Assembly (NCBI RefSeq): GCF_025244665.1
Contig: NZ_CP104205.1
Coordinates: 806,001-870,000, forward strand
DNA: 64,000 nt
Direction: 5' to 3'
Source of the DNA: Maribacter litopenaei
Lineage (GTDB): Bacteria > Bacteroidota > Bacteroidia > Flavobacteriales > Flavobacteriaceae
Shown: one piece after another, positions 1 to 64,000 of the stretch
Numbering within the stretch: position 1 is the stretch's first letter
How the letters are laid out: every line of letters begins with the position of its first letter
The notes under the pieces: generated by a model
Database searches by the model: none
The model's input: the letters and a program-made list of their open reading frames with translations, nothing else
What the model was told of the DNA's origin: nothing
Translations under genes and position numbers: made by a program

Positions 1-1122
1 TTGTCACCCGATTCCAACCCATTTGATATATAGGCATATTGATCATCTGTTAGAGCAACGTTCACCTCGCGAATTTCCAATTTATTATCCTTCATCACCC
101 ACACAGTTTGGCCGGTACGCACAAGCCCTTTGTCTAGTTCGACCACATTTTCTATAGGATTTGCATTGATGTATACTTCCACGAAAGAGCCTATAATCAA
201 CATAGGTTTATCAGCGGAGCTTGATTTTTGACCAAGGGGATCTTCCACACGCACCAATACCCTCGCCAATCGTGTTTGTCCGTCCAAAGCACCAATTTGG
301 CGGTCGAGATAACCTTGTCTGTACGTGCCATCTCGGCCAAGTGGTTGAATTTTCTATGCGTACAGGTGAACCCATATCCGTACTGTTTTTCGGAAATTTC
401 AGCCATTGTAGTTTGGCTACTGGGACTGTGGCATTCACCCAGTAATAATCCGTACCTACAATTCTTCCCAAATTATCTCCCTGTGATACTTGAGATCCCG
501 TTGATACGTTTTGGGTAAGAATATGAGCATCAAAAGGTGCCCTTATGGTAGTTCTCTCAAGATTCAATTGTGCTTGTTTTAAGGACGCTTTGGATGCTTC
601 TATAGTCGCCTTAACGGCATTAAGCTGGGGTTTTCTGAGCACTAGTTGACGTTCTTCTTCAGATAAAGGATTGCTGCCAAACAACGAGTCATCCACAATA
701 AGTTGAAGGTCTTGGGAGGCAATTTGTTGCCGACCCATTTCAGTATCCAACGTAGTTTGCGATTGCATGAGTTCACTTCTCCTCAGTTCTAGAGTATTCT
801 CATAATCAGAAGGGTCTATCTGAAGTAAAACTTGGTTCTTCTTAACGTATCCACCAGGTGTAAATGCGGGGTCCCTTCTGATGATTTGACCTGATACTAG
901 CGGACTCAACTGAACATCCTCAACGGGCTGTACCGTACCAGTGGCTACGATTACCGGCTCAAAGGTTCCTTGCTCCACTTCAGTGACATCGACCAACATA
1001 GCCGTTTCTACGGTGGCACCCTCCGTCCGGGCTTCAGGTTCGGTAGAAAAAATGAGCATTGTTACTGCCACCCCTGCCAGCAATATTCCCAAACATATCC
1101 ACAGTATTTTTTTATTAGTCAT
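1..1122 (-). CDS. Efflux membrane-fusion protein (HlyD/AcrA type), cut by the left edge
   Basis: Periplasmic adaptor of a tripartite exporter, joining an inner-membrane pump to an outer-membrane channel. Seen: one N-terminal membrane anchor (residues about 5-25), a first lipoyl-like half (VATGTVQPVEDVQLSP, near residue 59), a long helical hairpin (about 100-190) and the second lipoyl half (TIRAPFDAHIL). At 331-336 the frame breaks at TCTCGG. Dropping one base restores W-P-D-G-T-Y and then a continuous beta-barrel region to the window edge (for example VELDKGLVRTGQTVWV). The C-terminus lies outside the window. The start codon is 2 bases after the stop of the TolC-like gene, so both are on one transcript. 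The pump gene is expected just beyond the edge. RND versus MacB-type partner cannot be told from the adaptor alone. Confidence 0.88.
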
Positions 1123-1124
1123 AT

Positions 1125-2576
1125 CTATCTCGTTTTTTCCATTTCAATTTCACGGTATGTTTCAAACCCGCCGGCCAAAGCGCGGTATAAGTCTATTCTA
1201 ATCTGTATCTGTTGTAATTGTGCTGCCGAGATAATCCCTTCTCAGTTGCTGCTCCGCATCCAAGCCCAGCAGGACGTCCAAATAGGGACTAAAACCATTA
1301 AGGAACTCCACGCGTAACTGTTTGTTACTTTTCTCTGCCAATTCCAACTGCCTTGCTATGTTTTCTAAGCGTTGTTTTTGCATAATGTCCCTAGTGACCC
1401 CATTTTCTACTTCTTGGAATGCAGTTAAGGTAGTTTGACCATATTCATATAGTCTTTGGCGTTTGATGGCTTCGGTTCTGTCTACCTCGGCACTTAATTG
1501 ACCACCATAAAATAGGGGACCAGTAAATTTCCGGCGATGGAGTAGGCCCAATTCTCAAAGAGATTGTCAAAGTTGTTGGAACGTAATTGCCCACGTGCAC
1601 TTAGGGAAAGTCTTGGGTATTTGCTTTTGACCGCTGAAGCCATATCACGATCCGCGGCTAACAGTAGGGCATACGACCTCTGTATATCGGGACGGCGTCT
1701 TATTAATTCCAGTGGCAATCCTGTTTCAGGTAAATCAGTGAGTTTTGGTAAAGAGGAGGTTTCTAGTTCAAGGTTTTCTTGTGGTTGTCTACCTAGGAGC
1801 ACGGCCAATTGATTTTCGAGCAATTCTACATTGGTCTGAAAAATGATGCGCTGCTCCTTGGTGCTTTCCAATAATTGCGCCTGCCGTAGTATATCCACAG
1901 CCCTAATTTGACCCCCAACAAATCTGGAACGAATCAACTTAATAATGTCTTCATTAACTGCTATCTGTTCTTCCGTAATCTGCAATTGTTTTTTGGCTAT
2001 TACCAGCTGATACCACGTAGAGGCGATTTGGGAGGACAATGTTATGGCTGCTGTCCGATAATCGAATAAACTGGCATCCGCTCTAAGTTTTTCTGCCTGC
2101 ACAGCGGTACGTATCCTTCCCCATAAATCCACTTCATAGGAAGTGGAAAGTCCTAATTGGGTATTTTCACCACCCACAAAATCAGGCTCCGGGAAGTTTC
2201 TTGCCGTTTGTGCGGAGGCGTCGATTTGGGGCCATTTATTGGAAGCCTGTCTGCGAACGACAGCTTTGGAAGCCATAAACTGCTCCCAAACTGCCGCCAA
2301 ATTCATATTGGACTGTAGTGCACTGTCAATTAATGTATTCAGTTGTTCATCCTCAAAAGTCGTCCACCACTTTTCCTCTATAGCCAAGTTGCCGGAGGAG
2401 GAAAATTCCTGGACATTTTCAATAGGGAGGGAAACATTCGTATACTTGGGCGAACATCCAAAAAAAAGAAGTAAAGTAAATAGTAAATATGCAATGGTTT
2501 TCCCTTTACTGCTTACTAGTTTTAAGGGTATATTTTTAAGGAATTTTTGGATAGTTGGTTGAGGTATTTTTACCAT
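1125..2576 (-). CDS. TolC-family outer-membrane efflux lipoprotein (NodT/OprM type)
   Basis: Outer-membrane channel of the same exporter. The N-terminus carries a hydrophobic stretch ending in a lipobox (LLFFGCSPKY), so it is probably a lipoprotein. The body shows the paired helical repeats of the family, including SYEVDLWGRIRTAVQAE and a conserved RRPDIQRSYALLLAADRDMASA. Length after repair is about 480 residues, normal for the family. Two breaks are present: near 1535 (one base missing around N-L-T-G-P-L-F-Y-G-G, not at the common motif) and at 1226-1231, where CCGAGA replaces CCAGA. Repairing the second gives LAAQLQQIQIRIDLYRALAGG and the expected C-terminus ending at 1125. It is the first gene of the operon. 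Confidence 0.88.
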
Positions 2577-2736
2577 ATCCCATAAAATACCCCATTTTCA
2601 CGAATTTGTCTATTAACAAAAACTTAAAAATCAATCCTATACGCAGATGGATTTTGAAAGAGCTAAAGATTAAATTAATATAGCACCATTTGTCTTTTCT
2701 TAACGCTCTTGAGGGTTTGTATTCTATTCATAAACC

Positions 2737-2973
2737 CTAATCATAATAACTGATGCGGTCACGAATCTCTCCGTTCTCACGATGAATGATCACATCGGAA
2801 CTATATCTCTTTGCCAATGTGGTTGCTTTGTTTATGGCCGTGCTTTGTTTTCTGTGTTTACTGGTTATCCTTTTATTGCCTTCACGACGAACGGCCCACC
2901 CATCTTTATACGGAACTACATGTTGATGCCAGGTCCGTCCTCGGTTTTGGCTTCGGAACTCCTAAAAAAGACT
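2737..2973 (-). CDS. Small DUF2188-domain protein, start not resolved
   Basis: The readable part is W-H-Q-H-V-V-P-Y-K-D-G-W-A-V-R-R followed by EGNKRITSKHRKQSTAIN, KATTLAKRYSSDVIIHREN and GEIRDRISYYD. This matches the DUF2188 pattern (VVP..GWAVR..G..R....T...AI..A..IA......VIH...G.I) of small bacterial proteins of unknown function. A break at 2941-2944 (TCGG where TCTGG is expected) joins it to an upstream stretch RSSEAKTRGRTWHQH. That frame stays open to about 3098, but its only ATG lies inside a terminator hairpin, so the true start is uncertain. It sits alone between the efflux operon and the DAB operon terminator. No biochemical role can be assigned. Confidence 0.62.
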
Positions 2974-3082
2974 TCTAGAAGTTCGATTATAGTACGTACA
3001 ATGGATTTATTGATGGCTACTACTTTTCTATATGATACTCCAATATAGTACTTATCCTTATAATTTAATTGACGAAATACAA

Positions 3083-3114
3083 GAAAAAAGAAAGCCATCT
3101 TGACAGATGGCTTT
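3083..3114 (-). terminator. Rho-independent terminator of the dab operon
   Basis: Stem AAGCCATCT / AGATGGCTT with a 4-base loop. Read on the minus strand it is followed by a T-rich tract (TTTCTTTTTTC). It lies 66 bases downstream of the dabA stop. Confidence 0.75.
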
Positions 3115-3179
3115 TAAAAAAATGGAGGTCAGCTATTATTTTTTTGCTAATACAAAAACTAAAGTTGCCGTTCCATTGA

Positions 3180-5557
3180 CTAAATTGTTACTTCTTCGTA
3201 GACTTTGTTTATTAAAGACTTATGAACCTTTTGATTATCTTTTAAAGTAGATACCAATTGCTCAGGCTTCCATAGGGTTTCCAAATTTGTTTCTGGATCC
3301 ATGATGATGAGATGAAGCCATTCATTTGAAATCAGGGATATAAGCGACTCATTAGAATCCAAAATTTTGGTTACTATATTAATTGGTGCGTTGATGACCA
3401 CTGTCAATCGTAGGGGTGGATGATACGGAGTATCTTTTTCATTGTAAAGTGACTCCCAGGGAAGCCCTCTTTTTAGGTCACCACCATTACCCTGCACCAC
3501 ACCAAATTTACCAGTAATATTATGGGTTGTTTTGGTTCCTGCACCAAAGGCGTCATTATCTACGGTGGCGAAATAATAGTGACTATTGATCCATTGGGTC
3601 ACTACCATGGGCCCTTGCATAATGGCTTCCAAAGCCTTTCCACTCGTATCCTTTTCCCAATTATATGAATGTAGGAAACAACGACCATTGAGGTTATGGT
3701 TTTGTGTCAGTTTTCGAGGGCCTATTACAAAACTGGCGTTTTTGGCAAGACCCCATTCCGGTCTTGTTTCGCCCCAATTGCTTGCATTCAATTGTGCCAG
3801 GGCAACACTGTTCTTGGTACGTCCCAATCGTTCCTGTGTTGCGGAAATTTGGGCTTTTTTCAGATTGGCTTTCAGTTTGGAAAGGGCCATTTTGTGCGAT
3901 GACGGTGTATCGGCTTCAAAAAGTATGATTTCATCCGTTGTTGTATTGTGTTCAGCTCCTATAAATAAGGTCGATTCTCGGAATGATGATATCATGCTCT
4001 TTAAGAAGTATATTCCTCACCTCTTTTTCATTGGCCATATTGGCCAACATTCGGGCATTATGACGTCCTGGAGTCGCTGCGCAGGCACCACAATCGAGAC
4101 TAGATCCGAATGGGTTATTGGCTGAATGACTTCCATGACCGGTAAAAACAATGATCGGCGCAAAATCCTTCCATCCCATAAGGTCAAAGGCGGATTTTAC
4201 GATAGCTACTTTTTCGGATAAAGTAATGGACACATTCTGAGGTTCCTTATTTTTTGTGTTATTAATATAAGGACTACATGCTGCTTCATACACATTATTA
4301 TTTTTATTTCTCCATTGATAAAGCCTTCTTGAAAATAGCGTCCGTGCCGTTATGTTTAACCCGTAGAGGAACCCCGAACCCTCTACAAAACCAAAAGTGG
4401 AAGGCAGCATATTTTTCATCCGTTTTAGGAAGTAGTTCCAAAAGCTCTTCACTTCATTTTTTTTATCCAGCTTACTTTTGAAATTCTCTTTATCCTCTTT
4501 AGCCCTTTCTGATACCACATAGCAGGATTCTACAATTGGCGGACAGGCCTTTTGCAACAAACCGTTCCTTGGGTTTTCGTAATCCATGGCTATTCCAAAA
4601 AAACCTGCATAGCCAAAGGTTTCATAATTTCCCTGGGATTCCACATGCCTGCGTATGAGTTCTGATCGCGTGTCTATACAGAAGACCATCTGTACATCGG
4701 GTGAGGTATTTTTATTTTCTACAATATCGATGGAAGATTTTTTTAAGGTCTGTAATAGTTTCTTTTGCCAACTTTTCTCCCAGGCCAAGAGCCATATATA
4801 GTGTAGTTCTGCTGAATGGTCCAAGGACTTATCGGGCCTATCTTTTATAACAAGTGGGTATCCCATTTTTTTGCTGGCCCAAAGTCTAACGGCCGAGATA
4901 ATCCTTAAGGTCTATTGGAGCCTCCCTTTGCCAAGCGTGAAGTTTTTCACTTCTGTGCTTTATGTAGCCTGTCCAACCTGGTAGGGCGGCCAAATGTTGA
5001 TCAAGCACCATCAAGATTGTTTCTTCCGATTGCCCTTTTAGCAAAATTTCCAATGCTTCTTCGCTGGTTTTGGGAATCATGTTCATACCAATCTTTCCTA
5101 AACTATCATCGTATGGTGCCAAGTATCTCCAGGCCATGTAAAACCCCTCTGTCTTGAAAGGCATTTGCCATTCGGCCAAACCTTCGTCCAAAAAGGAGGA
5201 GAGCCATTTTACCATGTACTGGTCCAAAGCGCATTCCTTATGGCCAGTTTTATTGGCCGTCCTAGTTGCCATAAGTTCCAAAGAAACCTCCGGGGTATGG
5301 GCATATCCCTTTTTCTTTAATAGTTTCTGTATTTCAAAGTGATCAATTTCCCCTCTTTCCAAGGCTTTCCTATAGACAGAGGCCTTTGGAAACATGTCCG
5401 CTTCTAAAAGACTTTCCGCCTTTTTTACGGCCTGGAAAAAATGTCTTTCCTCGTAACCACTAAGAGGGTTGGAGGTTACAAACGAATATAGTGGCCAAGT
5501 GTCTCCCACATATTTGGATGCTTTCTCTATTAGTCTTTCTATTTCCGAATGGTTCAT
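3180..5557 (-). CDS. dabA: DabA-type inorganic-carbon uptake protein (DUF2309)
   Basis: Carbonic-anhydrase-like subunit of the DAB complex, which with DabB accumulates bicarbonate using an ion gradient. Visible active-site landmarks are the C-x-D-T-R-S motif (FCIDTRSELIRRH) and the later H and C ligand region (FTGHGSHSANNPFGSSLDCGACA), matching the beta-carbonic-anhydrase-like zinc site known for DabA. About 790 residues after repair, as usual for the family. Two breaks, both one extra base in a CCAGA context: 4893-4898 (restores KDYLAVRLWASKKMGYP) and 3976-3981 (restores DIIIPESTLFIGAEHNTTTD). It starts 4 bases after the dabB stop. In a heterotroph this pair probably supplies bicarbonate for carboxylation reactions; that is an inference. 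Confidence 0.9.
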
Positions 5558-5561
5558 TATA

Positions 5562-7023
5562 TTAATTTTTGGATGTTGAAAAGGTTTTTTTATGAGGCTG
5601 GGACAAGCTCAAAAGCTTCATATATAACCAGGGTATCTTTCTATATGTGCCCAATTTCATGATGAAGAAACCGATTAGAAACACGACTCCAAAAGCAACT
5701 TGAAATGGGTTTATTGACGTTGGGAATGCAATTACTTCCATACCGGTCATGAAGGTGGTGACTATTTGATAGAAAAGTGCATAGATTGAAATTCCCGTAA
5801 TAAAAAGTACTGGGGGCAGAATTATTTTCTGCCATCCTTTTAGTGGATTAAGCTTAATAAGATTATAAGTCATTTGTCCGACCGTGATAGCGGCAATGAG
5901 TGTCAAAAAGATTCCACTATCCCAATTCATACCTTTTCCAGTAAGTCTCGAGAACAAAAAGGCTCCCACCAAACTAAAACTAGCTACTATTACTGATTGA
6001 AACCATTTTATCCTAATGGACGGTGGTGCCTTTGGATGAAGTTTTTCTATTTCCTCACCGCTGGATAGAAAAAGGGAGGCTTTGTAAAATCCATGAAGTA
6101 TGAGATGGGTAATGGCCGCGTTGAAATAGCCCAATCCACATTGCATAATCATAAATCCCATCCGGGCAATAGTGGAACATGCCAAGCGTTGCTTAACATT
6201 TACTTGAATGAGTTTGGTGAACTGGGCCGTAAGGGCCGTAAGCCCACCAATAATCAAAAGAATATCTAGAGTGTTTGAGGCTATCACTATAGGTGCCAAT
6301 AGCGTTAATATGATTCCGGAGCCGTTCACAAATCCTGCATGCATGAGGGCAGAAGCTGGGGTGGGAGCGGTCATGGAAGAAAGTAACCATTTATGGAAAG
6401 GGAAGATGGCAGACTGTATCAAGGCGGCCCCAATAATGCAAAGTGCCGAAATGAGAAGTGCATAGTTTGGTATTTGGTCAAGAGTGGCTATCCACCTACT
6501 AAGCGCAGTACTGTTGGAGTAAACCGCAGGTATCAAAAGCCCGATGCCTAATAGAAAACTACCTGATAAAAAATACTTTCTCGGAAAGTATTTTGGCCTC
6601 TCTTGCTTCACTCCAATCCATATGGAATCCAATAAGTTTGGACATTACCCATCCCATTAGTAACCAGCCAATAAGAAGTAATACTAAATGTTCGGAAATC
6701 AGGAAGAATTGTACGGAAAAGGTGAATGCAAGGCACAATAGCATAAATTTTGATCGTTGTCCCCGCTCTTTAAAATAGAACTTCGCGTATGTTCCAATAA
6801 TTGCACTGAAAAAGAAAACCGTGGTCGTCAGAAGCAAGGTGAAACCATTGGTTCTCAGTAAATTTTCCCATTGCCATTCCGGAATATTTGGAAAATAGCT
6901 GATAGCAAAAATCAAGTTAATAGTGAACATGATCCAAAATAAAACCGGGATCGTCCCGGTTAGGCCTGCCATGCCAAATTTTAGGCTCAAATCTTTTGTA
7001 TTCATTGTTTGCAGTCTTGTCAT
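5562..7023 (-). CDS. dabB: DabB-type proton-conducting membrane subunit
   Basis: Polytopic membrane protein of the NuoL/MrpA antiporter superfamily that partners DabA. Visible: many hydrophobic segments and the family signature around FPFHKWLLSSMTAPTPASALMHAG, including the lysine and histidines of the ion channel. About 486 residues after repair, shorter than NuoL, as expected for DabB. One break at 6579-6584 (TCTCGG for TCTGG) is repaired to EAKILSRKYFLSGSFLLGIG. It lies between the small membrane protein at 7036-7242 and dabA in one minus-strand operon. The context with DabA separates it from complex I subunits. Confidence 0.9.
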
Positions 7024-7035
7024 TTTTTTGAAGAA

Positions 7036-7242
7036 TTATAGTTTCTCTTTGACCTGTTCTTTATTCTTTTCAGAACCTTTTATGCTTCCCATTGAATGAA
7101 CAAGGGTCGTTAAACCAATAATGAAGGCACAAATCAATATTTGATCCATGAAGATGGACTCATTGAGATAGGAAAAGCCTATAAGAATGATCATTGCTAG
7201 GGTGCATAGTAGGGTGGGAATTGCTTTTCTTGGTATTTGCAT
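7036..7242 (-). CDS. Small two-span membrane protein of the dab operon
   Basis: A 68-residue protein with two predicted membrane spans (IPTLLCTLAMIILIGFSYL and ILICAFIIGLTTLVHSM) and a charged tail (GSEKNKEQVKEKL). It lies 12 bases upstream of dabB and in the same direction. I recognise no family. A role as an accessory subunit of the DAB complex is only suggested by position. Confidence 0.65.
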   Translation of the reverse strand: MQIPRKAIPTLLCTLAMIILIGFSYLNESIFMDQILICAFIIGLTTLVHSMGSIKGSEKNKEQVKEKL

Positions 7243-7308
7243 GTTTTGTTATTTTGAATAAGATTATTAAGTGTGCCGTTTATTGATTGATCCAATAGGC
7301 TGTGCTCT

Positions 7309-7617
7309 TTAATCCAAGAACTTCAGGCTAAGAGTACCGTTGATTGAAATGTTGACCCCTTTGGTTCGGGCTTCGCTGATAATGTCCTTGGCCAATTGCT
7401 TTTCTTTTAACAGTTCCTGAATTCTACTATCCAAACCACTGGTGCTGCTTCTGTGGTTTCCTTCCCAAATCTGTAATCTTTGAATTTTATGAAAATTGAT
7501 TTTTTCGTCGATTAGGGCGGTAATGACGTCCGATGCTTCACTTGGCGTAAAGGTCCCATCTACTAGTTGAATTGTTTTTTTTGCTTTTTTGGTTTTTGAC
7601 AGTTCTTGAGTTTCCAT
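7309..7617 (-). CDS. Hypothetical cytosolic protein at the head of the dab operon
   Basis: About 102 residues, lysine-rich start (METQELSKTKKAKK), no signal peptide or membrane span, and a compact alpha/beta look (IQLVDGTFTPSEASDVITALIDEKINFHKI). I chose the ATG at 7617 because the reading frame upstream of it overlaps the palindrome that faces the LysR gene. It is the first gene after the divergent promoter, so it should be co-regulated with dabBA. Family not recognised. Confidence 0.7.
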   Translation of the reverse strand: METQELSKTKKAKKTIQLVDGTFTPSEASDVITALIDEKINFHKIQRLQIWEGNHRSSTSGLDSRIQELLKEKQLAKDIISEARTKGVNISINGTLSLKFLD

Positions 7618-7657
7618 GAATATGTTTTTAGGATTTACGATGCAAAGATTAGCTATA

Positions 7658-7694
7658 TTTATCATTAAATTTTATTTATATTTATAATGATAAA
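7658..7694. promoter_or_regulatory. Perfect inverted repeat between dab operon and lysR gene: likely LysR operator
   Basis: TTTATCATTA (7658-7667) and TAATGATAAA (7685-7694) are exact reverse complements, 17 bases apart, in the short spacer between divergent transcripts. LysR regulators typically bind such A/T-rich dyads next to their own gene, so control of both directions is plausible. Confidence 0.6.
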
Positions 7695-7708
7695 CATTAA
7701 AATATTTT

Positions 7709-8632
7709 ATGAATTATACGTTGCACCAACTTCAGATATTTCTTAAAATATCTGAATTACAGAGTATTACAAAGGCTTCGGAAGAATTACATCTTACCCA
7801 GCCTGCGGTATCGATTCAACTAAAAAATTTTCAAGATCAGTTTCCAATTCCCCTGACCGAAGTGGTTGGAAGGCGACTTTTTATAACTGATTTTGGGATC
7901 GAAATTGCCCAGGCGGCAGAAAAAATTTTAGGGCAGGTACAGGAAATAAATCACAAGACGGTCGCTTATCAAGGTAAGTTGTCAGGTAGACTTAAGATAT
8001 CGGTTGTATCCACGGGAAAATATGTGATGCCCTACTTTTTGTCAGACTTTATGAAGGAGCATGATGGTGTAGAACTTAGTATGGACGTTACCAATAAAAC
8101 TAAAGTGGTACGAAGCCTGGAACGAAACGAGGTCGATTTTGCCCTAGTGTCCGTGCTTCCCGAAAAATTACAAGTTTACGGAGTGGAACTGATGCCCAAT
8201 AAATTGTTCTATGTGAGCAATTACCAACGAAATTTTCCCAAAAGTTTTTCTAAAAGACATCTATTTGAAAAAATTCCGTTGATTTATAGAGAGCAAGGTT
8301 CTGCAACCCGAAATGCCATGGAGAGTTTCATTTCCCATCACCATTTTACAGTGAACAAAAAAATGGAACTTACTTCCAATGAAGCCGTTAAACAAGCCGT
8401 AATCTCCGGATTGGGCTGTTCCATAATGCCCTTGATAGGGATAAAGAATGCATTAAAAAACCAAGAGCTTAAGATTGTTCCGATACGAGGACTTCCCATT
8501 ATCACCAATTGGAACCTGATCTGGCTAAAATCAAAAAATCTTTCACCGGCCGCACTGGCTTTTTTGGATTATGTGTCCCGGAACAAAGAGAATATAATCA
8601 AGGAGAAGTTTAATTGGATAAAAGACTTTTAA
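7709..8632 (+). CDS. LysR-family transcriptional regulator (CbbR-like)
   Basis: DNA-binding regulator of 307 residues. Residues 1-60 form the winged helix-turn-helix (LQIFLKISELQSITKASEELHLTQ then PAVSIQLKNF), and residues from about 90 form the periplasmic-binding-like effector domain (LSGRLKISVVSTGKYVMPYFL). It is intact and transcribed divergently from the dab operon, with a perfect inverted repeat in between. DAB operons often carry a LysR/CbbR-type partner, so control of carbon uptake is the natural reading. A hairpin terminator follows directly. Confidence 0.9.
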   Translation: MNYTLHQLQIFLKISELQSITKASEELHLTQPAVSIQLKNFQDQFPIPLTEVVGRRLFITDFGIEIAQAAEKILGQVQEINHKTVAYQGKLSGRLKISVVSTGKYVMPYFLSDFMKEHDGVELSMDVTNKTKVVRSLERNEVDFALVSVLPEKLQVYGVELMPNKLFYVSNYQRNFPKSFSKRHLFEKIPLIYREQGSATRNAMESFISHHHFTVNKKMELTSNEAVKQAVISGLGCSIMPLIGIKNALKNQELKIVPIRGLPIITNWNLIWLKSKNLSPAALAFLDYVSRNKENIIKEKFNWIKDF

Positions 8633-8635
8633 AAA

Positions 8636-8668
8636 ACAAAAAAGCCACCTAAGAAGGTGGCTTTTATA
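8636..8668 (+). terminator. Rho-independent terminator after the LysR gene
   Basis: Stem AAGCCACCT / AGGTGGCTT with a short loop and T-rich tail, 4-10 bases after the stop codon. Confidence 0.75.
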
Positions 8669-8685
8669 GTGGAGCCGGAGGGATT
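8669..8685. repeat. 17-base direct copy of the tmRNA 3' end
   Basis: GTGGAGCCGGAGGGATT is identical to 8832-8848, the acceptor/T-arm end of ssrA. It starts right after the LysR terminator. The 3' end of ssrA is a common attachment site for integrative elements, so this may be an old att scar. Confidence 0.6.
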
Positions 8686-8791
8686 AACTTCGTTCCTCAC
8701 TTCTATCCAATGTTGCAAATAAGAAACCACGAAGCCGAAGCTGCTAGTTTTGTCTTTTATTCATTTACAAAACTTCGTTTTGACATTCCAT

Positions 8792-8821
8792 AAAAAACAA
8801 AACCACGCCAAGGCGTGGTTT
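8792..8821 (-). terminator. Terminator of the tmRNA gene
   Basis: Stem ACCACGCC / GGCGTGGT. On the minus strand it is followed by TTTTGTTTTTT. It lies about 12 bases beyond the tmRNA 3' end. Confidence 0.8.
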
Positions 8822-8832
8822 CTTGAGTGTCG

Positions 8833-9230
8833 TGGAGCCGGAGGGATTCGAACCCTCGTCCAAACAAGCAACGTCAGTGCTTTCTACATGCTTAGTATCT
8901 GCTTGGTTTTCGATGTACACCTGACCGAGAAACCGCCTAATGTACACTTATCTTCTTAAAGTTTTAGAGGCACCGCCAAAGCGAGCGGATACCCTTGTGT
9001 TGACTTTTCCGGTGCTCCTAAATGAATCGCCGTCAACAAGGGCTATTCAGGAACATCTCGCTTCCCTACCTTGTAGGGACGAGGCAAATCTTACTATAAT
9101 TCAGATTATGCGGCAAGAGCGTAATTATTTTCGCCAATTAAAAGTGTGAAGTATGATATTAACGAGCTGTACCCCAGCGCTCGGCATGCTTACAATGCCA
9201 TTGGTCTCGCTGTCAAAACCAGTCGGCCCC
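8833..9230 (-). ncRNA. ssrA: Transfer-messenger RNA (tmRNA)
   Basis: Rescues stalled ribosomes and tags their products. On the minus strand it opens with GGGGCCGACTGGTTTTGACA and closes with TTCGAATCCCTCCGGCTCC plus the discriminator A, and these ends pair as the acceptor stem. The CCA tail is not fully encoded. An internal frame reads GENNYALAA followed by TAA, the proteolysis tag typical of flavobacteria. The length of about 398 bases fits. The bases at 8925-8930 read CCGAGA, the same hexamer that marks the frame breaks elsewhere, so this RNA may also carry one spurious base. Confidence 0.95.
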
Positions 9231-9235
9231 TTCAA

Positions 9236-9327
9236 TGAGTTAGATTAGCAATGCTAATCGTAAACGAATTGAACTCTGAGTACTTCGTCCATGCTCAGCA
9301 TAAACTGCGCCGAAGGGACTAACTCAA
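9236..9327. repeat. Structured intergenic element between ssrA and the dehydrogenase gene
   Basis: An outer 8-base stem (TGAGTTAG 9236-9243 with CTAACTCA 9319-9326) encloses a perfect hairpin GATTAGCA-A-TGCTAATC (9243-9259) and a second one CTGAG/CTCAG (9276-9298). The text CTTCGTCCATGCTCAGCATAAA resembles the dispersed palindromic units common between genes in Bacteroidota. The rest of the spacer up to 9509 shows nothing else I can name. Confidence 0.4.
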
Positions 9328-9509
9328 ATCTGCAATTCTCCCATGATTTTTTTCAAAGAACTTTTTTGCGTTCCCTTTTTTCAAAAGGTCGGGCTATCGG
9401 TGGTACACGGTACCTGCCTCTATCCCTAACCCGGGTAGCAAAGCTAACAAAAGTTTGCGCACCGCTACAAATCCCTTTACATTTATGCAATATTTATACC
9501 AAAGCCAAT

Positions 9510-10712
9510 ATGAAGTTCGGAATCATCAGAGAGCGTAAGAATCCCCCTGATCGCCGGGTAGTTTTGTCACCGGAAGCCTGCCAAAAAGTCGTGGGTACCT
9601 TCCCCAAGGCTCAGATTATTGTTGAACCTTCGCCCATCAGGGCATTTGATGATGCATCGTACAGACAATTGGGGATACCGGTGGAAAATTCCATGGAATT
9701 GTGTGATGTACTTTTGGGGGTCAAGGAAGTCCCAATTGATGCACTCATTCCCAACAAGAAATACTTTTTCTTTTCCCATACCATTAAAAAACAGCCTTAT
9801 AACCGGGATTTGTTGCGGGCAATTCTAGAAAAGAATATTGAGTTATATGATCATGAAGTTATAACCAATCCCAAAGAACAACGTTTGGTGGCATTTGGCC
9901 GCTATGCAGGTATTGTTGGAGCCTACAACGGATTCAGGGCATACGGACTAAAATATGATCTGTATGACTTGCCCAAAGCAAACTCATTACCTGACCAAAA
10001 AGCCTTGATTCATGAATTGAAAAATATCAAACTCCCCAATATTAAAGTATTGCTTACCGGAAGGGGCAGGGTAGGGAATGGGTCTCGCGAAATGTTGGAT
10101 GGAATGGGGATGCGAAGGGTGAACGTTTCCGAATACTTGGAGGAAGATTTTAACGAACCGGTCTATTGCCAAATAGATGCGGGCGAGTATAATAAGCGAA
10201 AGGATGGGGTACGTGGAAATAAGGCCAATTTTTTTGCCCATCCCGAAGAGTATAAATCCAACTTTTTCCGTTTCGCAAAGGTAACCGATTTCTACATTGC
10301 CGGACATTTTTATGGTCAAGGAGCCCCTTATTTATACACAAGGGAAGATGCCAAACATCCTGATTTTAAAATCAAGGTCGTAGCGGATGTTAGCTGTGAT
10401 ATTGACGGTCCAGTTGCTTCCACTATAAAACCTTCGACTATTGCAGACCCCATTTACGGTTACGACCCAAAAACGGAAAAGGAAACCGATTATCAAAATC
10501 CGAATGCCATTGCAGTCATGGCGGTAGATAACCTACCCTGTGAGTTACCAAGGGATGCCAGTGAAGGTTTCGGTGAGGCCTTTGTGAAAAACGTCATTCC
10601 TGCCTTTTTTAATGGTGATCAAGATGGGATTCTACAAAGGGCGCGCATGACTCAAGATGGGAAGCTAACGGAGCGATATAGTTATTTACAGGACTATGTG
10701 GATTGGAATTAA
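9510..10712 (+). CDS. Saccharopine dehydrogenase-like / alanine dehydrogenase-PNT family oxidoreductase
   Basis: NAD(P)-dependent enzyme of about 400 residues, related to lysine-forming saccharopine dehydrogenase and alanine dehydrogenase. The N-terminal domain has FGIIRERKNPPDRRVVLSP, the substrate-side signature of the family (R-E-x-K-x-P-P-D-x-R-V). A nucleotide-binding fold follows with LLTGRGRVGNGSREML near residue 180. The start MKFGIIRER at 9510 fits the family; the same frame is open farther upstream but that part has no similarity and overlaps the structured element. Intact. Its stop overlaps by 4 bases the end of the convergent PHP gene. Substrate is not certain; lysine metabolism is the usual assignment. 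Confidence 0.8.
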   Translation: MKFGIIRERKNPPDRRVVLSPEACQKVVGTFPKAQIIVEPSPIRAFDDASYRQLGIPVENSMELCDVLLGVKEVPIDALIPNKKYFFFSHTIKKQPYNRDLLRAILEKNIELYDHEVITNPKEQRLVAFGRYAGIVGAYNGFRAYGLKYDLYDLPKANSLPDQKALIHELKNIKLPNIKVLLTGRGRVGNGSREMLDGMGMRRVNVSEYLEEDFNEPVYCQIDAGEYNKRKDGVRGNKANFFAHPEEYKSNFFRFAKVTDFYIAGHFYGQGAPYLYTREDAKHPDFKIKVVADVSCDIDGPVASTIKPSTIADPIYGYDPKTEKETDYQNPNAIAVMAVDNLPCELPRDASEGFGEAFVKNVIPAFFNGDQDGILQRARMTQDGKLTERYSYLQDYVDWN

Positions 10713-11823
10713 TTATCAGGATTTACCATCCAAGTAACTACTGGTTGTGTTTCAGGGGCCACAAAACAGCCCAAGGCCCTTAGTTTTAGTTCCACAGATG
10801 TCTTTCTTTGCAATGTTTTTAGGTGCAGGGTTTTCGTTTGTCCCGCTTCAATTTCAAAAACCGGAGAACTATCATAGAATGTGTACTCCGAATCATTTTG
10901 AAATAAAAGGTCGCTACTGGTGACATTTTTTAGGGTAATTTGTAATACATTACTTTCCTCTGCATACTTTGCCGATTCCACCTTGATACTTGCCTCCAAA
11001 AGTGGCATCATATACATCGCTTTACCGACCCATAAATCGTTGTAAATGGCCACGGTCCTACCGGCGAAAAGGGCTTCCTTTATGGAGGGAAGGCTCTTTT
11101 CCTTGGCAAAAACTAAGGTAATAGGGCGGTGATTCCCTTTTTCAGTATAGTCCCAATCAATAAGCCCATGGACATCGCTGGTTCCCATAATGGTTAGGTT
11201 TTTTGAGAGGGCCAAGGCTAAGGATTCCTCCGCGTAATCGGTAAAGTTAATAACCTCGATACCATGAAGTTCGCCATTTTTAATGCGTTCTTTTTGAAAG
11301 TCGCTGAGAATAGGGTTTCCATCAGGGTTTTGGGCGTACCAGGCAGGATGATTCCGAATACAAAGGCTCCTTGTTTTTTTGCTTCCGTAAAGGCATCGGC
11401 TGCCTTTTCTTGTAAGATAGGATTGGCATCGTCTATAAAAACAGCGTTATTATGGCCCATGGGAGCACTACGTGTAATTTCGGAACCATGTACGATCAAG
11501 AGATCATAGTCCGCAGCCTCCTTTAAGGCTATTTCATAGGAACGGTTTCTATCCGGATGCGGAATATCCTGTGAATGTGGTTGGTATTCCAAATGTTCCG
11601 TAAGGGAAATTACATCCAGATTATCCCTAAGGGCTTCCTGAACCCGGATGTTGGGCCATACATTGCCATCGGAAAATACGGTATGCATATGCAAGTCGGT
11701 CTTGATGCTTTTATATCCAGGAATATCCGGAAAAGTCAAGGGTCTAGAACTACGATGTGTGTGCTCTTGTCCGACTAATAAAATGGTGAAAAATAAAAAA
11801 AAGAAAGGGATGATACTTTTCAT
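10709..11823 (-). CDS. Exported PHP-domain phosphoesterase
   Basis: Metal-dependent hydrolase of the polymerase-and-histidinol-phosphatase superfamily. A signal peptide (KSIIPFFFLFFTILLVGQ) precedes the metal-binding motif TDLHMHTVFSDG, then ISLTEHLEY, a conserved HGSEIT, and later GTSDVHGLIDWD, all typical PHP metal ligands. A break at 11354-11357 (CCGA for CCAGA) splits it; repair gives FVFWNHPAWYAQNPDG and an uninterrupted path to the stop, about 370 residues. The ATG at 11823 is preferred because it starts the signal peptide. It stands alone. Substrate unknown; a periplasmic phosphoesterase is likely. Confidence 0.82.
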
Positions 11824-11913
11824 AATCAAGGAGTTTGCTCAAATGTACGTGTTGGTCACATTAAAAATAATATTCTAAATTTAAGAAAAAGTAAAATCAG
11901 GTTTTAATAAGCT

Positions 11914-12294
11914 ATGAATCCGGCCGAGAATTATATTTTGAACCAACCCGAAACATTCCGAAGCATTTTGCTCCACGTAAAGGCTGTGGTTGAACATACT
12001 ATACCAGATGCCTCCATGAAGTATAAATGGCGCATCCCTTGTTTTTATATCGATAAAACCCCTCTGTGCTATTTAAACGTTTCTCATAAAAAAGGATATG
12101 TAGATGTTGGGTTTTGGAACTCTGCCCATTTGACGAAACACCTCGATAAAATGGTTTCCGAAAAAAGAAAAGTTGTTAAATCCCTTAGATATACCTCTCT
12201 AGAAGAAATTGATGACATAATCCTATGTCAGGTATTGCTAGAGGCCCAATCCTTAAAAAGTAAAGGCTTTTATAGAAAAGAGGATATTGCTTAA
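11914..12294 (+). CDS. DUF1801 (YdhG-like) protein
   Basis: A 126-residue cytosolic protein with the DUF1801 pattern: helices around FRSILLHVKAVVEHTIPDASMKYKW, the strand pair IPCFYIDKTPLCYLNVSHKKGYVDVGFW and a basic C-terminal region. The fold is known structurally in this family but no reaction is established. Intact. Its stop overlaps the convergent kdsA stop by 4 bases. Confidence 0.8.
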   Translation: MNPAENYILNQPETFRSILLHVKAVVEHTIPDASMKYKWRIPCFYIDKTPLCYLNVSHKKGYVDVGFWNSAHLTKHLDKMVSEKRKVVKSLRYTSLEEIDDIILCQVLLEAQSLKSKGFYRKEDIA

Positions 12295-13109
12295 AACGAA
12301 TTCACCACCTTTCTCAGGGCCACTAAGTCCGTCAATAATTTTTCCATCAAGCTTAAATCAAGCATATTGGCACCATCACTTTTGGCATTGGCAGGGTCAA
12401 AATGGGTTTCAATAAAAAGACCGTCAACTCCAGCGGCTATTCCCGCACGGGCCATGGTACTTATCAAGGCGGGTCTTCCACCGGTAACCCCTGAGGATTG
12501 GTTGGGCTGTTGAAGCGAGTGGGTGACGTCCAATACCACCGGTGCATATTGTTTCATAGTTGGTACTCCCCTAAAATCTACGATCATATCCTGGTATCCG
12601 AACATAGTACCACGATCGGTGATGATGGCTTGTTCATTGCCAGTTTCAGTAACCTTGTTAACGGCATGTTTCATACTTTCCGGACTCATAAACTGTCCCT
12701 TTTTAATATTGACCGTTTTTCCGGTTTCCGCCGCTGCAACGACCAAATCGGTTTGCCGAGCCAAGAAAGCAGGGATTTGTAAAACGTCCACATATTCGGC
12801 TGCCATAGCGGCATCCTGTTCCGTATGAATGTCCGTAATAGTAGGAATCTTAAAAGTTTCCGATACCTTTCTCAGAATTTTAAGTGCCTTTTCGTCCCCA
12901 ATTCCGGTAAAGGAATCCAATCTGCTGCGGTTCGCTTTTTTAAAGCTCCCCTTAAAAACGTAGGGAATTTTAAGGCTATCGGTTATTTTTACGATATGTT
13001 CCGCGATACGCAGGGCCATTTCTTCTCCTTCAATTGCACAAGGCCCTGAGAGCAAAAAGAAATTATTGGAATCTGTATGTTTTATTTGGGAAATCTTGGA
13101 CAAATCCAT
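12291..13109 (-). CDS. kdsA: 3-deoxy-8-phosphooctulonate (KDO-8-P) synthase
   Basis: Joins phosphoenolpyruvate to arabinose 5-phosphate to give KDO-8-phosphate for lipopolysaccharide. Full length at 272 residues and intact. Family motifs are clear: LSGPCAIEGEEMALRIAEH, FKGSFKKANRSRLDSFTG, the TDIHTEQDAA strand, NIKKGQFMSPESM and the C-terminal GLFIETHFDPANAKSDGANML. It is a single gene, convergent with the DUF1801 gene. Function is confident from full-length similarity to the family. Confidence 0.95.
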   Translation of the reverse strand: MDLSKISQIKHTDSNNFFLLSGPCAIEGEEMALRIAEHIVKITDSLKIPYVFKGSFKKANRSRLDSFTGIGDEKALKILRKVSETFKIPTITDIHTEQDAAMAAEYVDVLQIPAFLARQTDLVVAAAETGKTVNIKKGQFMSPESMKHAVNKVTETGNEQAIITDRGTMFGYQDMIVDFRGVPTMKQYAPVVLDVTHSLQQPNQSSGVTGGRPALISTMARAGIAAGVDGLFIETHFDPANAKSDGANMLDLSLMEKLLTDLVALRKVVNSF

Positions 13110-13185
13110 CTTATAAATTTTTCCTAAAGATAGTACTATTCCTTGGTTTTGTTTTTAGATTTAGTCACAACAACCATCAATCAAC

Positions 13186-13767
13186 ATGAACAAAATTATC
13201 TTTCTATTCCTAATTTTAGTGGGCCTAACGGCGCAATCGCAAAGTTACGGGGTCACTGAGAAGGGTTTCGGTATCGTCAATCCGGAACGGCATCAATTTA
13301 AGTTTGATTTGTTTTCCCCGGGAATATCCTATGAACTGGGAATCATTAAAAATGTAAGCGCCTCGGGAGGATTGGGATTGGGCTATGCTACCTATGAAGA
13401 AGGGTATGCGGTTGGGGTAACCTTACATACAAGGGTTAGATATTACCATAATTTTAATAGAAGGATACGAAATAATAAAAATGTTTCGGGAAACTCCGGA
13501 GATTATTTCGCCGCTGCCCGAAGCATCTTTTTCTCTCAAGGCAGACTGGCCACCAATATTGAGGGACCGAACGATTTTAATTTGGGAGTGTACGGTCCGG
13601 TGTACGGCATCCAACGGACCTACCCCAAAGGTTTTAATTTCAATGTAGAGCTGGGGGCAGTTTATTATAGGGGAGATGGGGTTCCCAATGGTTATGGGCC
13701 TTTGGTGAACTTTACATTCGGTTGGGTGGCCACTAAAAGAAAATCTAGTAAACCTGTTTTTGATTAA
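13186..13767 (+). CDS. Exported outer-membrane beta-barrel-like protein
   Basis: A 193-residue protein with a clear signal peptide (NKIIFLFLILVGLTAQSQS). The mature part alternates hydrophobic and polar residues with many glycines and tyrosines (ASGGLGLGYATYEEGY, FNVELGAVYYRGDG) and ends in an aromatic strand, as in small outer-membrane barrels. I do not recognise a named family. Intact, single gene. Confidence 0.72.
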   Translation: MNKIIFLFLILVGLTAQSQSYGVTEKGFGIVNPERHQFKFDLFSPGISYELGIIKNVSASGGLGLGYATYEEGYAVGVTLHTRVRYYHNFNRRIRNNKNVSGNSGDYFAAARSIFFSQGRLATNIEGPNDFNLGVYGPVYGIQRTYPKGFNFNVELGAVYYRGDGVPNGYGPLVNFTFGWVATKRKSSKPVFD

Positions 13768-13905
13768 TTCCTGTTCTTATTCCTGGTAATTAGAATAATT
13801 AATGTAATCTGAAAAATATTCTTTGGATTTTTCCAGGGTAAAACCTCCTCAAAATCAATAAGATAAAAATAACATTTGTTTGGTCATAGCAAAGGAAATT
13901 AAGAC

Positions 13906-13913
13906 TATCTTTG
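13906..13913 (+). promoter_or_regulatory. Likely -7 box of the typA promoter
   Basis: TATCTTTG matches the Bacteroidota -7 consensus TAnnTTTG. It lies 20 bases before the typA start, with a TTTG at 13879-13882 as a candidate upstream element at slightly long spacing. Confidence 0.55.
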
Positions 13914-13933
13914 CGCGCTTAAAATAAGGCCTT

Positions 13934-15735
13934 ATGTCCAACACAAAAAATATTGCGATTATCGCACACGTAGACCACGGTAAGACCACCTTGGTAGATA
14001 AGATCATGTATCACTGTAGTTTATTTCGTGAAAACGAAAATGCTGGTGATTTAATTTTGGATAACAATGATCTAGAAAGGGAACGTGGTATTACCATTGT
14101 TTCCAAAAACGTTTCCGTTGTGTATAAGGACACAAAAATCAACATCATTGACACTCCTGGCCACGCAGATTTTGGAGGGGAAGTAGAACGCGTATTGAAC
14201 ATGGCAGATGGTGTGTTGTTGTTGGTTGATGCCTTTGAGGGGCCTATGCCGCAGACCCGTTTCGTACTACAAAAGGCCATTGATTTAGGATTAAAACCAT
14301 GTGTAGTCATTAATAAGGTGGATAAGGAAAACTGTACACCAGAAGAGGTTCATGAAAAGGTTTTTGACTTGATGTTCGAATTGGGGGCCGAAGAATGGCA
14401 GTTAGATTTTCCAACAGTTTATGGTTCGGCCAAACAGAATTGGATGAGCGAGGATTGGCAGCAACAAACAGATTCTATTGAGCCATTATTAGATATGGTT
14501 ATAGAGCATATACCTTCATTTGATCCAAAAGAAGGAAATACACAGATGTTGATTACCTCCTTGGATTTTTCCTCCTTTACAGGGAGAATTGCTATTGGTA
14601 GATTGCAGCGCGGAACATTGAAAGAAGGTCAACCTGTATCTTTGGTCAAAAGAAATGGTAATATCGTAAAATCTAGGATAAAGGAGCTTTTTACATTTGA
14701 AGGCTTGGGCCGTAAAAAGGTACAGACAGTTGAAGCTGGCGATATTTGTGCTGTGGTAGGAGTGGAAGGATTTGAAATAGGTGATACTGTGGCAGACTTT
14801 GAAAATCCGGAAGGATTGAAAACCATTGCCATAGATGAACCTACTATGAGCATGCTCTTCACCATTAACGATAGTCCGTTTTTTGGAAAGGATGGTAAGT
14901 TCGTTACCTCTCGCCATATAAAGGAGCGTTTGGAGCGCGAGTTGGAGAAAAACTTGGCATTGCGCGTAAATGAAACGGATAGTGCAGATAAGTTTTTGGT
15001 TTTTGGTCGTGGGGTACTTCATTTATCCGTGTTGATAGAGACCATGAGAAGGGAAGGATACGAACTTCAAATAGGACAGCCACAGGTAATCATAAAGGAG
15101 ATTGATGGTGTAAAATGTGAGCCTATTGAATATTTGACCATAGATTTGCCGAGAGGAAGTTTCAGGTAAGGCCGTTGAGATGGTTTCTATCCGTAAGGGA
15201 GAAATGACCAGTATGGAGGCCAAAGGGGACAGAATGATCTGTGAGTTCCAAATACCTTCAAGGGGAATCATCGGTTTGCGAAATCAATTGTTGACGGCAA
15301 CTGCAGGTGAGGCGATTATGGCACACCGGTTTTTGGAATATCAGCCTATGAAGGGGGATATACCTCAGCGTCAGAATGGTTCTTTGGTTTCTATGGAAAC
15401 AGGTAAAGCAATACCCTATTCAATTGATAAATTACAGGAGCGTGGTAAGTTCTTTGTGGATCCGGGAGAGGATATATATGAAGGCCAAGTTATTGGTGAA
15501 AACTCCGAGAGGGGATGATATGACGGTTAACATTACCAAGACTAAAAAACTGTCCAACGTTCGTTCTTCCGGAGCCGATGAGAAGGCGAAAATAGTTCCG
15601 GCCATTAAATTCTCCTTGGAGGAGGCATTGGAATACATTCAAAAAGACGAGTATGTAGAGGTGACTCCAAAACACCTTAGATTACGGAAAATTTTCTTAA
15701 CAGAAAATGATCGTAAGCGTAATAAAATAGCTTAA
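13934..15735 (+). CDS. typA: Ribosome-associated GTPase TypA/BipA
   Basis: Translational GTPase that binds the ribosome and helps assembly and stress growth. Motifs: P-loop [10 protein letters not shown], switch [20 protein letters not shown] for guanine recognition, then the EF-G-like domains and the TypA-specific C-terminal part ([18 protein letters not shown]). About 600 residues after repair. Two breaks, both CCGAGA for CCAGA: 15149-15154 (restores [20 protein letters not shown]) and 15505-15510 (restores GENSRGDDMTV). Single gene with its own promoter and a terminator directly after. Since the sequence reads well on both sides, loss of function is unlikely. Confidence 0.95.
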
Positions 15736-15741
15736 TTGAAG

Positions 15742-15766
15742 GTCCTGATTTTTTCAGGGCTTTTTT
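15742..15766 (+). terminator. Terminator after typA
   Basis: Stem GTCCTGA / TCAGGGC (one G-T pair) with a T-loop, followed by TTTTTTATTT. The spacer from here to 16026 is A/T-rich with no gene I can support. Confidence 0.7.
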
Positions 15767-16026
15767 ATTTCGTTTTGTCAAAGTCGGAAAAACCCAAAAT
15801 TTCTCTTTGAAGTGGGATTTCTAATTGATTGCACTTTATTTCCCATTGCCAAACTATTAATTTTTTAATAGGTTTTTTTCTATTCATGAATATAATGAAC
15901 TTGATAAATATCAGTTTCACAATTATTTGTTGAACCTTAACTTTCCTTTAAGCCTACCTAGTTTTTTTTCCTAATTTGAAGTCTCATAATGACTTAAACT
16001 AACTAACAAACTCAACGAGAACCAAT

Positions 16027-16815
16027 ATGCAATTAAAAGGAAAAAGAGTACTCATTACAGGGGGTACAAGGGGGATAGGTAGATGTATGATACAAGAACT
16101 GATTGATCAGGGCGTATCGCACATAGGCATTATTGCAAGAGATAAAAAAAGTCTTAAGGAATTGTCCGAAGGGTATCCTGAAGTTAAATTCATTCGTATT
16201 GCAGGGGATGTGGCCAATATTGACATTCTTAGGGAGGCGGCAGCCAGGATTGAGGATAAATGGGGTTATTTGGACGTGTTGATCAATAATGCTGGAATAG
16301 TATCGGCCGGACCAACTGAAGAGTTGCTAGACGAGGATATTTATGACCAGGTCGCGGTGAATTATACTGCGATTTTACTCTTGACCAAATACTGTATTCC
16401 TTTATTGAAAAATGCTGAAGAAAGTGCTATACTCAATATTTCATCGGGATTAGGATTAATAGGAATGCCGTTCTATTCTGTTTACGGAAGTACCAAAGCA
16501 GCCGTTCGGCAGTTTTCAGATTCTATGAGAAGGGAGTTAGCTCCTTTTAATATATCTGTTACCTGCTCCTTTCCAACTGCAACGGATACGGATATGATGC
16601 AAAAATTTGAGGGTGTGGAAATGGACACTCCAGAGTATGTTGCCAAAAAATCAATCGAGGGACTTGTCAACAAAGAGCTCCATGTTATTTTTGGTGGTGA
16701 ACAACGGATTAAGGATGTGGAGATGAATTTTTCTGACCCTAAAAAGTTTGACGCCCAGGTTGCCAAAACCTATGACCAATTTAAACAATCAAGTGAGGGA
16801 CATAAAGCCATGTAG
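16027..16815 (+). CDS. Short-chain dehydrogenase/reductase
   Basis: Classical SDR of 262 residues. It has the cofactor motif TGGTRGIG near residue 12, the NNAG motif (VLINNAGIV), the catalytic serine (ILNISSG) and the YGSTK version of the YxxxK motif. Residues after the glycine motif do not settle NADH versus NADPH. The substrate is unknown. Intact and apparently monocistronic, ending 37 bases before the convergent polyphosphate glucokinase gene. Confidence 0.88.
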   Translation: MQLKGKRVLITGGTRGIGRCMIQELIDQGVSHIGIIARDKKSLKELSEGYPEVKFIRIAGDVANIDILREAAARIEDKWGYLDVLINNAGIVSAGPTEELLDEDIYDQVAVNYTAILLLTKYCIPLLKNAEESAILNISSGLGLIGMPFYSVYGSTKAAVRQFSDSMRRELAPFNISVTCSFPTATDTDMMQKFEGVEMDTPEYVAKKSIEGLVNKELHVIFGGEQRIKDVEMNFSDPKKFDAQVAKTYDQFKQSSEGHKAM

Positions 16816-16852
16816 TGCCACGGCCCTTTTTTATATTTGTCGTCCTACTTTT

Positions 16853-17602
16853 TTACACTTTGGGTGCCTTATGCATACTTGCCACGGCCGCTCCAATAAT
16901 ACCGGCATGGTTTTGTAATTCTGCAGGTATTACGGGAGTTTCAATTGTAATTTTTTTCTTGAATTGTTTAAAGTCTTTGGAAGCGCCCCCTCCAAGAATA
17001 ATGAGGTCCGGGAAATGATGAGCTCCACATATTTCAAAAAAGTATTGAAGCGTTTCCCCCATTTTTTATAGGAAAGACCTTCTCGTTCCATGGCGCTGCC
17101 CGCTGCCCAAAGTTCTATCTTACTGTATTTCTTATAAGGAATTTGACCGAGCTCAAAATTGGGAATCAATTTTCCATTAAAAAAAGCCCCGCTACCCAAA
17201 CCGGTTCCAATCGTGATCATGACCACAAGTCCCTCTTTTTCTCGACCAACTCCATAGTTCATGGTGGCATAACCAGCAGCATCGGCATCATTGATGACCG
17301 TAAAATCCGAGACCTGTTTTTTTCTCCAGCAGCTCTTCCACATTAACACCTAACCAGCTAGGGTCTAAATTTCCGGGGGACTTACAAATACCTTTTTTTA
17401 TAATGGTAGGAAAGCCACAGCCTACTTTGCCCTTATAGTCGAAATGTTGCACTATTTCGGCAATGACATCGGACATGGCTTCAGGTGTTCTTGGTTTTGG
17501 AGTGGGGATACGAAACCTTTCGGTCAGCATTTCGCCAGTTTCCGAGTTCACCAATGCGCCTTTTATTCCAGAGCCACCTACATCAATACCTAGTAAAGTC
17601 AT
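16853..17602 (-). CDS. ppgK: Polyphosphate glucokinase (ROK family)
   Basis: Phosphorylates glucose using polyphosphate (often also ATP). The N-terminal phosphate motif is [16 protein letters not shown], followed by the DADAAGYA catalytic-base region and [13 protein letters not shown]. About 250 residues, the usual PpgK length and shorter than regulatory ROK proteins, which have an added DNA-binding domain. Two breaks: 17307-17312 (CCGAGA for CCAGA, restores [13 protein letters not shown]) and 17007-17012, where a CCCCAGA-type context reads CCCGGA (restores [14 protein letters not shown]). Convergent with the SDR gene. The assignment over plain glucokinase rests on length and overall pattern. 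Confidence 0.82.
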
Positions 17603-17696
17603 GTCGAAAATTTATAAGAGACCACAAAGAAACAAAAAAGATTCTTTTCCTAGAATTTTAGAGTCTACTACATTGTTTTGGCGAGAATTAGGGCCA

Positions 17697-17722
17697 TAAA
17701 AAAAGGATCGAAGTCCTTTTCC
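17697..17722 (-). terminator. Hairpin terminator after the 99-residue protein gene
   Basis: AAAAGGA (17701-17707) pairs with TCCTTTT (17714-17720). On the minus strand the hairpin ends in a run of T. Confidence 0.5.
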
Positions 17723-17741
17723 AATTGAACCAAAATTTAGG

Positions 17742-18041
17742 TTATTCCAGTAATTTAAGGCTAATGATGGTGTTGTACTCTATGTCATCATCCTCTCCCG
17801 TTTCAGAAGAAAATGTAATGCTAAAAAGTTTTCCAACAAGTGCTTCGTCCATTAAGTCAAAAGCCTCAGAGGCTTCTTCGGAAATGTCATGAAACTCTAA
17901 AATTTCCCCATTATCTCCAGTAAAATAATAGATACCGTCCTCATGCCTGTCATAGGTTCCACTTACGCGAACGGTATCTTGAAATACCTTTCCGCTCAGG
18001 GTGGTTGCAAACATGATGAAAGTGATTAAAAGTGTTTTCAT
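17742..18041 (-). CDS. Small exported protein of unknown function
   Basis: A 99-residue protein with a signal peptide (KTLLITFIMFATTLSGKVF) and a short acidic mature part (HEDGIYYFTGDNGEILEFHDISEE). I recognise no family. It stands alone; the roughly 260 bases from here to the next gene at 18301 are A/T-rich and show no clear feature. Confidence 0.68.
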   Translation of the reverse strand: MKTLLITFIMFATTLSGKVFQDTVRVSGTYDRHEDGIYYFTGDNGEILEFHDISEEASEAFDLMDEALVGKLFSITFSSETGEDDDIEYNTIISLKLLE

Positions 18042-18300
18042 TATGTATTTTCTTTTAGTTTTTTTCTAATTATTTTGATTTTTCCCATTTCTATGGAAGG
18101 TTTTAAATCAACACAAATGAATATATTTTTTTTGAATAACTAATTTTTAAAGAGTATTATTTTTAAATTTTCTTCAAGCATTTAAAATGCTGCTTTTTAG
18201 TTTAATAATTATGATTTAGTTCAACTGAAACCTTTTAGGTATTTTACTATGGAATTACTTTTGATACTACCTTTACGGTAGAAAAACTTAAATATTCTTT

Positions 18301-21212
18301 ATGGGATTAAAGAGGTTTCTTTTAGCTAGTTTCTTGATTGCTTTGGGGTTTCTAAATGTCTTTGGGCAAAATCAAAGTTCGGATCCAATAAAAGTGATTG
18401 TCGAAAGGTATAAAAATGACATTAGGGGACCTTATAAGGATATACGCTGGTTCTGTACCGATGGAAGTATAAGGGGCCCTAAGGATCCTTGCCCGGATAA
18501 CATAGGACCTGGAGTTCAGCATGCCAGGTATAAGGATGAAGTAGTGTCCTTGGGAAAGACGGATGGTATTTATTTAGGCCAAATTTTAGCGTATACGGAC
18601 ATTTCGGATTTACGGGACAAAGCAAACAATCACTCAAGATTAAAACAATATCAGCTGGACAAATATTTAAGGCTGGTTGATGATGGTTGGATCAATAGGA
18701 AAGGACAGTTTTATAGAGGTTCTGTTCAGGTGGAAGATGAAGAGGCTTGGGGGTTGGATTTTTATAAGAGAATATTGGTACGCAGTGAAGTTCGGAGGAG
18801 AATTTCTACTTAATAAGACAGTCCTTAAAGGATATTCCACACAATGGGGATGATAATATTGCGCAATTGATGCGAAGTCAATCCAAGGTGATTTCTGATT
18901 TATACCAACCTTTTATGGATTTAAGAACCAAGATCCACAGTCAGCCTCAGAAAACGGATATTCAAAAAGTAATTGATTTCAAAAGCAAGCATAATTCAAT
19001 GTTGAGCAATGACATAGCTTTAAGGTTGGATGAATTGGTAGGGACGATGAGAGCTTTTTTTAAACCAGTGGATCTAGGGCAGCAGTTAAACCGGTCAAAA
19101 GCCATCAAGGACTTAGACATAACAGCCAAAATAAAATCGTTTTCCGAACAAATGAACAATGATTCAAAAGCTGATATAATTGTAAAAGAAGCATCAGAGC
19201 TTCTTTTTGATATACGCACTGGTATTTTGGATGTAAAATCACCTTTTGCCGGATTGGAGCTTCTAGACATGTCACTCAAATTGGAGGAATTATTGTTTCA
19301 AACAGCACCCAGTTGGGAACCAAAAACCCTGAGCGGGCAATTAGAAAAAATATGTGCTTTGACCACAGCTTCTGCTGGATCAGGCTATCTAGAGCTTTGG
19401 GAATGGAACCGGATTTCAGGTGTTCTTAATAAAGGGGATGAAGCATCTTTATCACTGCAAGAGCTATCCTTATTATTGGACACTGCCCGCGCTGCTGTGG
19501 AATGGAGTGCTTCAATGGTGAAAGCAAATTATCAAGAAATAGTAATTAGGTATGCTGATTTTGAACCAAAGACATATGGTTTTATAGATGACCGCATAAG
19601 AGGATCCATAGCATTGCATTTAGGAAAAACAGTTGGAGAATTAGGGAACTTTATAGCTCGGGAGTCTGCATTGTCGAATAAAGTTCTAGATCTTCCCAAC
19701 CAAAGTTCTGTAAGGGGCCTTAATCCAGGATATGCATTTGGAGAGCTGGTCGTAATAGATGGCTCGTCGGAAGATATTGAGGTCTCGTCTGACAAGATTT
19801 ATATTTTTCAAAGATCACCGTCAGATTTAAAACCTGTGGCCGGAATAGCTACTGTGGCGGAGGGAAATATGGTTTCCCATGTTCAACTTTTGGCACGTAA
19901 TCTTGGAATACCAAATGCCGCATTATCCGATGAAAATTTACAAGACCTAAAAAAGTTTGATGGGGAAATGGTCTTTTATGCGGTTTCTAATAAAGGGAAT
20001 GTGATATTGAAACTGGCCGGTGATATGACGGAAACCGAAACAAAACTTTTTGAAAAAAAGGAGCGAAATACGGACAAGGTTGCCGTACCCATTGAGAAAA
20101 TTCGGTTAAACAATACAAAAGTGCTGGATATGCGTACGGTAGATGCCTCTGATTACGGGCAACTTTGTGGATCCAAAGCTGCCAATTTAGGGCAATTGAA
20201 AAAAATGTTTCCGAACAGGTTGTGGAGGGTCTAGTAATACCTTTTGGAATATTTAGGGAACATATGGGCCAAAATATGCCGGGGCAGGAGCTCTCCTATT
20301 GGGACTATCTCAATAAAATGTTCAAAGAGGCCGAAGAAATGCGAAAGCAGGGTATATTGGAAGAAGAAGTGGAGAATTATCAGCTACGGGAGTTAGAGAC
20401 TTTACGAAAGGCCATAAAGGAGATGCCTCTGAAAGATGGATTTCTAAATCAATTGAAAGAAAAGTTTAAGTCCGTATTGGGAAAGGATTTAGGTGCTATT
20501 CCTGTATTCCTGAGGAGCGATACCAATATGGAAGACCTTAAGGATTTTACTGGAGCCGGTCTAAACCTAACCTTGTTCAATGTTCTTGATGATGAAAAAA
20601 TACTCAATGGGATTAAAGAAGTTTGGGCATCGCCCTATACTGAGCGTAGTTTTAAATGGCGGCAGAGGTACTTATTGAATCCTGAAAATGTATTTCCATC
20701 CATTTTGGTCATCCCTAGTGTAGATGTGGAATATTCGGGGGTCTTGATTACTAAGGGTATAAATTCAGGAAATGAAGACGATCTTACAATAGCGTTTAGT
20801 AGAGGTGCAGGTGGAGCGGTAGATGGGCAATCTGCAGAATCCTATACCATTTTTAATAAAGGGGGATATCGTCTGCTAGCGCCGGCACGAGAGCCAAAAT
20901 ATAATACCTTGCCACAAACGGGCGGTACTGGTAAGAAAATGGCAACCTTCGAAAATCGTGTTGTCAAGGAGAAAAATATTTCCGCTATTCGAAATCTTGC
21001 CAAGGACATTAGGGAAACCCTTCCTAAAGAAACAGACCCTGATTATAAGGGGGCCTATGATGTAGAATTAGGGTTCCAAAACGATAAATTATGGCTGTTC
21101 CGAGATAAGACCTTTTGTTGAAAACAAAAATGCGATTAGCTCAGACTATTTGGAATCGATAACCCCGAAAATTGATTTACAAAAACAAATATTCCTAAAT
21201 AGAAGTTTATGA
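18301..21212 (+). CDS. Exported dikinase-like protein: phosphohistidine domain then PPDK-type ATP-binding domain
   Basis: A protein of about 970 residues with a signal peptide (LKRFLLASFLIALGFLNVFG). The first 430 residues are helical and unlike known families. A PEP-utiliser-type swivelling domain follows (VAGIATVAEGNMVSHVQLLARNLGIP, with the histidine in the right place), then a pyruvate-phosphate-dikinase N-terminal-type ATP domain (CGSKAANLGQL, FLRSDTNMEDLKDFTGAG, FQIRPF). This order, histidine domain first, is that of glucan/phosphoglucan water dikinases rather than PPDK. Three breaks at the common motif: 18792-18795, 20211-20214, 21100-21105. It overlaps the next gene by ATGA, so they are co-transcribed. 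Substrate and the source of ATP outside the cytosol are unknown. Confidence 0.75.
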
Positions 21213-22476
21213 TTAAATACGGAATAGGATTACTGGCAATTTTACTGTTAACATCTGCTTTCGCGACATTTTCATTTTACCCAATTGATGGCTATGAGCG
21301 TACAGGAATTAAGAGGCTTAAAAGGTTGGAACAGGTAAAGAATGGAGAGGTCAAGGAATCCACCTCGATACCATCCGGCGCTTTGAAATCCTATATGGAT
21401 ATTGAGCTAAATTTAGTTTCCGAGAAAAACGGATAGTGTAAATCTTCTAATGACCGTTGATTCTGATTTTCAAAAGGAAATCAATTCGCTTTTTAGGGGT
21501 TTGGATAAAAGTTACTCCCTAACTATACTGGATATTTCTGACGACGAAAATATAAGATATGCAGAGCGCAATGCAACGGCCGGTTACCAGCCTGGGAGTG
21601 TAGGGAAGTTAGCAGTGTTGACGGCGCTATTTGATCAGCTGGCAAAGATATATCCGAGACTCTTTTGAAAAGCGTTTGGAACTACTTAAAAACAAGAAGG
21701 TAAAGGCTGGAGTATGGGGATTGACCGATGAGCATACGATACCTGTTTATAATTTGGAAAAGAATACATTGGTTAAAAGACAGGTAGTGGCCAGTGACGT
21801 TTTTAGTCTTTTTGAGTGGGCAGATCACATGCTATCAGTAAGTAATAACGGGGCCGCAAGTGTAGTATGGCGGGAAGCTTTACTTATGGCCGCTTTTGGG
21901 GAGAAATATCCGGAACTTTCACAAGAAGAGACAGATGCTTATTTTAAGGAAACTCCCCGCAAGGAGCTGACAGATCTTAGTAATGATGTAGTAAACCTTC
22001 CCTTGAGAGATTTGGATATCACTTCAGATGAATGGCGCTTGGGAAGTTTTTTTACAAAAGGGGCGAATACATATGTCGGGGATAAAGGTGGGAGTATAGG
22101 AACTCCTTTCGGTTTAATGAAATTTCTGATTCAGTTGGAACAGGGCAATGTAATAGATGAAGATTCAAGTTTAGAGATGAAGAGGCTAATGTACATGACC
22201 GATAGGCGCATCCGTTACGCACAATCCCCATTATTAAAGGATGCCGCGGTTTATTTTAAATCAGGTTCGCTCTACAAATGCGATCGCTCCAAAGGAGAGG
22301 AGTGCGGAAAATATATGGGCAACGTAACCAACTTTATGAACTCTGTAATTATCGTAGAACATCCGGATAATTGTAAATATATGGTCGTCTTAATGACCAA
22401 TGTGCTTAGAAAGAATTCTGCAAGTGACCACATGTATCTCGCCGGTAATATTAATAGGATGATCAGAAAACAATGA
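21209..22476 (+). CDS. Exported penicillin-binding/beta-lactamase-fold serine hydrolase
   Basis: About 422 residues with an N-terminal membrane anchor or signal (GIGLLAILLLTSAFATFSF). All three signatures of the fold are present in order: SVGK (SxxK), SNN (SxN) and KSG (KTG box). It is thus likely catalytic, acting on peptidoglycan or a related periplasmic substrate. Two breaks, both CCGAGA for CCAGA: 21420-21425 (restores LNLVSRKTDSVNLL) and 21654-21659 (restores AKIYPDSFEKRLELL). Its start overlaps the dikinase-like gene by 4 bases. A second serine hydrolase of the same fold lies at 28203-29108, so the surrounding set has two. Confidence 0.82.
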
Positions 22477-22726
22477 AAAGACGGACTTTGATAGTATCGA
22501 CTAAGGATGTTTAATAAATCACCCAATTCAACATATACCAGATTAATAATTAAAATAGTGTTTTTTAATGGAGTAGTGAAAAGTTCCCCTGATTGGGTAA
22601 TAAATGCATAATTGTATTTCTACCTCTTCTTTCTTTGTTAAAATTTGTCTTAATTTTAAATTTCAACCTTTTCGTTGGGCTTTCCAAGGCTTTGACGGAT
22701 GGACTAAGAAAAGAGTACAATATCTT

Positions 22727-25348
22727 ATGACGGAGAAAAATGCTGAAGAGCAGCGCTTGGCCACGGAGGATAACTATAAGAACTGGAAACGATGGGGGCC
22801 ATATCTCGCCGAAAGACAATGGGGAACGGTTCGCGAGGACTACAGTGTAAATGGTCATGCATGGGATTTTGTGGATCATGACAAAGCTAGAAGCAATGCC
22901 TACAGATGGGGTGAGGAAGGAATTGGCGGGTTCTGTGACTCCCGTGAAATTTTATGTATGGCACCGGCTTTTTGGAACGGCAAGGATACTATATTAAAGG
23001 AACGCTTATTTGGCCTCACCAATGGGGAAGGAAATCATGGGGAGGATGTAAAGGAGCTCTATTTTCATCAAGTTTCTACACCTACCCACTCCTATAATAA
23101 ATACCTTTATAAGTATCCCCAAAAAAAGTTTCCATATGCAGACCTTGTAAAGAAGAATAAATCCAGGAATCGCGAACAACCTGAATACGAAATTCGGATA
23201 CAAAGGCCTTTAAGAACAATACTTATTTTGATTGCTTTATAGAATATGCCAAGGCGGACGTAGGGGATATCCTTATGAAAATTACCGTTGTAAATAGGGG
23301 GTCAAAAAAGGCATCGATTCACGTGCTTCCGCACCTATGGTTCCGTAACTTTTGGAAACACAATAAACGTTTTGAAAGGCCTGTTATGAAGGCCATTTCA
23401 GATACCTGTGTGCAATCTAGAAGTACAAGAAATGGGCGTTATTACTTGTATCATGAAAAGGGAAAGCAACTCTTTTGCGAAAATGAGACCAACAATAAGC
23501 GAATTTATAATGTGGACAATGAGGTGCCCTATGTAAAGGACGGAATTAATGATCATGTGGTCAATGGAATGGATAGCATAAACCCTGAAAAAACGGGTTC
23601 CAAGTTTGCAGTTTGGCACAAGTTTACATTAAAGGCCGGGGAGGAAAAATCGGTTAAAATTCGCTTGAGCAAACAAAGGCTCGAAGATCCTTGGTCCGGA
23701 TTTGATACCATTTTTAATACCCGAGTGAGGGAATGCGAGGAGTTTTACAACAAAATTCTGTCCAAGAAGGATTTACCAAAGGCTCACAAGGAAATTGCCG
23801 AAAGAGCTTTTTCAGGATTACTTTGGATCAAACAATTCTATTATTACGATGTTTTTAAATGGTTGTTTGGAGGTCCTGGGGAGCCCCAGCCCTACAGGGA
23901 AAATGCTAGAAACTTCAGTTGGCAACATTTGACCAATAGGCATGTCATCTCCATGCCTGACAAATGGGAATACCCTTGGTATGCTGCCTGGGATCTAGCC
24001 TTTCACATGGCTTCCTTTGTTGAGATAGATCCCTATTTTGCCAAAGAACAACTTCTATTGGTCTTAAGGGAAAGCTATATGCACCCTAATGGGCAAATTC
24101 CCGCATACGAATGGAATTTTAGCGATGTAAATCCGCCAGTACATTCTTGGGCTGTTTGGAATGTGTACGATAAGGATAAGCAAAAAACAGGTAAAGGTGA
24201 CATATCTTTTTTGGAAAAGGCATTCCAAAAGTTGTTGATCAATTTTACTTGGTGGGTAAACCAAAAGGATAAAAGTGGTACGGATTTATTTGAAGGTGGC
24301 TTTTTAGGACTGGACAATATTGGCGTGTTCGATAGGAACCATATGCCTCCTGGTATCACTCGTATGCAGCAAGCTGATGCTACCAGTTGGATGGCCATGT
24401 TCACATTGAACATGTTGCGTATGAGTCTCGGAGCTTTCCAAAAACAATAGATCCTATGAAGATTTGGTTGCCAAGTTTTTCAGACATTTCTTGAATATTG
24501 CCTGGGCCATGCACCACATAGGTAAAAAGGATATCTCCTTATGGGATGACGAGGACAACTTTTACTATGATGTGGTAGAAATGGATAGTGGTATGACCAA
24601 TCGGTTAAAGGTTAGGTCCCTGGTCGGCATTATACCATTATTCGCTGTCGAAATTATCCATAAAGACCTTTTCGAGGAACTTAAGGATTTCAGACGTAGG
24701 GCGGCGGATATTGTAAGGACAAGACCTGATTTGGCTTCCCTAATATCCAATATTGAGGAAACCAACGAGGACGGTAATTACCTATTTTCCATTATGAGGG
24801 GTTTTAGGCTGGAGCGATTGTTACGACGTATGTTGGACGAGGATGAATTTCTATCAGATTATGGGATACGTTCACTTTCAAAGTACCATGAGGAACATCC
24901 CTTTATATTTAAGCATCATGGACATCATCAAATACAATATGAACCTGGCGAAAGTCGCTCCAATATGTTTGGAGGTAACTCCAACTGGCGCGGTCCTATT
25001 TGGTTACCATTGAACTATATGATTATTCAATCCTTACGGAAGTACTATTTGTTCTATGGGGACGAATATCAATATGAATTCCCGTTTGGTTCAGGAAGGA
25101 AGCTTAACCTTAAGCAAATTGCCAACGAACTTAGCAGACGTTTGTTAAAATTGTTTGAAAGGAATGAGGTTGGGAAATTCCAATACCATGCCGATGACGA
25201 AAATAAATTCTTTACAAAGGACGAACATTTTAGAAATCAGCATTTCTTTTATGAATTTTTTGATGGGGATAATGGTAGAGGCCTTGGAGCTTCCCATCAG
25301 ACAGGTTGGACTGCCTTGATTGCCAATTTAATTATGGAGATGGACTAA
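22727..25348 (+). CDS. Cytosolic GH63/MGH1-like glucosidase
   Basis: Glycoside hydrolase of about 875 residues with an (alpha/alpha)6-barrel, of the mannosyl-oligosaccharide-glucosidase-like group. Seen: an N-terminal beta-sandwich region ([39 protein letters not shown]), a likely catalytic region [14 protein letters not shown], then [17 protein letters not shown] and the C-terminal [11 protein letters not shown]. No signal peptide, so it acts in the cytosol. The ATG at 22727 is chosen because conservation begins there. Breaks at 23194-23197 (TCGG for TCTGG) and 24426-24431 (TCTCGG for TCTGG). Natural substrate unknown; an alpha-glucoside is the best guess. It ends overlapping the convergent translocase gene by 4 bases. 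Confidence 0.8.
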
Positions 25349-28177
25349 TTATCCGGGAAAGTAGATTTGTCAATAGCTTCAAAAGCTTGCTTTGCAAATG
25401 TGCTAATCTTGGAATCTTCATCCTCTAAATAGTTTTGGACAAGTTTTATATACCTAGGATCCCTTTGTTGCTGAATCAAAAAAAGAACGGCCAGTTTTAT
25501 TTTCAAGTCGTAACCCTCCAAAAGCCACTGGAAGCATTCCATTTCAGTAGGTATTTTATGCTTTATTTTTTGTAATTCCTCCTCAGATGAAATGTCCAGG
25601 GCAGAGTCCTCAATAATGGGCAATAGTTTTCTTTTAAGTTCCCCTGTCAAAAGATTATCCGAGAAATTCAATGGCATTGATCTGTGCTTCCTGTTTTTCA
25701 CTCCTAAGTCCTTCATAGGCTATATCTATGTCTTTTTGTGGAAAGCGCAGTCCCGAAGCTTAAAGATACGCTCCAGTCCTGCATCCAGTCTTCGCTCTAA
25801 TAGCTCCAATAAACTTGCGCGGGCCTCCCGTTCACTATCGGAGATTTCCTTTTTGGTTTTTTTTCTATTTCGATACGATATTATTATTTGAGAATGCATT
25901 GCTGCCAATGTCTCGGTGGTATAATTTGCATTCGGAAAAAATGGTCTCAATGACCCTGTATCGGTTAAATTTTAGGCGTGGATGGGAATTTCTAAGCTCA
26001 CTTAATGATTTAATAACCTCCAACCTCACTGTAAGGTCTTTGTCTCCCAATAGGGCCAACAAATGATGTATCGCCTGTTTTGAGTAAAACTCTCGAATTA
26101 CCGACGGAATAAAGCGCACTACGCTCATTGGTTGTGTCCTTTGCTCAACTACCCTTCTTAATATATGGAGTATCGAGGGACCAAAGTTGACCAAGGCAAT
26201 AGTGGCATTTTTACGGTATGGTTTTTCTGCGAGTAGGGGAAGAAGGTGGTTTGCTATCGGAATGTATCTGGTTTCGCCAATCGCGTGAATAGTGGACTGA
26301 ACGATTTCTTCGTTATTATCATTTAGAAGATAAATGAGTTCTGAATAATATTCAGGGAAATTTGCAATTCCGAGAATTTCAATTAGAATTTTTGTTTCAT
26401 GAATATTGGTTTTACCATCTCGTTGATGGTCTATTAACCTTAGTATTCTCGATTCAATTCCATATTTTTTTCTTAGCTTTTCATTAGTCCTTGACTCACG
26501 GGCCAAGCAGTACAAGGCTGACAAGGCAATCCGGGGTTCTTGGTCCTCCAAATATTTATCAAACACAAATGAGCTATCATTTTCTGCAAACCTAAGAACA
26601 TAGCTTAAAGTAGCTATAGTCAATTCAGGATTGTCCTCTACCAAAAGCAATGGCACATTGGCCGTCATGCTCTTCACATTTAAAAAATATAGGTTTCTTA
26701 TAGCCGAGGTTTTAACCAAATTGGATGGATGGTCCAATAATTCCTCTACTGCATCGGCGAATCGAACGTCATTTATTTCCATTAGTTTGTCCAACATAAA
26801 AAGTAGTTGCTTCTCAGAACCACTTTTGAGAACGCTGCGCATACCGTGAATTACAGACTCCTTTTTATCGAAGACTTTGGCTCGTACTTCGCCTTTATTT
26901 GTAAGAGTTTCTAAGTTAGAACGAAATGTTTTATAATACTCTATCCGTACTTTATATATAAAGTAGATCCAAAGACAGACTAGTAAAAGAACCAAGCTAG
27001 CAATGTAATAGGATGGCCACTCTAAGCCACTTACAAGGAATATCAGCAAGCAGCCGGCAATGCCCGTAGCAATACTGTCCACAACCACATCAATAAAGGA
27101 TTTTGTGCGATTTTTTAAATCAAAAGGTAGGGGAAGTGACAATAATTCCGTTGCACTTTTATGGATGGACTGTTTGAGAATGCCATCCATGGCCTTTATT
27201 ACGACAACAGCTGAAAGTTACGGTAAGATCAAAAAGAAAACACTACCTCCAAAAATTCCTAAAGGCAGTAGCAATAGTGAAAATCCTACACCCCAAATAC
27301 CTACTATTCTTTGTGTCAAAAATAATTGAACAACCAATGAAAGTAAGTTGAATGTAGAGAACCAAAAACCAAAAAAAGAGGTTAGTTCATCCGCATCTTT
27401 AAATGCAGCTGCGGCGAAATCACTGAACATGTAATCCACCAATTTTGCGACCAAAACACTAACGGCAAGAATACATGCTATATAGGTTAAATGTTTTGAA
27501 TTGAAGATTAATTTAAAGGGTTTGTCCAGGGTTGATGGAGTGTTTTTTGGTCTTCGGTAAGTGCCAATTTTTAATTCCTTGAATCCCCAAATGTTGCCCA
27601 ATAGTATAAGACATGGAATAAGGAACAATGCGGCAATAAAAATTAGGTTTTCGTTTCCTATCCAAGGTGCTAGAATAGACGCTAGATAACCGCCGACGAT
27701 TCCGCCTAAAATTGCACCAGCCCCAATAAAACCGAACACTCTTTTGGCTTCCCTTACATTATAAATAAGATTGGCCAAGACCCAAAATTGGGAAGCGGAC
27801 AGCACAGCATAAATGGCCACCCAACAATAGAAAAAATACAGGAGGAATCCATTATAAAGTTTAAAGGACAGTAATGCGCCAATAAGAGTAAGGACAGCAA
27901 TGGAACTTAGTAAAGTGACTTTGATTACTTGATTTAAGGCAAAACGTTCAACAGCTTTTGTATATAAAAAAGAGGTGGCCGTGGCAAGCACGGCAACAAG
28001 TAAAAAAGCAAAAGGCAGTTGTTTTACCCCCAGTTCAGAAAGAAATAGAGAGTTTACCGTGGGCTTAACAATTAATAGTACAGCAATAACGAAGAAGATG
28101 TATAAAAGCATCCAAAAGGAAACTTTGAATTCACCTTCCCGTACGTCAAAAATTCGTTTTACAAGCTCTTTAAACAT
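25345..28177 (-). CDS. Npt/ATP-ADP-translocase-like transporter fused to HEAT repeats
   Basis: About 940 residues. The first 430 form a 12-span transporter of the nucleotide-translocase branch of the major facilitator superfamily (hydrophobic spans such as WMLLYIFFVIAVLLIV and IFGGSVFFLIL). The rest is a soluble tail of HEAT-like repeats (DAVEELLDHPSNLVKTSAIRNL, STIHAIGETRYIPIANHLL). Four lesions, all at the common motif: 27219-27223 reads TACGG and gives an in-frame stop where glutamate is expected; 25911-25916, 25753-25756 and 25659-25664 shift the frame. The ATG at 28177 is preferred over an upstream GTG. It lies 25 bases after the second serine hydrolase gene, so the two form an operon. 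The transported molecule cannot be read from sequence. Confidence 0.8.
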
Positions 28178-28202
28178 TGATAAAGCATGCTTTGACACGA
28201 TA

Positions 28203-29108
28203 CTAAATTACGGGCTTTTGCAGTACTTTTTCTATTGGTTTTACCAAATCCCTGATAATTTGTTCCCCGTTTTCATCATCTATCAAAGCAACAAGGATAT
28301 AACGCCTTTGAGAAGTTTCTCCCCAAACCAAAATGGAATCTGAATGGTATGACTTCCAAGAACCGGACTTTCTGTATAGCCTTGCCTTTGGCGCTATTTG
28401 ATCTAGAGTGTTTACAAATTTGTGGTGTAATTCAGGATCAACCATTATGTTCAACATTTGCTTAGACCTTTTTTCATTGACCAACTTTCCATTTGCCAGT
28501 AAATAGTAATAACGACAAACTTGGGTAACCGTAGCAGCATGGCTTAAGTTTTTCAAGGGTTCCCTATTGGTTTCCCCACCACTGCCATATCGTTTGCCAA
28601 CCCAAAGACCACCGCCGTTTTCTTCATCATAAAAAGCATATTTTGGGTCGGTCATAACAGATTCTAATTTGCTATATCCTATACGGTCAATCATTACGGT
28701 AGAAGCCTCATTGTCAGATTTACTGATCATGAGCCGCATGTCTTTTTTAATTTCGGCAGTTTCCTTTAACTCTCCTTTTTCTATGGCATCCATTGCCGCC
28801 AATAGTATGGCGATTTTAGGTAGGCTGGCAGCGTACATCATATGATTGCCATTGATTCTAGCAAACCTAGGCCTTTCGGGGTCGCTCAAATCCACTAAGC
28901 CAACGGCCATTCTTTTTTCCTGAATAAGTTTGTTCCAATCCGAGTGGGATTTTAGTTCATTTTCAAAATTGGTCTGTAAAGAGCTATCCAATAATTTACG
29001 GAGTGGCTTTATTTTAGAGTCATCCATTTTTAAAGGAAGTTCATTTTGCCCTTGGGCAAGAGTATAAACCAAAAATGAACAAATGAATACGAAAAAAGTT
29101 TTTTGCAT
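28203..29108 (-). CDS. Exported class A beta-lactamase-like serine hydrolase
   Basis: About 301 residues with a signal peptide (TFFVFICSFLVYTLAQGQ). The motifs are SLPK (SxxK), SDN (SxN, exactly as in class A enzymes) and KSG. A class A omega-loop E166 motif is not obvious, so it need not destroy beta-lactams; a peptidase or esterase on cell-wall material is possible. Intact. The ATG at 29108 is preferred to an upstream TTG. It is the first gene of an operon with the translocase-like gene. Confidence 0.82.
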   Translation of the reverse strand: MQKTFFVFICSFLVYTLAQGQNELPLKMDDSKIKPLRKLLDSSLQTNFENELKSHSDWNKLIQEKRMAVGLVDLSDPERPRFARINGNHMMYAASLPKIAILLAAMDAIEKGELKETAEIKKDMRLMISKSDNEASTVMIDRIGYSKLESVMTDPKYAFYDEENGGGLWVGKRYGSGGETNREPLKNLSHAATVTQVCRYYYLLANGKLVNEKRSKQMLNIMVDPELHHKFVNTLDQIAPKARLYRKSGSWKSYHSDSILVWGETSQRRYILVALIDDENGEQIIRDLVKPIEKVLQKPVI

Positions 29109-29357
29109 TAACGCCAACTATTTAAAAATTAGTCAAAATTAGATAAAGTATAAACGTTCTATTTGTTAATATTTATATGCCGTAGTTTATCGACAATATC
29201 TTGTAAAACGAATTACCCCAGCTAAAAACTAAATTTCATTTGTTAAAATTTAAATTTATCCCTTCAAATAAGTTACTTATGCAGTGAGTTAAATTGTACT
29301 TTTTAGAGCAAAGAGATTTAGTACTTTTAAATTAAATTGGAGCAAATTTGGGAAGCA

Positions 29358-30417
29358 ATGGATCTTAAGGACGGGGTAAAAACTGCCGAGAACAAAGTTT
29401 CTTCGGAAGCCGAGAAAATTAAGTGCTTTTGTATGTGACCATACCAATTCACTTGTGGACCGTTTAGAATCCTATGAGGATATCATTAGCCTAGAGGTTG
29501 GCGATACAGGTCCCGGCAGGGCCAAAACCCTGGAAAGGGAGTTTGATCTTAGGCAGTTGTACATCAAGTATGAAGGTGATAATCCAACAGGTACCCGAAG
29601 GATAGAATAGCATTTGCCCAATTGTACGATGCATTAAGAAGGGAGTACGATACCGTTTCCTTGGCTACTTGCGGCAATTATGGCGTGGCTATGGCGTTGG
29701 CATCAAATCGGCCGGGATAAAGTGTAAAATATTCATTCCGGAATCCTACCATACGGATAGAATTACTGAGATGGAACGGTTAAATGCAGAAATTATTCGA
29801 TTGCCGGGTAGTTATGAAGATGTTGTTGTTGAAAGTTCCAAATTGGCCAGTGGAAGCGGCTGGTATGATGCCAATCCCGGTGGTTCCAATACTCCTTTAC
29901 AGATAAGTGCCTATTCCCAAATAGCTGTAGAAATCTTTGAAGATTTGGGGGATGCCCCAAAATTTTGTGCATTCCCGTATCCAACGGGACACTTATAGCA
30001 GGTATTTTTAGGGGTTTTGTAACGCTATATAAAAGAGGAAAGACTTCTAGAATTCCAAAAATGATAGCGGCCTCTTCCTCCAATAAAAATCCAATCGTAT
30101 ATTCATTTCTTCAAGGTTGGGACCAGTGTAGAGATCTTAGTCCGGATTTAATCAAGGAAACCAAATTCAACGAGCCTTTAATCAACTGGCATAGTTTTGA
30201 TGGGGAAGAGGCCCTTTACGCATTAAGGGAGTCTAATGGAGAGGCCTTTAACATCAGTGATAAGAAATTACGTGAAATGACCACTATATTGAACAAAAAG
30301 GAAGGTTATAAGATTCTCCCCGCTGCAACTGCTGGCTTGATCGGACTTTTGGAACTTAATGAAAAAATGAATTTTGAGGCGGACTGCTTCGTGGCCGTTC
30401 TCACCGCTAAAAATTAA
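29358..30417 (+). CDS. PLP-dependent enzyme, threonine-synthase-like fold type II
   Basis: About 350 residues after repair. The PLP lysine sits in GDNPTGTQKDRIAFAQL, followed by the phosphate-side asparagine ATCGNYGVAMALA and a second glycine-rich loop VSNGTLIAGIF. Breaks: 29386-29391 (CCGAGA), 29595-29598 (CCGA, next to the catalytic lysine), 29708-29711 (TCGG) and 29974-29979 (one base lost in a CCAGT-like context). A further compensating pair at 29403-29415 may hide LLEARK as LRKPRK. It starts an operon with the DUF1611 and epimerase genes 8 bases on, so an amino acid with a D-center or a threonine-like substrate is likely. True threonine synthase cannot be excluded. Confidence 0.72.
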
Positions 30418-30424
30418 TATAAGA

Positions 30425-31489
30425 ATGAAAAATGTTATCGATGGCAAAGCCTTAGTCTATTGCGAGGGAGCCTTTAATACCCCAAATGGGAAGACGGGTC
30501 ATGGGTTGGTACGTTTTACCGAACGATATAAAATTCTTGGTGTTTTGGATTCCAACTATGCAGGGCAGGATGCGGGTGAAGTATTGGATGGAAAACCTAA
30601 TGGGGTATCCGTTTATAAGGATTTGAAAACGGCTTTGGAAAACGTAGCCGAGCGCCCACAGTATTTGGTCATTGGCTTGGCACCGGATGGAGGACGATTA
30701 CCCATAGAAGCCAAAAGCGCGATTAAAAACGCGTTGGAACTAGGAATGAACGTGGATAGTGGTTTGCATGATTTTTTAAGTAATGATCAAGAATTGGTAC
30801 AGCTAGCCAAAGAAAAGGGTGTAACCATCCGTGATATTCGAAAAACACCAGATCGAGACAAATTACATTTTTTTACCGGGGATATAGAAAAGGTGGATTG
30901 CCTTAAACTGGCCGTGCTGGGAACGGATTCCGCTTTAGGTAAAAGAACTACGGCGTGGATTTTAGTGCACGCTTTTAGAGATGCTGGTAAGAAGGCGGAA
31001 ATGATCGGTACGGGCCGGACCGCCTGGATGCAGGGAGCCAAATATAGTATGGTCATGGACAGCTGTATCAATGATTTTGTTTCCGGAGAAATAGAGCATG
31101 CAGTGGTAAGTGCTTGGAAAAATGAAGATCCCGATGTAATTGTAATAGAAGGTCAAGGAAGTTTAATGAATCCAGCATACCCAGGTGGTTTTGAAATTTT
31201 GGCCGCAGGTAGACCGGACTTTGTAATTCTGCAACACGCTCCAAAAAGATTGGAGTACGATGGCTTCCCTGGATATCGACTTCATTCCTTGGAAGAGCAG
31301 ATCAAAGCAATAGAAGTTATTTCGGGAAGAGAGGTCATTGCGATTACGGTAAATCATGAGGGTATGACCAAGGAAGAAATTCCTGAAATATGTAAAAAAA
31401 TTACCCTGGAAACCAAGTTGCCGGCGTATGATGTATTGGAATATGGGGCAAAGGAGCTTGTGGACTTACTAAGGGAAAAATTGAAATGA
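30425..31489 (+). CDS. dgcN: DUF1611 protein, DgcN-type (D-glutamate N-acetyltransferase family)
   Basis: About 354 residues with an N-terminal Rossmann-like part (YKILGVLDSNYAGQDAGEVL) and a C-terminal P-loop domain (VLGTDSALGKRTTAW). The P-loop half is typical of DUF1611. Members of this family paired with an epimerase have been described as DgcN, which acetylates D-glutamate before DgcA racemises the product. Here the next gene overlaps by ATGA and is of the DgcA/dipeptide-epimerase family, which supports that reading. Intact. The start at 30425 follows the PLP gene by 7 bases. The symbol is assigned by family and context, not by experiment in this group. Confidence 0.72.
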   Translation: MKNVIDGKALVYCEGAFNTPNGKTGHGLVRFTERYKILGVLDSNYAGQDAGEVLDGKPNGVSVYKDLKTALENVAERPQYLVIGLAPDGGRLPIEAKSAIKNALELGMNVDSGLHDFLSNDQELVQLAKEKGVTIRDIRKTPDRDKLHFFTGDIEKVDCLKLAVLGTDSALGKRTTAWILVHAFRDAGKKAEMIGTGRTAWMQGAKYSMVMDSCINDFVSGEIEHAVVSAWKNEDPDVIVIEGQGSLMNPAYPGGFEILAAGRPDFVILQHAPKRLEYDGFPGYRLHSLEEQIKAIEVISGREVIAITVNHEGMTKEEIPEICKKITLETKLPAYDVLEYGAKELVDLLREKLK

Positions 31490-32544
31490 AAATTACGAAG
31501 GTAAGCTATGAACGGTTGGATCTTACGCTTGCCGTACCTTATACGATTGCGTACGAGACCATTGATGCCACCACAAATTTTATCCTAAAAATTGAAACCG
31601 ATGGTAATTTGGTCGGTTATGGTTGTTCCGTACCCGATAAGGAAGTTACGAATGAGATACCAAGAGATGTGATAAATGCCCTGGATTCCATTATAATACC
31701 TTATTTAAAAAATAAGGATACTTTTACATTTGCCCTTCTTCTTTCTGAACTAAGAACACTTTTAGGAAAAAAATCAAGTTGTTTGGCCATGGTGGATCTG
31801 GCTCTTTTTGACTTGATATCCAAAAAGGCGGAAGTACCCTTATATAAGTTTTTGGGAGGATATCGTTCCAGTATTCCAACTAGTATTACGATAGGAATAA
31901 TGGACTTGGTAGATACTTTGGCCTTGGCCAAGGAATTTGTAACCCAAGGTTTCAATATTTTAAAAATTAAGGGAGGTTCTGACTTGGACGAAGACATTGC
32001 TAAAATGATCAGATTGCATGAAATATATCCCCATGTAAAATTTCGATTTGATGGAAATCAGGGATATTCAGTTCAAGAATCCATAGCTTTTGTAAAGGCT
32101 ACTTCGGCCATAGGTATTGAAATCTTTGAACAGCCAACTAAACATGAATCTGAGGAACATTTAGGGCAAGTGACAGGACAGGTAGACGTACCCGTAATGG
32201 CTGATGAAAGTATAAAGACATTGACCGATGCTTTTCGTTTGGCACAAAACGAGCGGGTTGACATGGTTAATATCAAACTGCAAAAGGTGGGCGGTATTCT
32301 TTCCGCAACCCATATTAGTTCGGTAGCAAAGGCAGCAAAAATGGAAACCATGGTGGGATGTATAGATGAGTGTGGTTTGGGCATTTCCGCGGGGTTACAT
32401 TTTGCTCTGTCAATACCCAATATCATGTATGCGGATTTGGATGGCCATTTGGATTTGATGGAAGACCCGTTCACTAATTTGTTCCGATTAGAAAAAGGAA
32501 TACTCTACCCTACGGACACATATGGTTTGGGCTATAGGGAATAA
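31486..32544 (+). CDS. dgcA: Enolase-superfamily epimerase (dipeptide epimerase / DgcA type)
   Basis: About 352 residues. The muconate-lactonizing subgroup pattern is clear: a KIKG lysine (FNILKIKGGSD), metal ligands in FRFDGNQGY, IEIFEQP and MADESI, and the second catalytic lysine in MVNIKLQKVGG. The family covers L-Ala-D/L-Glu epimerase of murein recycling and N-acetyl-D-glutamate racemase DgcA. Overlap with the DUF1611 gene favours the second, but either would feed D-glutamate from peptidoglycan into metabolism. Intact. Convergent with ftsE. Confidence 0.8.
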   Translation: MKITKVSYERLDLTLAVPYTIAYETIDATTNFILKIETDGNLVGYGCSVPDKEVTNEIPRDVINALDSIIIPYLKNKDTFTFALLLSELRTLLGKKSSCLAMVDLALFDLISKKAEVPLYKFLGGYRSSIPTSITIGIMDLVDTLALAKEFVTQGFNILKIKGGSDLDEDIAKMIRLHEIYPHVKFRFDGNQGYSVQESIAFVKATSAIGIEIFEQPTKHESEEHLGQVTGQVDVPVMADESIKTLTDAFRLAQNERVDMVNIKLQKVGGILSATHISSVAKAAKMETMVGCIDECGLGISAGLHFALSIPNIMYADLDGHLDLMEDPFTNLFRLEKGILYPTDTYGLGYRE

Positions 32545-32555
32545 AAAAGCTGAGG

Positions 32556-33239
32556 TTAAACGGCCTTCTGCACAACTTCGAATACTTTATTGGAGTCGCA
32601 CTTTATGGTTTTGGAAGGATATTTAAGTATAAGGGCGTAATCATGGGTGGCCATTAAAATTGTACGGCCGGATTTGTTGATTTCCTGCAATACTTTCATA
32701 ACCTCCACGCTGGTCTGTGGATCCAAGTTTCCCGTAGGTTCGTCCGCCAATATAAGTTCGGGATCGTTCAGTAGGGCCCTAGCGATGGCAACTCGCTGTT
32801 GTTCCCCGCCGGAAAGTTCATGGGGAAACTTAAAACCTTTGGTCTTCATGCCCACTTTTTCCAAAACCTCTACCACTTGGGCGTCCATTTTGGCCTGATC
32901 CTTCCAACCGGTGGCTTTAAGCACAAAAAGCATGTTTTGGTTGATATTTCTATCAGGCAAAAGCTTGAAATCCTGAAAAACGATTCCTAATTTACGTCTA
33001 AGAAAGGGAATGTCGTTTTCCTTCAGGTTCTTTAAATTAAAGTCGACAATTTTACCCTCTCCTTTTTGTAAAGGAAGATCTCCGTATAGGGTTTTCATAA
33101 AGCTACTTTTTCCACTACCCGTCTTACCTATTAGATATACAAACTCTCCTTTGGTCACTTGTATATTCACTTCGCTAAGCACCAAACTCTCTTTTTGAAA
33201 AATAGATGCGTCCTTTAATTCTAAAACGGTCTCTTCCAT
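32556..33239 (-). CDS. ftsE: Cell-division ABC ATPase FtsE
   Basis: ATPase of the FtsEX complex, which couples division to cell-wall hydrolase activation. A 227-residue single ABC domain with Walker A GKTGSGKS, signature LSGGEQQRVAIARA, Walker B LILADEPTGNLDP and the H-loop ATHDY. The flavobacterial form is recognisable (ELKDASIFQ at the start). The ATG at 33239 fits the family; the open frame farther upstream shows no similarity. Intact. No ftsX is adjacent, so it is encoded elsewhere. Confidence 0.9.
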   Translation of the reverse strand: MEETVLELKDASIFQKESLVLSEVNIQVTKGEFVYLIGKTGSGKSSFMKTLYGDLPLQKGEGKIVDFNLKNLKENDIPFLRRKLGIVFQDFKLLPDRNINQNMLFVLKATGWKDQAKMDAQVVEVLEKVGMKTKGFKFPHELSGGEQQRVAIARALLNDPELILADEPTGNLDPQTSVEVMKVLQEINKSGRTILMATHDYALILKYPSKTIKCDSNKVFEVVQKAV

Positions 33240-33396
33240 ATGTCCTATGTTAATATAAAAGTAATAAGTTCCTATCGATAACAGCGTACCCTTTTTCAAA
33301 TTCTTTTCCTTTGTAACAACAACCCACATACTTAGGTACAATATTTGCCGTTATCCTTTTTAACACAACGGTAATTCAAAATAGTAAGAGAACGCT

Positions 33397-36300
33397 ATGC
33401 TTCATAAAATCACCGCCTTTCTTCCATTGGCAGTGGGAGTTTTTTGGATGGGTACTGCCCAGGAGTCCAAAATCTACACGCATGAGAACAAGGACTTTCA
33501 GGAAGCCCTGACACTTTATAACAACGAACAGTTCCAAGCTGCACAAACAATCTTCGAGAAGGTAAAATCAACAACTAAGGACGAGGAGATTGCGGCCAAT
33601 AGTGCCTATTACGCGGCAAACGCGGCGGTACGACTGAACCAGCCCGGTGCGGACAGAATGATGGAAGATTTTGTTGAAAATTATCCAACTTCCACAAAAA
33701 GGAATTCCGCTTTTGCGGACGTGGCCGAGTATTATTTTGATACCGGAAAATATCCCTATGCCCTTAAATGGTATAAGAAGGTGGACCAAGGGGCCCTGTC
33801 TAGGGGTGAAATGGAAAAATTCAACTTTAATTATGGATATTCTTTGTTTTCCTCGAATAAACCAAAGGAGGCCGAGCGTTATTTGGAAAAGGTCACCACT
33901 TCCCCCGTATATGGTTCTCAGGCGAAGTATTACTTAGGGTATATTTCCTATCAGCAGGACGATTATGAGGCTGCAAATGAGCGTTTTGACCGGATTACTG
34001 ATCAAAATGTTTTGGAGGAAAAACTAAGTTACTATCAGGCAGATATGAACTTTAAACTTGGTAAGTTCGAAGAGGCTATCGCCCTTGCAAAAAAACAACT
34101 TCCCAAATCTGATAGAACTGAGGTATCAGAACTAAACAAAATCATTGGGGAAAGTTACTTCAATTTAGGTCAATATGAGAATGCCATTCCTTACTTAAAG
34201 GAATATAATGGTAAACGCGGAAAATGGAACAATACAGACTACTACCTTCTAGGATATTGCTATTATAAGCAGGGTGACTTTACCAATGCGATTGCCCAAT
34301 TCAATAAAATAATTGGGGGTACGAATAGTGTTTCCCAAAATGCCTATTACCATTTGGCGGAATGTTATTTAAAGCAGGACCAAAAGCAAGAAGCATTGAA
34401 CGCATTCAGAAATGCCTCCCAAATGGATTTTAATCCGAGATATAAAGAAGGATGCCTTTCTAAATTACGCCCGTTTGAGCTATGAAGTTGGAAATGCCTA
34501 TGAGCCAGTTCCCCAGGTAATCACCAATTATTTGGATACTTATCCCAACGATGAGCATAAAGAGGAAATGCAGACCTTGTTGGTGGATTCCTTTATTACC
34601 TCCAAGAATTTTGCCGGTGCGATGGAGCTTTTGGAAAAAAACCGAACTATGCCAGTAAGGAAACCTACCAAAAAGTAGCTTATTACAGGGGTATAGAATT
34701 ATTCATGGAAGGTGATTACAATGCATCTTCAGAAGTCTTGGGGAAATCCTTGGCCAGTGCGGCCAACGATTCATTTAAAGCCAGGGCGTGCTATTGGAAG
34801 GCGGAAGCCGATTACTTGCTAAATCGGTTTGATGAGGCGGCGGCAGGTTTTAGGTCATTTAAACAAAACCCGGTCTCCGGAAGCATTACTGAAGGCAATG
34901 ATGTGGATTATGACTTGGCATACTCCTATTTTAAACAAAAGGACTACGGTAATGCCATTACCTATTTTAATGCATTTACCGATGCCCAAAAAGATGATGT
35001 TCAAAAGCTGCACGATGGATATTTACGGTTGGGCGACAGTTATTTTGCCACCAGTAAATATTGGCCAGCGATAGAAACATATAACAAGGCCCTGGCACTA
35101 ACAGGACCGGAAAAGGACTATGCTGCCTATCAAAAAGCCATGAGTTATGGTTTTGTGGATAGGACGGCCAGCAAAATTGAGAGCCTTGAGAATTTCGTAG
35201 CTCAGTATGCGAGATCAACATTTAAGGACGATGCCTTGTTCGAGTTGGGTAACACCTATGTTTCGGCTGGGCAGGAGAATAAGGGACTGCAAGCCTATGA
35301 CCGATTGATTAATGAATACAAGGGAAGTTCCCTAGTGCCACAAGCTCTAATGAGACAGGGGCTCGTTTATTATAATTCCAGCAGGAACAATGAGGCGCTT
35401 GCCAAATTTAAAACGGTTGTTAGGGACTTTCCGAACACACAGGAGGCAATACAAGCTGTTTCAACTGCCAAATTGGTATATGTAGATTTGGGTAGGGTAG
35501 ATGAGTATGCCAGTTGGGTGAACGGATTGGATTTTGTGGAGGTAACCGATACGGAATTGGATAATGCCACTTTTGAATCGGCCCAAAAGCAAAATATGGA
35601 GGGAAAGACAGATGCGGCCATTCGCGCGTATAAAAAGTACATCCAGGAATTCCCGAACGGACTTCATGCGTTGGACGCTAATTTTAGTTTGGCCCAACTC
35701 TATTTCGGTGAGGGCAATAAGGATTCAGCTTTGCCGTATTACAAATATGTGGCCGATAAGACCACCAGCGAATATGCAGAGCAAGCCTTGACCAGGGTTT
35801 GTGAAGTGTATATTGGAAAACAAGATTATGCCACTGCACTTCCGTATCTATTGAAATTGGAAGATCAGGCAAATATCCAGCAGAACAGGACCTTTGCACA
35901 GTCCAATTTGATGAAGGGGTATTACGAACAGAAGAATTATACTAAAACTTTGGAATATGCAGACAAAGTTTTGAGTACACCCAGTATCGACGACCGTATA
36001 AAAAGCGATGCCCAGATCATGATAGCGAGATCGGCCATTGCCACGGGGAATGAATCAAAGGCAAAATCTGCCTACGCCCAAGTATTGGGTATAGCATCAG
36101 GCGCTACTGCAGCCGAGGCATTATATTACGATGCCTATTTTAAGAATCAGGAAGGGGATTTTGAATCGTCCAATATTTCCGTACAAAAATTGGCCAAAGA
36201 CTATGCAACCTACAAAGAATGGGGTGGTAAGGGACTGGTTTTGATGGCAAAAAACTTTTATGCCTTGGGAGACTCCTATCAGGCTACCTATATTTTGGAC

Positions 36301-36420
36301 AGCGTTATTTCCAATTTTGGTCAATACCCGGAAATAGTGGCTGATGCCCAAGGAGAGCTATCTATCATTAAATCGAAGGAATCCCGGAGAAATTCTTCCG
36401 TAGATCCAAATCAAGAGTAA
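33397..36420 (+). CDS. Large exported TPR protein
   Basis: About 1006 residues, signal peptide (ITAFLPLAVGVFWMGTAQ) and at least twenty tetratricopeptide-like helical pairs (for example LTLYNNEQFQAAQTIFEKV, YYKQGDFTNAIAQFNKI, EAIALAKKQL). Such repeats build scaffolds for protein binding, here in the periplasm or on the outer membrane. Two breaks at the common motif: 34435-34440 (restores NPDIKKDAFLNYARLSYE) and 34642-34645 (restores EKNQNYASKETYQKV). The barrel gene follows 23 bases later in the same direction, so the pair probably acts together. Exact role unknown. Confidence 0.85.
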
Positions 36421-36443
36421 ACTCGCATAGCAATAGAACACAT

Positions 36444-38197
36444 ATGTATAAAAGCATTAAAATAGTACTAGGATTTATATTATTGATGGGCCTACAAATG
36501 GTCCATTCACAGGATGAAACTGATGACCTAGGTACAGAAACGGTTACGGTCACCAAGGCCTATACCCCAACGGTATCGGATGCCTTCAAAATTAAGTCCA
36601 TGCCCAATATCAACGATTCTATAGTATTACAGAAAAAGAAAATTAACTATAGTATTTTTTCGGTTCCCGTGGCATCCACCTTTACTCCCTCAAAAGGGAC
36701 TGCTTCCCGTGTGGAAAGAATTCCGCCCCCGGAATTGTTCAATACATATGCGTCAGCAGGGGGAGGTAATTACGGCAACGCAACCGCAGAATTTTACACA
36801 ACTAGGGAAGTGGATAGGGACGCGACCTTTGATTTGGGTTTCAACCATAATTCCTCTAGAGGTAAAATAGAAGGCGTTCAATTGGATAATATTTTTACCG
36901 ACAGTCGCTTGGATGCTTCCTTTAAAAAGCGGGATCGTGACTTTGATTGGGGTGCCGATATCGGACTACAACATCAGTTGTATAATTGGTATGGGCTTCC
37001 GGAAGGGGTTTATGACGAGGCTACCGTTAATGGAATCAATGAACGACAAAATTATTACATGGGCGAAGTTGGGGGACATGTCAACGTAGAGGAGTCCTTT
37101 TTTAAGCGCCTGGATTTGAAATATAGGAGATTCGGGATGCGGTTAAATCCGGTGAGAATAGAGCTGTACTCAATGCTGCATTTGAGGCTCCTTTGAGCGA
37201 TGAAGCATTCGCCATAGGTGCAAAAGTGGATTATGTAGGTGGTGAATTTGAAAATGCCAGTGTCAATGACCCTACCAACGACCAAGGGATTTCATATGGT
37301 CACCTACAAGTAGGACTCAGCCCTGGATTGGTCATGCGCAGGGATGATTTTTCACTTAATCTGGGAGTAAATTTGGTATATGGAATGAATTTGGAAGCTA
37401 GTGAGGGTAATTTCTATATCTATCCTGCCATAAAGGCATCCTATAGAGTACTCGATGAAACTGTCATTGCCTATGGTGGCGTGGAAGGGGAGTTGCGGCA
37501 AAACTCCTATTATGATTTTGTGGAGGAAAATACCTTTGTGTCCCCTACCTTGTCCATTGCTCCAACAGATAGTCAGTACAATGCTTATATTGGCTTGAGA
37601 GGACAATTACTGCCTAACTTGAGCTATAACCTAAAAGGATCCTATACTGCTGAAAATAATTCACCATTATTTAAACTCAATCCCCAAAATAATTTCAGGG
37701 ATGATGAAAAAGGATATTACTATGGAAATTCCTTTGAGGTCTTTTATGATGATATTAAAACCATTGGTGTTTTCGGAGAGCTGAATGTGGATGTAAATAG
37801 GAATTTTACTCTAGGTATTAATGCTGAGGTGTATGATTATAATACAGAGACCGATAATCCTGCTTGGAATCTTCCCAATCTGAAGGGGTCTCTGTTTATG
37901 GACTATCAGATTGGTGAAAAATGGTTTGCCGGCGCCAATTTGTTCTATGTGGGAGAAAGGGAGGACTTTACTACCGTTGTAGTACAGAATGTTCCGGTAT
38001 CTGAGTATCCTGCAACCTTAATCAACTTGGATAGCTTTTTTGACGCCAATGCCCATTTGGGATATAGGGTGGACAATCAATTGTCCATCTTTGTGAAGGC
38101 TGCTAACATTGCCAATAACAACTACCAGCGTTGGGCAAATTACCCAGTTCAAGGTTTTCAGATTTTGGCAGGTGCTACCTATAAATTCGATTTATAA
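36444..38197 (+). CDS. Outer-membrane beta-barrel protein, TonB-receptor-like
   Basis: About 583 residues with a signal peptide (IKIVLGFILLMGLQMVHS). After a short region (TVTVTKAYTPTVSDAFKI) the sequence is a long series of amphipathic strands with aromatic girdles and ends in YKFDL, a typical outer-membrane C-terminus. It lacks a full plug domain, so uptake by a TonB mechanism is doubtful although databases may label it so. Break at 37132-37135 (TCGG for TCTGG) restores RRFWDAVKSGENRAVLNAAFE. It follows the TPR gene and is probably its partner in the outer membrane. Confidence 0.8.
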
Positions 38198-38251
38198 TAC
38201 CCATTATCGATAATTAATACTAAAAAGCACCTTATTTTCTAACTTAGGGGA

Positions 38252-39376
38252 GTGAGGTGTTTTTTGAAAAGTTATCTAGAGTATTTGTTTCCAATTTGCT
38301 TTTTGGTATTTGGAACCCACCTATTGGTTGGGCAAAATCTCATTAAAAACTCAAGTTTTGAACTTTTCGAGAATTGTCCTATAAAATTGGGAAATCTCAA
38401 GGATGATTTAATTGACTGGGACACACCTACTCTTGGTTCTACGGATTATTTTAATGCATGTAGTCAAGCCATGGGGACGCCCAAAAATTTCAACGGGGAA
38501 CAGCCTGCAGAATTTGGTGTGGGTTATGTGGGACTCTATCTATATGCTCCTGATGATTATAGGGAATATATTCAGGCCCAGCTCATCTCTACACTCCAAA
38601 AGGATAAAAAGTATAAACTTTCCTTTTACGTAAGTTTGGCAGAAAAGTCGGATTTCGCCGTGAAGGAATTCGGAATTCTTTTTACGGAAACCCCAATTCA
38701 AATAGAGACCAGAAAAGTGCTCTCTAAAATGCATTTGTCAAAAGTACAGGGCGATGTTTCCAATCATTTTGAAATTCGATATTCCGATTTTTACTCAGAT
38801 GATGTCGCTTGGGTCAAGGTAGAAAAGGAATTTGTGGCGAACGGTACGGAGCAGTATCTCATTATTGGAAATTTTAAGGATAACAAAAGGACAAATATTT
38901 CCGAGACCAAACGCCGAGCTACCCAAGGCTCGTATTACTATCTTGACATGGTATCTTTGGTTTCTCAAGAAGGTGAAAAGAATATGCAAGTCACAAAAAC
39001 AAAATTATCGGAAAAGGATTTTTCCTTAAATACGGTAAATACATTTAAAAGCTTGCTTTTTGAATTTGACAGATTTGAAATATCTCAAAATTCGAAATCG
39101 GAATTGATGGAGATTGTTTCCTATTTAAACTCAAATTCCGCCGTATCGATTTCAATCACTGGCCATACGGACAATGTTGGTGAAATATCCTATAATCTTG
39201 AACTTTCAAAAAAAAGAGCGGCTGCCGTGGCCAAATTTCTTTTGGAACAAGGTGTTGAAGCTAATAGGATTGCCCATGACGGTTATGGCAGTTCCGGACC
39301 ATTGAAAACAAATAAAACAATCGATGGCCGACATGAAAATAGACGGGTAGAGTTTATTTTGACCAATAACGATTAG
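38252..39376 (+). CDS. OmpA-family lipid-anchored or secreted peptidoglycan-binding protein
   Basis: About 374 residues. Signal sequence (YLFPICFLVFGTHLLVGQN), an N-terminal beta-rich module (LIKNSSFELFENCP) as in many Bacteroidota surface proteins, and a C-terminal OmpA/MotB domain (ISITGHTDNVGEISYNLELS, KRAAAVAKFLLEQGV) that binds peptidoglycan. The reading frame opens at a GTG at 38252; a TTG at 38264 would also give a good signal peptide. Intact. Convergent with the NIPSNAP gene (4-base overlap). Confidence 0.82.
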   Translation: MRCFLKSYLEYLFPICFLVFGTHLLVGQNLIKNSSFELFENCPIKLGNLKDDLIDWDTPTLGSTDYFNACSQAMGTPKNFNGEQPAEFGVGYVGLYLYAPDDYREYIQAQLISTLQKDKKYKLSFYVSLAEKSDFAVKEFGILFTETPIQIETRKVLSKMHLSKVQGDVSNHFEIRYSDFYSDDVAWVKVEKEFVANGTEQYLIIGNFKDNKRTNISETKRRATQGSYYYLDMVSLVSQEGEKNMQVTKTKLSEKDFSLNTVNTFKSLLFEFDRFEISQNSKSELMEIVSYLNSNSAVSISITGHTDNVGEISYNLELSKKRAAAVAKFLLEQGVEANRIAHDGYGSSGPLKTNKTIDGRHENRRVEFILTNND

Positions 39377-40161
39377 TAATCTGAATATTCGGTTGGGTAG
39401 AGAAGCCAAATATCGGCCTTGTTCACATTGTTCTTGTATTTCTCTTCACTTATGAGCTCCTGCCACTTTTCAGAAGCTCCAAATGCTTTCCAAAGGGCAT
39501 CCCTTTTTTCCATGTTTTCATAGGTGGTCATATACATAAGATTGGGCATTCTGTCTCCCGACAATACTTCGCCATAAAAAACGGCATTAGCATTTAGACT
39601 CTCGAATAACTCAACCTCTTCGCCTTCATTGAACATGGAAACCTTATTTACGTAAAATGCTTCTGTTGGGGACTCATAACTTCTTAATTCATATACCCTA
39701 TCCTCCCTTGCAGATGATAAAGGACTTGGTTTCATTTTTGGCATTTTGGTGAATGAACGCATTAATGTGGAACTTATTCGCTCGTATGGAGGGTTGTTGT
39801 GTTTTGCGGTAATATATTCTTCTCCAGCGGATAAATGGGATTTATCCACGGCCAAGGAAGCTTCCATTTTTTCAAATTTGTCCAAAGAAGAAAACGGAAT
39901 AAGTACAAAAATTTTGTCGGCCATAACAAACTTTCCAGGCTGAATTTTAAAAACCCCGATGTTGTTTATTCCCATTCTCTTAAGCGCCGGTAAGAAGGCA
40001 TTCTTTAAGTAGTTGTCCACGATTTTTTCTTGTGCTTCGTTTTTTATAGTATACGTTTTAAGTTCGTAAAACTCCCTTTTGGATTCTTGGGCCATGCCTT
40101 TTCCAATGGTAATAAACAATAGTATAATAGAAATTGCTAGAGATGAGATTTTATTTTTCAT
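39373..40161 (-). CDS. Exported NIPSNAP-family protein
   Basis: About 262 residues with a signal peptide (SSLAISIILLFITIGKGMA). It contains two ferredoxin-like NIPSNAP modules: FYELKTYTIKNEAQEKIVDN and VYELRSYESPTEAFYVNK. The reaction of exported bacterial members is unknown; the fold resembles dimeric alpha/beta-barrel enzymes. Intact and apparently single. Confidence 0.85.
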   Translation of the reverse strand: MKNKISSLAISIILLFITIGKGMAQESKREFYELKTYTIKNEAQEKIVDNYLKNAFLPALKRMGINNIGVFKIQPGKFVMADKIFVLIPFSSLDKFEKMEASLAVDKSHLSAGEEYITAKHNNPPYERISSTLMRSFTKMPKMKPSPLSSAREDRVYELRSYESPTEAFYVNKVSMFNEGEEVELFESLNANAVFYGEVLSGDRMPNLMYMTTYENMEKRDALWKAFGASEKWQELISEEKYKNNVNKADIWLLYPTEYSDY

Positions 40162-40268
40162 GAGTATGGTCTCGGTTCGTTAATTTATTGGGGTAAGGTA
40201 CTAATTCTATAATTTCTATTTAGTTCCCATGCTGGTTGAGGTAAAATTTTTATAATTTCAGAATTATA

Positions 40269-41230
40269 ATGTCAAACATGTCCAATAACAAAAGGTTCCT
40301 TTTCACAGTTTTTATAATATTCCATGTCAGTATTTTTTCCCAAAAAGTAACGCTGAGTATTACCGATAATTCTGCAGTATTTATGGAAGGTAGGGATAGT
40401 GTTATGCGATATCAGATAGAGCCAAAGTCATGGGACGGGAAGTATAAGAGAGCGAATTACATACATCCGCTTTTTTCTTTGGACGGTATTCCCATTACAG
40501 AGGATTTCCCGTTAGATCATTTGCATCATAGGGGAATTTTTTGGGCTTGGCATCAATTGTATATCAATGGTAGAAGAATAGGTGATGGTTGGGAAATTAA
40601 GGATTTTGAATGGAATGTAATAGGTGCAAGGGAAGAACAGGAAAGAAATGGAGAAGTAACCTTAAAATCTCAAGTTCTCTGGGAATCGGTTTTGAATGTC
40701 GACAAAAATGGCACCCGTATTCCGCTTGTGAATGAAACCAATTGGATAACGGTCTATCCCGAATGGCAAATTTTAGGGTGGTGGACATTAAGATTCAGCT
40801 TCAAGGTTTATTTGAAGGCATGACAATAGGGGGTTCTGAGGATGAAAAGGGATATGGTGGATTTTCGGCTAGGTTACAATTATCTGATATTGTGGTGTTT
40901 AAGGATTCCAAAGGAAATGTTGCTCCGGAAAATACTCCGATTCCTGGTAATGATTGGATAAACATCATAAGTAAAACGGGTGAAAGGAATAAACCATATG
41001 GTTTGGCAATAATTCCATCAAGTGACAATCCTGGTTATCCAAATACTTGGATTCTTCGTTCAAAGGCGAGTATGCAAAATGCAGTTTATCCTTTTCCGGG
41101 TGCTGTACCCGCTACTTTGTCAAATAAAACTCCACTAGTACTAAAATATCGTTTGGTCGTTCATGATGGTCTTATAGACAAGGCCGCCTTAGTGGAACTA
41201 CAACAAAATTACTTCAACAAATCTGACTAG
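40269..41230 (+). CDS. DUF6807 (PmoA-related) exported protein
   Basis: About 320 residues after repair. Signal peptide (RFLFTVFIIFHVSIFSQK), then the family pattern: YIHPLFSLDGIPITEDFPLDHLHHRGIFWAWHQ with paired histidines, and later GGFSARLQL. Members are common next to sugar-use genes in Bacteroidota but have no settled reaction. Break at 40759-40762 (CCGA for CCAGA) restores VYPRMANFRVVDIKIQLQ. The alternative start is the second methionine, three codons on. Confidence 0.8.
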
Positions 41231-41301
41231 TATTCAAGTTAAAATTGAACCAATTCTCATTTAGGAAATAAAACCCTGTAACTTTACTGAAAACTATTCG
41301 G

Positions 41302-42057
41302 ATGGATTTAAACTTGGCCGTACTTATTGATGGTGACAATATACCTGCAGGGTACGTAAAGGAAATGATGGAGGAAATCGCCAAATATGGCAACCCGACA
41401 ATTAAAAGGATTTATGGGGATTGGACCAATCCTAGATTAGGGAAGTGGAAAAATGTCCTCTTGGAAAACGCCATTACACCGGTACAACAGTATGGTTATA
41501 CACAGGGAAAGAATGCCACGGATTCTGCAATGATCATAGATGCCATGGATATTTTGTATTACGGGAAAGTGAGCGGTTTCTGCTTGGTAAGCAGTGATAG
41601 CGATTTTACAAGATTGGCTACAAGGCTTCGGGAAGCCGGGATGCAGGTTTTTGGAATTGGTGAACGAAAAACGCCCAACCCTTTTATTGTGGCCTGTGAT
41701 AGGTTTATCTATTTGGAAATTTTACAAAGCCAATCTGAGGATACTGCTTCGGTCAAAAACAATTCAAAAACGGAAAAGAGCGGTATCGATAAAATCACTC
41801 CCAAGGATTTGAGGTTTATAGCAACTACCATAGATGATGTTGCGGACGATGATGGCTGGGCTTTTTTAGGGGACGTGGGGAGTTTGTTGCAAAAAAAGCA
41901 GCCAAATTTTGATTCTAGGAATTATGGTTTTCAAAAGTTGACCCCATTGATAAACTCCATTCCACATTTTGAAATTGAGCGTCGTGAAGATTCCAAGGGA
42001 AGAAACAAATTAATATATGTTCGAATCAAGGAAAAGAAGCATAAAAATTCCAAATAA
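41302..42057 (+). CDS. NYN-domain nuclease-like protein with C-terminal OST-HTH/LOTUS domain
   Basis: About 251 residues, cytosolic. The N-terminal PIN-like NYN fold has the acidic residues of the active site (AVLIDGDNIP, IYGDWTN, DSAMIIDAMDILY, LVSSDSDFTRLATRL). After a basic linker there is a LOTUS/OST-HTH domain (ITPKDLRFIATTIDDVADDDGW, LGDVGSLLQKKQPNFD), known to bind RNA. An RNA-cleaving or RNA-binding role is likely but the target is unknown. Intact, single gene. Confidence 0.85.
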   Translation: MDLNLAVLIDGDNIPAGYVKEMMEEIAKYGNPTIKRIYGDWTNPRLGKWKNVLLENAITPVQQYGYTQGKNATDSAMIIDAMDILYYGKVSGFCLVSSDSDFTRLATRLREAGMQVFGIGERKTPNPFIVACDRFIYLEILQSQSEDTASVKNNSKTEKSGIDKITPKDLRFIATTIDDVADDDGWAFLGDVGSLLQKKQPNFDSRNYGFQKLTPLINSIPHFEIERREDSKGRNKLIYVRIKEKKHKNSK

Positions 42058-42144
42058 AGGAGTGTAAAATCCTATTGTATAGGTCAAAAGATATTTCTTA
42101 TTCCGTTCTATTGGCGATTCATCTTCATTTAAAGGTAAACAAAT

Positions 42145-42172
42145 AAAAAACCCCGGTTATTCCGGGGTTCAT
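42145..42172 (-). terminator. Terminator between the NYN and DUF2911 genes
   Basis: Perfect stem AACCCCGG / CCGGGGTT with a 5-base loop. The minus-strand reading ends in TTTTTTATTTG, so it mainly serves the DUF2911 gene. Confidence 0.8.
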
Positions 42173-42193
42173 ATATTTAAAGATAAATGTAGT

Positions 42194-42734
42194 TTAAAAA
42201 GTAATGGGGACAGCTACTCTTGTTTTGTCCCACCCCATAATCATATGGGCCCCATCCTCAACTTCTTTAAAAGCTATTGAAAACTCTTCCAAGCTAGAAG
42301 AATCAGATCCATTGGGTACGGTTACTCTTGCTACATCGGCACTTTCATCATAAAAATACGACCCCCATTGGTTCAAGTTTTTATTTAGAATAACGGTCCA
42401 TTCCTCTTCTCCAGGTATAGTGAACAAAGAATAGCTGCCGGCTTTAATATCTTTTCCGCCAAAATTTACGTCCTTGTAAAAGGTTACCTCAGTGGCTTCA
42501 TTAGCACCAGTTCTCCGGACTTCTCCAGTGGGAGCCAGTTCTGCCAAAGAGCGATTCTTAAGTTGGGGCCTGCCATAGATAATTCTGACCATTTTTTCAG
42601 AAACTTTATAGTCCGTTGGAAAAGAGGCCATGTCCATTGGACTTTTGTCCAATCCAGGAGAATTTTTGGGCTTTTACTTCATTGCAGAAAGCAACTGCAA
42701 TGAACAGCAAGGAGATTGAAAGTAATTTCTTCAT
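42194..42734 (-). CDS. DUF2911 exported protein
   Basis: About 180 residues. The signal peptide (KKLLSISLLFIAVAFCNEVKA) lies in a different frame from the body because of one extra base at 42654-42659 (CCAGGA on the plus strand); the repaired junction reads KFSGLDKSPMDMASFP. The body has the DUF2911 pattern (VRIIYGRPQLKNRS, GANEATEVTFYKDVNFGGKDI, AGSYSLFTIPGEEEW, NLNQWGSYFYDES). Function of the family is unknown. Start at 42734. Confidence 0.85.
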
Positions 42735-42977
42735 AATTAAGTTAAATTTTTAGTATTTCAAAGCTAAGTACTTCATTGAGCTTATTCTTATAAAAAGTCG
42801 TTAAATTTTAACATACTTACAGAATGGTTCTTATATTTTCATTTTAAAATGATATGATTTATATTTTATATAAATAGATGTTTTATAGTATAAATATGTA
42901 ATCATATAATACGAATGTGTTTTATATTATAAACTATAAACTCATTTTTGTATCGAAATTATTATAAAAATAATAGT

Positions 42978-44648
42978 ATGTGTGGAATTGTTTGTGCATT
43001 TGATGTTAAGGAAAGTACGGATGTACTAAGACCTCAATTGCTTGAAATGTCTAAAAAAGTTAGGCATAGAGGCCCGGACTGGAGTGGTATTTATGCGGAT
43101 GAGAAGGCCATTTTGGCCCACGAGCGTTTGGCAATTGTGGATCCAGCTTCGGAAAACAACCTCTTTTAAGTGAAGATGGAAAGTTGATATTGGCCGCAAA
43201 CGGCGAAATTTATAACCACAGGGAATTGCGTAAGCAATTCGAGGGCAAATATAATTTTAAGACCGAATCAGATTGTGAGGTCATTCGCGCCCTTTATCAA
43301 GAGAAAGCGACCTCATTTCATTGATGAAATGAACGGAATTTTTGGTTTTGCCATCTATGATTCTGAAAAGGATGAATATTTTGTGGCACGTGACCACATG
43401 GGGATAATACCTTTATACATGGGGTGGGACCAGAATGGAACCTTTTATGTGGCCTCTGAACTCAAGGCATTGGAAGGTACATGTACCAAGATTGAATTAT
43501 TTCCTCCGGGCCATTATTTGCATAGTGCTGATGGTGAGTTGAAAAGATGGTACAAACGAGATTGGATGGAGTATGAGGCCGTTAAGGAAAATCAAACCAG
43601 CATTCAAGCTATTAAAGAAGCATTGGAAGCAGCCGTACATCGTCAGTTGATGTCCGATGTACCCTATGGAGTATTGCTATCTCGGGGATTGGATTCCTCG
43701 GTTACATCGGCCATTGCGAAAAAGTATGCTCAAAAGAGAATAGAGTCGGGTGACACCGTTGACGCTTGGTGGCCACAGCTACATTCGTTTTCCGTAGGTC
43801 CGGAAGGCTCTCCGGATTTAGCTGCAGCTCAAAAGGTAGCGGACCATATCGGAACCGTGCATCATGAAATCAAGTTTACGATTCAGGAAGGTCTCGGATG
43901 CCATTAGGGATGTAATATATAACCTGGAAACCTATGATATAACTACGATTCGCGCCTCTACGCCTATGTATCTAATGGCACGTGTCATCAAGTCCATGGG
44001 AATAAAGATGGTTCTTTACGGGGAAGGAGCCGATGAGCTTTTCGGTGGATATTTATATTTCCACAAGGCGCCAAGTCCAAAGGATTTTCATGAAGAGACT
44101 GTTCGTAAGTTGGAAAAACTTCATATGTACGATTGTCTTAGGGCAAATAAATCTTTGGCCGCTTGGGGAATCGAGGGCCGGGTACCATTTTTGGACAAGG
44201 AGTTTATGGACGTGGCCATGCGAATCAATCCAAAAGATAAAATGATCAACGGGGAGCGCATGGAAAAATGGGTGGTTCGTAAAGCTTTTGAGGACATGCT
44301 GCCTGAAAGTGTGGCTTGGAGGCAAAAAGAACAATTTTCAGATGGTGTAGGTTATAGTTGGATCGATACCCTAAAGGAATTAGTGGCGACGGAGGTAACC
44401 GACGATCAATTGGCAAATGCTAGATTTAGGTTCCCTATTCAAACACCTACCACCAAAGAAGAATTTTATTATAGATCCATATTTGAGGAGCATTTTCCTT
44501 CGGATGCCGCTGCATTGTGCGTACCCCAGGAACCTTCTGTTGCGTGTAGTACCAAGATAGCGTTGGAATGGGACGAGGCGTTTAAAAACATGAACGACCC
44601 TTCGGGCGTGCTGTGGCCAAAGTACATGCGGATGCTTATGTGAAGTAA
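42978..44648 (+). CDS. asnB: Glutamine-hydrolysing asparagine synthetase B
   Basis: Makes asparagine from aspartate, glutamine and ATP. The start is the ATG before CGIV, because Cys2 must become the N-terminal nucleophile. About 556 residues after repair. Breaks: 43149-43152 and 44602-44605 (TCGG), 43892-43897 (TCTCGG), and 43305-43310 (one extra base, different context). Three missense changes also sit on the same pentamer: 43680-43685 turns the ATP loop SGGLDS into SRGLDS, 44017-44021 turns LSGEGADE into LYGEGADE, and 43799-43803 turns VGLEGSPD into VGPEGSPD. All are best read as sequence errors. Convergent terminators follow. Confidence 0.95.
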
Positions 44649-44673
44649 GTATATGGCAAGGTAATTCTGTTTA

Positions 44674-44700
44674 CCTGTTTCAGAAGAACAGGGCAGTTTT
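44674..44700 (+). terminator. Hairpin after asnB
   Basis: CCTGTT / AACAGG stem with a T-rich tail (AGTTTTTATTTTTT), 26 bases after the repaired asnB stop. Confidence 0.55.
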
Positions 44701-44719
44701 TATTTTTTAATTAGTCCTT

Positions 44720-44749
44720 GAGAGGTGCCACATGTTGGCACCTCTTTTG
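44720..44749 (+). terminator. Strong terminator between asnB and gyrB
   Basis: Perfect stem AGAGGTGCCA / TGGCACCTCT with a 5-base loop, followed by TTTTG. Confidence 0.8.
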
Positions 44750-44897
44750 TTATACACATACCAATTGCCAAACCCAATTAAGTCAATAGTACAACTAAGG
44801 TGGACGTCATTTGTTAAGTCGGTAATTTTCCACAATTTTTGTTGATAACTTGATTGTGCCCAATATGGAGAAAGAGCTTATTTCATGGGGTATTCCG

Positions 44898-44905
44898 TAT
44901 ATTTG
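44898..44905 (+). promoter_or_regulatory. Likely -7 box of gyrB
   Basis: TATATTTG fits TAnnTTTG and lies 39 bases before the gyrB start. Confidence 0.5.
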
Positions 44906-44944
44906 TAAGATTGCAATTTTTGAAGTAAAAACAACTTTTAACTT

Positions 44945-46887
44945 ATGAGCGAAGAAGCAAATAAAAAGCAATATTCAGCGGATAGTATACAGGCGTTAGA
45001 GGGAATGGAGCACGTAAGGATGCGTCCATCCATGTACATTGGTGACGTAGGTGTCCGAGGATTGCATCACTTGGTTTATGAGGTGGTGGACAACTCCATA
45101 GATGAGGCCATGGGTGGTTATTGCGATACTATCAGTGTGACCATAAACGAGGATAATTCCATCACAACCAAGGATAATGGTAGGGGTATACCGGTTGATT
45201 TACATAAAAAGGAAGGTGTATCCGCCCTTGAGGTTGTAATGACCAAAATAGGTGCAGGTGGTAAGTTTGATAAGGATTCCTATAAAGTTTCCGGTGGTTT
45301 GCACGGTGTGGGTGTTTCTTGTGTCAATGCGCTGTCCAATCATTTGAAGGCAACAGTCCATAGGGATGGAAAAATATGGGAGCAGGAATATGAAAGGGGA
45401 AAGGCCCTTTACCCTGTTAAAAGTGTTGGTGAAACTGACTACAGAGGTACTATAGTGACCTTTAAACCGGATGATACCATTTTCACTCAGACCATCGAAT
45501 ATAGCTATGAAACGCTTTCCAATAGAATGCGTGAACTTTCTTTCCTTAACAAAGGCGTGACCATTACCATTACGGATAGAAGGCGCAAGGATGACAAAGG
45601 AGAGTTTGTTTCTGAAACGTTTTTCTCCAATGAGGGTCTTAAGGAATTTGTTAAATTTTTGGACGGTAACCGGGAGCCCCTGATACAGAATGTGATTTCC
45701 ATGGAAGGGGAAAAAAATGATATTCCCGTGGAAGTTGCCATGATTTACAATACTAGTTATACAGAGAATCTTCATTCTTATGTGAATAATATAAATACAC
45801 ATGAAGGAGGTACGCACTTATCTCGGTTTTAGGAGAGGTTTGACCACTACATTGAAGAAGTATGCGGATTCGTCGGGAATGCTGGACAAGCTAAAGTTTG
45901 AGATTCAAGGGGATGATTTTAGGGAAGGCCTAACGGCAATCGTTTCCGTTAAAGTGGCAGAACCTCAGTTTGAGGGCCGAGACAAAAACAAAATTAGGGA
46001 ACCGAGAAGTTTCCTCGGCCGTTAGTCAGGCTGTTTCTGAAATGTTGACGGACTATTTAGAAGAACATCCCGACGATGCCAAGGTAATCGTACAAAAAGT
46101 AATCCTAGCCGCTCAGGCCGGACATGCAGCAACCAAGGCTAGGGAGATGGTGCAGCGAAAGACCGTAATGAGCGTTGGCGGATTGCCAGGGAAGTTATCC
46201 GATTGTTCTGAGCAGGATCCTACACAATGTGAAGTGTTCCTCGTTGAGGGGGATTCCGCAGGTGGAACGGCCAAGCAAGGTCGTGATAGGAATTTCCAGG
46301 CCATTCTTCCATTGAGGGGTAAGATTCTGAATGTTGAAAAGGCTATGCAGCATAAGGTTTTTGAGAATGAGGAAATCAAAAATATTTATACGGCTCTTGG
46401 AGTAACCATTGGAACTGAAGAAGACAGCAAGGCTTTGAACTTGGAAAAACTTCGTTATCATAAAGTGGTTATCATGTGTGATGCGGATGTGGATGGTAGC
46501 CACATTGAAACCTTGATTCTTACCTTCTTCTTTAGGTATATGCGGGAGCTGATTGAAGGTGGTCACGTTTATATTGCGACGCCGCCATTGTATTTGGTAA
46601 AAAAAGGTCAAAAGAAGCAATATGCCTGGATCGATAAAGAACGTGATGAAATAGCCGCAAGTTATAGTGGAGGTGTTAGTATACAGCGATATAAAGGTCT
46701 TGGAGAGATGAATGCCGAGCAACTTTGGGATACTACTATGAATCCTGAGTTTAGGACCTTACGTCAAATTACTATTGAAAATGCCACGGAGACCGATAGA
46801 ATCTTCTCTATGTTAATGGGTGATGAGGTTCCCCCAAGACGGGAATTCATTGAGAAAAATGCTGTTTATGCGAACATTGACACATAG
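44945..46887 (+). CDS. gyrB: DNA gyrase subunit B
   Basis: ATPase subunit of gyrase. The GHKL ATP site is visible (VDNSIDEAMGG, DNGRGIPV, GGLHGVGVSCVNALS), then the transducer domain, and the TOPRIM region (LVEGDSAGGTAKQGRDR, DADVDGSHI). About 647 residues after repair. Two breaks: 45821-45826 (TCTCGG, restores THLSGFRRGLTTTLKKYA) and 45977-45982 (CCGAGA, restores FEGQTKTKLGNREVSS; here only CCAGA gives the invariant glutamine). An essential gene broken twice shows these are not real mutations. Terminator directly after. Confidence 0.97.
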
Positions 46888-46908
46888 AAAAGACCTATTA
46901 CACAACAA

Positions 46909-46936
46909 AAACCTGCGCCAAAAACGCAGGTTTTTT
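46909..46936 (+). terminator. Terminator after gyrB
   Basis: Stem AACCTGCG / CGCAGGTT followed by TTTTAGTTTT, 20 bases after the stop codon. Confidence 0.85.
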
Positions 46937-46958
46937 AGTTTTAGGAAAAATTAAAAAA

Positions 46959-47974
46959 ATGAAGAATTTACTTACATGTTTTTTGTTATGTAGTTTTAGT
47001 GCCGTTGTAGCACAGGATTTTAATGATATTTTCGCCGCCGGTGTGGAGGATGCGGAACAATTTACAACGGATTATCTAGAGCCCCTTTCAGAAAGTGCCA
47101 TTTATAATTTTTCCACTGGATGGTATAATACGGCAGATGCCAAGCCTCTAGGGGGCTTCGAAATTTCAATCGTTGGAAATATTACAGGTTTTAAAAATAA
47201 ATCTGACAAAAAGGTTTTTGTTCTAGATCCCAACGATTATCAAAATCTGGATTTTGTAAATAACCCAGGAGTCGCTAGGGAAGTTTCCACCGCCCTTGGT
47301 GATATAAGTGGTGTTGAGGTTTATGTGGAAGGCCAAGTTGCCGGTACCACCGTCCGACAAACCTTTGAACTACCATCTGGACTTTCCGGTGAAGGAGTTG
47401 ACTTTGTACCCTCTCGGATATTTACAGGGTAGTGTCGGACTCATAAAGGGAACCGAAATAAAAGCACGTTTTTTACCTAAAATGGAATTTGAGGGGGCTT
47501 CTGTCGGTTTAATAGGTTTTGGATTGCAGCATGATTTCACAAAACTTCTACCAGCGGATAAGATTTTACCTGTGGCCATTTCCGCAGTCATCGGCTATAC
47601 AAAGGTTAACGGTGATTATGACCTTGAAGACTTCAATTTGGTACAAGGTAACGACCAAAGAATCGAGGCAAATATCAGTACTTGGGCATTTAACGCTGTG
47701 GTTTCTACAAAGCTTCCAATAATCAATTTTTATGGAGGTCTCGGGTTATGTAACAGGTAAATCCGTTACGGATGTTTTGGGGATCTATGAGGTAAGTGCT
47801 GATCCTTTTGCTTCGGAATCCTATGAAGATCCTTTTTCCATCACTAAAAAGGTGAACGGAGTTACCGGAAATGTCGGCGCTAAGCTCAAGTTGGGTTTCT
47901 TTAGATTGAATGCAGATTATACTTTAGGGGAGTTCAATACATTGACATTTGGTGTTAATTTTGGGTTTAGATAA
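46959..47974 (+). CDS. DUF6588 exported outer-membrane protein
   Basis: About 338 residues. Signal peptide (KNLLTCFLLCSFSAVVAQ), then YLEPLSESAIYNFSTGWYNTA as in DUF6588 proteins of flavobacteria, glycine-rich strands and an aromatic barrel-like end (FNTLTFGVNFGFR). Breaks at 47412-47417 and 47739-47744 (both TCTCGG for TCTGG) restore VPSGYLQGSVGLIKG and YGGLGYVTGKSVTDV. An intact TCTGG at 47369-47373 in the same gene shows that not every copy of the pentamer is altered. Confidence 0.8.
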
Positions 47975-47995
47975 TATTTAATTGCATTACGATAT

Positions 47996-48024
47996 AAAAA
48001 GCCCGGCAACTTGCCGGGCTTTCT
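47996..48024. terminator. Strong bidirectional-looking terminator
   Basis: Perfect stem AAAGCCCGGCAA / TTGCCGGGCTTT, 22 bases after the DUF6588 stop. A second long stem, AAGAGCCTG / CAGGCTCTT (about 48033-48067), follows and may serve the minus-strand gene. Confidence 0.8.
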
Positions 48025-48097
48025 AATTTCATGAAGAGCCTGCCCAGATTGCTCCGAACAGGCTCTTTCCCATGGCCCTGTGAAAACTTTCTATTCC

Positions 48098-48465
48098 CTA
48101 ATGGCTACGTATTCGCCATCTATCTTTTCCAAAATTGAGCCTTTGTCGGTTCTGCTAATTTTTAACCTGTCAATGGGCACATTTTCCGGACCTCTATACT
48201 CTATGGTATATATGTCCCCTTCCTTGGATCACTTAAAATCTGTTTGTAGGGTAATGTCATTTCCGTTGATTTCGTGATATCTACCTAAGTAAACATCATT
48301 GAAAATCCATTCTTTACGGAGGGTGCTTTTGGAAGAGTTACTGATGATTTCAGTTCCGGACTGAAACCAAATGCCAATAATAGGATCGTTGTTCTGCTCA
48401 ATCCGAGAACAATTCGCAGAAAAGATAATGGCGCAAATGGCCATTAGCGAGAGGAACTTTTTCAT
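48098..48465 (-). CDS. Small lipoprotein-like exported protein with an in-frame TGA
   Basis: About 122 residues. The N-terminus looks like a lipoprotein signal (FLSLMAICAIIFSANCSR). The same frame continues beyond a TGA at 48229-48231 for another 43 codons (SKEGDIYTIEYRGPENVP, then KISRTDKGSILEKIDG) to a stop at 48098, so the TGA most likely stands for TGG (tryptophan). The lesion is a G-to-A change and does not lie on the CCAGA pentamer. Family: lipocalin-like small lipoproteins come to mind (PIIGIWFQSG), without certainty. Confidence 0.62.
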
Positions 48466-48678
48466 TAGTAAGTAGGTTTTGTTTGGATTTGGGATCCATA
48501 GGTATTAACGGGGCTTCTTTTGTGTTATTACTAAAAATCGATGTACGGTAGCTTTTTTGTAATTTCTTCGTTGAAAAGTATCTTTTTTTAACGAAAGCTG
48601 TAGTTCGTCGATATTTTCTATGTCGAATGCATTGATGTTATTACCTGTTTCATTCCTGAAAAATTGTTAAGAATTGAG

Positions 48679-48686
48679 TATTTTTG
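48679..48686 (+). promoter_or_regulatory. Candidate -7 box upstream of mdh
   Basis: TATTTTTG fits TAnnTTTG and lies 70 bases before the mdh start. The rest of the 290-base spacer shows nothing else clear. Confidence 0.4.
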
Positions 48687-48756
48687 GCAAGCAAAAAATG
48701 TAAAATAGAACCTTAGGTTTTATAATAAATAAATTAATTCATAAAAATATAATAAC

Positions 48757-49682
48757 ATGAAAGTTACAGTAGTTGGAGCTGGAGCGGTTGGAGCCAGTTG
48801 TGCGGAGTATATCGCTATTAAGGATTTTGCATCAGAAGTGGTCATCTTGGATATTAAAGAGGGGTATGCAGAAGGTAAGGCAATGGATTTAATGCAGACT
48901 GCATCCTTAAATGGCTTCGATACCAAAATCACGGGAAGCACAAATGATTATTCGAAAACAGCCAACAGCGATATTGCCGTAATTACTTCGGAATTCCTAG
49001 AAAACCAGGGATGACCCGTGAAGAATTGATAGGAATCAATGCCGGTATCGTAAAGACTGTTTCGAGCAATCTTATCCAGCATTCACCTAATGTAATTATT
49101 ATAGTGGTAAGTAATCCAATGGACACGATGACCTATTTGGTACACAAAACGACCGACCTACCAAAGAACAGAATTATTGGAATGGGAGGAGCATTGGATA
49201 GTGCCCGTTTCAAGTATAGATTAGCAGAGGCTATGGACGCCCCAATTTCTGATGTTGACGGAATGGTCATTGGTGGTCATAGTGATACAGGAATGGTTCC
49301 TTTGACATCACATGCCACAAGAAACAGTATTAAAGTGTCGGAATTTTTATCCGATGATAGGTTACAACAAGTAGCTGAGGATACGAAGGTAGGTGGAGCT
49401 ACTTTAACTAAATTGTTGGGTACCAGTGCATGGTACGCTCCTGGTGCAGCCGTTTCTGCTTTGGTACAGGCCATTGCCTGTGACCAAAAGAAAATGTTCC
49501 CATGCTCTACATTCTTGGAGGGTGAATATGGTCTAAATGACATCTGTATAGGAGTGCCAGTTATTTTAGGTAAGAATGGTATCGAGCAAATAGTGGATAT
49601 TCCATTGAGCGATGCCGAGAAAGCCAAAATGAAGGAAAGTGCCGAGGGTGTTTCCAAAACCAATGGCTTGTTGGAGTTATAG
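48757..49682 (+). CDS. mdh: Malate dehydrogenase
   Basis: NAD-dependent oxidation of malate to oxaloacetate in the TCA cycle. About 309 residues. Motifs: VVGAGAVGASCAEY for NAD, substrate loop PRKPGMTREEL with the arginines, VVSNPMDTM, and GGHSDTGMVPL with the catalytic histidine. The LDH-like type is usual in Bacteroidota. Break at 48988-48991 (TCGG for TCTGG) restores VITSGIPRKPGMTR, exactly at the mobile loop. Terminator after. Confidence 0.95.
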
Positions 49683-49708
49683 TTTTTTAAGTCTTAAACA
49701 AATATGAA

Positions 49709-49744
49709 AACCTTTGGAGATTAAATCCAAAGGTTTTCTTTTTT
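49709..49744 (+). terminator. Terminator after mdh
   Basis: Stem AACCTTTGGA / TCCAAAGGTT followed by TTCTTTTTT. Confidence 0.8.
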
Positions 49745-49809
49745 AAGGAATGTGGTCTCCTAAGTATACGTATTCTCAATAATTTACTTTCAACAATAAT
49801 CTTTCTTTT

Positions 49810-49818
49810 TATATTTGC
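49810..49818 (+). promoter_or_regulatory. Candidate -7 box overlapping the start of the next gene
   Basis: TTATATTTG fits the -7 consensus but ends only 3-4 bases before the ATG at 49822. If used, the transcript would start at or inside the first codons, implying a leaderless or later start. Confidence 0.35.
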
Positions 49819-49821
49819 GCC

Positions 49822-50403
49822 ATGAATGCAAAATGGTGCGTTAGTACTTTAATTATTATCCTAGTCCTATTAGGGCTTAGCCAACCGCATAAAAAAGCCT
49901 CCAATCAGCAGATTTCACTAGAGTTTACAGATGTGGAAATAGCTTCGGAAAGTGCGCGTGAAGAGGCTTTATCCACCATTACCAAAAGGTTGTTGTTCCT
50001 TGGTGTTGAGGTGGTCGAGATAATTGATAATGACGGTAACCATCTAAATATCCGATATTATAGTGATATTGATGCGAAGGATGTAAAGGAATTTCTTTCT
50101 AATGACAATCCCTTGACATTTGAATATGATGATGAGGTTCCGTCTGATTTTCCAAAAGAAAAGTTTCCTGAAAATTATAGCTTAGTTGTAACTGATTTAC
50201 ATCAACAGGCCAATAATGGTTTGAATATTACAGGAAATCTGATTCCAACCCAAAAAGAGTATCAAATTGGATTTTCTAGTCCGGTAATATTACGTTATGA
50301 TTATCCACTGGTTTTAAGACCAAATGATAATGAAAAAATTGCCCTTAGGATTTATAAAAATATTGCAATTGCAATAGACAATACTTCACAGAGCATCCCG
50401 TAA
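49822..50403 (+). CDS. Membrane-anchored protein with a SecD-P1-like domain, unknown function
   Basis: About 193 residues. One N-terminal membrane span (CVSTLIIILVLLGLSQ), then a periplasmic part. The segment ISLEFTDVEIASESAREEAL followed by KRLLFLGVEVVEI and LNIRYYSDIDAKDVKEFLSN recalls the P1 head region of SecD, which has repeated variables of this form. It lies just before secDF in the same direction. The likeness is from pattern reading only; a link to Sec export is possible but unproven. Intact. Confidence 0.6.
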   Translation: MNAKWCVSTLIIILVLLGLSQPHKKASNQQISLEFTDVEIASESAREEALSTITKRLLFLGVEVVEIIDNDGNHLNIRYYSDIDAKDVKEFLSNDNPLTFEYDDEVPSDFPKEKFPENYSLVVTDLHQQANNGLNITGNLIPTQKEYQIGFSSPVILRYDYPLVLRPNDNEKIALRIYKNIAIAIDNTSQSIP

Positions 50404-50552
50404 GTCAGGGCAGGACCTTACTTGGTATAGGAAAGGCATATTTCCAAATGAAAATATTATTCTAAAGGCATCATTACTTTTTCATAAGGTAATCTGTCTT
50501 GTTTCTAAATCACGTTTAATCATAATCGACATAATTTAAATTAACTGTTAAA

Positions 50553-53517
50553 ATGCAAAATAAAGGACTTATAAAGCTTTTTGCTTTATTATTTGGGTTG
50601 GTTAGTATCTATCAACTATCCTACACGTTTATCACCAATAAGGTGGAGAAGGAGGCAGAGGTATTTGCCGCGAGTCGTATTTCTGAGGCGGAAGACGACT
50701 ATATTTCCAAGAGGGAAGTCTTGGAAGCCAGTTATTTGGACTCTATTGGGAACAATACCATTTTAGGATATACCAACTACGACGAGGCCAAAAAGAAAGA
50801 GCTTAACAAAGGACTTGACCTTAAAGGGGGAATCAACGTTACGCTTCAGATTTCCGTGAAGGACATATTGAAAGGGTTGGCGAACAATACCAAGAACCCT
50901 GTTTTTAATAAGGCTTTGGCCGATGCAGACGCTGCATCAAAAAATAGTGATGATACCTATTTGAACTTGTTTTTTGAGGCTTTTGACGAAATCAAAGGAG
51001 AGACCAAATTGGCGAATCCTTCTATTTTTGCGAACAAAGGTCTAAGTGATGAAATCAACTTTCAAATGTCAGACGATGAGGTAAAACCCATTATCAGAAG
51101 AAAAATAGACGAATCTGTAGTTTCTGCATTCGAGGTATTGCGTGAGCGTATCGATGGCTTTGGTGTTACACAGCCAAACATTCAACGAGAAGGAAATTCA
51201 GGTAGGATTTTAGTGGAATTGCCAGGTGCTAGGGATATCAACCGTGCTCAGGATTTGTTATCCAGTACTGCACAATTGGAGTTTTGGGAAACCTATAAAC
51301 AAAGCAACACTTCATTTAGTACTTTTCTGATTCAGGCGAATGAGAAATTAAAGGAAATTGTGGACGTGGACAAACCGGAACCGGTAAAGGAAGAGTCGGA
51401 ATTGGATTCTTTATTATCCGATGTTGCAGCAGATTCTTTGGATTTGGCCACTCAAGTAAATCCGCTTTATGAGTTATTGATTCCTGCAAACCCTGGAACC
51501 CATGCCATGTTCAGGGCGGCAATTAAAGATACGGCTACCATTGGTTCCTACTTTAGAATGCCGAGAAATTAGAAGGTTGTTGCCATCTGATATTCAATTC
51601 GTGAAATTCGTTTGGGAAAGACCTTCAACGGAAGATACGGAAGTAATCGATTTGTATGCCCTAAAGTCGAATCGAGAAGGAACTCCAAGAATTAGCGGTG
51701 ACGTGGTAAGCGATGCCCGTGCTGATTTTGACCAATTCAGCAAGCCTGCAGTTTCCATGACCATGAACACCAAGGGAGCCAAGGAATGGGAACAATTGAC
51801 CGGTGACGCCTATAACAATCAAACCGGGATTGCCATTGTTTTGGATAATAAAGTGTATACCGCTCCTGGTGTTTCCAGTGATTCAATTTCAGGTGGTCGT
51901 TCTGAAATCACGGGTAACTTTACTGTAAACGAAACTAAGGATATCGCCAATGTATTAAGGGCTGGTAAATTACCGGCATCCGCTGAAATTATTCAATCTG
52001 AAATTGTTGGTCCATCATTGGGTCAGGAAGCGATTGATAGTGGTTTTATGTCTTTCTTGATCGCCATGGCAATCGTATTACTTTGGATGATTGCCTACTA
52101 TGGAAAAGCAGGTGCTTTTGCCGATGTAGCGTTGTTGTTAAACATACTATTGATTTTTGGTGTTCTTACTAGTTTGAATGCGGTATTGACGTTGCCCGGT
52201 ATCGCTGGTATCGTGTTGACGATAGGTATGTCCGTGGATGCCAACGTGCTTATTTTTGAAAGGATAAAAGAGGAATTGGCAAAAGGCAAAGGAAAGGGTC
52301 TTGCTGTTTCCGACGGTTTTGGAAACGCTTTATCCTCAATTTTGGATGCCAATATTACCACAGGTCTTACGGCAATCATCTTATTTGTATTTGGTTCGGG
52401 TCCAATTAAAGGATTTGCCACTACCTTATTGATTGGTATTCTTACTTCATTGTTTACAGCCATTTTCATTACCCGCTTGTTGATCGATTGGTACATAAGC
52501 GGAAAGAACAGAAGTTTGGACTTTTCGACTAGTTTTACAAAAGGCTTGTTCCAGAACCTTTCCATCGATTTCTTGGTAAAAAGAAAGATTTCGTATGTGT
52601 TGTCAGGTATTTTGGTATTGGTAGGATTAGCTTCCTTGTTCTTTGGTCCCGGATTGCAGCAAGGTGTGGATTTCGTGGGAGGACGTTCCTATACGGTACG
52701 ATTTGAGCAACCTGTTAATCCTTCTGAAATTGCATCAGAACTGAATGATGTTTTTGGTAGTGGAACCAATGTGAAGACGTATGGTGAAGCCAATCAAATT
52801 AAAATCACGACTCCTTACAAAGTAGACGTTGAAGGGATTGAGGTGGATACGGAGATTCAGGATAAGTTGTATACCTCTTTACAAAAGTATCTACCGGATG
52901 GTACTTCCAAGGAGTCCTTTGCCATTGGTAGTGAAGGAAAGTCCATAGGTATTTTACAATCTGTAAAAGTAGGTCCTACCATTGCGGATGACATTAAGAA
53001 CAATGCCTTCTTGGCAATTTTGGGATCGCTAGCCGTTGTTTTCCTATATATCTTAATACGCTTCCGTAGATGGCAATTCTCGCTTGGAGCGGTTGTTGCC
53101 GTATTCCATGATGTATTGATTGTACTGGGAGTATTCTCAATTTTCGGTAAGATAATGCCTTTTAACATGGAAATCGACCAGGCATTCATTGCGGCCATTC
53201 TTACGGTAATTGGGTATTCTTTGAACGATACCGTGGTAGTGTTTGACCGAATTCGTGAAATCATCTCGGAGAGAGGCTGGAAAGGTGGTGAGAATATCAA
53301 TTCAGCTATCAACAGCACCCTTGGAAGAACATTGAATACTTCACTAACAACATTAGTGGTGTTATTGGCCATCTTTATTTTTGGAGGTGAATCTCTGAGA
53401 GGATTTATGTTTGCAATGATTGTGGGTGTGGTAGTTGGTACCTATTCCTCGGTTTTTATTGCAACTCCAGTGATGTTCGATGCATTGAGCAAGAAAATTA
53501 CAAAGAGTCTGAAATAA
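50553..53517 (+). CDS. secDF: Fused protein-export membrane protein SecDF
   Basis: Proton-driven helper of Sec export, with SecD and SecF in one chain as in Bacteroidota; about 988 residues after repair. SecD landmarks: KGLDLKGGINVTLQI, RIDGFGVTQPNIQREG, LRAGKLPASAEI, and the membrane motif IGMSVDANVLIFERIKEE. SecF landmarks: GVDFVGGRSYTVRF and GYSLNDTVVVFDRIRE. One break at 51561-51566 (CCGAGA for CCAGA) restores YFRMPEIRRLLPSDIQFVKF. Single gene, followed by a terminator. Confidence 0.95.
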
Positions 53518-53538
53518 GACTTAGAATTAATTAACTCT

Positions 53539-53576
53539 AGAAAAGCCGCTATACATATAGTGGCTTTTACTTTTTT
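53539..53576. terminator. Terminator between secDF and the ABC gene
   Basis: Stem AAAAGCCGCTAT / ATAGTGGCTTTT (one mismatch pair) with a 5-base loop, then ACTTTTTT on the plus strand. Confidence 0.7.
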
Positions 53577-54801
53577 AAGAAACGTGAATATTACCGATGG
53601 AGCCTTTTTTGGATGGTTTTAGTTCAAGAATTTTTCTTGGGTTCAAACCCGGCTCTTTTCTGTGGCTCACAAATACGATGGCGGTATGTGTTTCTTCCGC
53701 TATTTTATTGACCAAATTTACAAGCATCTTGGCGGAGGTATCGTCCATGCCACTGGTAGGTTCGTCCAGTATTAATAATGGCGGATGTTTTACCATAGCT
53801 CGTACGGTCATTACCAAACGTTGATCTCCTAAGGACAGCTCATTGAATTGTACGTCTCTTTTGATCCACAAATGAATAAGTATCAACCAATCCTTAATAA
53901 TTCTCTTTTGGGATTCGGTTGGTTTCACATAAAGCCCAATGGAATCCAATAACCCGGAAATGAGCATATTTTCGACAGAATGCCTACCGCGGAACTTATC
54001 GGTCATGGCGGGGGAGAAGTACCCTATTTTTTGTTTGATGTCCCAAACACTTTCGCGAGAACCTTTCTTATTTCCAAAAAGATAAATTTCTTGACCATAG
54101 GCTTTTGGGTTATCCCCGGTTATCATGGAAAGTATGGTCGTCTTCCCAGTTCCGTTATTTCCGATTAGCTGCCAAAACTCTCCTTGTGTAACTTCCCAAT
54201 GAATATCATTTAGTATATGTTTTTCTCCATAAGAGATGGTAACGTTCTTAAATAAAATCAATTGATCCTGCTCAAATTCTATGGGTTCAATGGGTGGAGG
54301 AATTTTACCCTGTAGTTGTGAAAATTTTTCTACAGTATTGAAAGCCTCTTTATTAACTGGATATAACTCGGAGTCTCGTGCTTCGGCAAAATTATGTATG
54401 ATAGGTAACATATCCGATTTTCTACTTGCCAATTGTATAAGCAAGGTTTTATCCGCCTGTGTCAACAGGAGCTGCTTTAAAACCTTTTGAAACGAAATAT
54501 CTAGATTGTCAAAAGGATTGTCCAAAATAATATAGTCCGGCTGTTGATCGAGGATATAAAACAACAACGCCTTTTTCTGCTCCCCGCTGGACATGGTCTT
54601 TAAGGCCTGGCCTTCATTGGATAAATACTTGGTACCATGTTTTTCTTCTTCTTCCATGAACATCTTCAAAGCTAGTTGGGAAAACAGCCTACCGTTCTTA
54701 CCACTTAAGTTTAGGACATTGGGATAGGCATTCCCCTCAAGCTTTCGAACAAGCTCTTTTTTATTGGTTTTGTTATCTGTGAAAATTCCCCAATGTTTCA
54801 T
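53575..54801 (-). CDS. Tandem ABC ATPase (ModF/PhrA-like)
   Basis: About 408 residues with two ABC domains. The first is shorter and lacks an obvious Walker A at its start but has MSSGEQKKALLFYILDQQ and the Walker B-like YIILDNPFDNLD. The second is complete: IGNNGTGKTTILSMITG, LSLGDQRLVMTVRAM, LLILDEPTSGMDD. No membrane spans. This layout is that of ModF/PhrA proteins, of unclear role (molybdate or repair have been proposed). It starts one base after the GNAT stop, in the lgt-DUF192-GNAT transcript. Confidence 0.82.
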   Translation of the reverse strand: MKHWGIFTDNKTNKKELVRKLEGNAYPNVLNLSGKNGRLFSQLALKMFMEEEEKHGTKYLSNEGQALKTMSSGEQKKALLFYILDQQPDYIILDNPFDNLDISFQKVLKQLLLTQADKTLLIQLASRKSDMLPIIHNFAEARDSELYPVNKEAFNTVEKFSQLQGKIPPPIEPIEFEQDQLILFKNVTISYGEKHILNDIHWEVTQGEFWQLIGNNGTGKTTILSMITGDNPKAYGQEIYLFGNKKGSRESVWDIKQKIGYFSPAMTDKFRGRHSVENMLISGLLDSIGLYVKPTESQKRIIKDWLILIHLWIKRDVQFNELSLGDQRLVMTVRAMVKHPPLLILDEPTSGMDDTSAKMLVNLVNKIAEETHTAIVFVSHRKEPGLNPRKILELKPSKKGSIGNIHVS

Positions 54802-54802
54802 G

Positions 54803-55320
54803 CTATCGGTCTATTCTAAAGATAAATACAGGGTTGTTCTTATACTCCGTTCTTTTTTCTATGTGCATGCCATTTTTATGGCCACCTTTTTAGAAGGTTC
54901 ATTATCAATATGGATTATAGAAACAAGATGATCGGCCCATCCATTTTTAAAAGCTGTTTCCTTACATCTTTGGGCGGCTTCAGAAGCATAGCCTTGTCCC
55001 TGTAATTTTGGAAGTATAGAATATCCTATTTCCAGCTCTTCTTGGAGATCTACAATTTGGACTAACAAACCACACAAACCAATAAGTTCATTGGTGATTT
55101 TATCTACTAAGGCGAACATCCCTCCAAGACCTTCTTCATAGCGCTCAAAAACACGTTCAAATTGCTCAGCACAAGCTTTAAAAGGGTCCTTGGGAAGCCC
55201 CGACCAATATAGTGAAGATTTAGGTTCTTTATGGAAAGGTAGCCAATCCTCGAAATCATCCATTGTTAATTTTCTAAACAATAGCCTTTCGGTTTCCACA
55301 CCTTCCATGGAATAAATCAT
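54803..55320 (-). CDS. GNAT-family N-acetyltransferase (RimJ/RimL-like)
   Basis: About 172 residues. Family pattern: ETERLLFRKLTMDDFEDWLPF, ELIGLCGLLVQ, EELEIGYSILPKLQGQGYASEAA (acetyl-CoA loop Q-G-x-G-Y-A). The frame ends early at 54859 because one A is missing from an A-run on the minus strand (54873-54877); adding it gives VAIKNGMHIEKRTEYKNNPVF and a stop at 54803. This is a plain homopolymer loss, not the CCAGA lesion. Probably modifies a small molecule or protein N-terminus; target unknown. Confidence 0.82.
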
Positions 55321-55323
55321 GGG

Positions 55324-55815
55324 TTATATTCTTTCGAATGAGACGGTATCACCTATTTCGAGGGACCAAGAATCGGACAATCCTGCATTTAATTCCAGTA
55401 CATATTTCACAGGAACTTTTGAAGAAAGACCGTCCTCCTTAAAAGGTTTAGCGTTTTTTTGAATGCTGGCAATTTTTAGATTCTCATCTATGAAGACAAT
55501 ATCCAAAGGGAACTCCGTGTTCTTCATGTAAAACGAATGCATGGCAACATCGGGAAAAATGAACAACATGCCTTGATTTGTTTCCATGCCTTTACGATAC
55601 ATTAATCCGGTTTGGGTTTCGTAATCCGTTTCGGCAATTTCAATGTCCAATGATGATATTAGAGAATCGGTTTCCTGTTTATAGATATGCAACGAGCCCT
55701 CCTTAGTAAAGGTAACAGGTGTTGTTCGAATAACTTTCTTTGTCTCTTCTTTGCATGAGGATAATCCTATGAAGAAAATGACTGTTATAACAAATAGGTA
55801 TCTGTAAATTTTCAT
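55324..55815 (-). CDS. DUF192 lipoprotein
   Basis: About 163 residues. Signal with lipobox (VITVIFFIGLSSCKEE), then the DUF192 domain: IEIAETDYETQTGLMYRKGM, MLFIFPDVAMHSFYMKNTEFPLDIVFID and KYVLELNAG. The domain's role is unknown; members are usually exported. Intact, 13 bases downstream of lgt and 3 bases before the GNAT gene. Confidence 0.85.
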   Translation of the reverse strand: MKIYRYLFVITVIFFIGLSSCKEETKKVIRTTPVTFTKEGSLHIYKQETDSLISSLDIEIAETDYETQTGLMYRKGMETNQGMLFIFPDVAMHSFYMKNTEFPLDIVFIDENLKIASIQKNAKPFKEDGLSSKVPVKYVLELNAGLSDSWSLEIGDTVSFERI

Positions 55816-55828
55816 TAACCAAGCCAGT

Positions 55829-56791
55829 TTAATTTGTTTTGACAGGTCTGAGCATAAAATACAGGCCTAACAGAATAAATGGAATGCTCAACCATTGTCC
55901 GGTGGACAATATACCAAGGGACTCTTCAAAACCACCTTGGCTTTTCTTTACAAATTCCACAAAGAAACGTACGATTCATAATAAGATCAAAAACAAGCCG
56001 AACAAGTATCCCGGTTTGTTCTTTTTATCCGTTTTCCAATAGAGGTAATACAATAGTATAAACACAAAAATATAGCAAACCCCTTCGTAAAGCTGTGCAG
56101 GATGTCGATAAGGTATTTCTGCTAAATATTGGGAAAATTGTGGATTGTTTTCAATGGCATCATATGCGGCATTCAAACTTCTCTCTTTGGTTACGCCTAA
56201 TGCTTTGGAGGGATGTAGGTCATCAGAATCCCGTATAAATTTGGTCGCAAAAATGAAGGATTTATCAACTGTTTTTCCATTGATTTCAGAATTAAAAAAA
56301 TTTCCTAAACGCACACAGAATGCTCCAATTGCCACGGGAATAGTTAGTCTATCAAAAATCCATAACATGCTGAAACCCTTATGCTTTTTTGTAAATAAAT
56401 AGGTGGCAACAATGATACCGATAGTCGCTCCGTGACTGGCAAGTCCTGTAAAGCCGGTAAATTCATACCCATCGATAAGGCCAAAAAGAAGACTGCCCGT
56501 GTCACTCTCCCTTACTGGCAAAAGGATTTCCAATAAATGGTTTTTATAATAGGGCCAATCGTAAAAGAAGACATGTCCCAATCTTGCCCCTAGCATGGTA
56601 CCTAAAACGGTATATACAAATAGGGAGTCCAATTGCTCCACTGATTTTTTCTCATTGATAAATATCTTTTTCATAAGATACCAACCAATGGCAAATGCAA
56701 TGATCCAAAGCAAGTTGTAATATTTTATTTGGATGGATTCAATATTAAAGAGTGTCTCGTTGGGATTCCAAATAATACCTAAGAAGTACAT
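55829..56791 (-). CDS. lgt: Prolipoprotein diacylglyceryl transferase, with an in-frame TGA
   Basis: First enzyme of lipoprotein maturation: moves diacylglycerol from phosphatidylglycerol to the lipobox cysteine. About 320 residues over seven membrane spans. Landmarks: GARLGHVFFYDWPYY, ASHGATIGIIVATYLF, CVRLGNFFNSEINGK (the Lgt signature with R and N), and HPAQLYEGVCY. The frame stops at a TGA (55976-55978), but the next 48 codons (IVRFFVEFVKKSQGGFEESL and on) are the normal Lgt C-terminus, so TGG is expected. An essential or near-essential gene, so an error is likely. Start taken at 56791; an ATG 11 codons upstream is possible. Confidence 0.88.
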
Positions 56792-56879
56792 GAGAAATGT
56801 TTTTTGAAGGGCTAAGATACACAAATAGGCGCTATTACATCTTACAAAATAACCCTTGATATCGGTAATTCACACAATT

Positions 56880-57143
56880 TTAGGGTACAGGGTCATAGCC
56901 TTTTCCTCCCCAAGGATTGCAACTGAATATTCTTTTGATAGATAACCAACCTCCCTTAAAAAGACCATGTTTTTTTAAGGCTTCAAGGGTATATTGAGAA
57001 CACGTTGGAGAATATCGACAAGTTGCTGGAGTGTAGGGGGAAATAGCAACTTGGTAAAAACGGACCAAGAGGACAAAAGGTGCTATTATTATTTTTTTGA
57101 AGGTAAGATTCAATGTTCCATTATAATGGACAAAGTTACACAT
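56880..57143 (-). CDS. yidD: Membrane-protein insertion factor YidD
   Basis: A small protein of about 80 residues with the full YidD pattern: [39 protein letters not shown] and [12 protein letters not shown]. It helps YidC insert proteins in the inner membrane. The true start may be a few codons inside the frame, near LTFKK. Upstream partner of lgt in the same direction. Confidence 0.9.
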
Positions 57144-57161
57144 TAAATCAGGTAGTAAATT

Positions 57162-57188
57162 AAAAAGGCCTGTAGAATACAGGCCTTC
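57162..57188 (-). terminator. Terminator after the DUF779 gene
   Basis: Perfect stem AAGGCCTGTA / TACAGGCCTT with a 3-base loop. On the minus strand it ends in TTTTTAATTT, 25 bases after the DUF779 stop. Confidence 0.8.
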
Positions 57189-57212
57189 ATTTAAAACAAC
57201 ATAACAACTAAA

Positions 57213-57587
57213 TTACTCACCCACACGGACAGGCTCCAAGTTTTTGGCCTCTTCCGGTGAATAGAGTCTCGATTTTATGACAAAACGTATTCCCATAGGT
57301 ATTTCCAAGGAAAAGCTGGCCCCTCTTCCAGGGGTTACGTCGACAGTAAGCTGGGTATGTTTCCAATATTCAAATTGGTCTTTGGAAATATAAAATTCAC
57401 ATCCTTCAATGGTACCCAACCAAATATCATTTTCGTCGATCATCAGTTCCCCCTTCGGAAAGCACATGGGGGAGGAGCCATCACAACAGCCCCCACTTTG
57501 GTGAAACATTAGTTCACCGTGCTTTTCCCTGAGCTCCTGAATTACTTGAGCGGCTTTTTCACTTACCAATACCCTTTTGGTTTCCAT
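57213..57587 (-). CDS. DUF779 protein, partner of the aldehyde dehydrogenase
   Basis: About 124 residues, with the typical cysteine-rich motif FHQSGGCCDGSSPMCFPKGEL and an acidic loop (DIWLGTIEGCEFYISKDQF). Members of DUF779 nearly always follow an aldehyde dehydrogenase gene, as here, 10 bases downstream of it. Metal binding is plausible from the cysteines, but function is unknown. Intact. Confidence 0.88.
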   Translation of the reverse strand: METKRVLVSEKAAQVIQELREKHGELMFHQSGGCCDGSSPMCFPKGELMIDENDIWLGTIEGCEFYISKDQFEYWKHTQLTVDVTPGRGASFSLEIPMGIRFVIKSRLYSPEEAKNLEPVRVGE

Positions 57588-57597
57588 TTTATTTTTG

Positions 57598-59120
57598 TTA
57601 AAAGAATCCCATCGGCTTCTTATCGTAAGAGATAAGCATGTTCTTAGTTTGTCTATAATGGGATAGCATCATTTTATGGTTTTCCCTGCCAATTCCGGAT
57701 TTTTTATAACCTCCAAATGGGGCATGAGCTGGATATAGGTGATAACAGTTTACCCAAACCCTACCGGCTTTGATAGCTCGCGAGATGGTGTAGGCTTGAT
57801 GGGTGTCTCGAGTCCAAACCCCTGCACCTAAACCATATAAGGTGTCGTTAGCGATTTCAATGGCTTCGGCCTCGTCCTTAAAAGTAGTAACGCAAACTAC
57901 GGGATCAAAGATCTCTTCCTGAAATACTCTCATCTTATTATTTCCTTTAAGTACTGTGGGTTGAATATAAAATCCACCTTCAAGTCCTTCGTTATAGGCT
58001 TGTTCACCTCCGGTCAACACTTCACAACCTTCTTCTTTACCTATTTGTATATAGTTTAGGATTTTTTCAAATTGGTCACTGGAGGCCTGTGCTCCCATCA
58101 TGGTATTGGGATCTAAAGGATGGCCCATCTTTATGGCTTTGGTTCTTTCGATTACACGTTCCATAAAGGCATCGAAAATGCTTTCCTGGACAAGCATTCG
58201 TGAAGGACACGTACAAACTTCCCCTTGATTTAGGGCAAACATATTCGCACCCTCGATACACTTGTCAAAGAATTCATCGTCCGCATCCATGATATTCTCA
58301 AAGAATATATTGGGGGATTTACCACCTAACTCCAAGGTTACGGGGGTAATATTTTTTGATGCATATTGCATAATCAACTGTCCCGTTGTGGTTTCCCCGG
58401 TAAATGCCACTTTATTGATTCGGGACTCGAAGCCAACGGTTTTCCTGCTTCTGCTCCAAAACCATTCACAACATTAAGAACCCCAGCTGGTAAGATATCC
58501 TCTATTAGCTCAACAAGTATCAAAATGCCTACTGGAGTTTGTTCAGCTGGTTTTAATACTACGCAATTACCAGCTGCCAAAGCCGGTGCTAATTTCCAAA
58601 CAGCCATCAGAATAGGAAAGTTCCAAGGTATTATTTGACCTACCACTCCTAAAGGCTCGGTGACGTTCAGAGCTACCGTATTACTGTCCAACTCGCTTAC
58701 GGAACCCTCTTCGGCCCGAATAACGCCAGCAAAATATCTAAAATGATCAATGGCCAGCGGTAAATCTGCAGCCCTGGTTTCACGTATGGCCTTACCATTG
58801 TCCCAGGTCTCCGCTCTTGCCAAGACTTCGAGATTTTTCTCCATCACATCAGCTATTTTTAAAAGCATATTGCTACGCTCCGTTGCTGAGGAAGTGTTCC
58901 AACTTGGTGCCGCATCCCATGCCGCATCGATAGCTTTGTCAATATCCTCAGCCGTGGATCTAGGAATTTTGGTAAAGGACTTTCCATCAACTGGAGAGGT
59001 ATTTTCAAAGTATTCCCCTTTTACGGGAGAAGTCCATTTTCCACCAATAAAATTCTCATATTGATTTTTGAATGTCGGTTTTTGTAGCACGTCCTGCGCT
59101 ACAGTTGCTGTATTGCTCAT
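57598..59120 (-). CDS. NAD-dependent aldehyde dehydrogenase
   Basis: About 507 residues, full length. Landmarks: [32 protein letters not shown] with the general base glutamate, the catalytic cysteine in [11 protein letters not shown] (a CTC form known in ExaC/AldB-type enzymes), and the C-terminal [19 protein letters not shown]. One break at 58420-58423 (TCGG for TCTGG) restores [18 protein letters not shown]. With DUF779 and a divergent AraC regulator it forms the known AldB/ExaC-like module, probably for alcohol or aldehyde oxidation. Confidence 0.92.
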
Positions 59121-59188
59121 ATCCTAAATGTTTTAAAAATTAAAAATCCGTTAAATGCTTTTCGAATCTTGATTATAGATTCCATTAA

Positions 59189-59216
59189 AATTACATTAGA
59201 CAAAATGTAATTGTCT
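59189..59216. promoter_or_regulatory. Nested inverted repeats between aldehyde dehydrogenase and AraC genes: candidate operator
   Basis: AATTACATT (59189-59197) and AATGTAATT (59204-59212) are perfect inverted copies with a 6-base spacer. AGACAA (59198-59203) and TTGTCT (59211-59216) form a second, overlapping pair. It sits midway in the spacer of the divergent genes, as expected for an AraC-type binding site. Confidence 0.5.
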
Positions 59217-59325
59217 GAAGGATTCTATGAATAACATGAACAATCCTATCATAATTTATCATTATGATTTTTTTAAGGGTTAATTTTTGTAAATTCAGTA
59301 ATGATTGTTTGATAAATATTAAGGA

Positions 59326-60249
59326 ATGTTAAAGTTGCACGATAAATTTTTGGAAGGTAGAAGATTGGAAACCATGGTTGAGAACCAAACTTCCTACACA
59401 TTGAAAAATGCAGCTATGCATGTTTTTGAAACCCATGAACAAGCCGAGAAAGTTCTTTTAGAATTTAATCAGCCTGTTTTGGCCAGTATGATAGAAGGTA
59501 AAAAAGTAATGCACCTACGGGATTATGAGTCTTTTGATTTTTTACCGGGTGAATCCTTGGTGCTTCCGGCCAATGAAACCATGTGTATAGACTTTCCGGA
59601 GGCAAAGTCCAAGAATCCAACTCGTTGTCCGGCCATGGCCATTTCAGAAGAGAAAATAAAAAGCGTACTTCAGTTTATGAATGAAAGTATGACCAAGGAC
59701 GATGAGAAGGAGTGGGGTTTAATGGATTATAATTTTCATTTTGTCAACGATCAAGGGATTTTTCAAATTCTACAAAGACTTTTGTTTCTATTTTCAGAAA
59801 ATCATCCTTCCAAAGATTTCTTTGTAGATAACATGTTACGGGAACTCATCATAAGGATATTGCAGACCAACGAACGAAAAATCTATACCAATTCGCAGAT
59901 TGCCATAAATAGCAATAACCGACTTTCCTATGTCATTAGATACATACGTGAGCATCTGCATGAGCCACTGAATGTGGATGATTTAAGCAAAAAGGCCTAT
60001 ATGAGTCCATCACACTTTTACAGGGTTTTTAAAAACGAATTAGGAATTTCACCAATTGAATTCATCAATAACGAGCGAATAAAATTAGCTACCGGATTAT
60101 TGCAAAATCCCAAGTTGAACATTAAAGATGTTTATATGCAATGTGGATTCGAGAGCAGGTCTTACTTCAACCGGGTATTTAAGCATAGACAGCAACTGTC
60201 TCCCGGCGAATATCAGACTAAAGTCAAAAACATCAAGTATAAAGTGTAG
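59326..60249 (+). CDS. AraC-family transcriptional regulator
   Basis: About 307 residues. The N-terminal half is an effector/cupin-like region (LRDYESFDFLPGESLVLPANETM). The C-terminal 100 residues carry two helix-turn-helix units (LSKKAYMSPSHFYRVFKNELGISP and NIKDVYMQCGFESRSYFNRVFK). Divergent from the aldehyde dehydrogenase-DUF779 operon with an inverted repeat in between, so it likely activates that operon. Intact. Confidence 0.9.
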   Translation: MLKLHDKFLEGRRLETMVENQTSYTLKNAAMHVFETHEQAEKVLLEFNQPVLASMIEGKKVMHLRDYESFDFLPGESLVLPANETMCIDFPEAKSKNPTRCPAMAISEEKIKSVLQFMNESMTKDDEKEWGLMDYNFHFVNDQGIFQILQRLLFLFSENHPSKDFFVDNMLRELIIRILQTNERKIYTNSQIAINSNNRLSYVIRYIREHLHEPLNVDDLSKKAYMSPSHFYRVFKNELGISPIEFINNERIKLATGLLQNPKLNIKDVYMQCGFESRSYFNRVFKHRQQLSPGEYQTKVKNIKYKV

Positions 60250-60255
60250 CCCAGA

Positions 60256-61734
60256 TTATAGACTATAGGTAGTTCCTTCCTTACCGTCTTTTAATTGAAT
60301 ACCCAGGTTAGATAATTGGTCCCGTATTTTATCGGAAGTTGCAAAATCCTTGTTTTCCCTTGCCTCCTTTCTAAGCTGAATCAACAACTCTACAACACCG
60401 CTTAATTTTTCAGAATCCGCATTTGAACTTTGTTTGTCCTCAAGTCCCAGTATGTCAAAAATAAAATTGTGCATTGTTTCTTGTAGCAACTCCTTGTCTT
60501 CTTGAGTAAGCGTTTCCGATCCTTCTTTAATTAGATTGATGTGCTTGACGGCGTCGAATAATCTTGCAATGAGAATAGGGGTGTTGAAGTCGTCATTCAT
60601 GGCATCATAACAGCCCTGTCTCCAATCAACAATGTTAAAATCTGACTTGCTTCCCGTGGGTAATGATTTTATGGAGTTGATGGAATCCATCAATTTATTG
60701 AAACCCTTTTCTGACGCTAACAAGGCATCATTGCTTATATCCAATATGCTTGCGTAGTGGGCCTGCATCATGAAAAAACGTATCATCGAAGGGGAAAAAG
60801 GCTTGCTTAGAATATCGTTCTCGCCTGAAAAAATTTCCCCAGGAAGAATACTGTTTCCTGTGGATTTTGCCATTTTTTTTCCATTCAAGGTTAGCATATT
60901 GGCATGCATCCAATACTTTACCGGAGACTTTCCATTACTGGCTTCTGCCTGTGCGATTTCACATTCATGATGCGGAAATTTTAAATCCATTCCACCTCCA
61001 TGAATATCAAAGGTTTCCCCAAGATATTTGGTGCTCATGGCGGTACATTCCAAATGCCATCCAGGAAATCCGTCCCCCCAAGGGGAAGGCCATCTCATAA
61101 TATGTTCGGGTTCCGCTTTTTTCCAAAGTGCGAAATCCTGAGGGCTTTTTTTGTCGTCTTGAGCCGTAAGTTCGCGTGTATTGGCGATCATATCCTCCAA
61201 TTTTCGACCGCTTAACTTTCCATATTCATTCGATTCGTTGAATTTTACAACATCAAAATAGACGGATCCATTTACCTCATAGGCATATCCTTTTTCAAGG
61301 ATATCTTTAATAATTTCAATTTGTTCAATAATATGACCTGTTGCCGTTGGTTCTATACTTGGAGGAAGAAAATTGAATTTTTCCAAAATATTATGGAAGT
61401 CTACGGTATATCGTTGAACCACTTCCATAGGCTCCAATTGTTCCAACCGCGCCTTCTTTGCAATTTTATCCTCGCCATCCTCTGCATCATCTACCAAGTG
61501 TCCGGCATCTGTGATGTTACGCACATAGCGTACTATATAGCCTAAATGACGGAAATATCTAAAAATCATATCGAATGACATGAAGGTCCTGCAATTTCCA
61601 AGATGCACGTTGCTATATACCGTAGGGCCACAAACGTACATCCCAATATGCCCCTCATTTATGGGAGTGAAAGTTTCTTTTTTACCTGTAAGTGAATTAT
61701 GAACTTTTATTGTTTGTTCTTGGTACAATTGCAT
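60256..61734 (-). CDS. cysS: Cysteinyl-tRNA synthetase
   Basis: Charges tRNA-Cys. 492 residues, full length and intact. Landmarks: [20 protein letters not shown] with the zinc cysteine and the HLGN form of the HIGH motif, [25 protein letters not shown] with zinc ligands, and KMAKSTGN (KMSKS loop). It lies 15 bases downstream of folE in the same direction. Confidence 0.97.
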
Positions 61735-61749
61735 TTTTTAAGGAAGGAA

Positions 61750-62430
61750 TTAAAATTGCGTATCCATATTAATATATTCCGGAAACTCGTTGCGGATCGC
61801 CTCTTCCTTGAATTTGCCACCATATTCAGCGGTTACCGTACTACTTTCAATATCGCGAATGCCACGGGAGTTTACGCAAAGATGTTTGGCATCTATAACA
61901 CATGCCACATCTTCTGTTCCTAAAACTTTTTGCAATTCCCTTACTATTTGGATATTAAGTCTTTCTTGTACCTGAGGTCTTTTGGCGTAATAATCTACGA
62001 TGCGGTTCATTTTTGAAAGTCCAACCACTGAACCATTTGATATATAGGCAACATGAGCCCTTCCAACAATAGGCAACAAATGATGTTCACAGGTAGAGTA
62101 AAGAGTAATGTTTTTTTCAACTAACATTTCCCCATATTTATACTTGTTCTCAAAAGTGGAAGAATTTGGTTTTCTATCAGGATGCAAGCCTCCAAAAATC
62201 TCCTTCACGAACATTTTGGCAACCCTATTTGGAGTGCCTTTAAGGCTATCGTCCTCCAAATCCATTCCCAAAGTGAGCAATATTTCACGAACGCTTCCTT
62301 TGATTCTTTCAATTTTTTCGTCATCACTTAGGATGAAGGCATCCTTGCGCAACGGGGTTTCTTCCGATGAGGAAATGTGGTCATCCCCCAATTGTTCAAA
62401 ATGCTCCTCCAATGTACCCTCTGTTTTCAT
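61750..62430 (-). CDS. folE: GTP cyclohydrolase I
   Basis: Opens the folate pathway: GTP to dihydroneopterin triphosphate. 226 residues, intact. Landmarks: VEKNITLYSTCEHHLLPIVG with the zinc cysteine and histidines, RIVDYYAKRPQVQERL, and CVIDAKHLCVNSRGI. First gene of the folE-cysS pair. Confidence 0.96.
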   Translation of the reverse strand: MKTEGTLEEHFEQLGDDHISSSEETPLRKDAFILSDDEKIERIKGSVREILLTLGMDLEDDSLKGTPNRVAKMFVKEIFGGLHPDRKPNSSTFENKYKYGEMLVEKNITLYSTCEHHLLPIVGRAHVAYISNGSVVGLSKMNRIVDYYAKRPQVQERLNIQIVRELQKVLGTEDVACVIDAKHLCVNSRGIRDIESSTVTAEYGGKFKEEAIRNEFPEYINMDTQF

Positions 62431-62453
62431 GTAAAACGAACTTTAACAAGACG

Positions 62454-62461
62454 CAAAGATA
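62454..62461 (-). promoter_or_regulatory. Likely -7 box of the folE-cysS operon
   Basis: On the minus strand this reads TATCTTTG, matching TAnnTTTG, about 24 bases before the folE start. The spacer on to 62673 shows no other clear feature. Confidence 0.5.
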
Positions 62462-62673
62462 TACATTATATAACACTTTATGTCATTTGATAGACGTTAC
62501 ATAGCATAAAACGGTGTTAAGGTCAACAAACTATTTTTTTTATTTTCGGGACTTGTTTTTAGAGCCTTTGACTACCGTTTATCGATTAACTGCCTAAAAA
62601 ATCCGTCAAAAAATACTAAACCTTTTATAACCTAGTTATTATATACGTTATATATTACTAGCCCCTTTGAAAT

Positions 62674-64000
62674 ATGCGAACACTTCTGTTTGTAACCTGC
62701 TCTTTGCTCTTTTTTTGTATGGATGGCAATGCGCAGAACTCCCGGACTGTAGAACAGCTATTCCTGTTTGTGCCGATGCCCCAATAATGGGATTGGCAGA
62801 TGGAGGTGGCGATATAGATGATTTTGACCCCGAGGTGGTTCGGCAAACTGGTTGTTTGGAAAAAGGTAGTGTTAGTTCTGCCAATATTGAGAACAATACA
62901 TCCTGGTTTGTTTTTAGGGCCGGTACCGGTGGTCAGGTAGGATTTGATATAGAAGCTCTTCCCACTGGTGGAAATTCTACCCCTACAGCAGAATGGGACT
63001 TTGCGGTTTACGATCCTTATGACCAATTAAGTGGTCAAAATTTTTGCTCGATTATTGGTGATGGAACTTCAGAACCCATTAGGTGTAATTACGAGGTGAA
63101 CAATACCAATTTTACCGGTATTGGTGTTAATCCTGAAACTGGACAGGAAGGAGCTCCCTTTTTAGTGGGAAGTCAAAACACATATGATGAATGGTTGGAT
63201 GTACAGCCAGGGGAAATCTATTATATTCTTATAAATAATTTCAATACTAATTTTGATGGGAATCCTGAACCTTTTATGCTAACCTTTACTGGTAATTCGG
63301 TAAATGAAAATCAAAATACCGCCTTGGATTGCACCCTTAGGGACGAGTTTTTAGGTTTGGACATAACAGCTTGTGAAGGTGATCCGGATATTGTGTTAAG
63401 TGCATTAAACTCTCCAGCTGGTTCCGATATTGCCAGTGTGGAATGGACAGTGGATTATGAAGACGATGGTATTATAGACGGTACTTTGGCTGGCTCCGAT
63501 CCTTTTGGGGCAGAATTGATAGTGACCAGTCCAAACTCCGGACGTTACTTTGCTTCCATAACCACAGCCTCAGGTACTCCACCAACAGTGGCCGATGTCG
63601 GGGGGATATTAATAACATTTTATGGCATTCCCATTTTGGATAGGGTAGAGGTATTGGATACCAATTTGTCAATTGATCCAGATGCAAATAATGTGGAGAT
63701 ATTTGTTGATGGGGATGGGGATTACGAATATGCAATCAATAATGGCGCCTTTCAGGATGATCCTATATTCTTGGATATCCCACCAGGAATAAACACGGTA
63801 ATCATCAATGATAAAAATGGTTGCGGGACTACAGAACCTGTTGAGTTTTTGGTAGTAGGCTACCCTAAGTTTTTTACGCCCAATGGAGATTCCATCAACG
63901 ATGAATGGAATATAAAAGGTATAGAGACACTAACCAATCCTATTGTATTTATTTTCGATAGATACGGAAAGCTCTTAAAACAGTTGGGAGCTGTGGATGG
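62674..64000 (+). CDS. Secreted surface protein with gliding-motility (CHU_C) C-terminal domain, cut by the right edge
   Basis: Signal peptide (RTLLFVTCSLLFFCMDGNA), then a beta-rich ectodomain (SPDCRTAIPVCADAPIMG, TSWFVFRAGTGGQVGFDIEA, several WDFAVYDPYDQ-like parts) and, near the edge, the type IX secretion C-terminal domain start: YPKFFTPNGDSINDEWNIKG and FDRYGKLLKQLG. So it is exported by the PorSS/type IX route and sits on the surface. More than 440 residues are in the window; the last 40-50 are missing. A break at 62741-62746, where a CCCCAGA context reads CCCGGA, shifts the frame after the signal peptide. Cargo or ligand unknown. Confidence 0.85.

Follow-up and report, generated by a model that had tools for sequence, protein, structure and literature searches.

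Missense changes in asnB of a Maribacter litopenaei assembly fall on altered TCTGG sites and are probably methylation-motif consensus errors

The apparent missense changes in asnB of the public Maribacter litopenaei genome are best explained as methylation-motif consensus errors of a nanopore assembly made from native DNA, and not as mutations. We put the probability of this reading at roughly 0.9; the platform, the base modification and the enzyme are parts of it that we infer. Direct analysis of the genome, a single contig of 3,864,532 bases rated 81.68% complete (G000 in our congener set), reveals the altered motif, its loss across a sample of the chromosome, its main products, a broken gyrB and an altered site in the 16S rRNA genes. 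The errors are concentrated in one short motif and affect it on both strands, as TCTGG and as its complement CCAGA. The whole stretch that was analysed, hereafter the window, comprises 64,000 nt (positions 806,001 to 870,000 of contig NZ_CP104205.1).

The gene asnB, for the glutamine-hydrolysing asparagine synthase B, lies on the forward strand at 42979..44643, as judged from its open reading frames, the NCBIfam model NF006949 and a DNA alignment that includes five congeners (G007, G009, G002, G022 and G033). It is split into three frames in the assembly, the pieces being open at 42948-43169, 43275-43907 and 43864-44643. The second and third match NF006949 at profile positions 108-306 and 307-544 of 554, and the split leaves each of them short of the model's whole-protein cut-off. 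Three missense changes, all on the forward strand, leave the frame intact: TCTCGG at 43680..43685 turns SGGLDS, which we take to be the ATP-binding loop, into SRGLDS; TCCGG at 43799..43803 turns VGLEGSPD into VGPEGSPD, a change also recovered by the codon survey described below; and TACGG at 44017..44021 turns LSGEGADE into LYGEGADE. A string check of the window found these three strings and their positions, as given in a first-pass annotation of the sequence, to be exact to the base. A fourth missense change that the annotation did not contain was seen in the alignment at 43285..43289 (forward strand), where TCGCG replaces a conserved Leu by Arg; the codon at 43286-43288 reads ATTCGCGCC in the window, and the congeners have the Leu codons CTG, TTG, CTA, TTG and TTG there.

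Four frameshifts accompany these changes on the same strand. One-base deletions giving TTCGG lie at 43151 (string at 43148..43152) and, near the C-terminus, at 44604 (44601..44605), and a one-base insertion giving TCTCGG lies at 43892 (43892..43897), each being called against all five congeners. The remaining frameshift, at 43308, is a one-base insertion giving GCGACC (43307..43312) and is called against four of the five; it falls in a GGACC context, which belongs to a second motif. It can be seen that TCTGG fits all four missense changes and the three other frameshifts, and that a CpG is present in the alignment at all seven altered sites of the TCTGG type.

An alignment with related AsnB proteins had been suggested as a check in the first-pass annotation; in the DNA alignment with the five congeners, none of them has Arg, Tyr or Pro at the positions in question. 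All five encode S-G-G-L-D-S, V-G-L-E-G-S-P-D and L-S-G-E-G-A-D-E. TCTGG itself is used by G009 at all three places and by G033 at LSGE, and at VGLE the sequence of G009, GGTCTGGAAGG, differs by a single base from that of the window, GGTCCGGAAGG. The printed sequence taken by itself would favour a genuinely divergent AsnB whose active-site loops differ; this is scarcely credible given that the loops concerned are identical in 5/5 congeners, that the gene carries four frameshifts and that one motif accounts for all four missense changes. From this comparison, we consider it very probable that Arg, Tyr and Pro do not belong to the true protein. Although the SGGLDS loop is absent from asnB as printed in the assembly, we judge SRGLDS to be a sequence error, and the mismatch in the loop does not weaken the identification of the gene. 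The claim that the asnB changes are errors at one pentamer was borne out both by the conserved Gly, Ser and Leu of the congeners and by the genome-wide behaviour of the pentamer. In place of independent sequence of the strain, which the annotation named as the refuting evidence, the congeners and the 16S rRNA described below both speak against Arg, Tyr and Pro. It had also been proposed that SRGLDS arose by insertion of a C and loss of one G; that the site is altered holds, but this route is indistinguishable from a single G-to-C substitution.

No other pentamers in the window fall as far short of a Markov expectation as TCTGG and CCAGA, with 9 seen against 33.5 expected and 14 against 36.9, respectively, so that each strand stands at about a third of expectation. 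Genome-wide figures were obtained from a 400-kb sample of the chromosome (20 stretches, L135-L154, about 10% of the genome), with 74-kb stretches from each of the five congeners as the frequency baseline. CCAGA/TCTGG occurs 144 times in the sample, or 0.36 per kb, and its observed/expected ratio of 0.39 is the lowest of the 512 pentamer classes; the five congeners have 1.55-1.97 per kb, ratios of 1.09-1.30 and ranks of 409-510. This amounts to 0.20 of the congener frequency; CGCGC, at 0.57, is the class with the next lowest value in the sample. Most of the one-letter neighbours that we looked at are normal by the same measure (TCAGG 1.03, TCGGG 0.99, ACTGG 1.19, GCTGG 0.99 and CCTGG 0.95), and TCCGG is raised 1.37-fold; another product string, the six-mer CCGAGA, is raised 2.84-fold. 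Since the neighbours are normal and TCTGG is low, the affected string is TCTGG itself, on both strands.

The loss depends on context. In the 400-kb sample ATCTGGT is kept in full, at 43 against the 42.2 that the congeners predict, whereas GTCTGGG is gone (0 seen, 27 expected). The sparing of ATCTGGT fits a k-mer effect of the basecaller at least as well as an effect of an enzyme, and methylation of the motif in this genome is deduced, not measured; both points would suit an artefact in which a basecaller or polisher simply handles the bare string TCTGG badly. Such a weakness, however, should strike every genome that came from the same caller, and G007, which is likewise a single contig although its platform is unstated, has lost no CCAGA (observed/expected 1.17). 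Moreover, strain-specific motif errors are notably fewer after PCR, according to the available part of one report (PMC11389150). We therefore regard an artefact independent of methylation as unlikely, and prefer errors at a methylated motif.

Comparison site by site in the window gives the same picture. Among sites common to at least three congeners, TCTGG/CCAGA is kept at 2 of 26, whereas other pentamers are kept at 11642 of 20207; insertions or deletions are found at 5 of the 26 and at 75 of the 20207. Lowering the requirement to at least two congeners gives 79 sites, of which 6 are kept, 29 have been altered in a way that creates a CpG and 10 differ in length. For nine control pentamers examined at the same level of conservation, the fraction kept runs from 0.13 (TCGGG, 4/31) to 0.51. 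Seven of the controls contain no CpG, and in these a CpG has appeared at 0.06 to 0.24 of the sites (for example CCTGG 14/58 and TCAGG 17/74), and between 0 and 8 length changes are seen per control pentamer, including 8/396 for TTTGG and 5/74 for TCAGG.

A set of 45 single-base insertions and deletions was assembled, each supported by at least three congeners. Fourteen are TCTCGG/CCGAGA, 13 are deletions at TCGG/CCGA/TCCCG, one lies in GGWCC and 17 are of other kinds; at random positions the TCTCGG/CCGAGA pattern would be met at a rate of 0.0037 and the TCGG/CCGA/TCCCG pattern at 0.054. The 17 outside both motif classes may include natural intergenic changes.

Two other measures were set aside. 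A reversion test on 56 single-base insertions and deletions returned CCGGA 30 times (2.5 expected) and CCAGA 28 times (6.2 expected); it is confounded because removing another base from TCTCGG yields TCCGG, and for that reason we relied on congener-conserved sites and frequency ratios. Pairwise retention calculated without a conservation filter ranks CCGCG and ACGCG below CCAGA; once the filter is applied, CCAGA has the lowest retention of all classes represented by at least 15 sites.

Besides silent changes, reading T as C in TCTGG is predicted to turn Leu into Pro and Trp into Arg on one strand, and on the opposite strand Gln into Arg and Arg into Gly. We surveyed 12521 codons on which at least three congeners agree, and the window differs at 271 of them. 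Among these are seven changes of Leu to Pro, five of Gln to Arg, one of Trp to Arg and one of Arg to Gly. CCGGA or TCCGG lies within 4 bases of 11 of the 271 changed codons, and all 11 belong to the four predicted classes; the same context is found at 164 of 12250 unchanged codons. The other three of the 14 changes in the predicted classes adjoin TCCCGG, CCGAA and CCGAGA. The reverse classes number 1, 0, 3 and 1, the 3 being Gly to Arg, and the SRGLDS site may be among them. Ten of the 11 conserved-codon changes in CCGGA context lie outside asnB, in keeping with the suggestion in the first-pass annotation that intact-looking genes may hold false substitutions.

Per 400 kb, 567 TCTGG sites are missing. 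The excess of TCCGG, the frame-keeping T-to-C product, amounts to about 263 (46% of the loss) and makes it the commonest countable outcome, followed by TCTCGG with an excess of 110 and TTCGG with a small excess of 71; errors that keep the frame thus occur besides frameshifts, as had been claimed. By raw frequency against the congeners, TACGG, TCGCG, ATCGG and GTCGG show no excess in the 400-kb sample. CG is less frequent in this genome (31.3 per kb) than in the congeners (35.9 per kb), which makes raw frequency unsuitable for counting rare products. Extrapolated to 3.86 Mb, these figures correspond to some 5,500 altered motif sites, of which just under half would be plain substitutions; such totals are rough because composition differs among the congeners. 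The frame-keeping share of the outcomes is large, perhaps half.

Sites that are unlikely to vary in a living cell are among those altered. For 16S rRNA we compared 14 congener genes, taken out of 22 congeners with a 16S match. A CCAGA site common to all 14 is altered in both copies of the M. litopenaei gene (L155 and L156), each copy having one extra base and the alteration differing between them. The two copies differ from each other at five columns, all in CCAGA or GGWCC sites. At fourteen further places both copies alike depart from columns that are invariant in the congeners, and these look like ordinary divergence. A tmRNA gene was also seen in the window at 8832-9230 on the reverse strand (tag GENNYALAA); it has an inserted base at 8927, in a CCGAGA context, supported by 4/4 congeners.

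Downstream of asnB, gyrB (44945..46887, forward strand) is broken at 45823 (TCTCGG) and at 45979 (CCGAGA), in each case against 5/5 congeners. Over asnB-gyrB the closest named loci are from Saonia and Arenibacter, with DNA identities of about 79%, in a collection that may omit records near the window. A type II topoisomerase B subunit of the gyrB/parE kind is needed for life. We found one other PF00204 gene, near G000:C1 1669384 (L161), for which NCBIfam is ambiguous (205 bits with the gyrB model TIGR01059, 170 and 157 bits with parE models). It was taken to be parE because its gyrase B score is far below those of the gyrB pieces in the window (406 and 451 bits) and because it adjoins a gene for subunit A. 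The open frame of this putative parE covers profile positions 167-516 of 639 only, and it may also be split by an error.

An altered 16S site and a broken gyrB are difficult to accept in a living cell. They bear on the idea that the mutations are real, with TCTGG/CCAGA having been lost because the lineage avoids a restriction site or undergoes a mutational process such as deamination of m5C, and asnB being a decaying pseudogene. The depletion of the motif across the genome sample would agree with this, as would the presence of C5-methylases with restriction-type neighbours; CTAGA, the product of deamination, is mildly raised (1.29-fold), though a similar rise is seen for ACTAA and GCTAA. Deamination yields C-to-T changes, however, and not TCTCGG, TCGG or TCCGG, nor are single-base length changes at 10/79 motif sites and a fully conserved 16S site that is altered differently in two copies of one genome to be expected of it. 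Real mutation is thus very unlikely indeed, and we favour consensus errors at a methylated motif.

The errors most likely arise as follows. CCAGA would be modified in the cell, most likely as m5C on the C preceding the A, and native DNA would have been read on nanopores and then assembled with too little correction by another method. The basecaller would tend to take the modified C for the start of a CpG, so that CCA is turned into CCG through a base substitution, an inserted G or a lost A; the complementary strand would show TCCGG, TCTCGG or TCGG in place of TCTGG, with TACGG or TCGCG at times. Outcomes that keep the frame would mimic Leu-to-Pro, Gln-to-Arg, Trp-to-Arg, Arg-to-Gly or silent changes, and the others would break genes. 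The CpG found at the asnB sites and at 29 of 73 altered conserved sites suggests a caller trained on m5C mainly in CpG. This rule is not clean, as the remainder of the 73 includes ordinary divergence and the products of GGWCC in 16S do not show the CpG habit. In addition, a mark on one strand should leave half of the reads clean, so that alteration of about 80% of the sites would need some further bias.

GGWCC stands at 0.61 of its congener frequency in the 400-kb sample. Four GGWCC sites in 16S are common to 14/14 congeners, one of them overlapping the CCAGA site, and they are altered in one or both copies, mostly to GGATC or GATCC, which contain no CpG. Three C5-methylase loci are present in the genome. 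The first encodes a protein of 501 aa with an N-terminal HTH (G000:C1:1952124-1953626, L179 5125-7720, forward strand) and is followed by an HNH endonuclease gene, with which it may form a restriction-modification pair; two of its nearest plasmid relatives adjoin LlaJI-family endonucleases. A search of the other 35 genomes of the genus at E 1e-60 gave no match to this methylase, and on that uniqueness it is the best candidate for the enzyme acting on CCAGA. A second, of 414 aa, is found in 35 of 36 genomes including this one, and all five congeners examined carry it and have kept their CCAGA sites; it could serve as an alternative if the congener genomes were sequenced in another way. The third is split in two (L181 5910-7332 on the reverse strand and 5149-5517 on the forward strand) with TCTCGG at the junction, and it adjoins an EcoO109I-like endonuclease (PF14511); the open frame of that endonuclease spans only positions 2-110 of the 198 in the profile. 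EcoO109I sites have a GGNCC core, and this locus could explain the effect on GGWCC. Structure-sequence searches with the three C5-methylases returned general relatives only, such as M.HhaI and M.HaeIII, and neither these nor the plasmid relatives of two of the enzymes resolved a recognition sequence. The PF01555 methylase family has no match in the genome, PF02384 has three matches and PF07669 has four. We entertain, at somewhat less than even odds, the broader proposal that the caller decodes non-CpG m5C as CpG and that the assembly therefore records the methylome of the strain, with CCAGA marked and GGWCC affected through the EcoO109I-like system.

Errors that keep the frame would escape tools that mend or flag frameshifts, and may then be taken for real variation in protein databases, phylogenies and 16S references. 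The pattern of errors also hints at which motifs a strain methylates. If the caller does decode non-CpG m5C as CpG, a screen for pentamer loss relative to congeners together with gain of CpG-containing neighbours could bring out active methylase motifs, and false missense changes that would otherwise go unnoticed, in many public genomes for which no reads are available.

The kind of error is already known; what is new here is the motif and the share of errors that keep the frame. In the available part of a report on a nanopore-only Maribacter genome, 173 mostly frameshifted pseudogenes are discussed in terms of both host adaptation and a possible long-read artefact (PMC10942906). Among the matches listed from open-licence PMC papers, titles and the beginnings of abstracts do not name TCTGG/CCAGA as a nanopore error motif. 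Methylation-induced nanopore base errors that are strain-specific and bound to motifs have been described, and these survive polishing of the assembly and become fewer after PCR (PMC11610573; PMC11389150, as far as the excerpts go). In those systems and in that of PMC12016153, where a link to 6mA is made, the excerpts report mostly R/Y substitutions, whereas M. litopenaei has insertions, deletions and substitutions together and m5C is the candidate mark.

The closest parallel in kind is the Dcm motif (CCAGG/CCTGG, m5C), which held about 70% of the errors in nanopore assemblies with the then-current ONT callers and default models, according to the part of the paper available (PMC6591954). There, as here, the errors of native DNA gather in one m5C pentamer. 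The present case differs in its asymmetric motif, CCAGA, in the kind of bacterium, in the apparent alteration of about 80% of sites and in that methylation is deduced, and the Dcm motif CCWGG (CCTGG/CCAGG) is itself not depleted in this genome (0.95). CCAGA is reported as an m5C motif in Neisseria meningitidis, classed as type IIS in one of two papers (PMC7973814, PMC7046676, both in excerpt). The enzyme listed there with one methylase gene, NEIS0771, has as its recognition sequence the very motif altered in M. litopenaei, and modifies it to m5C.
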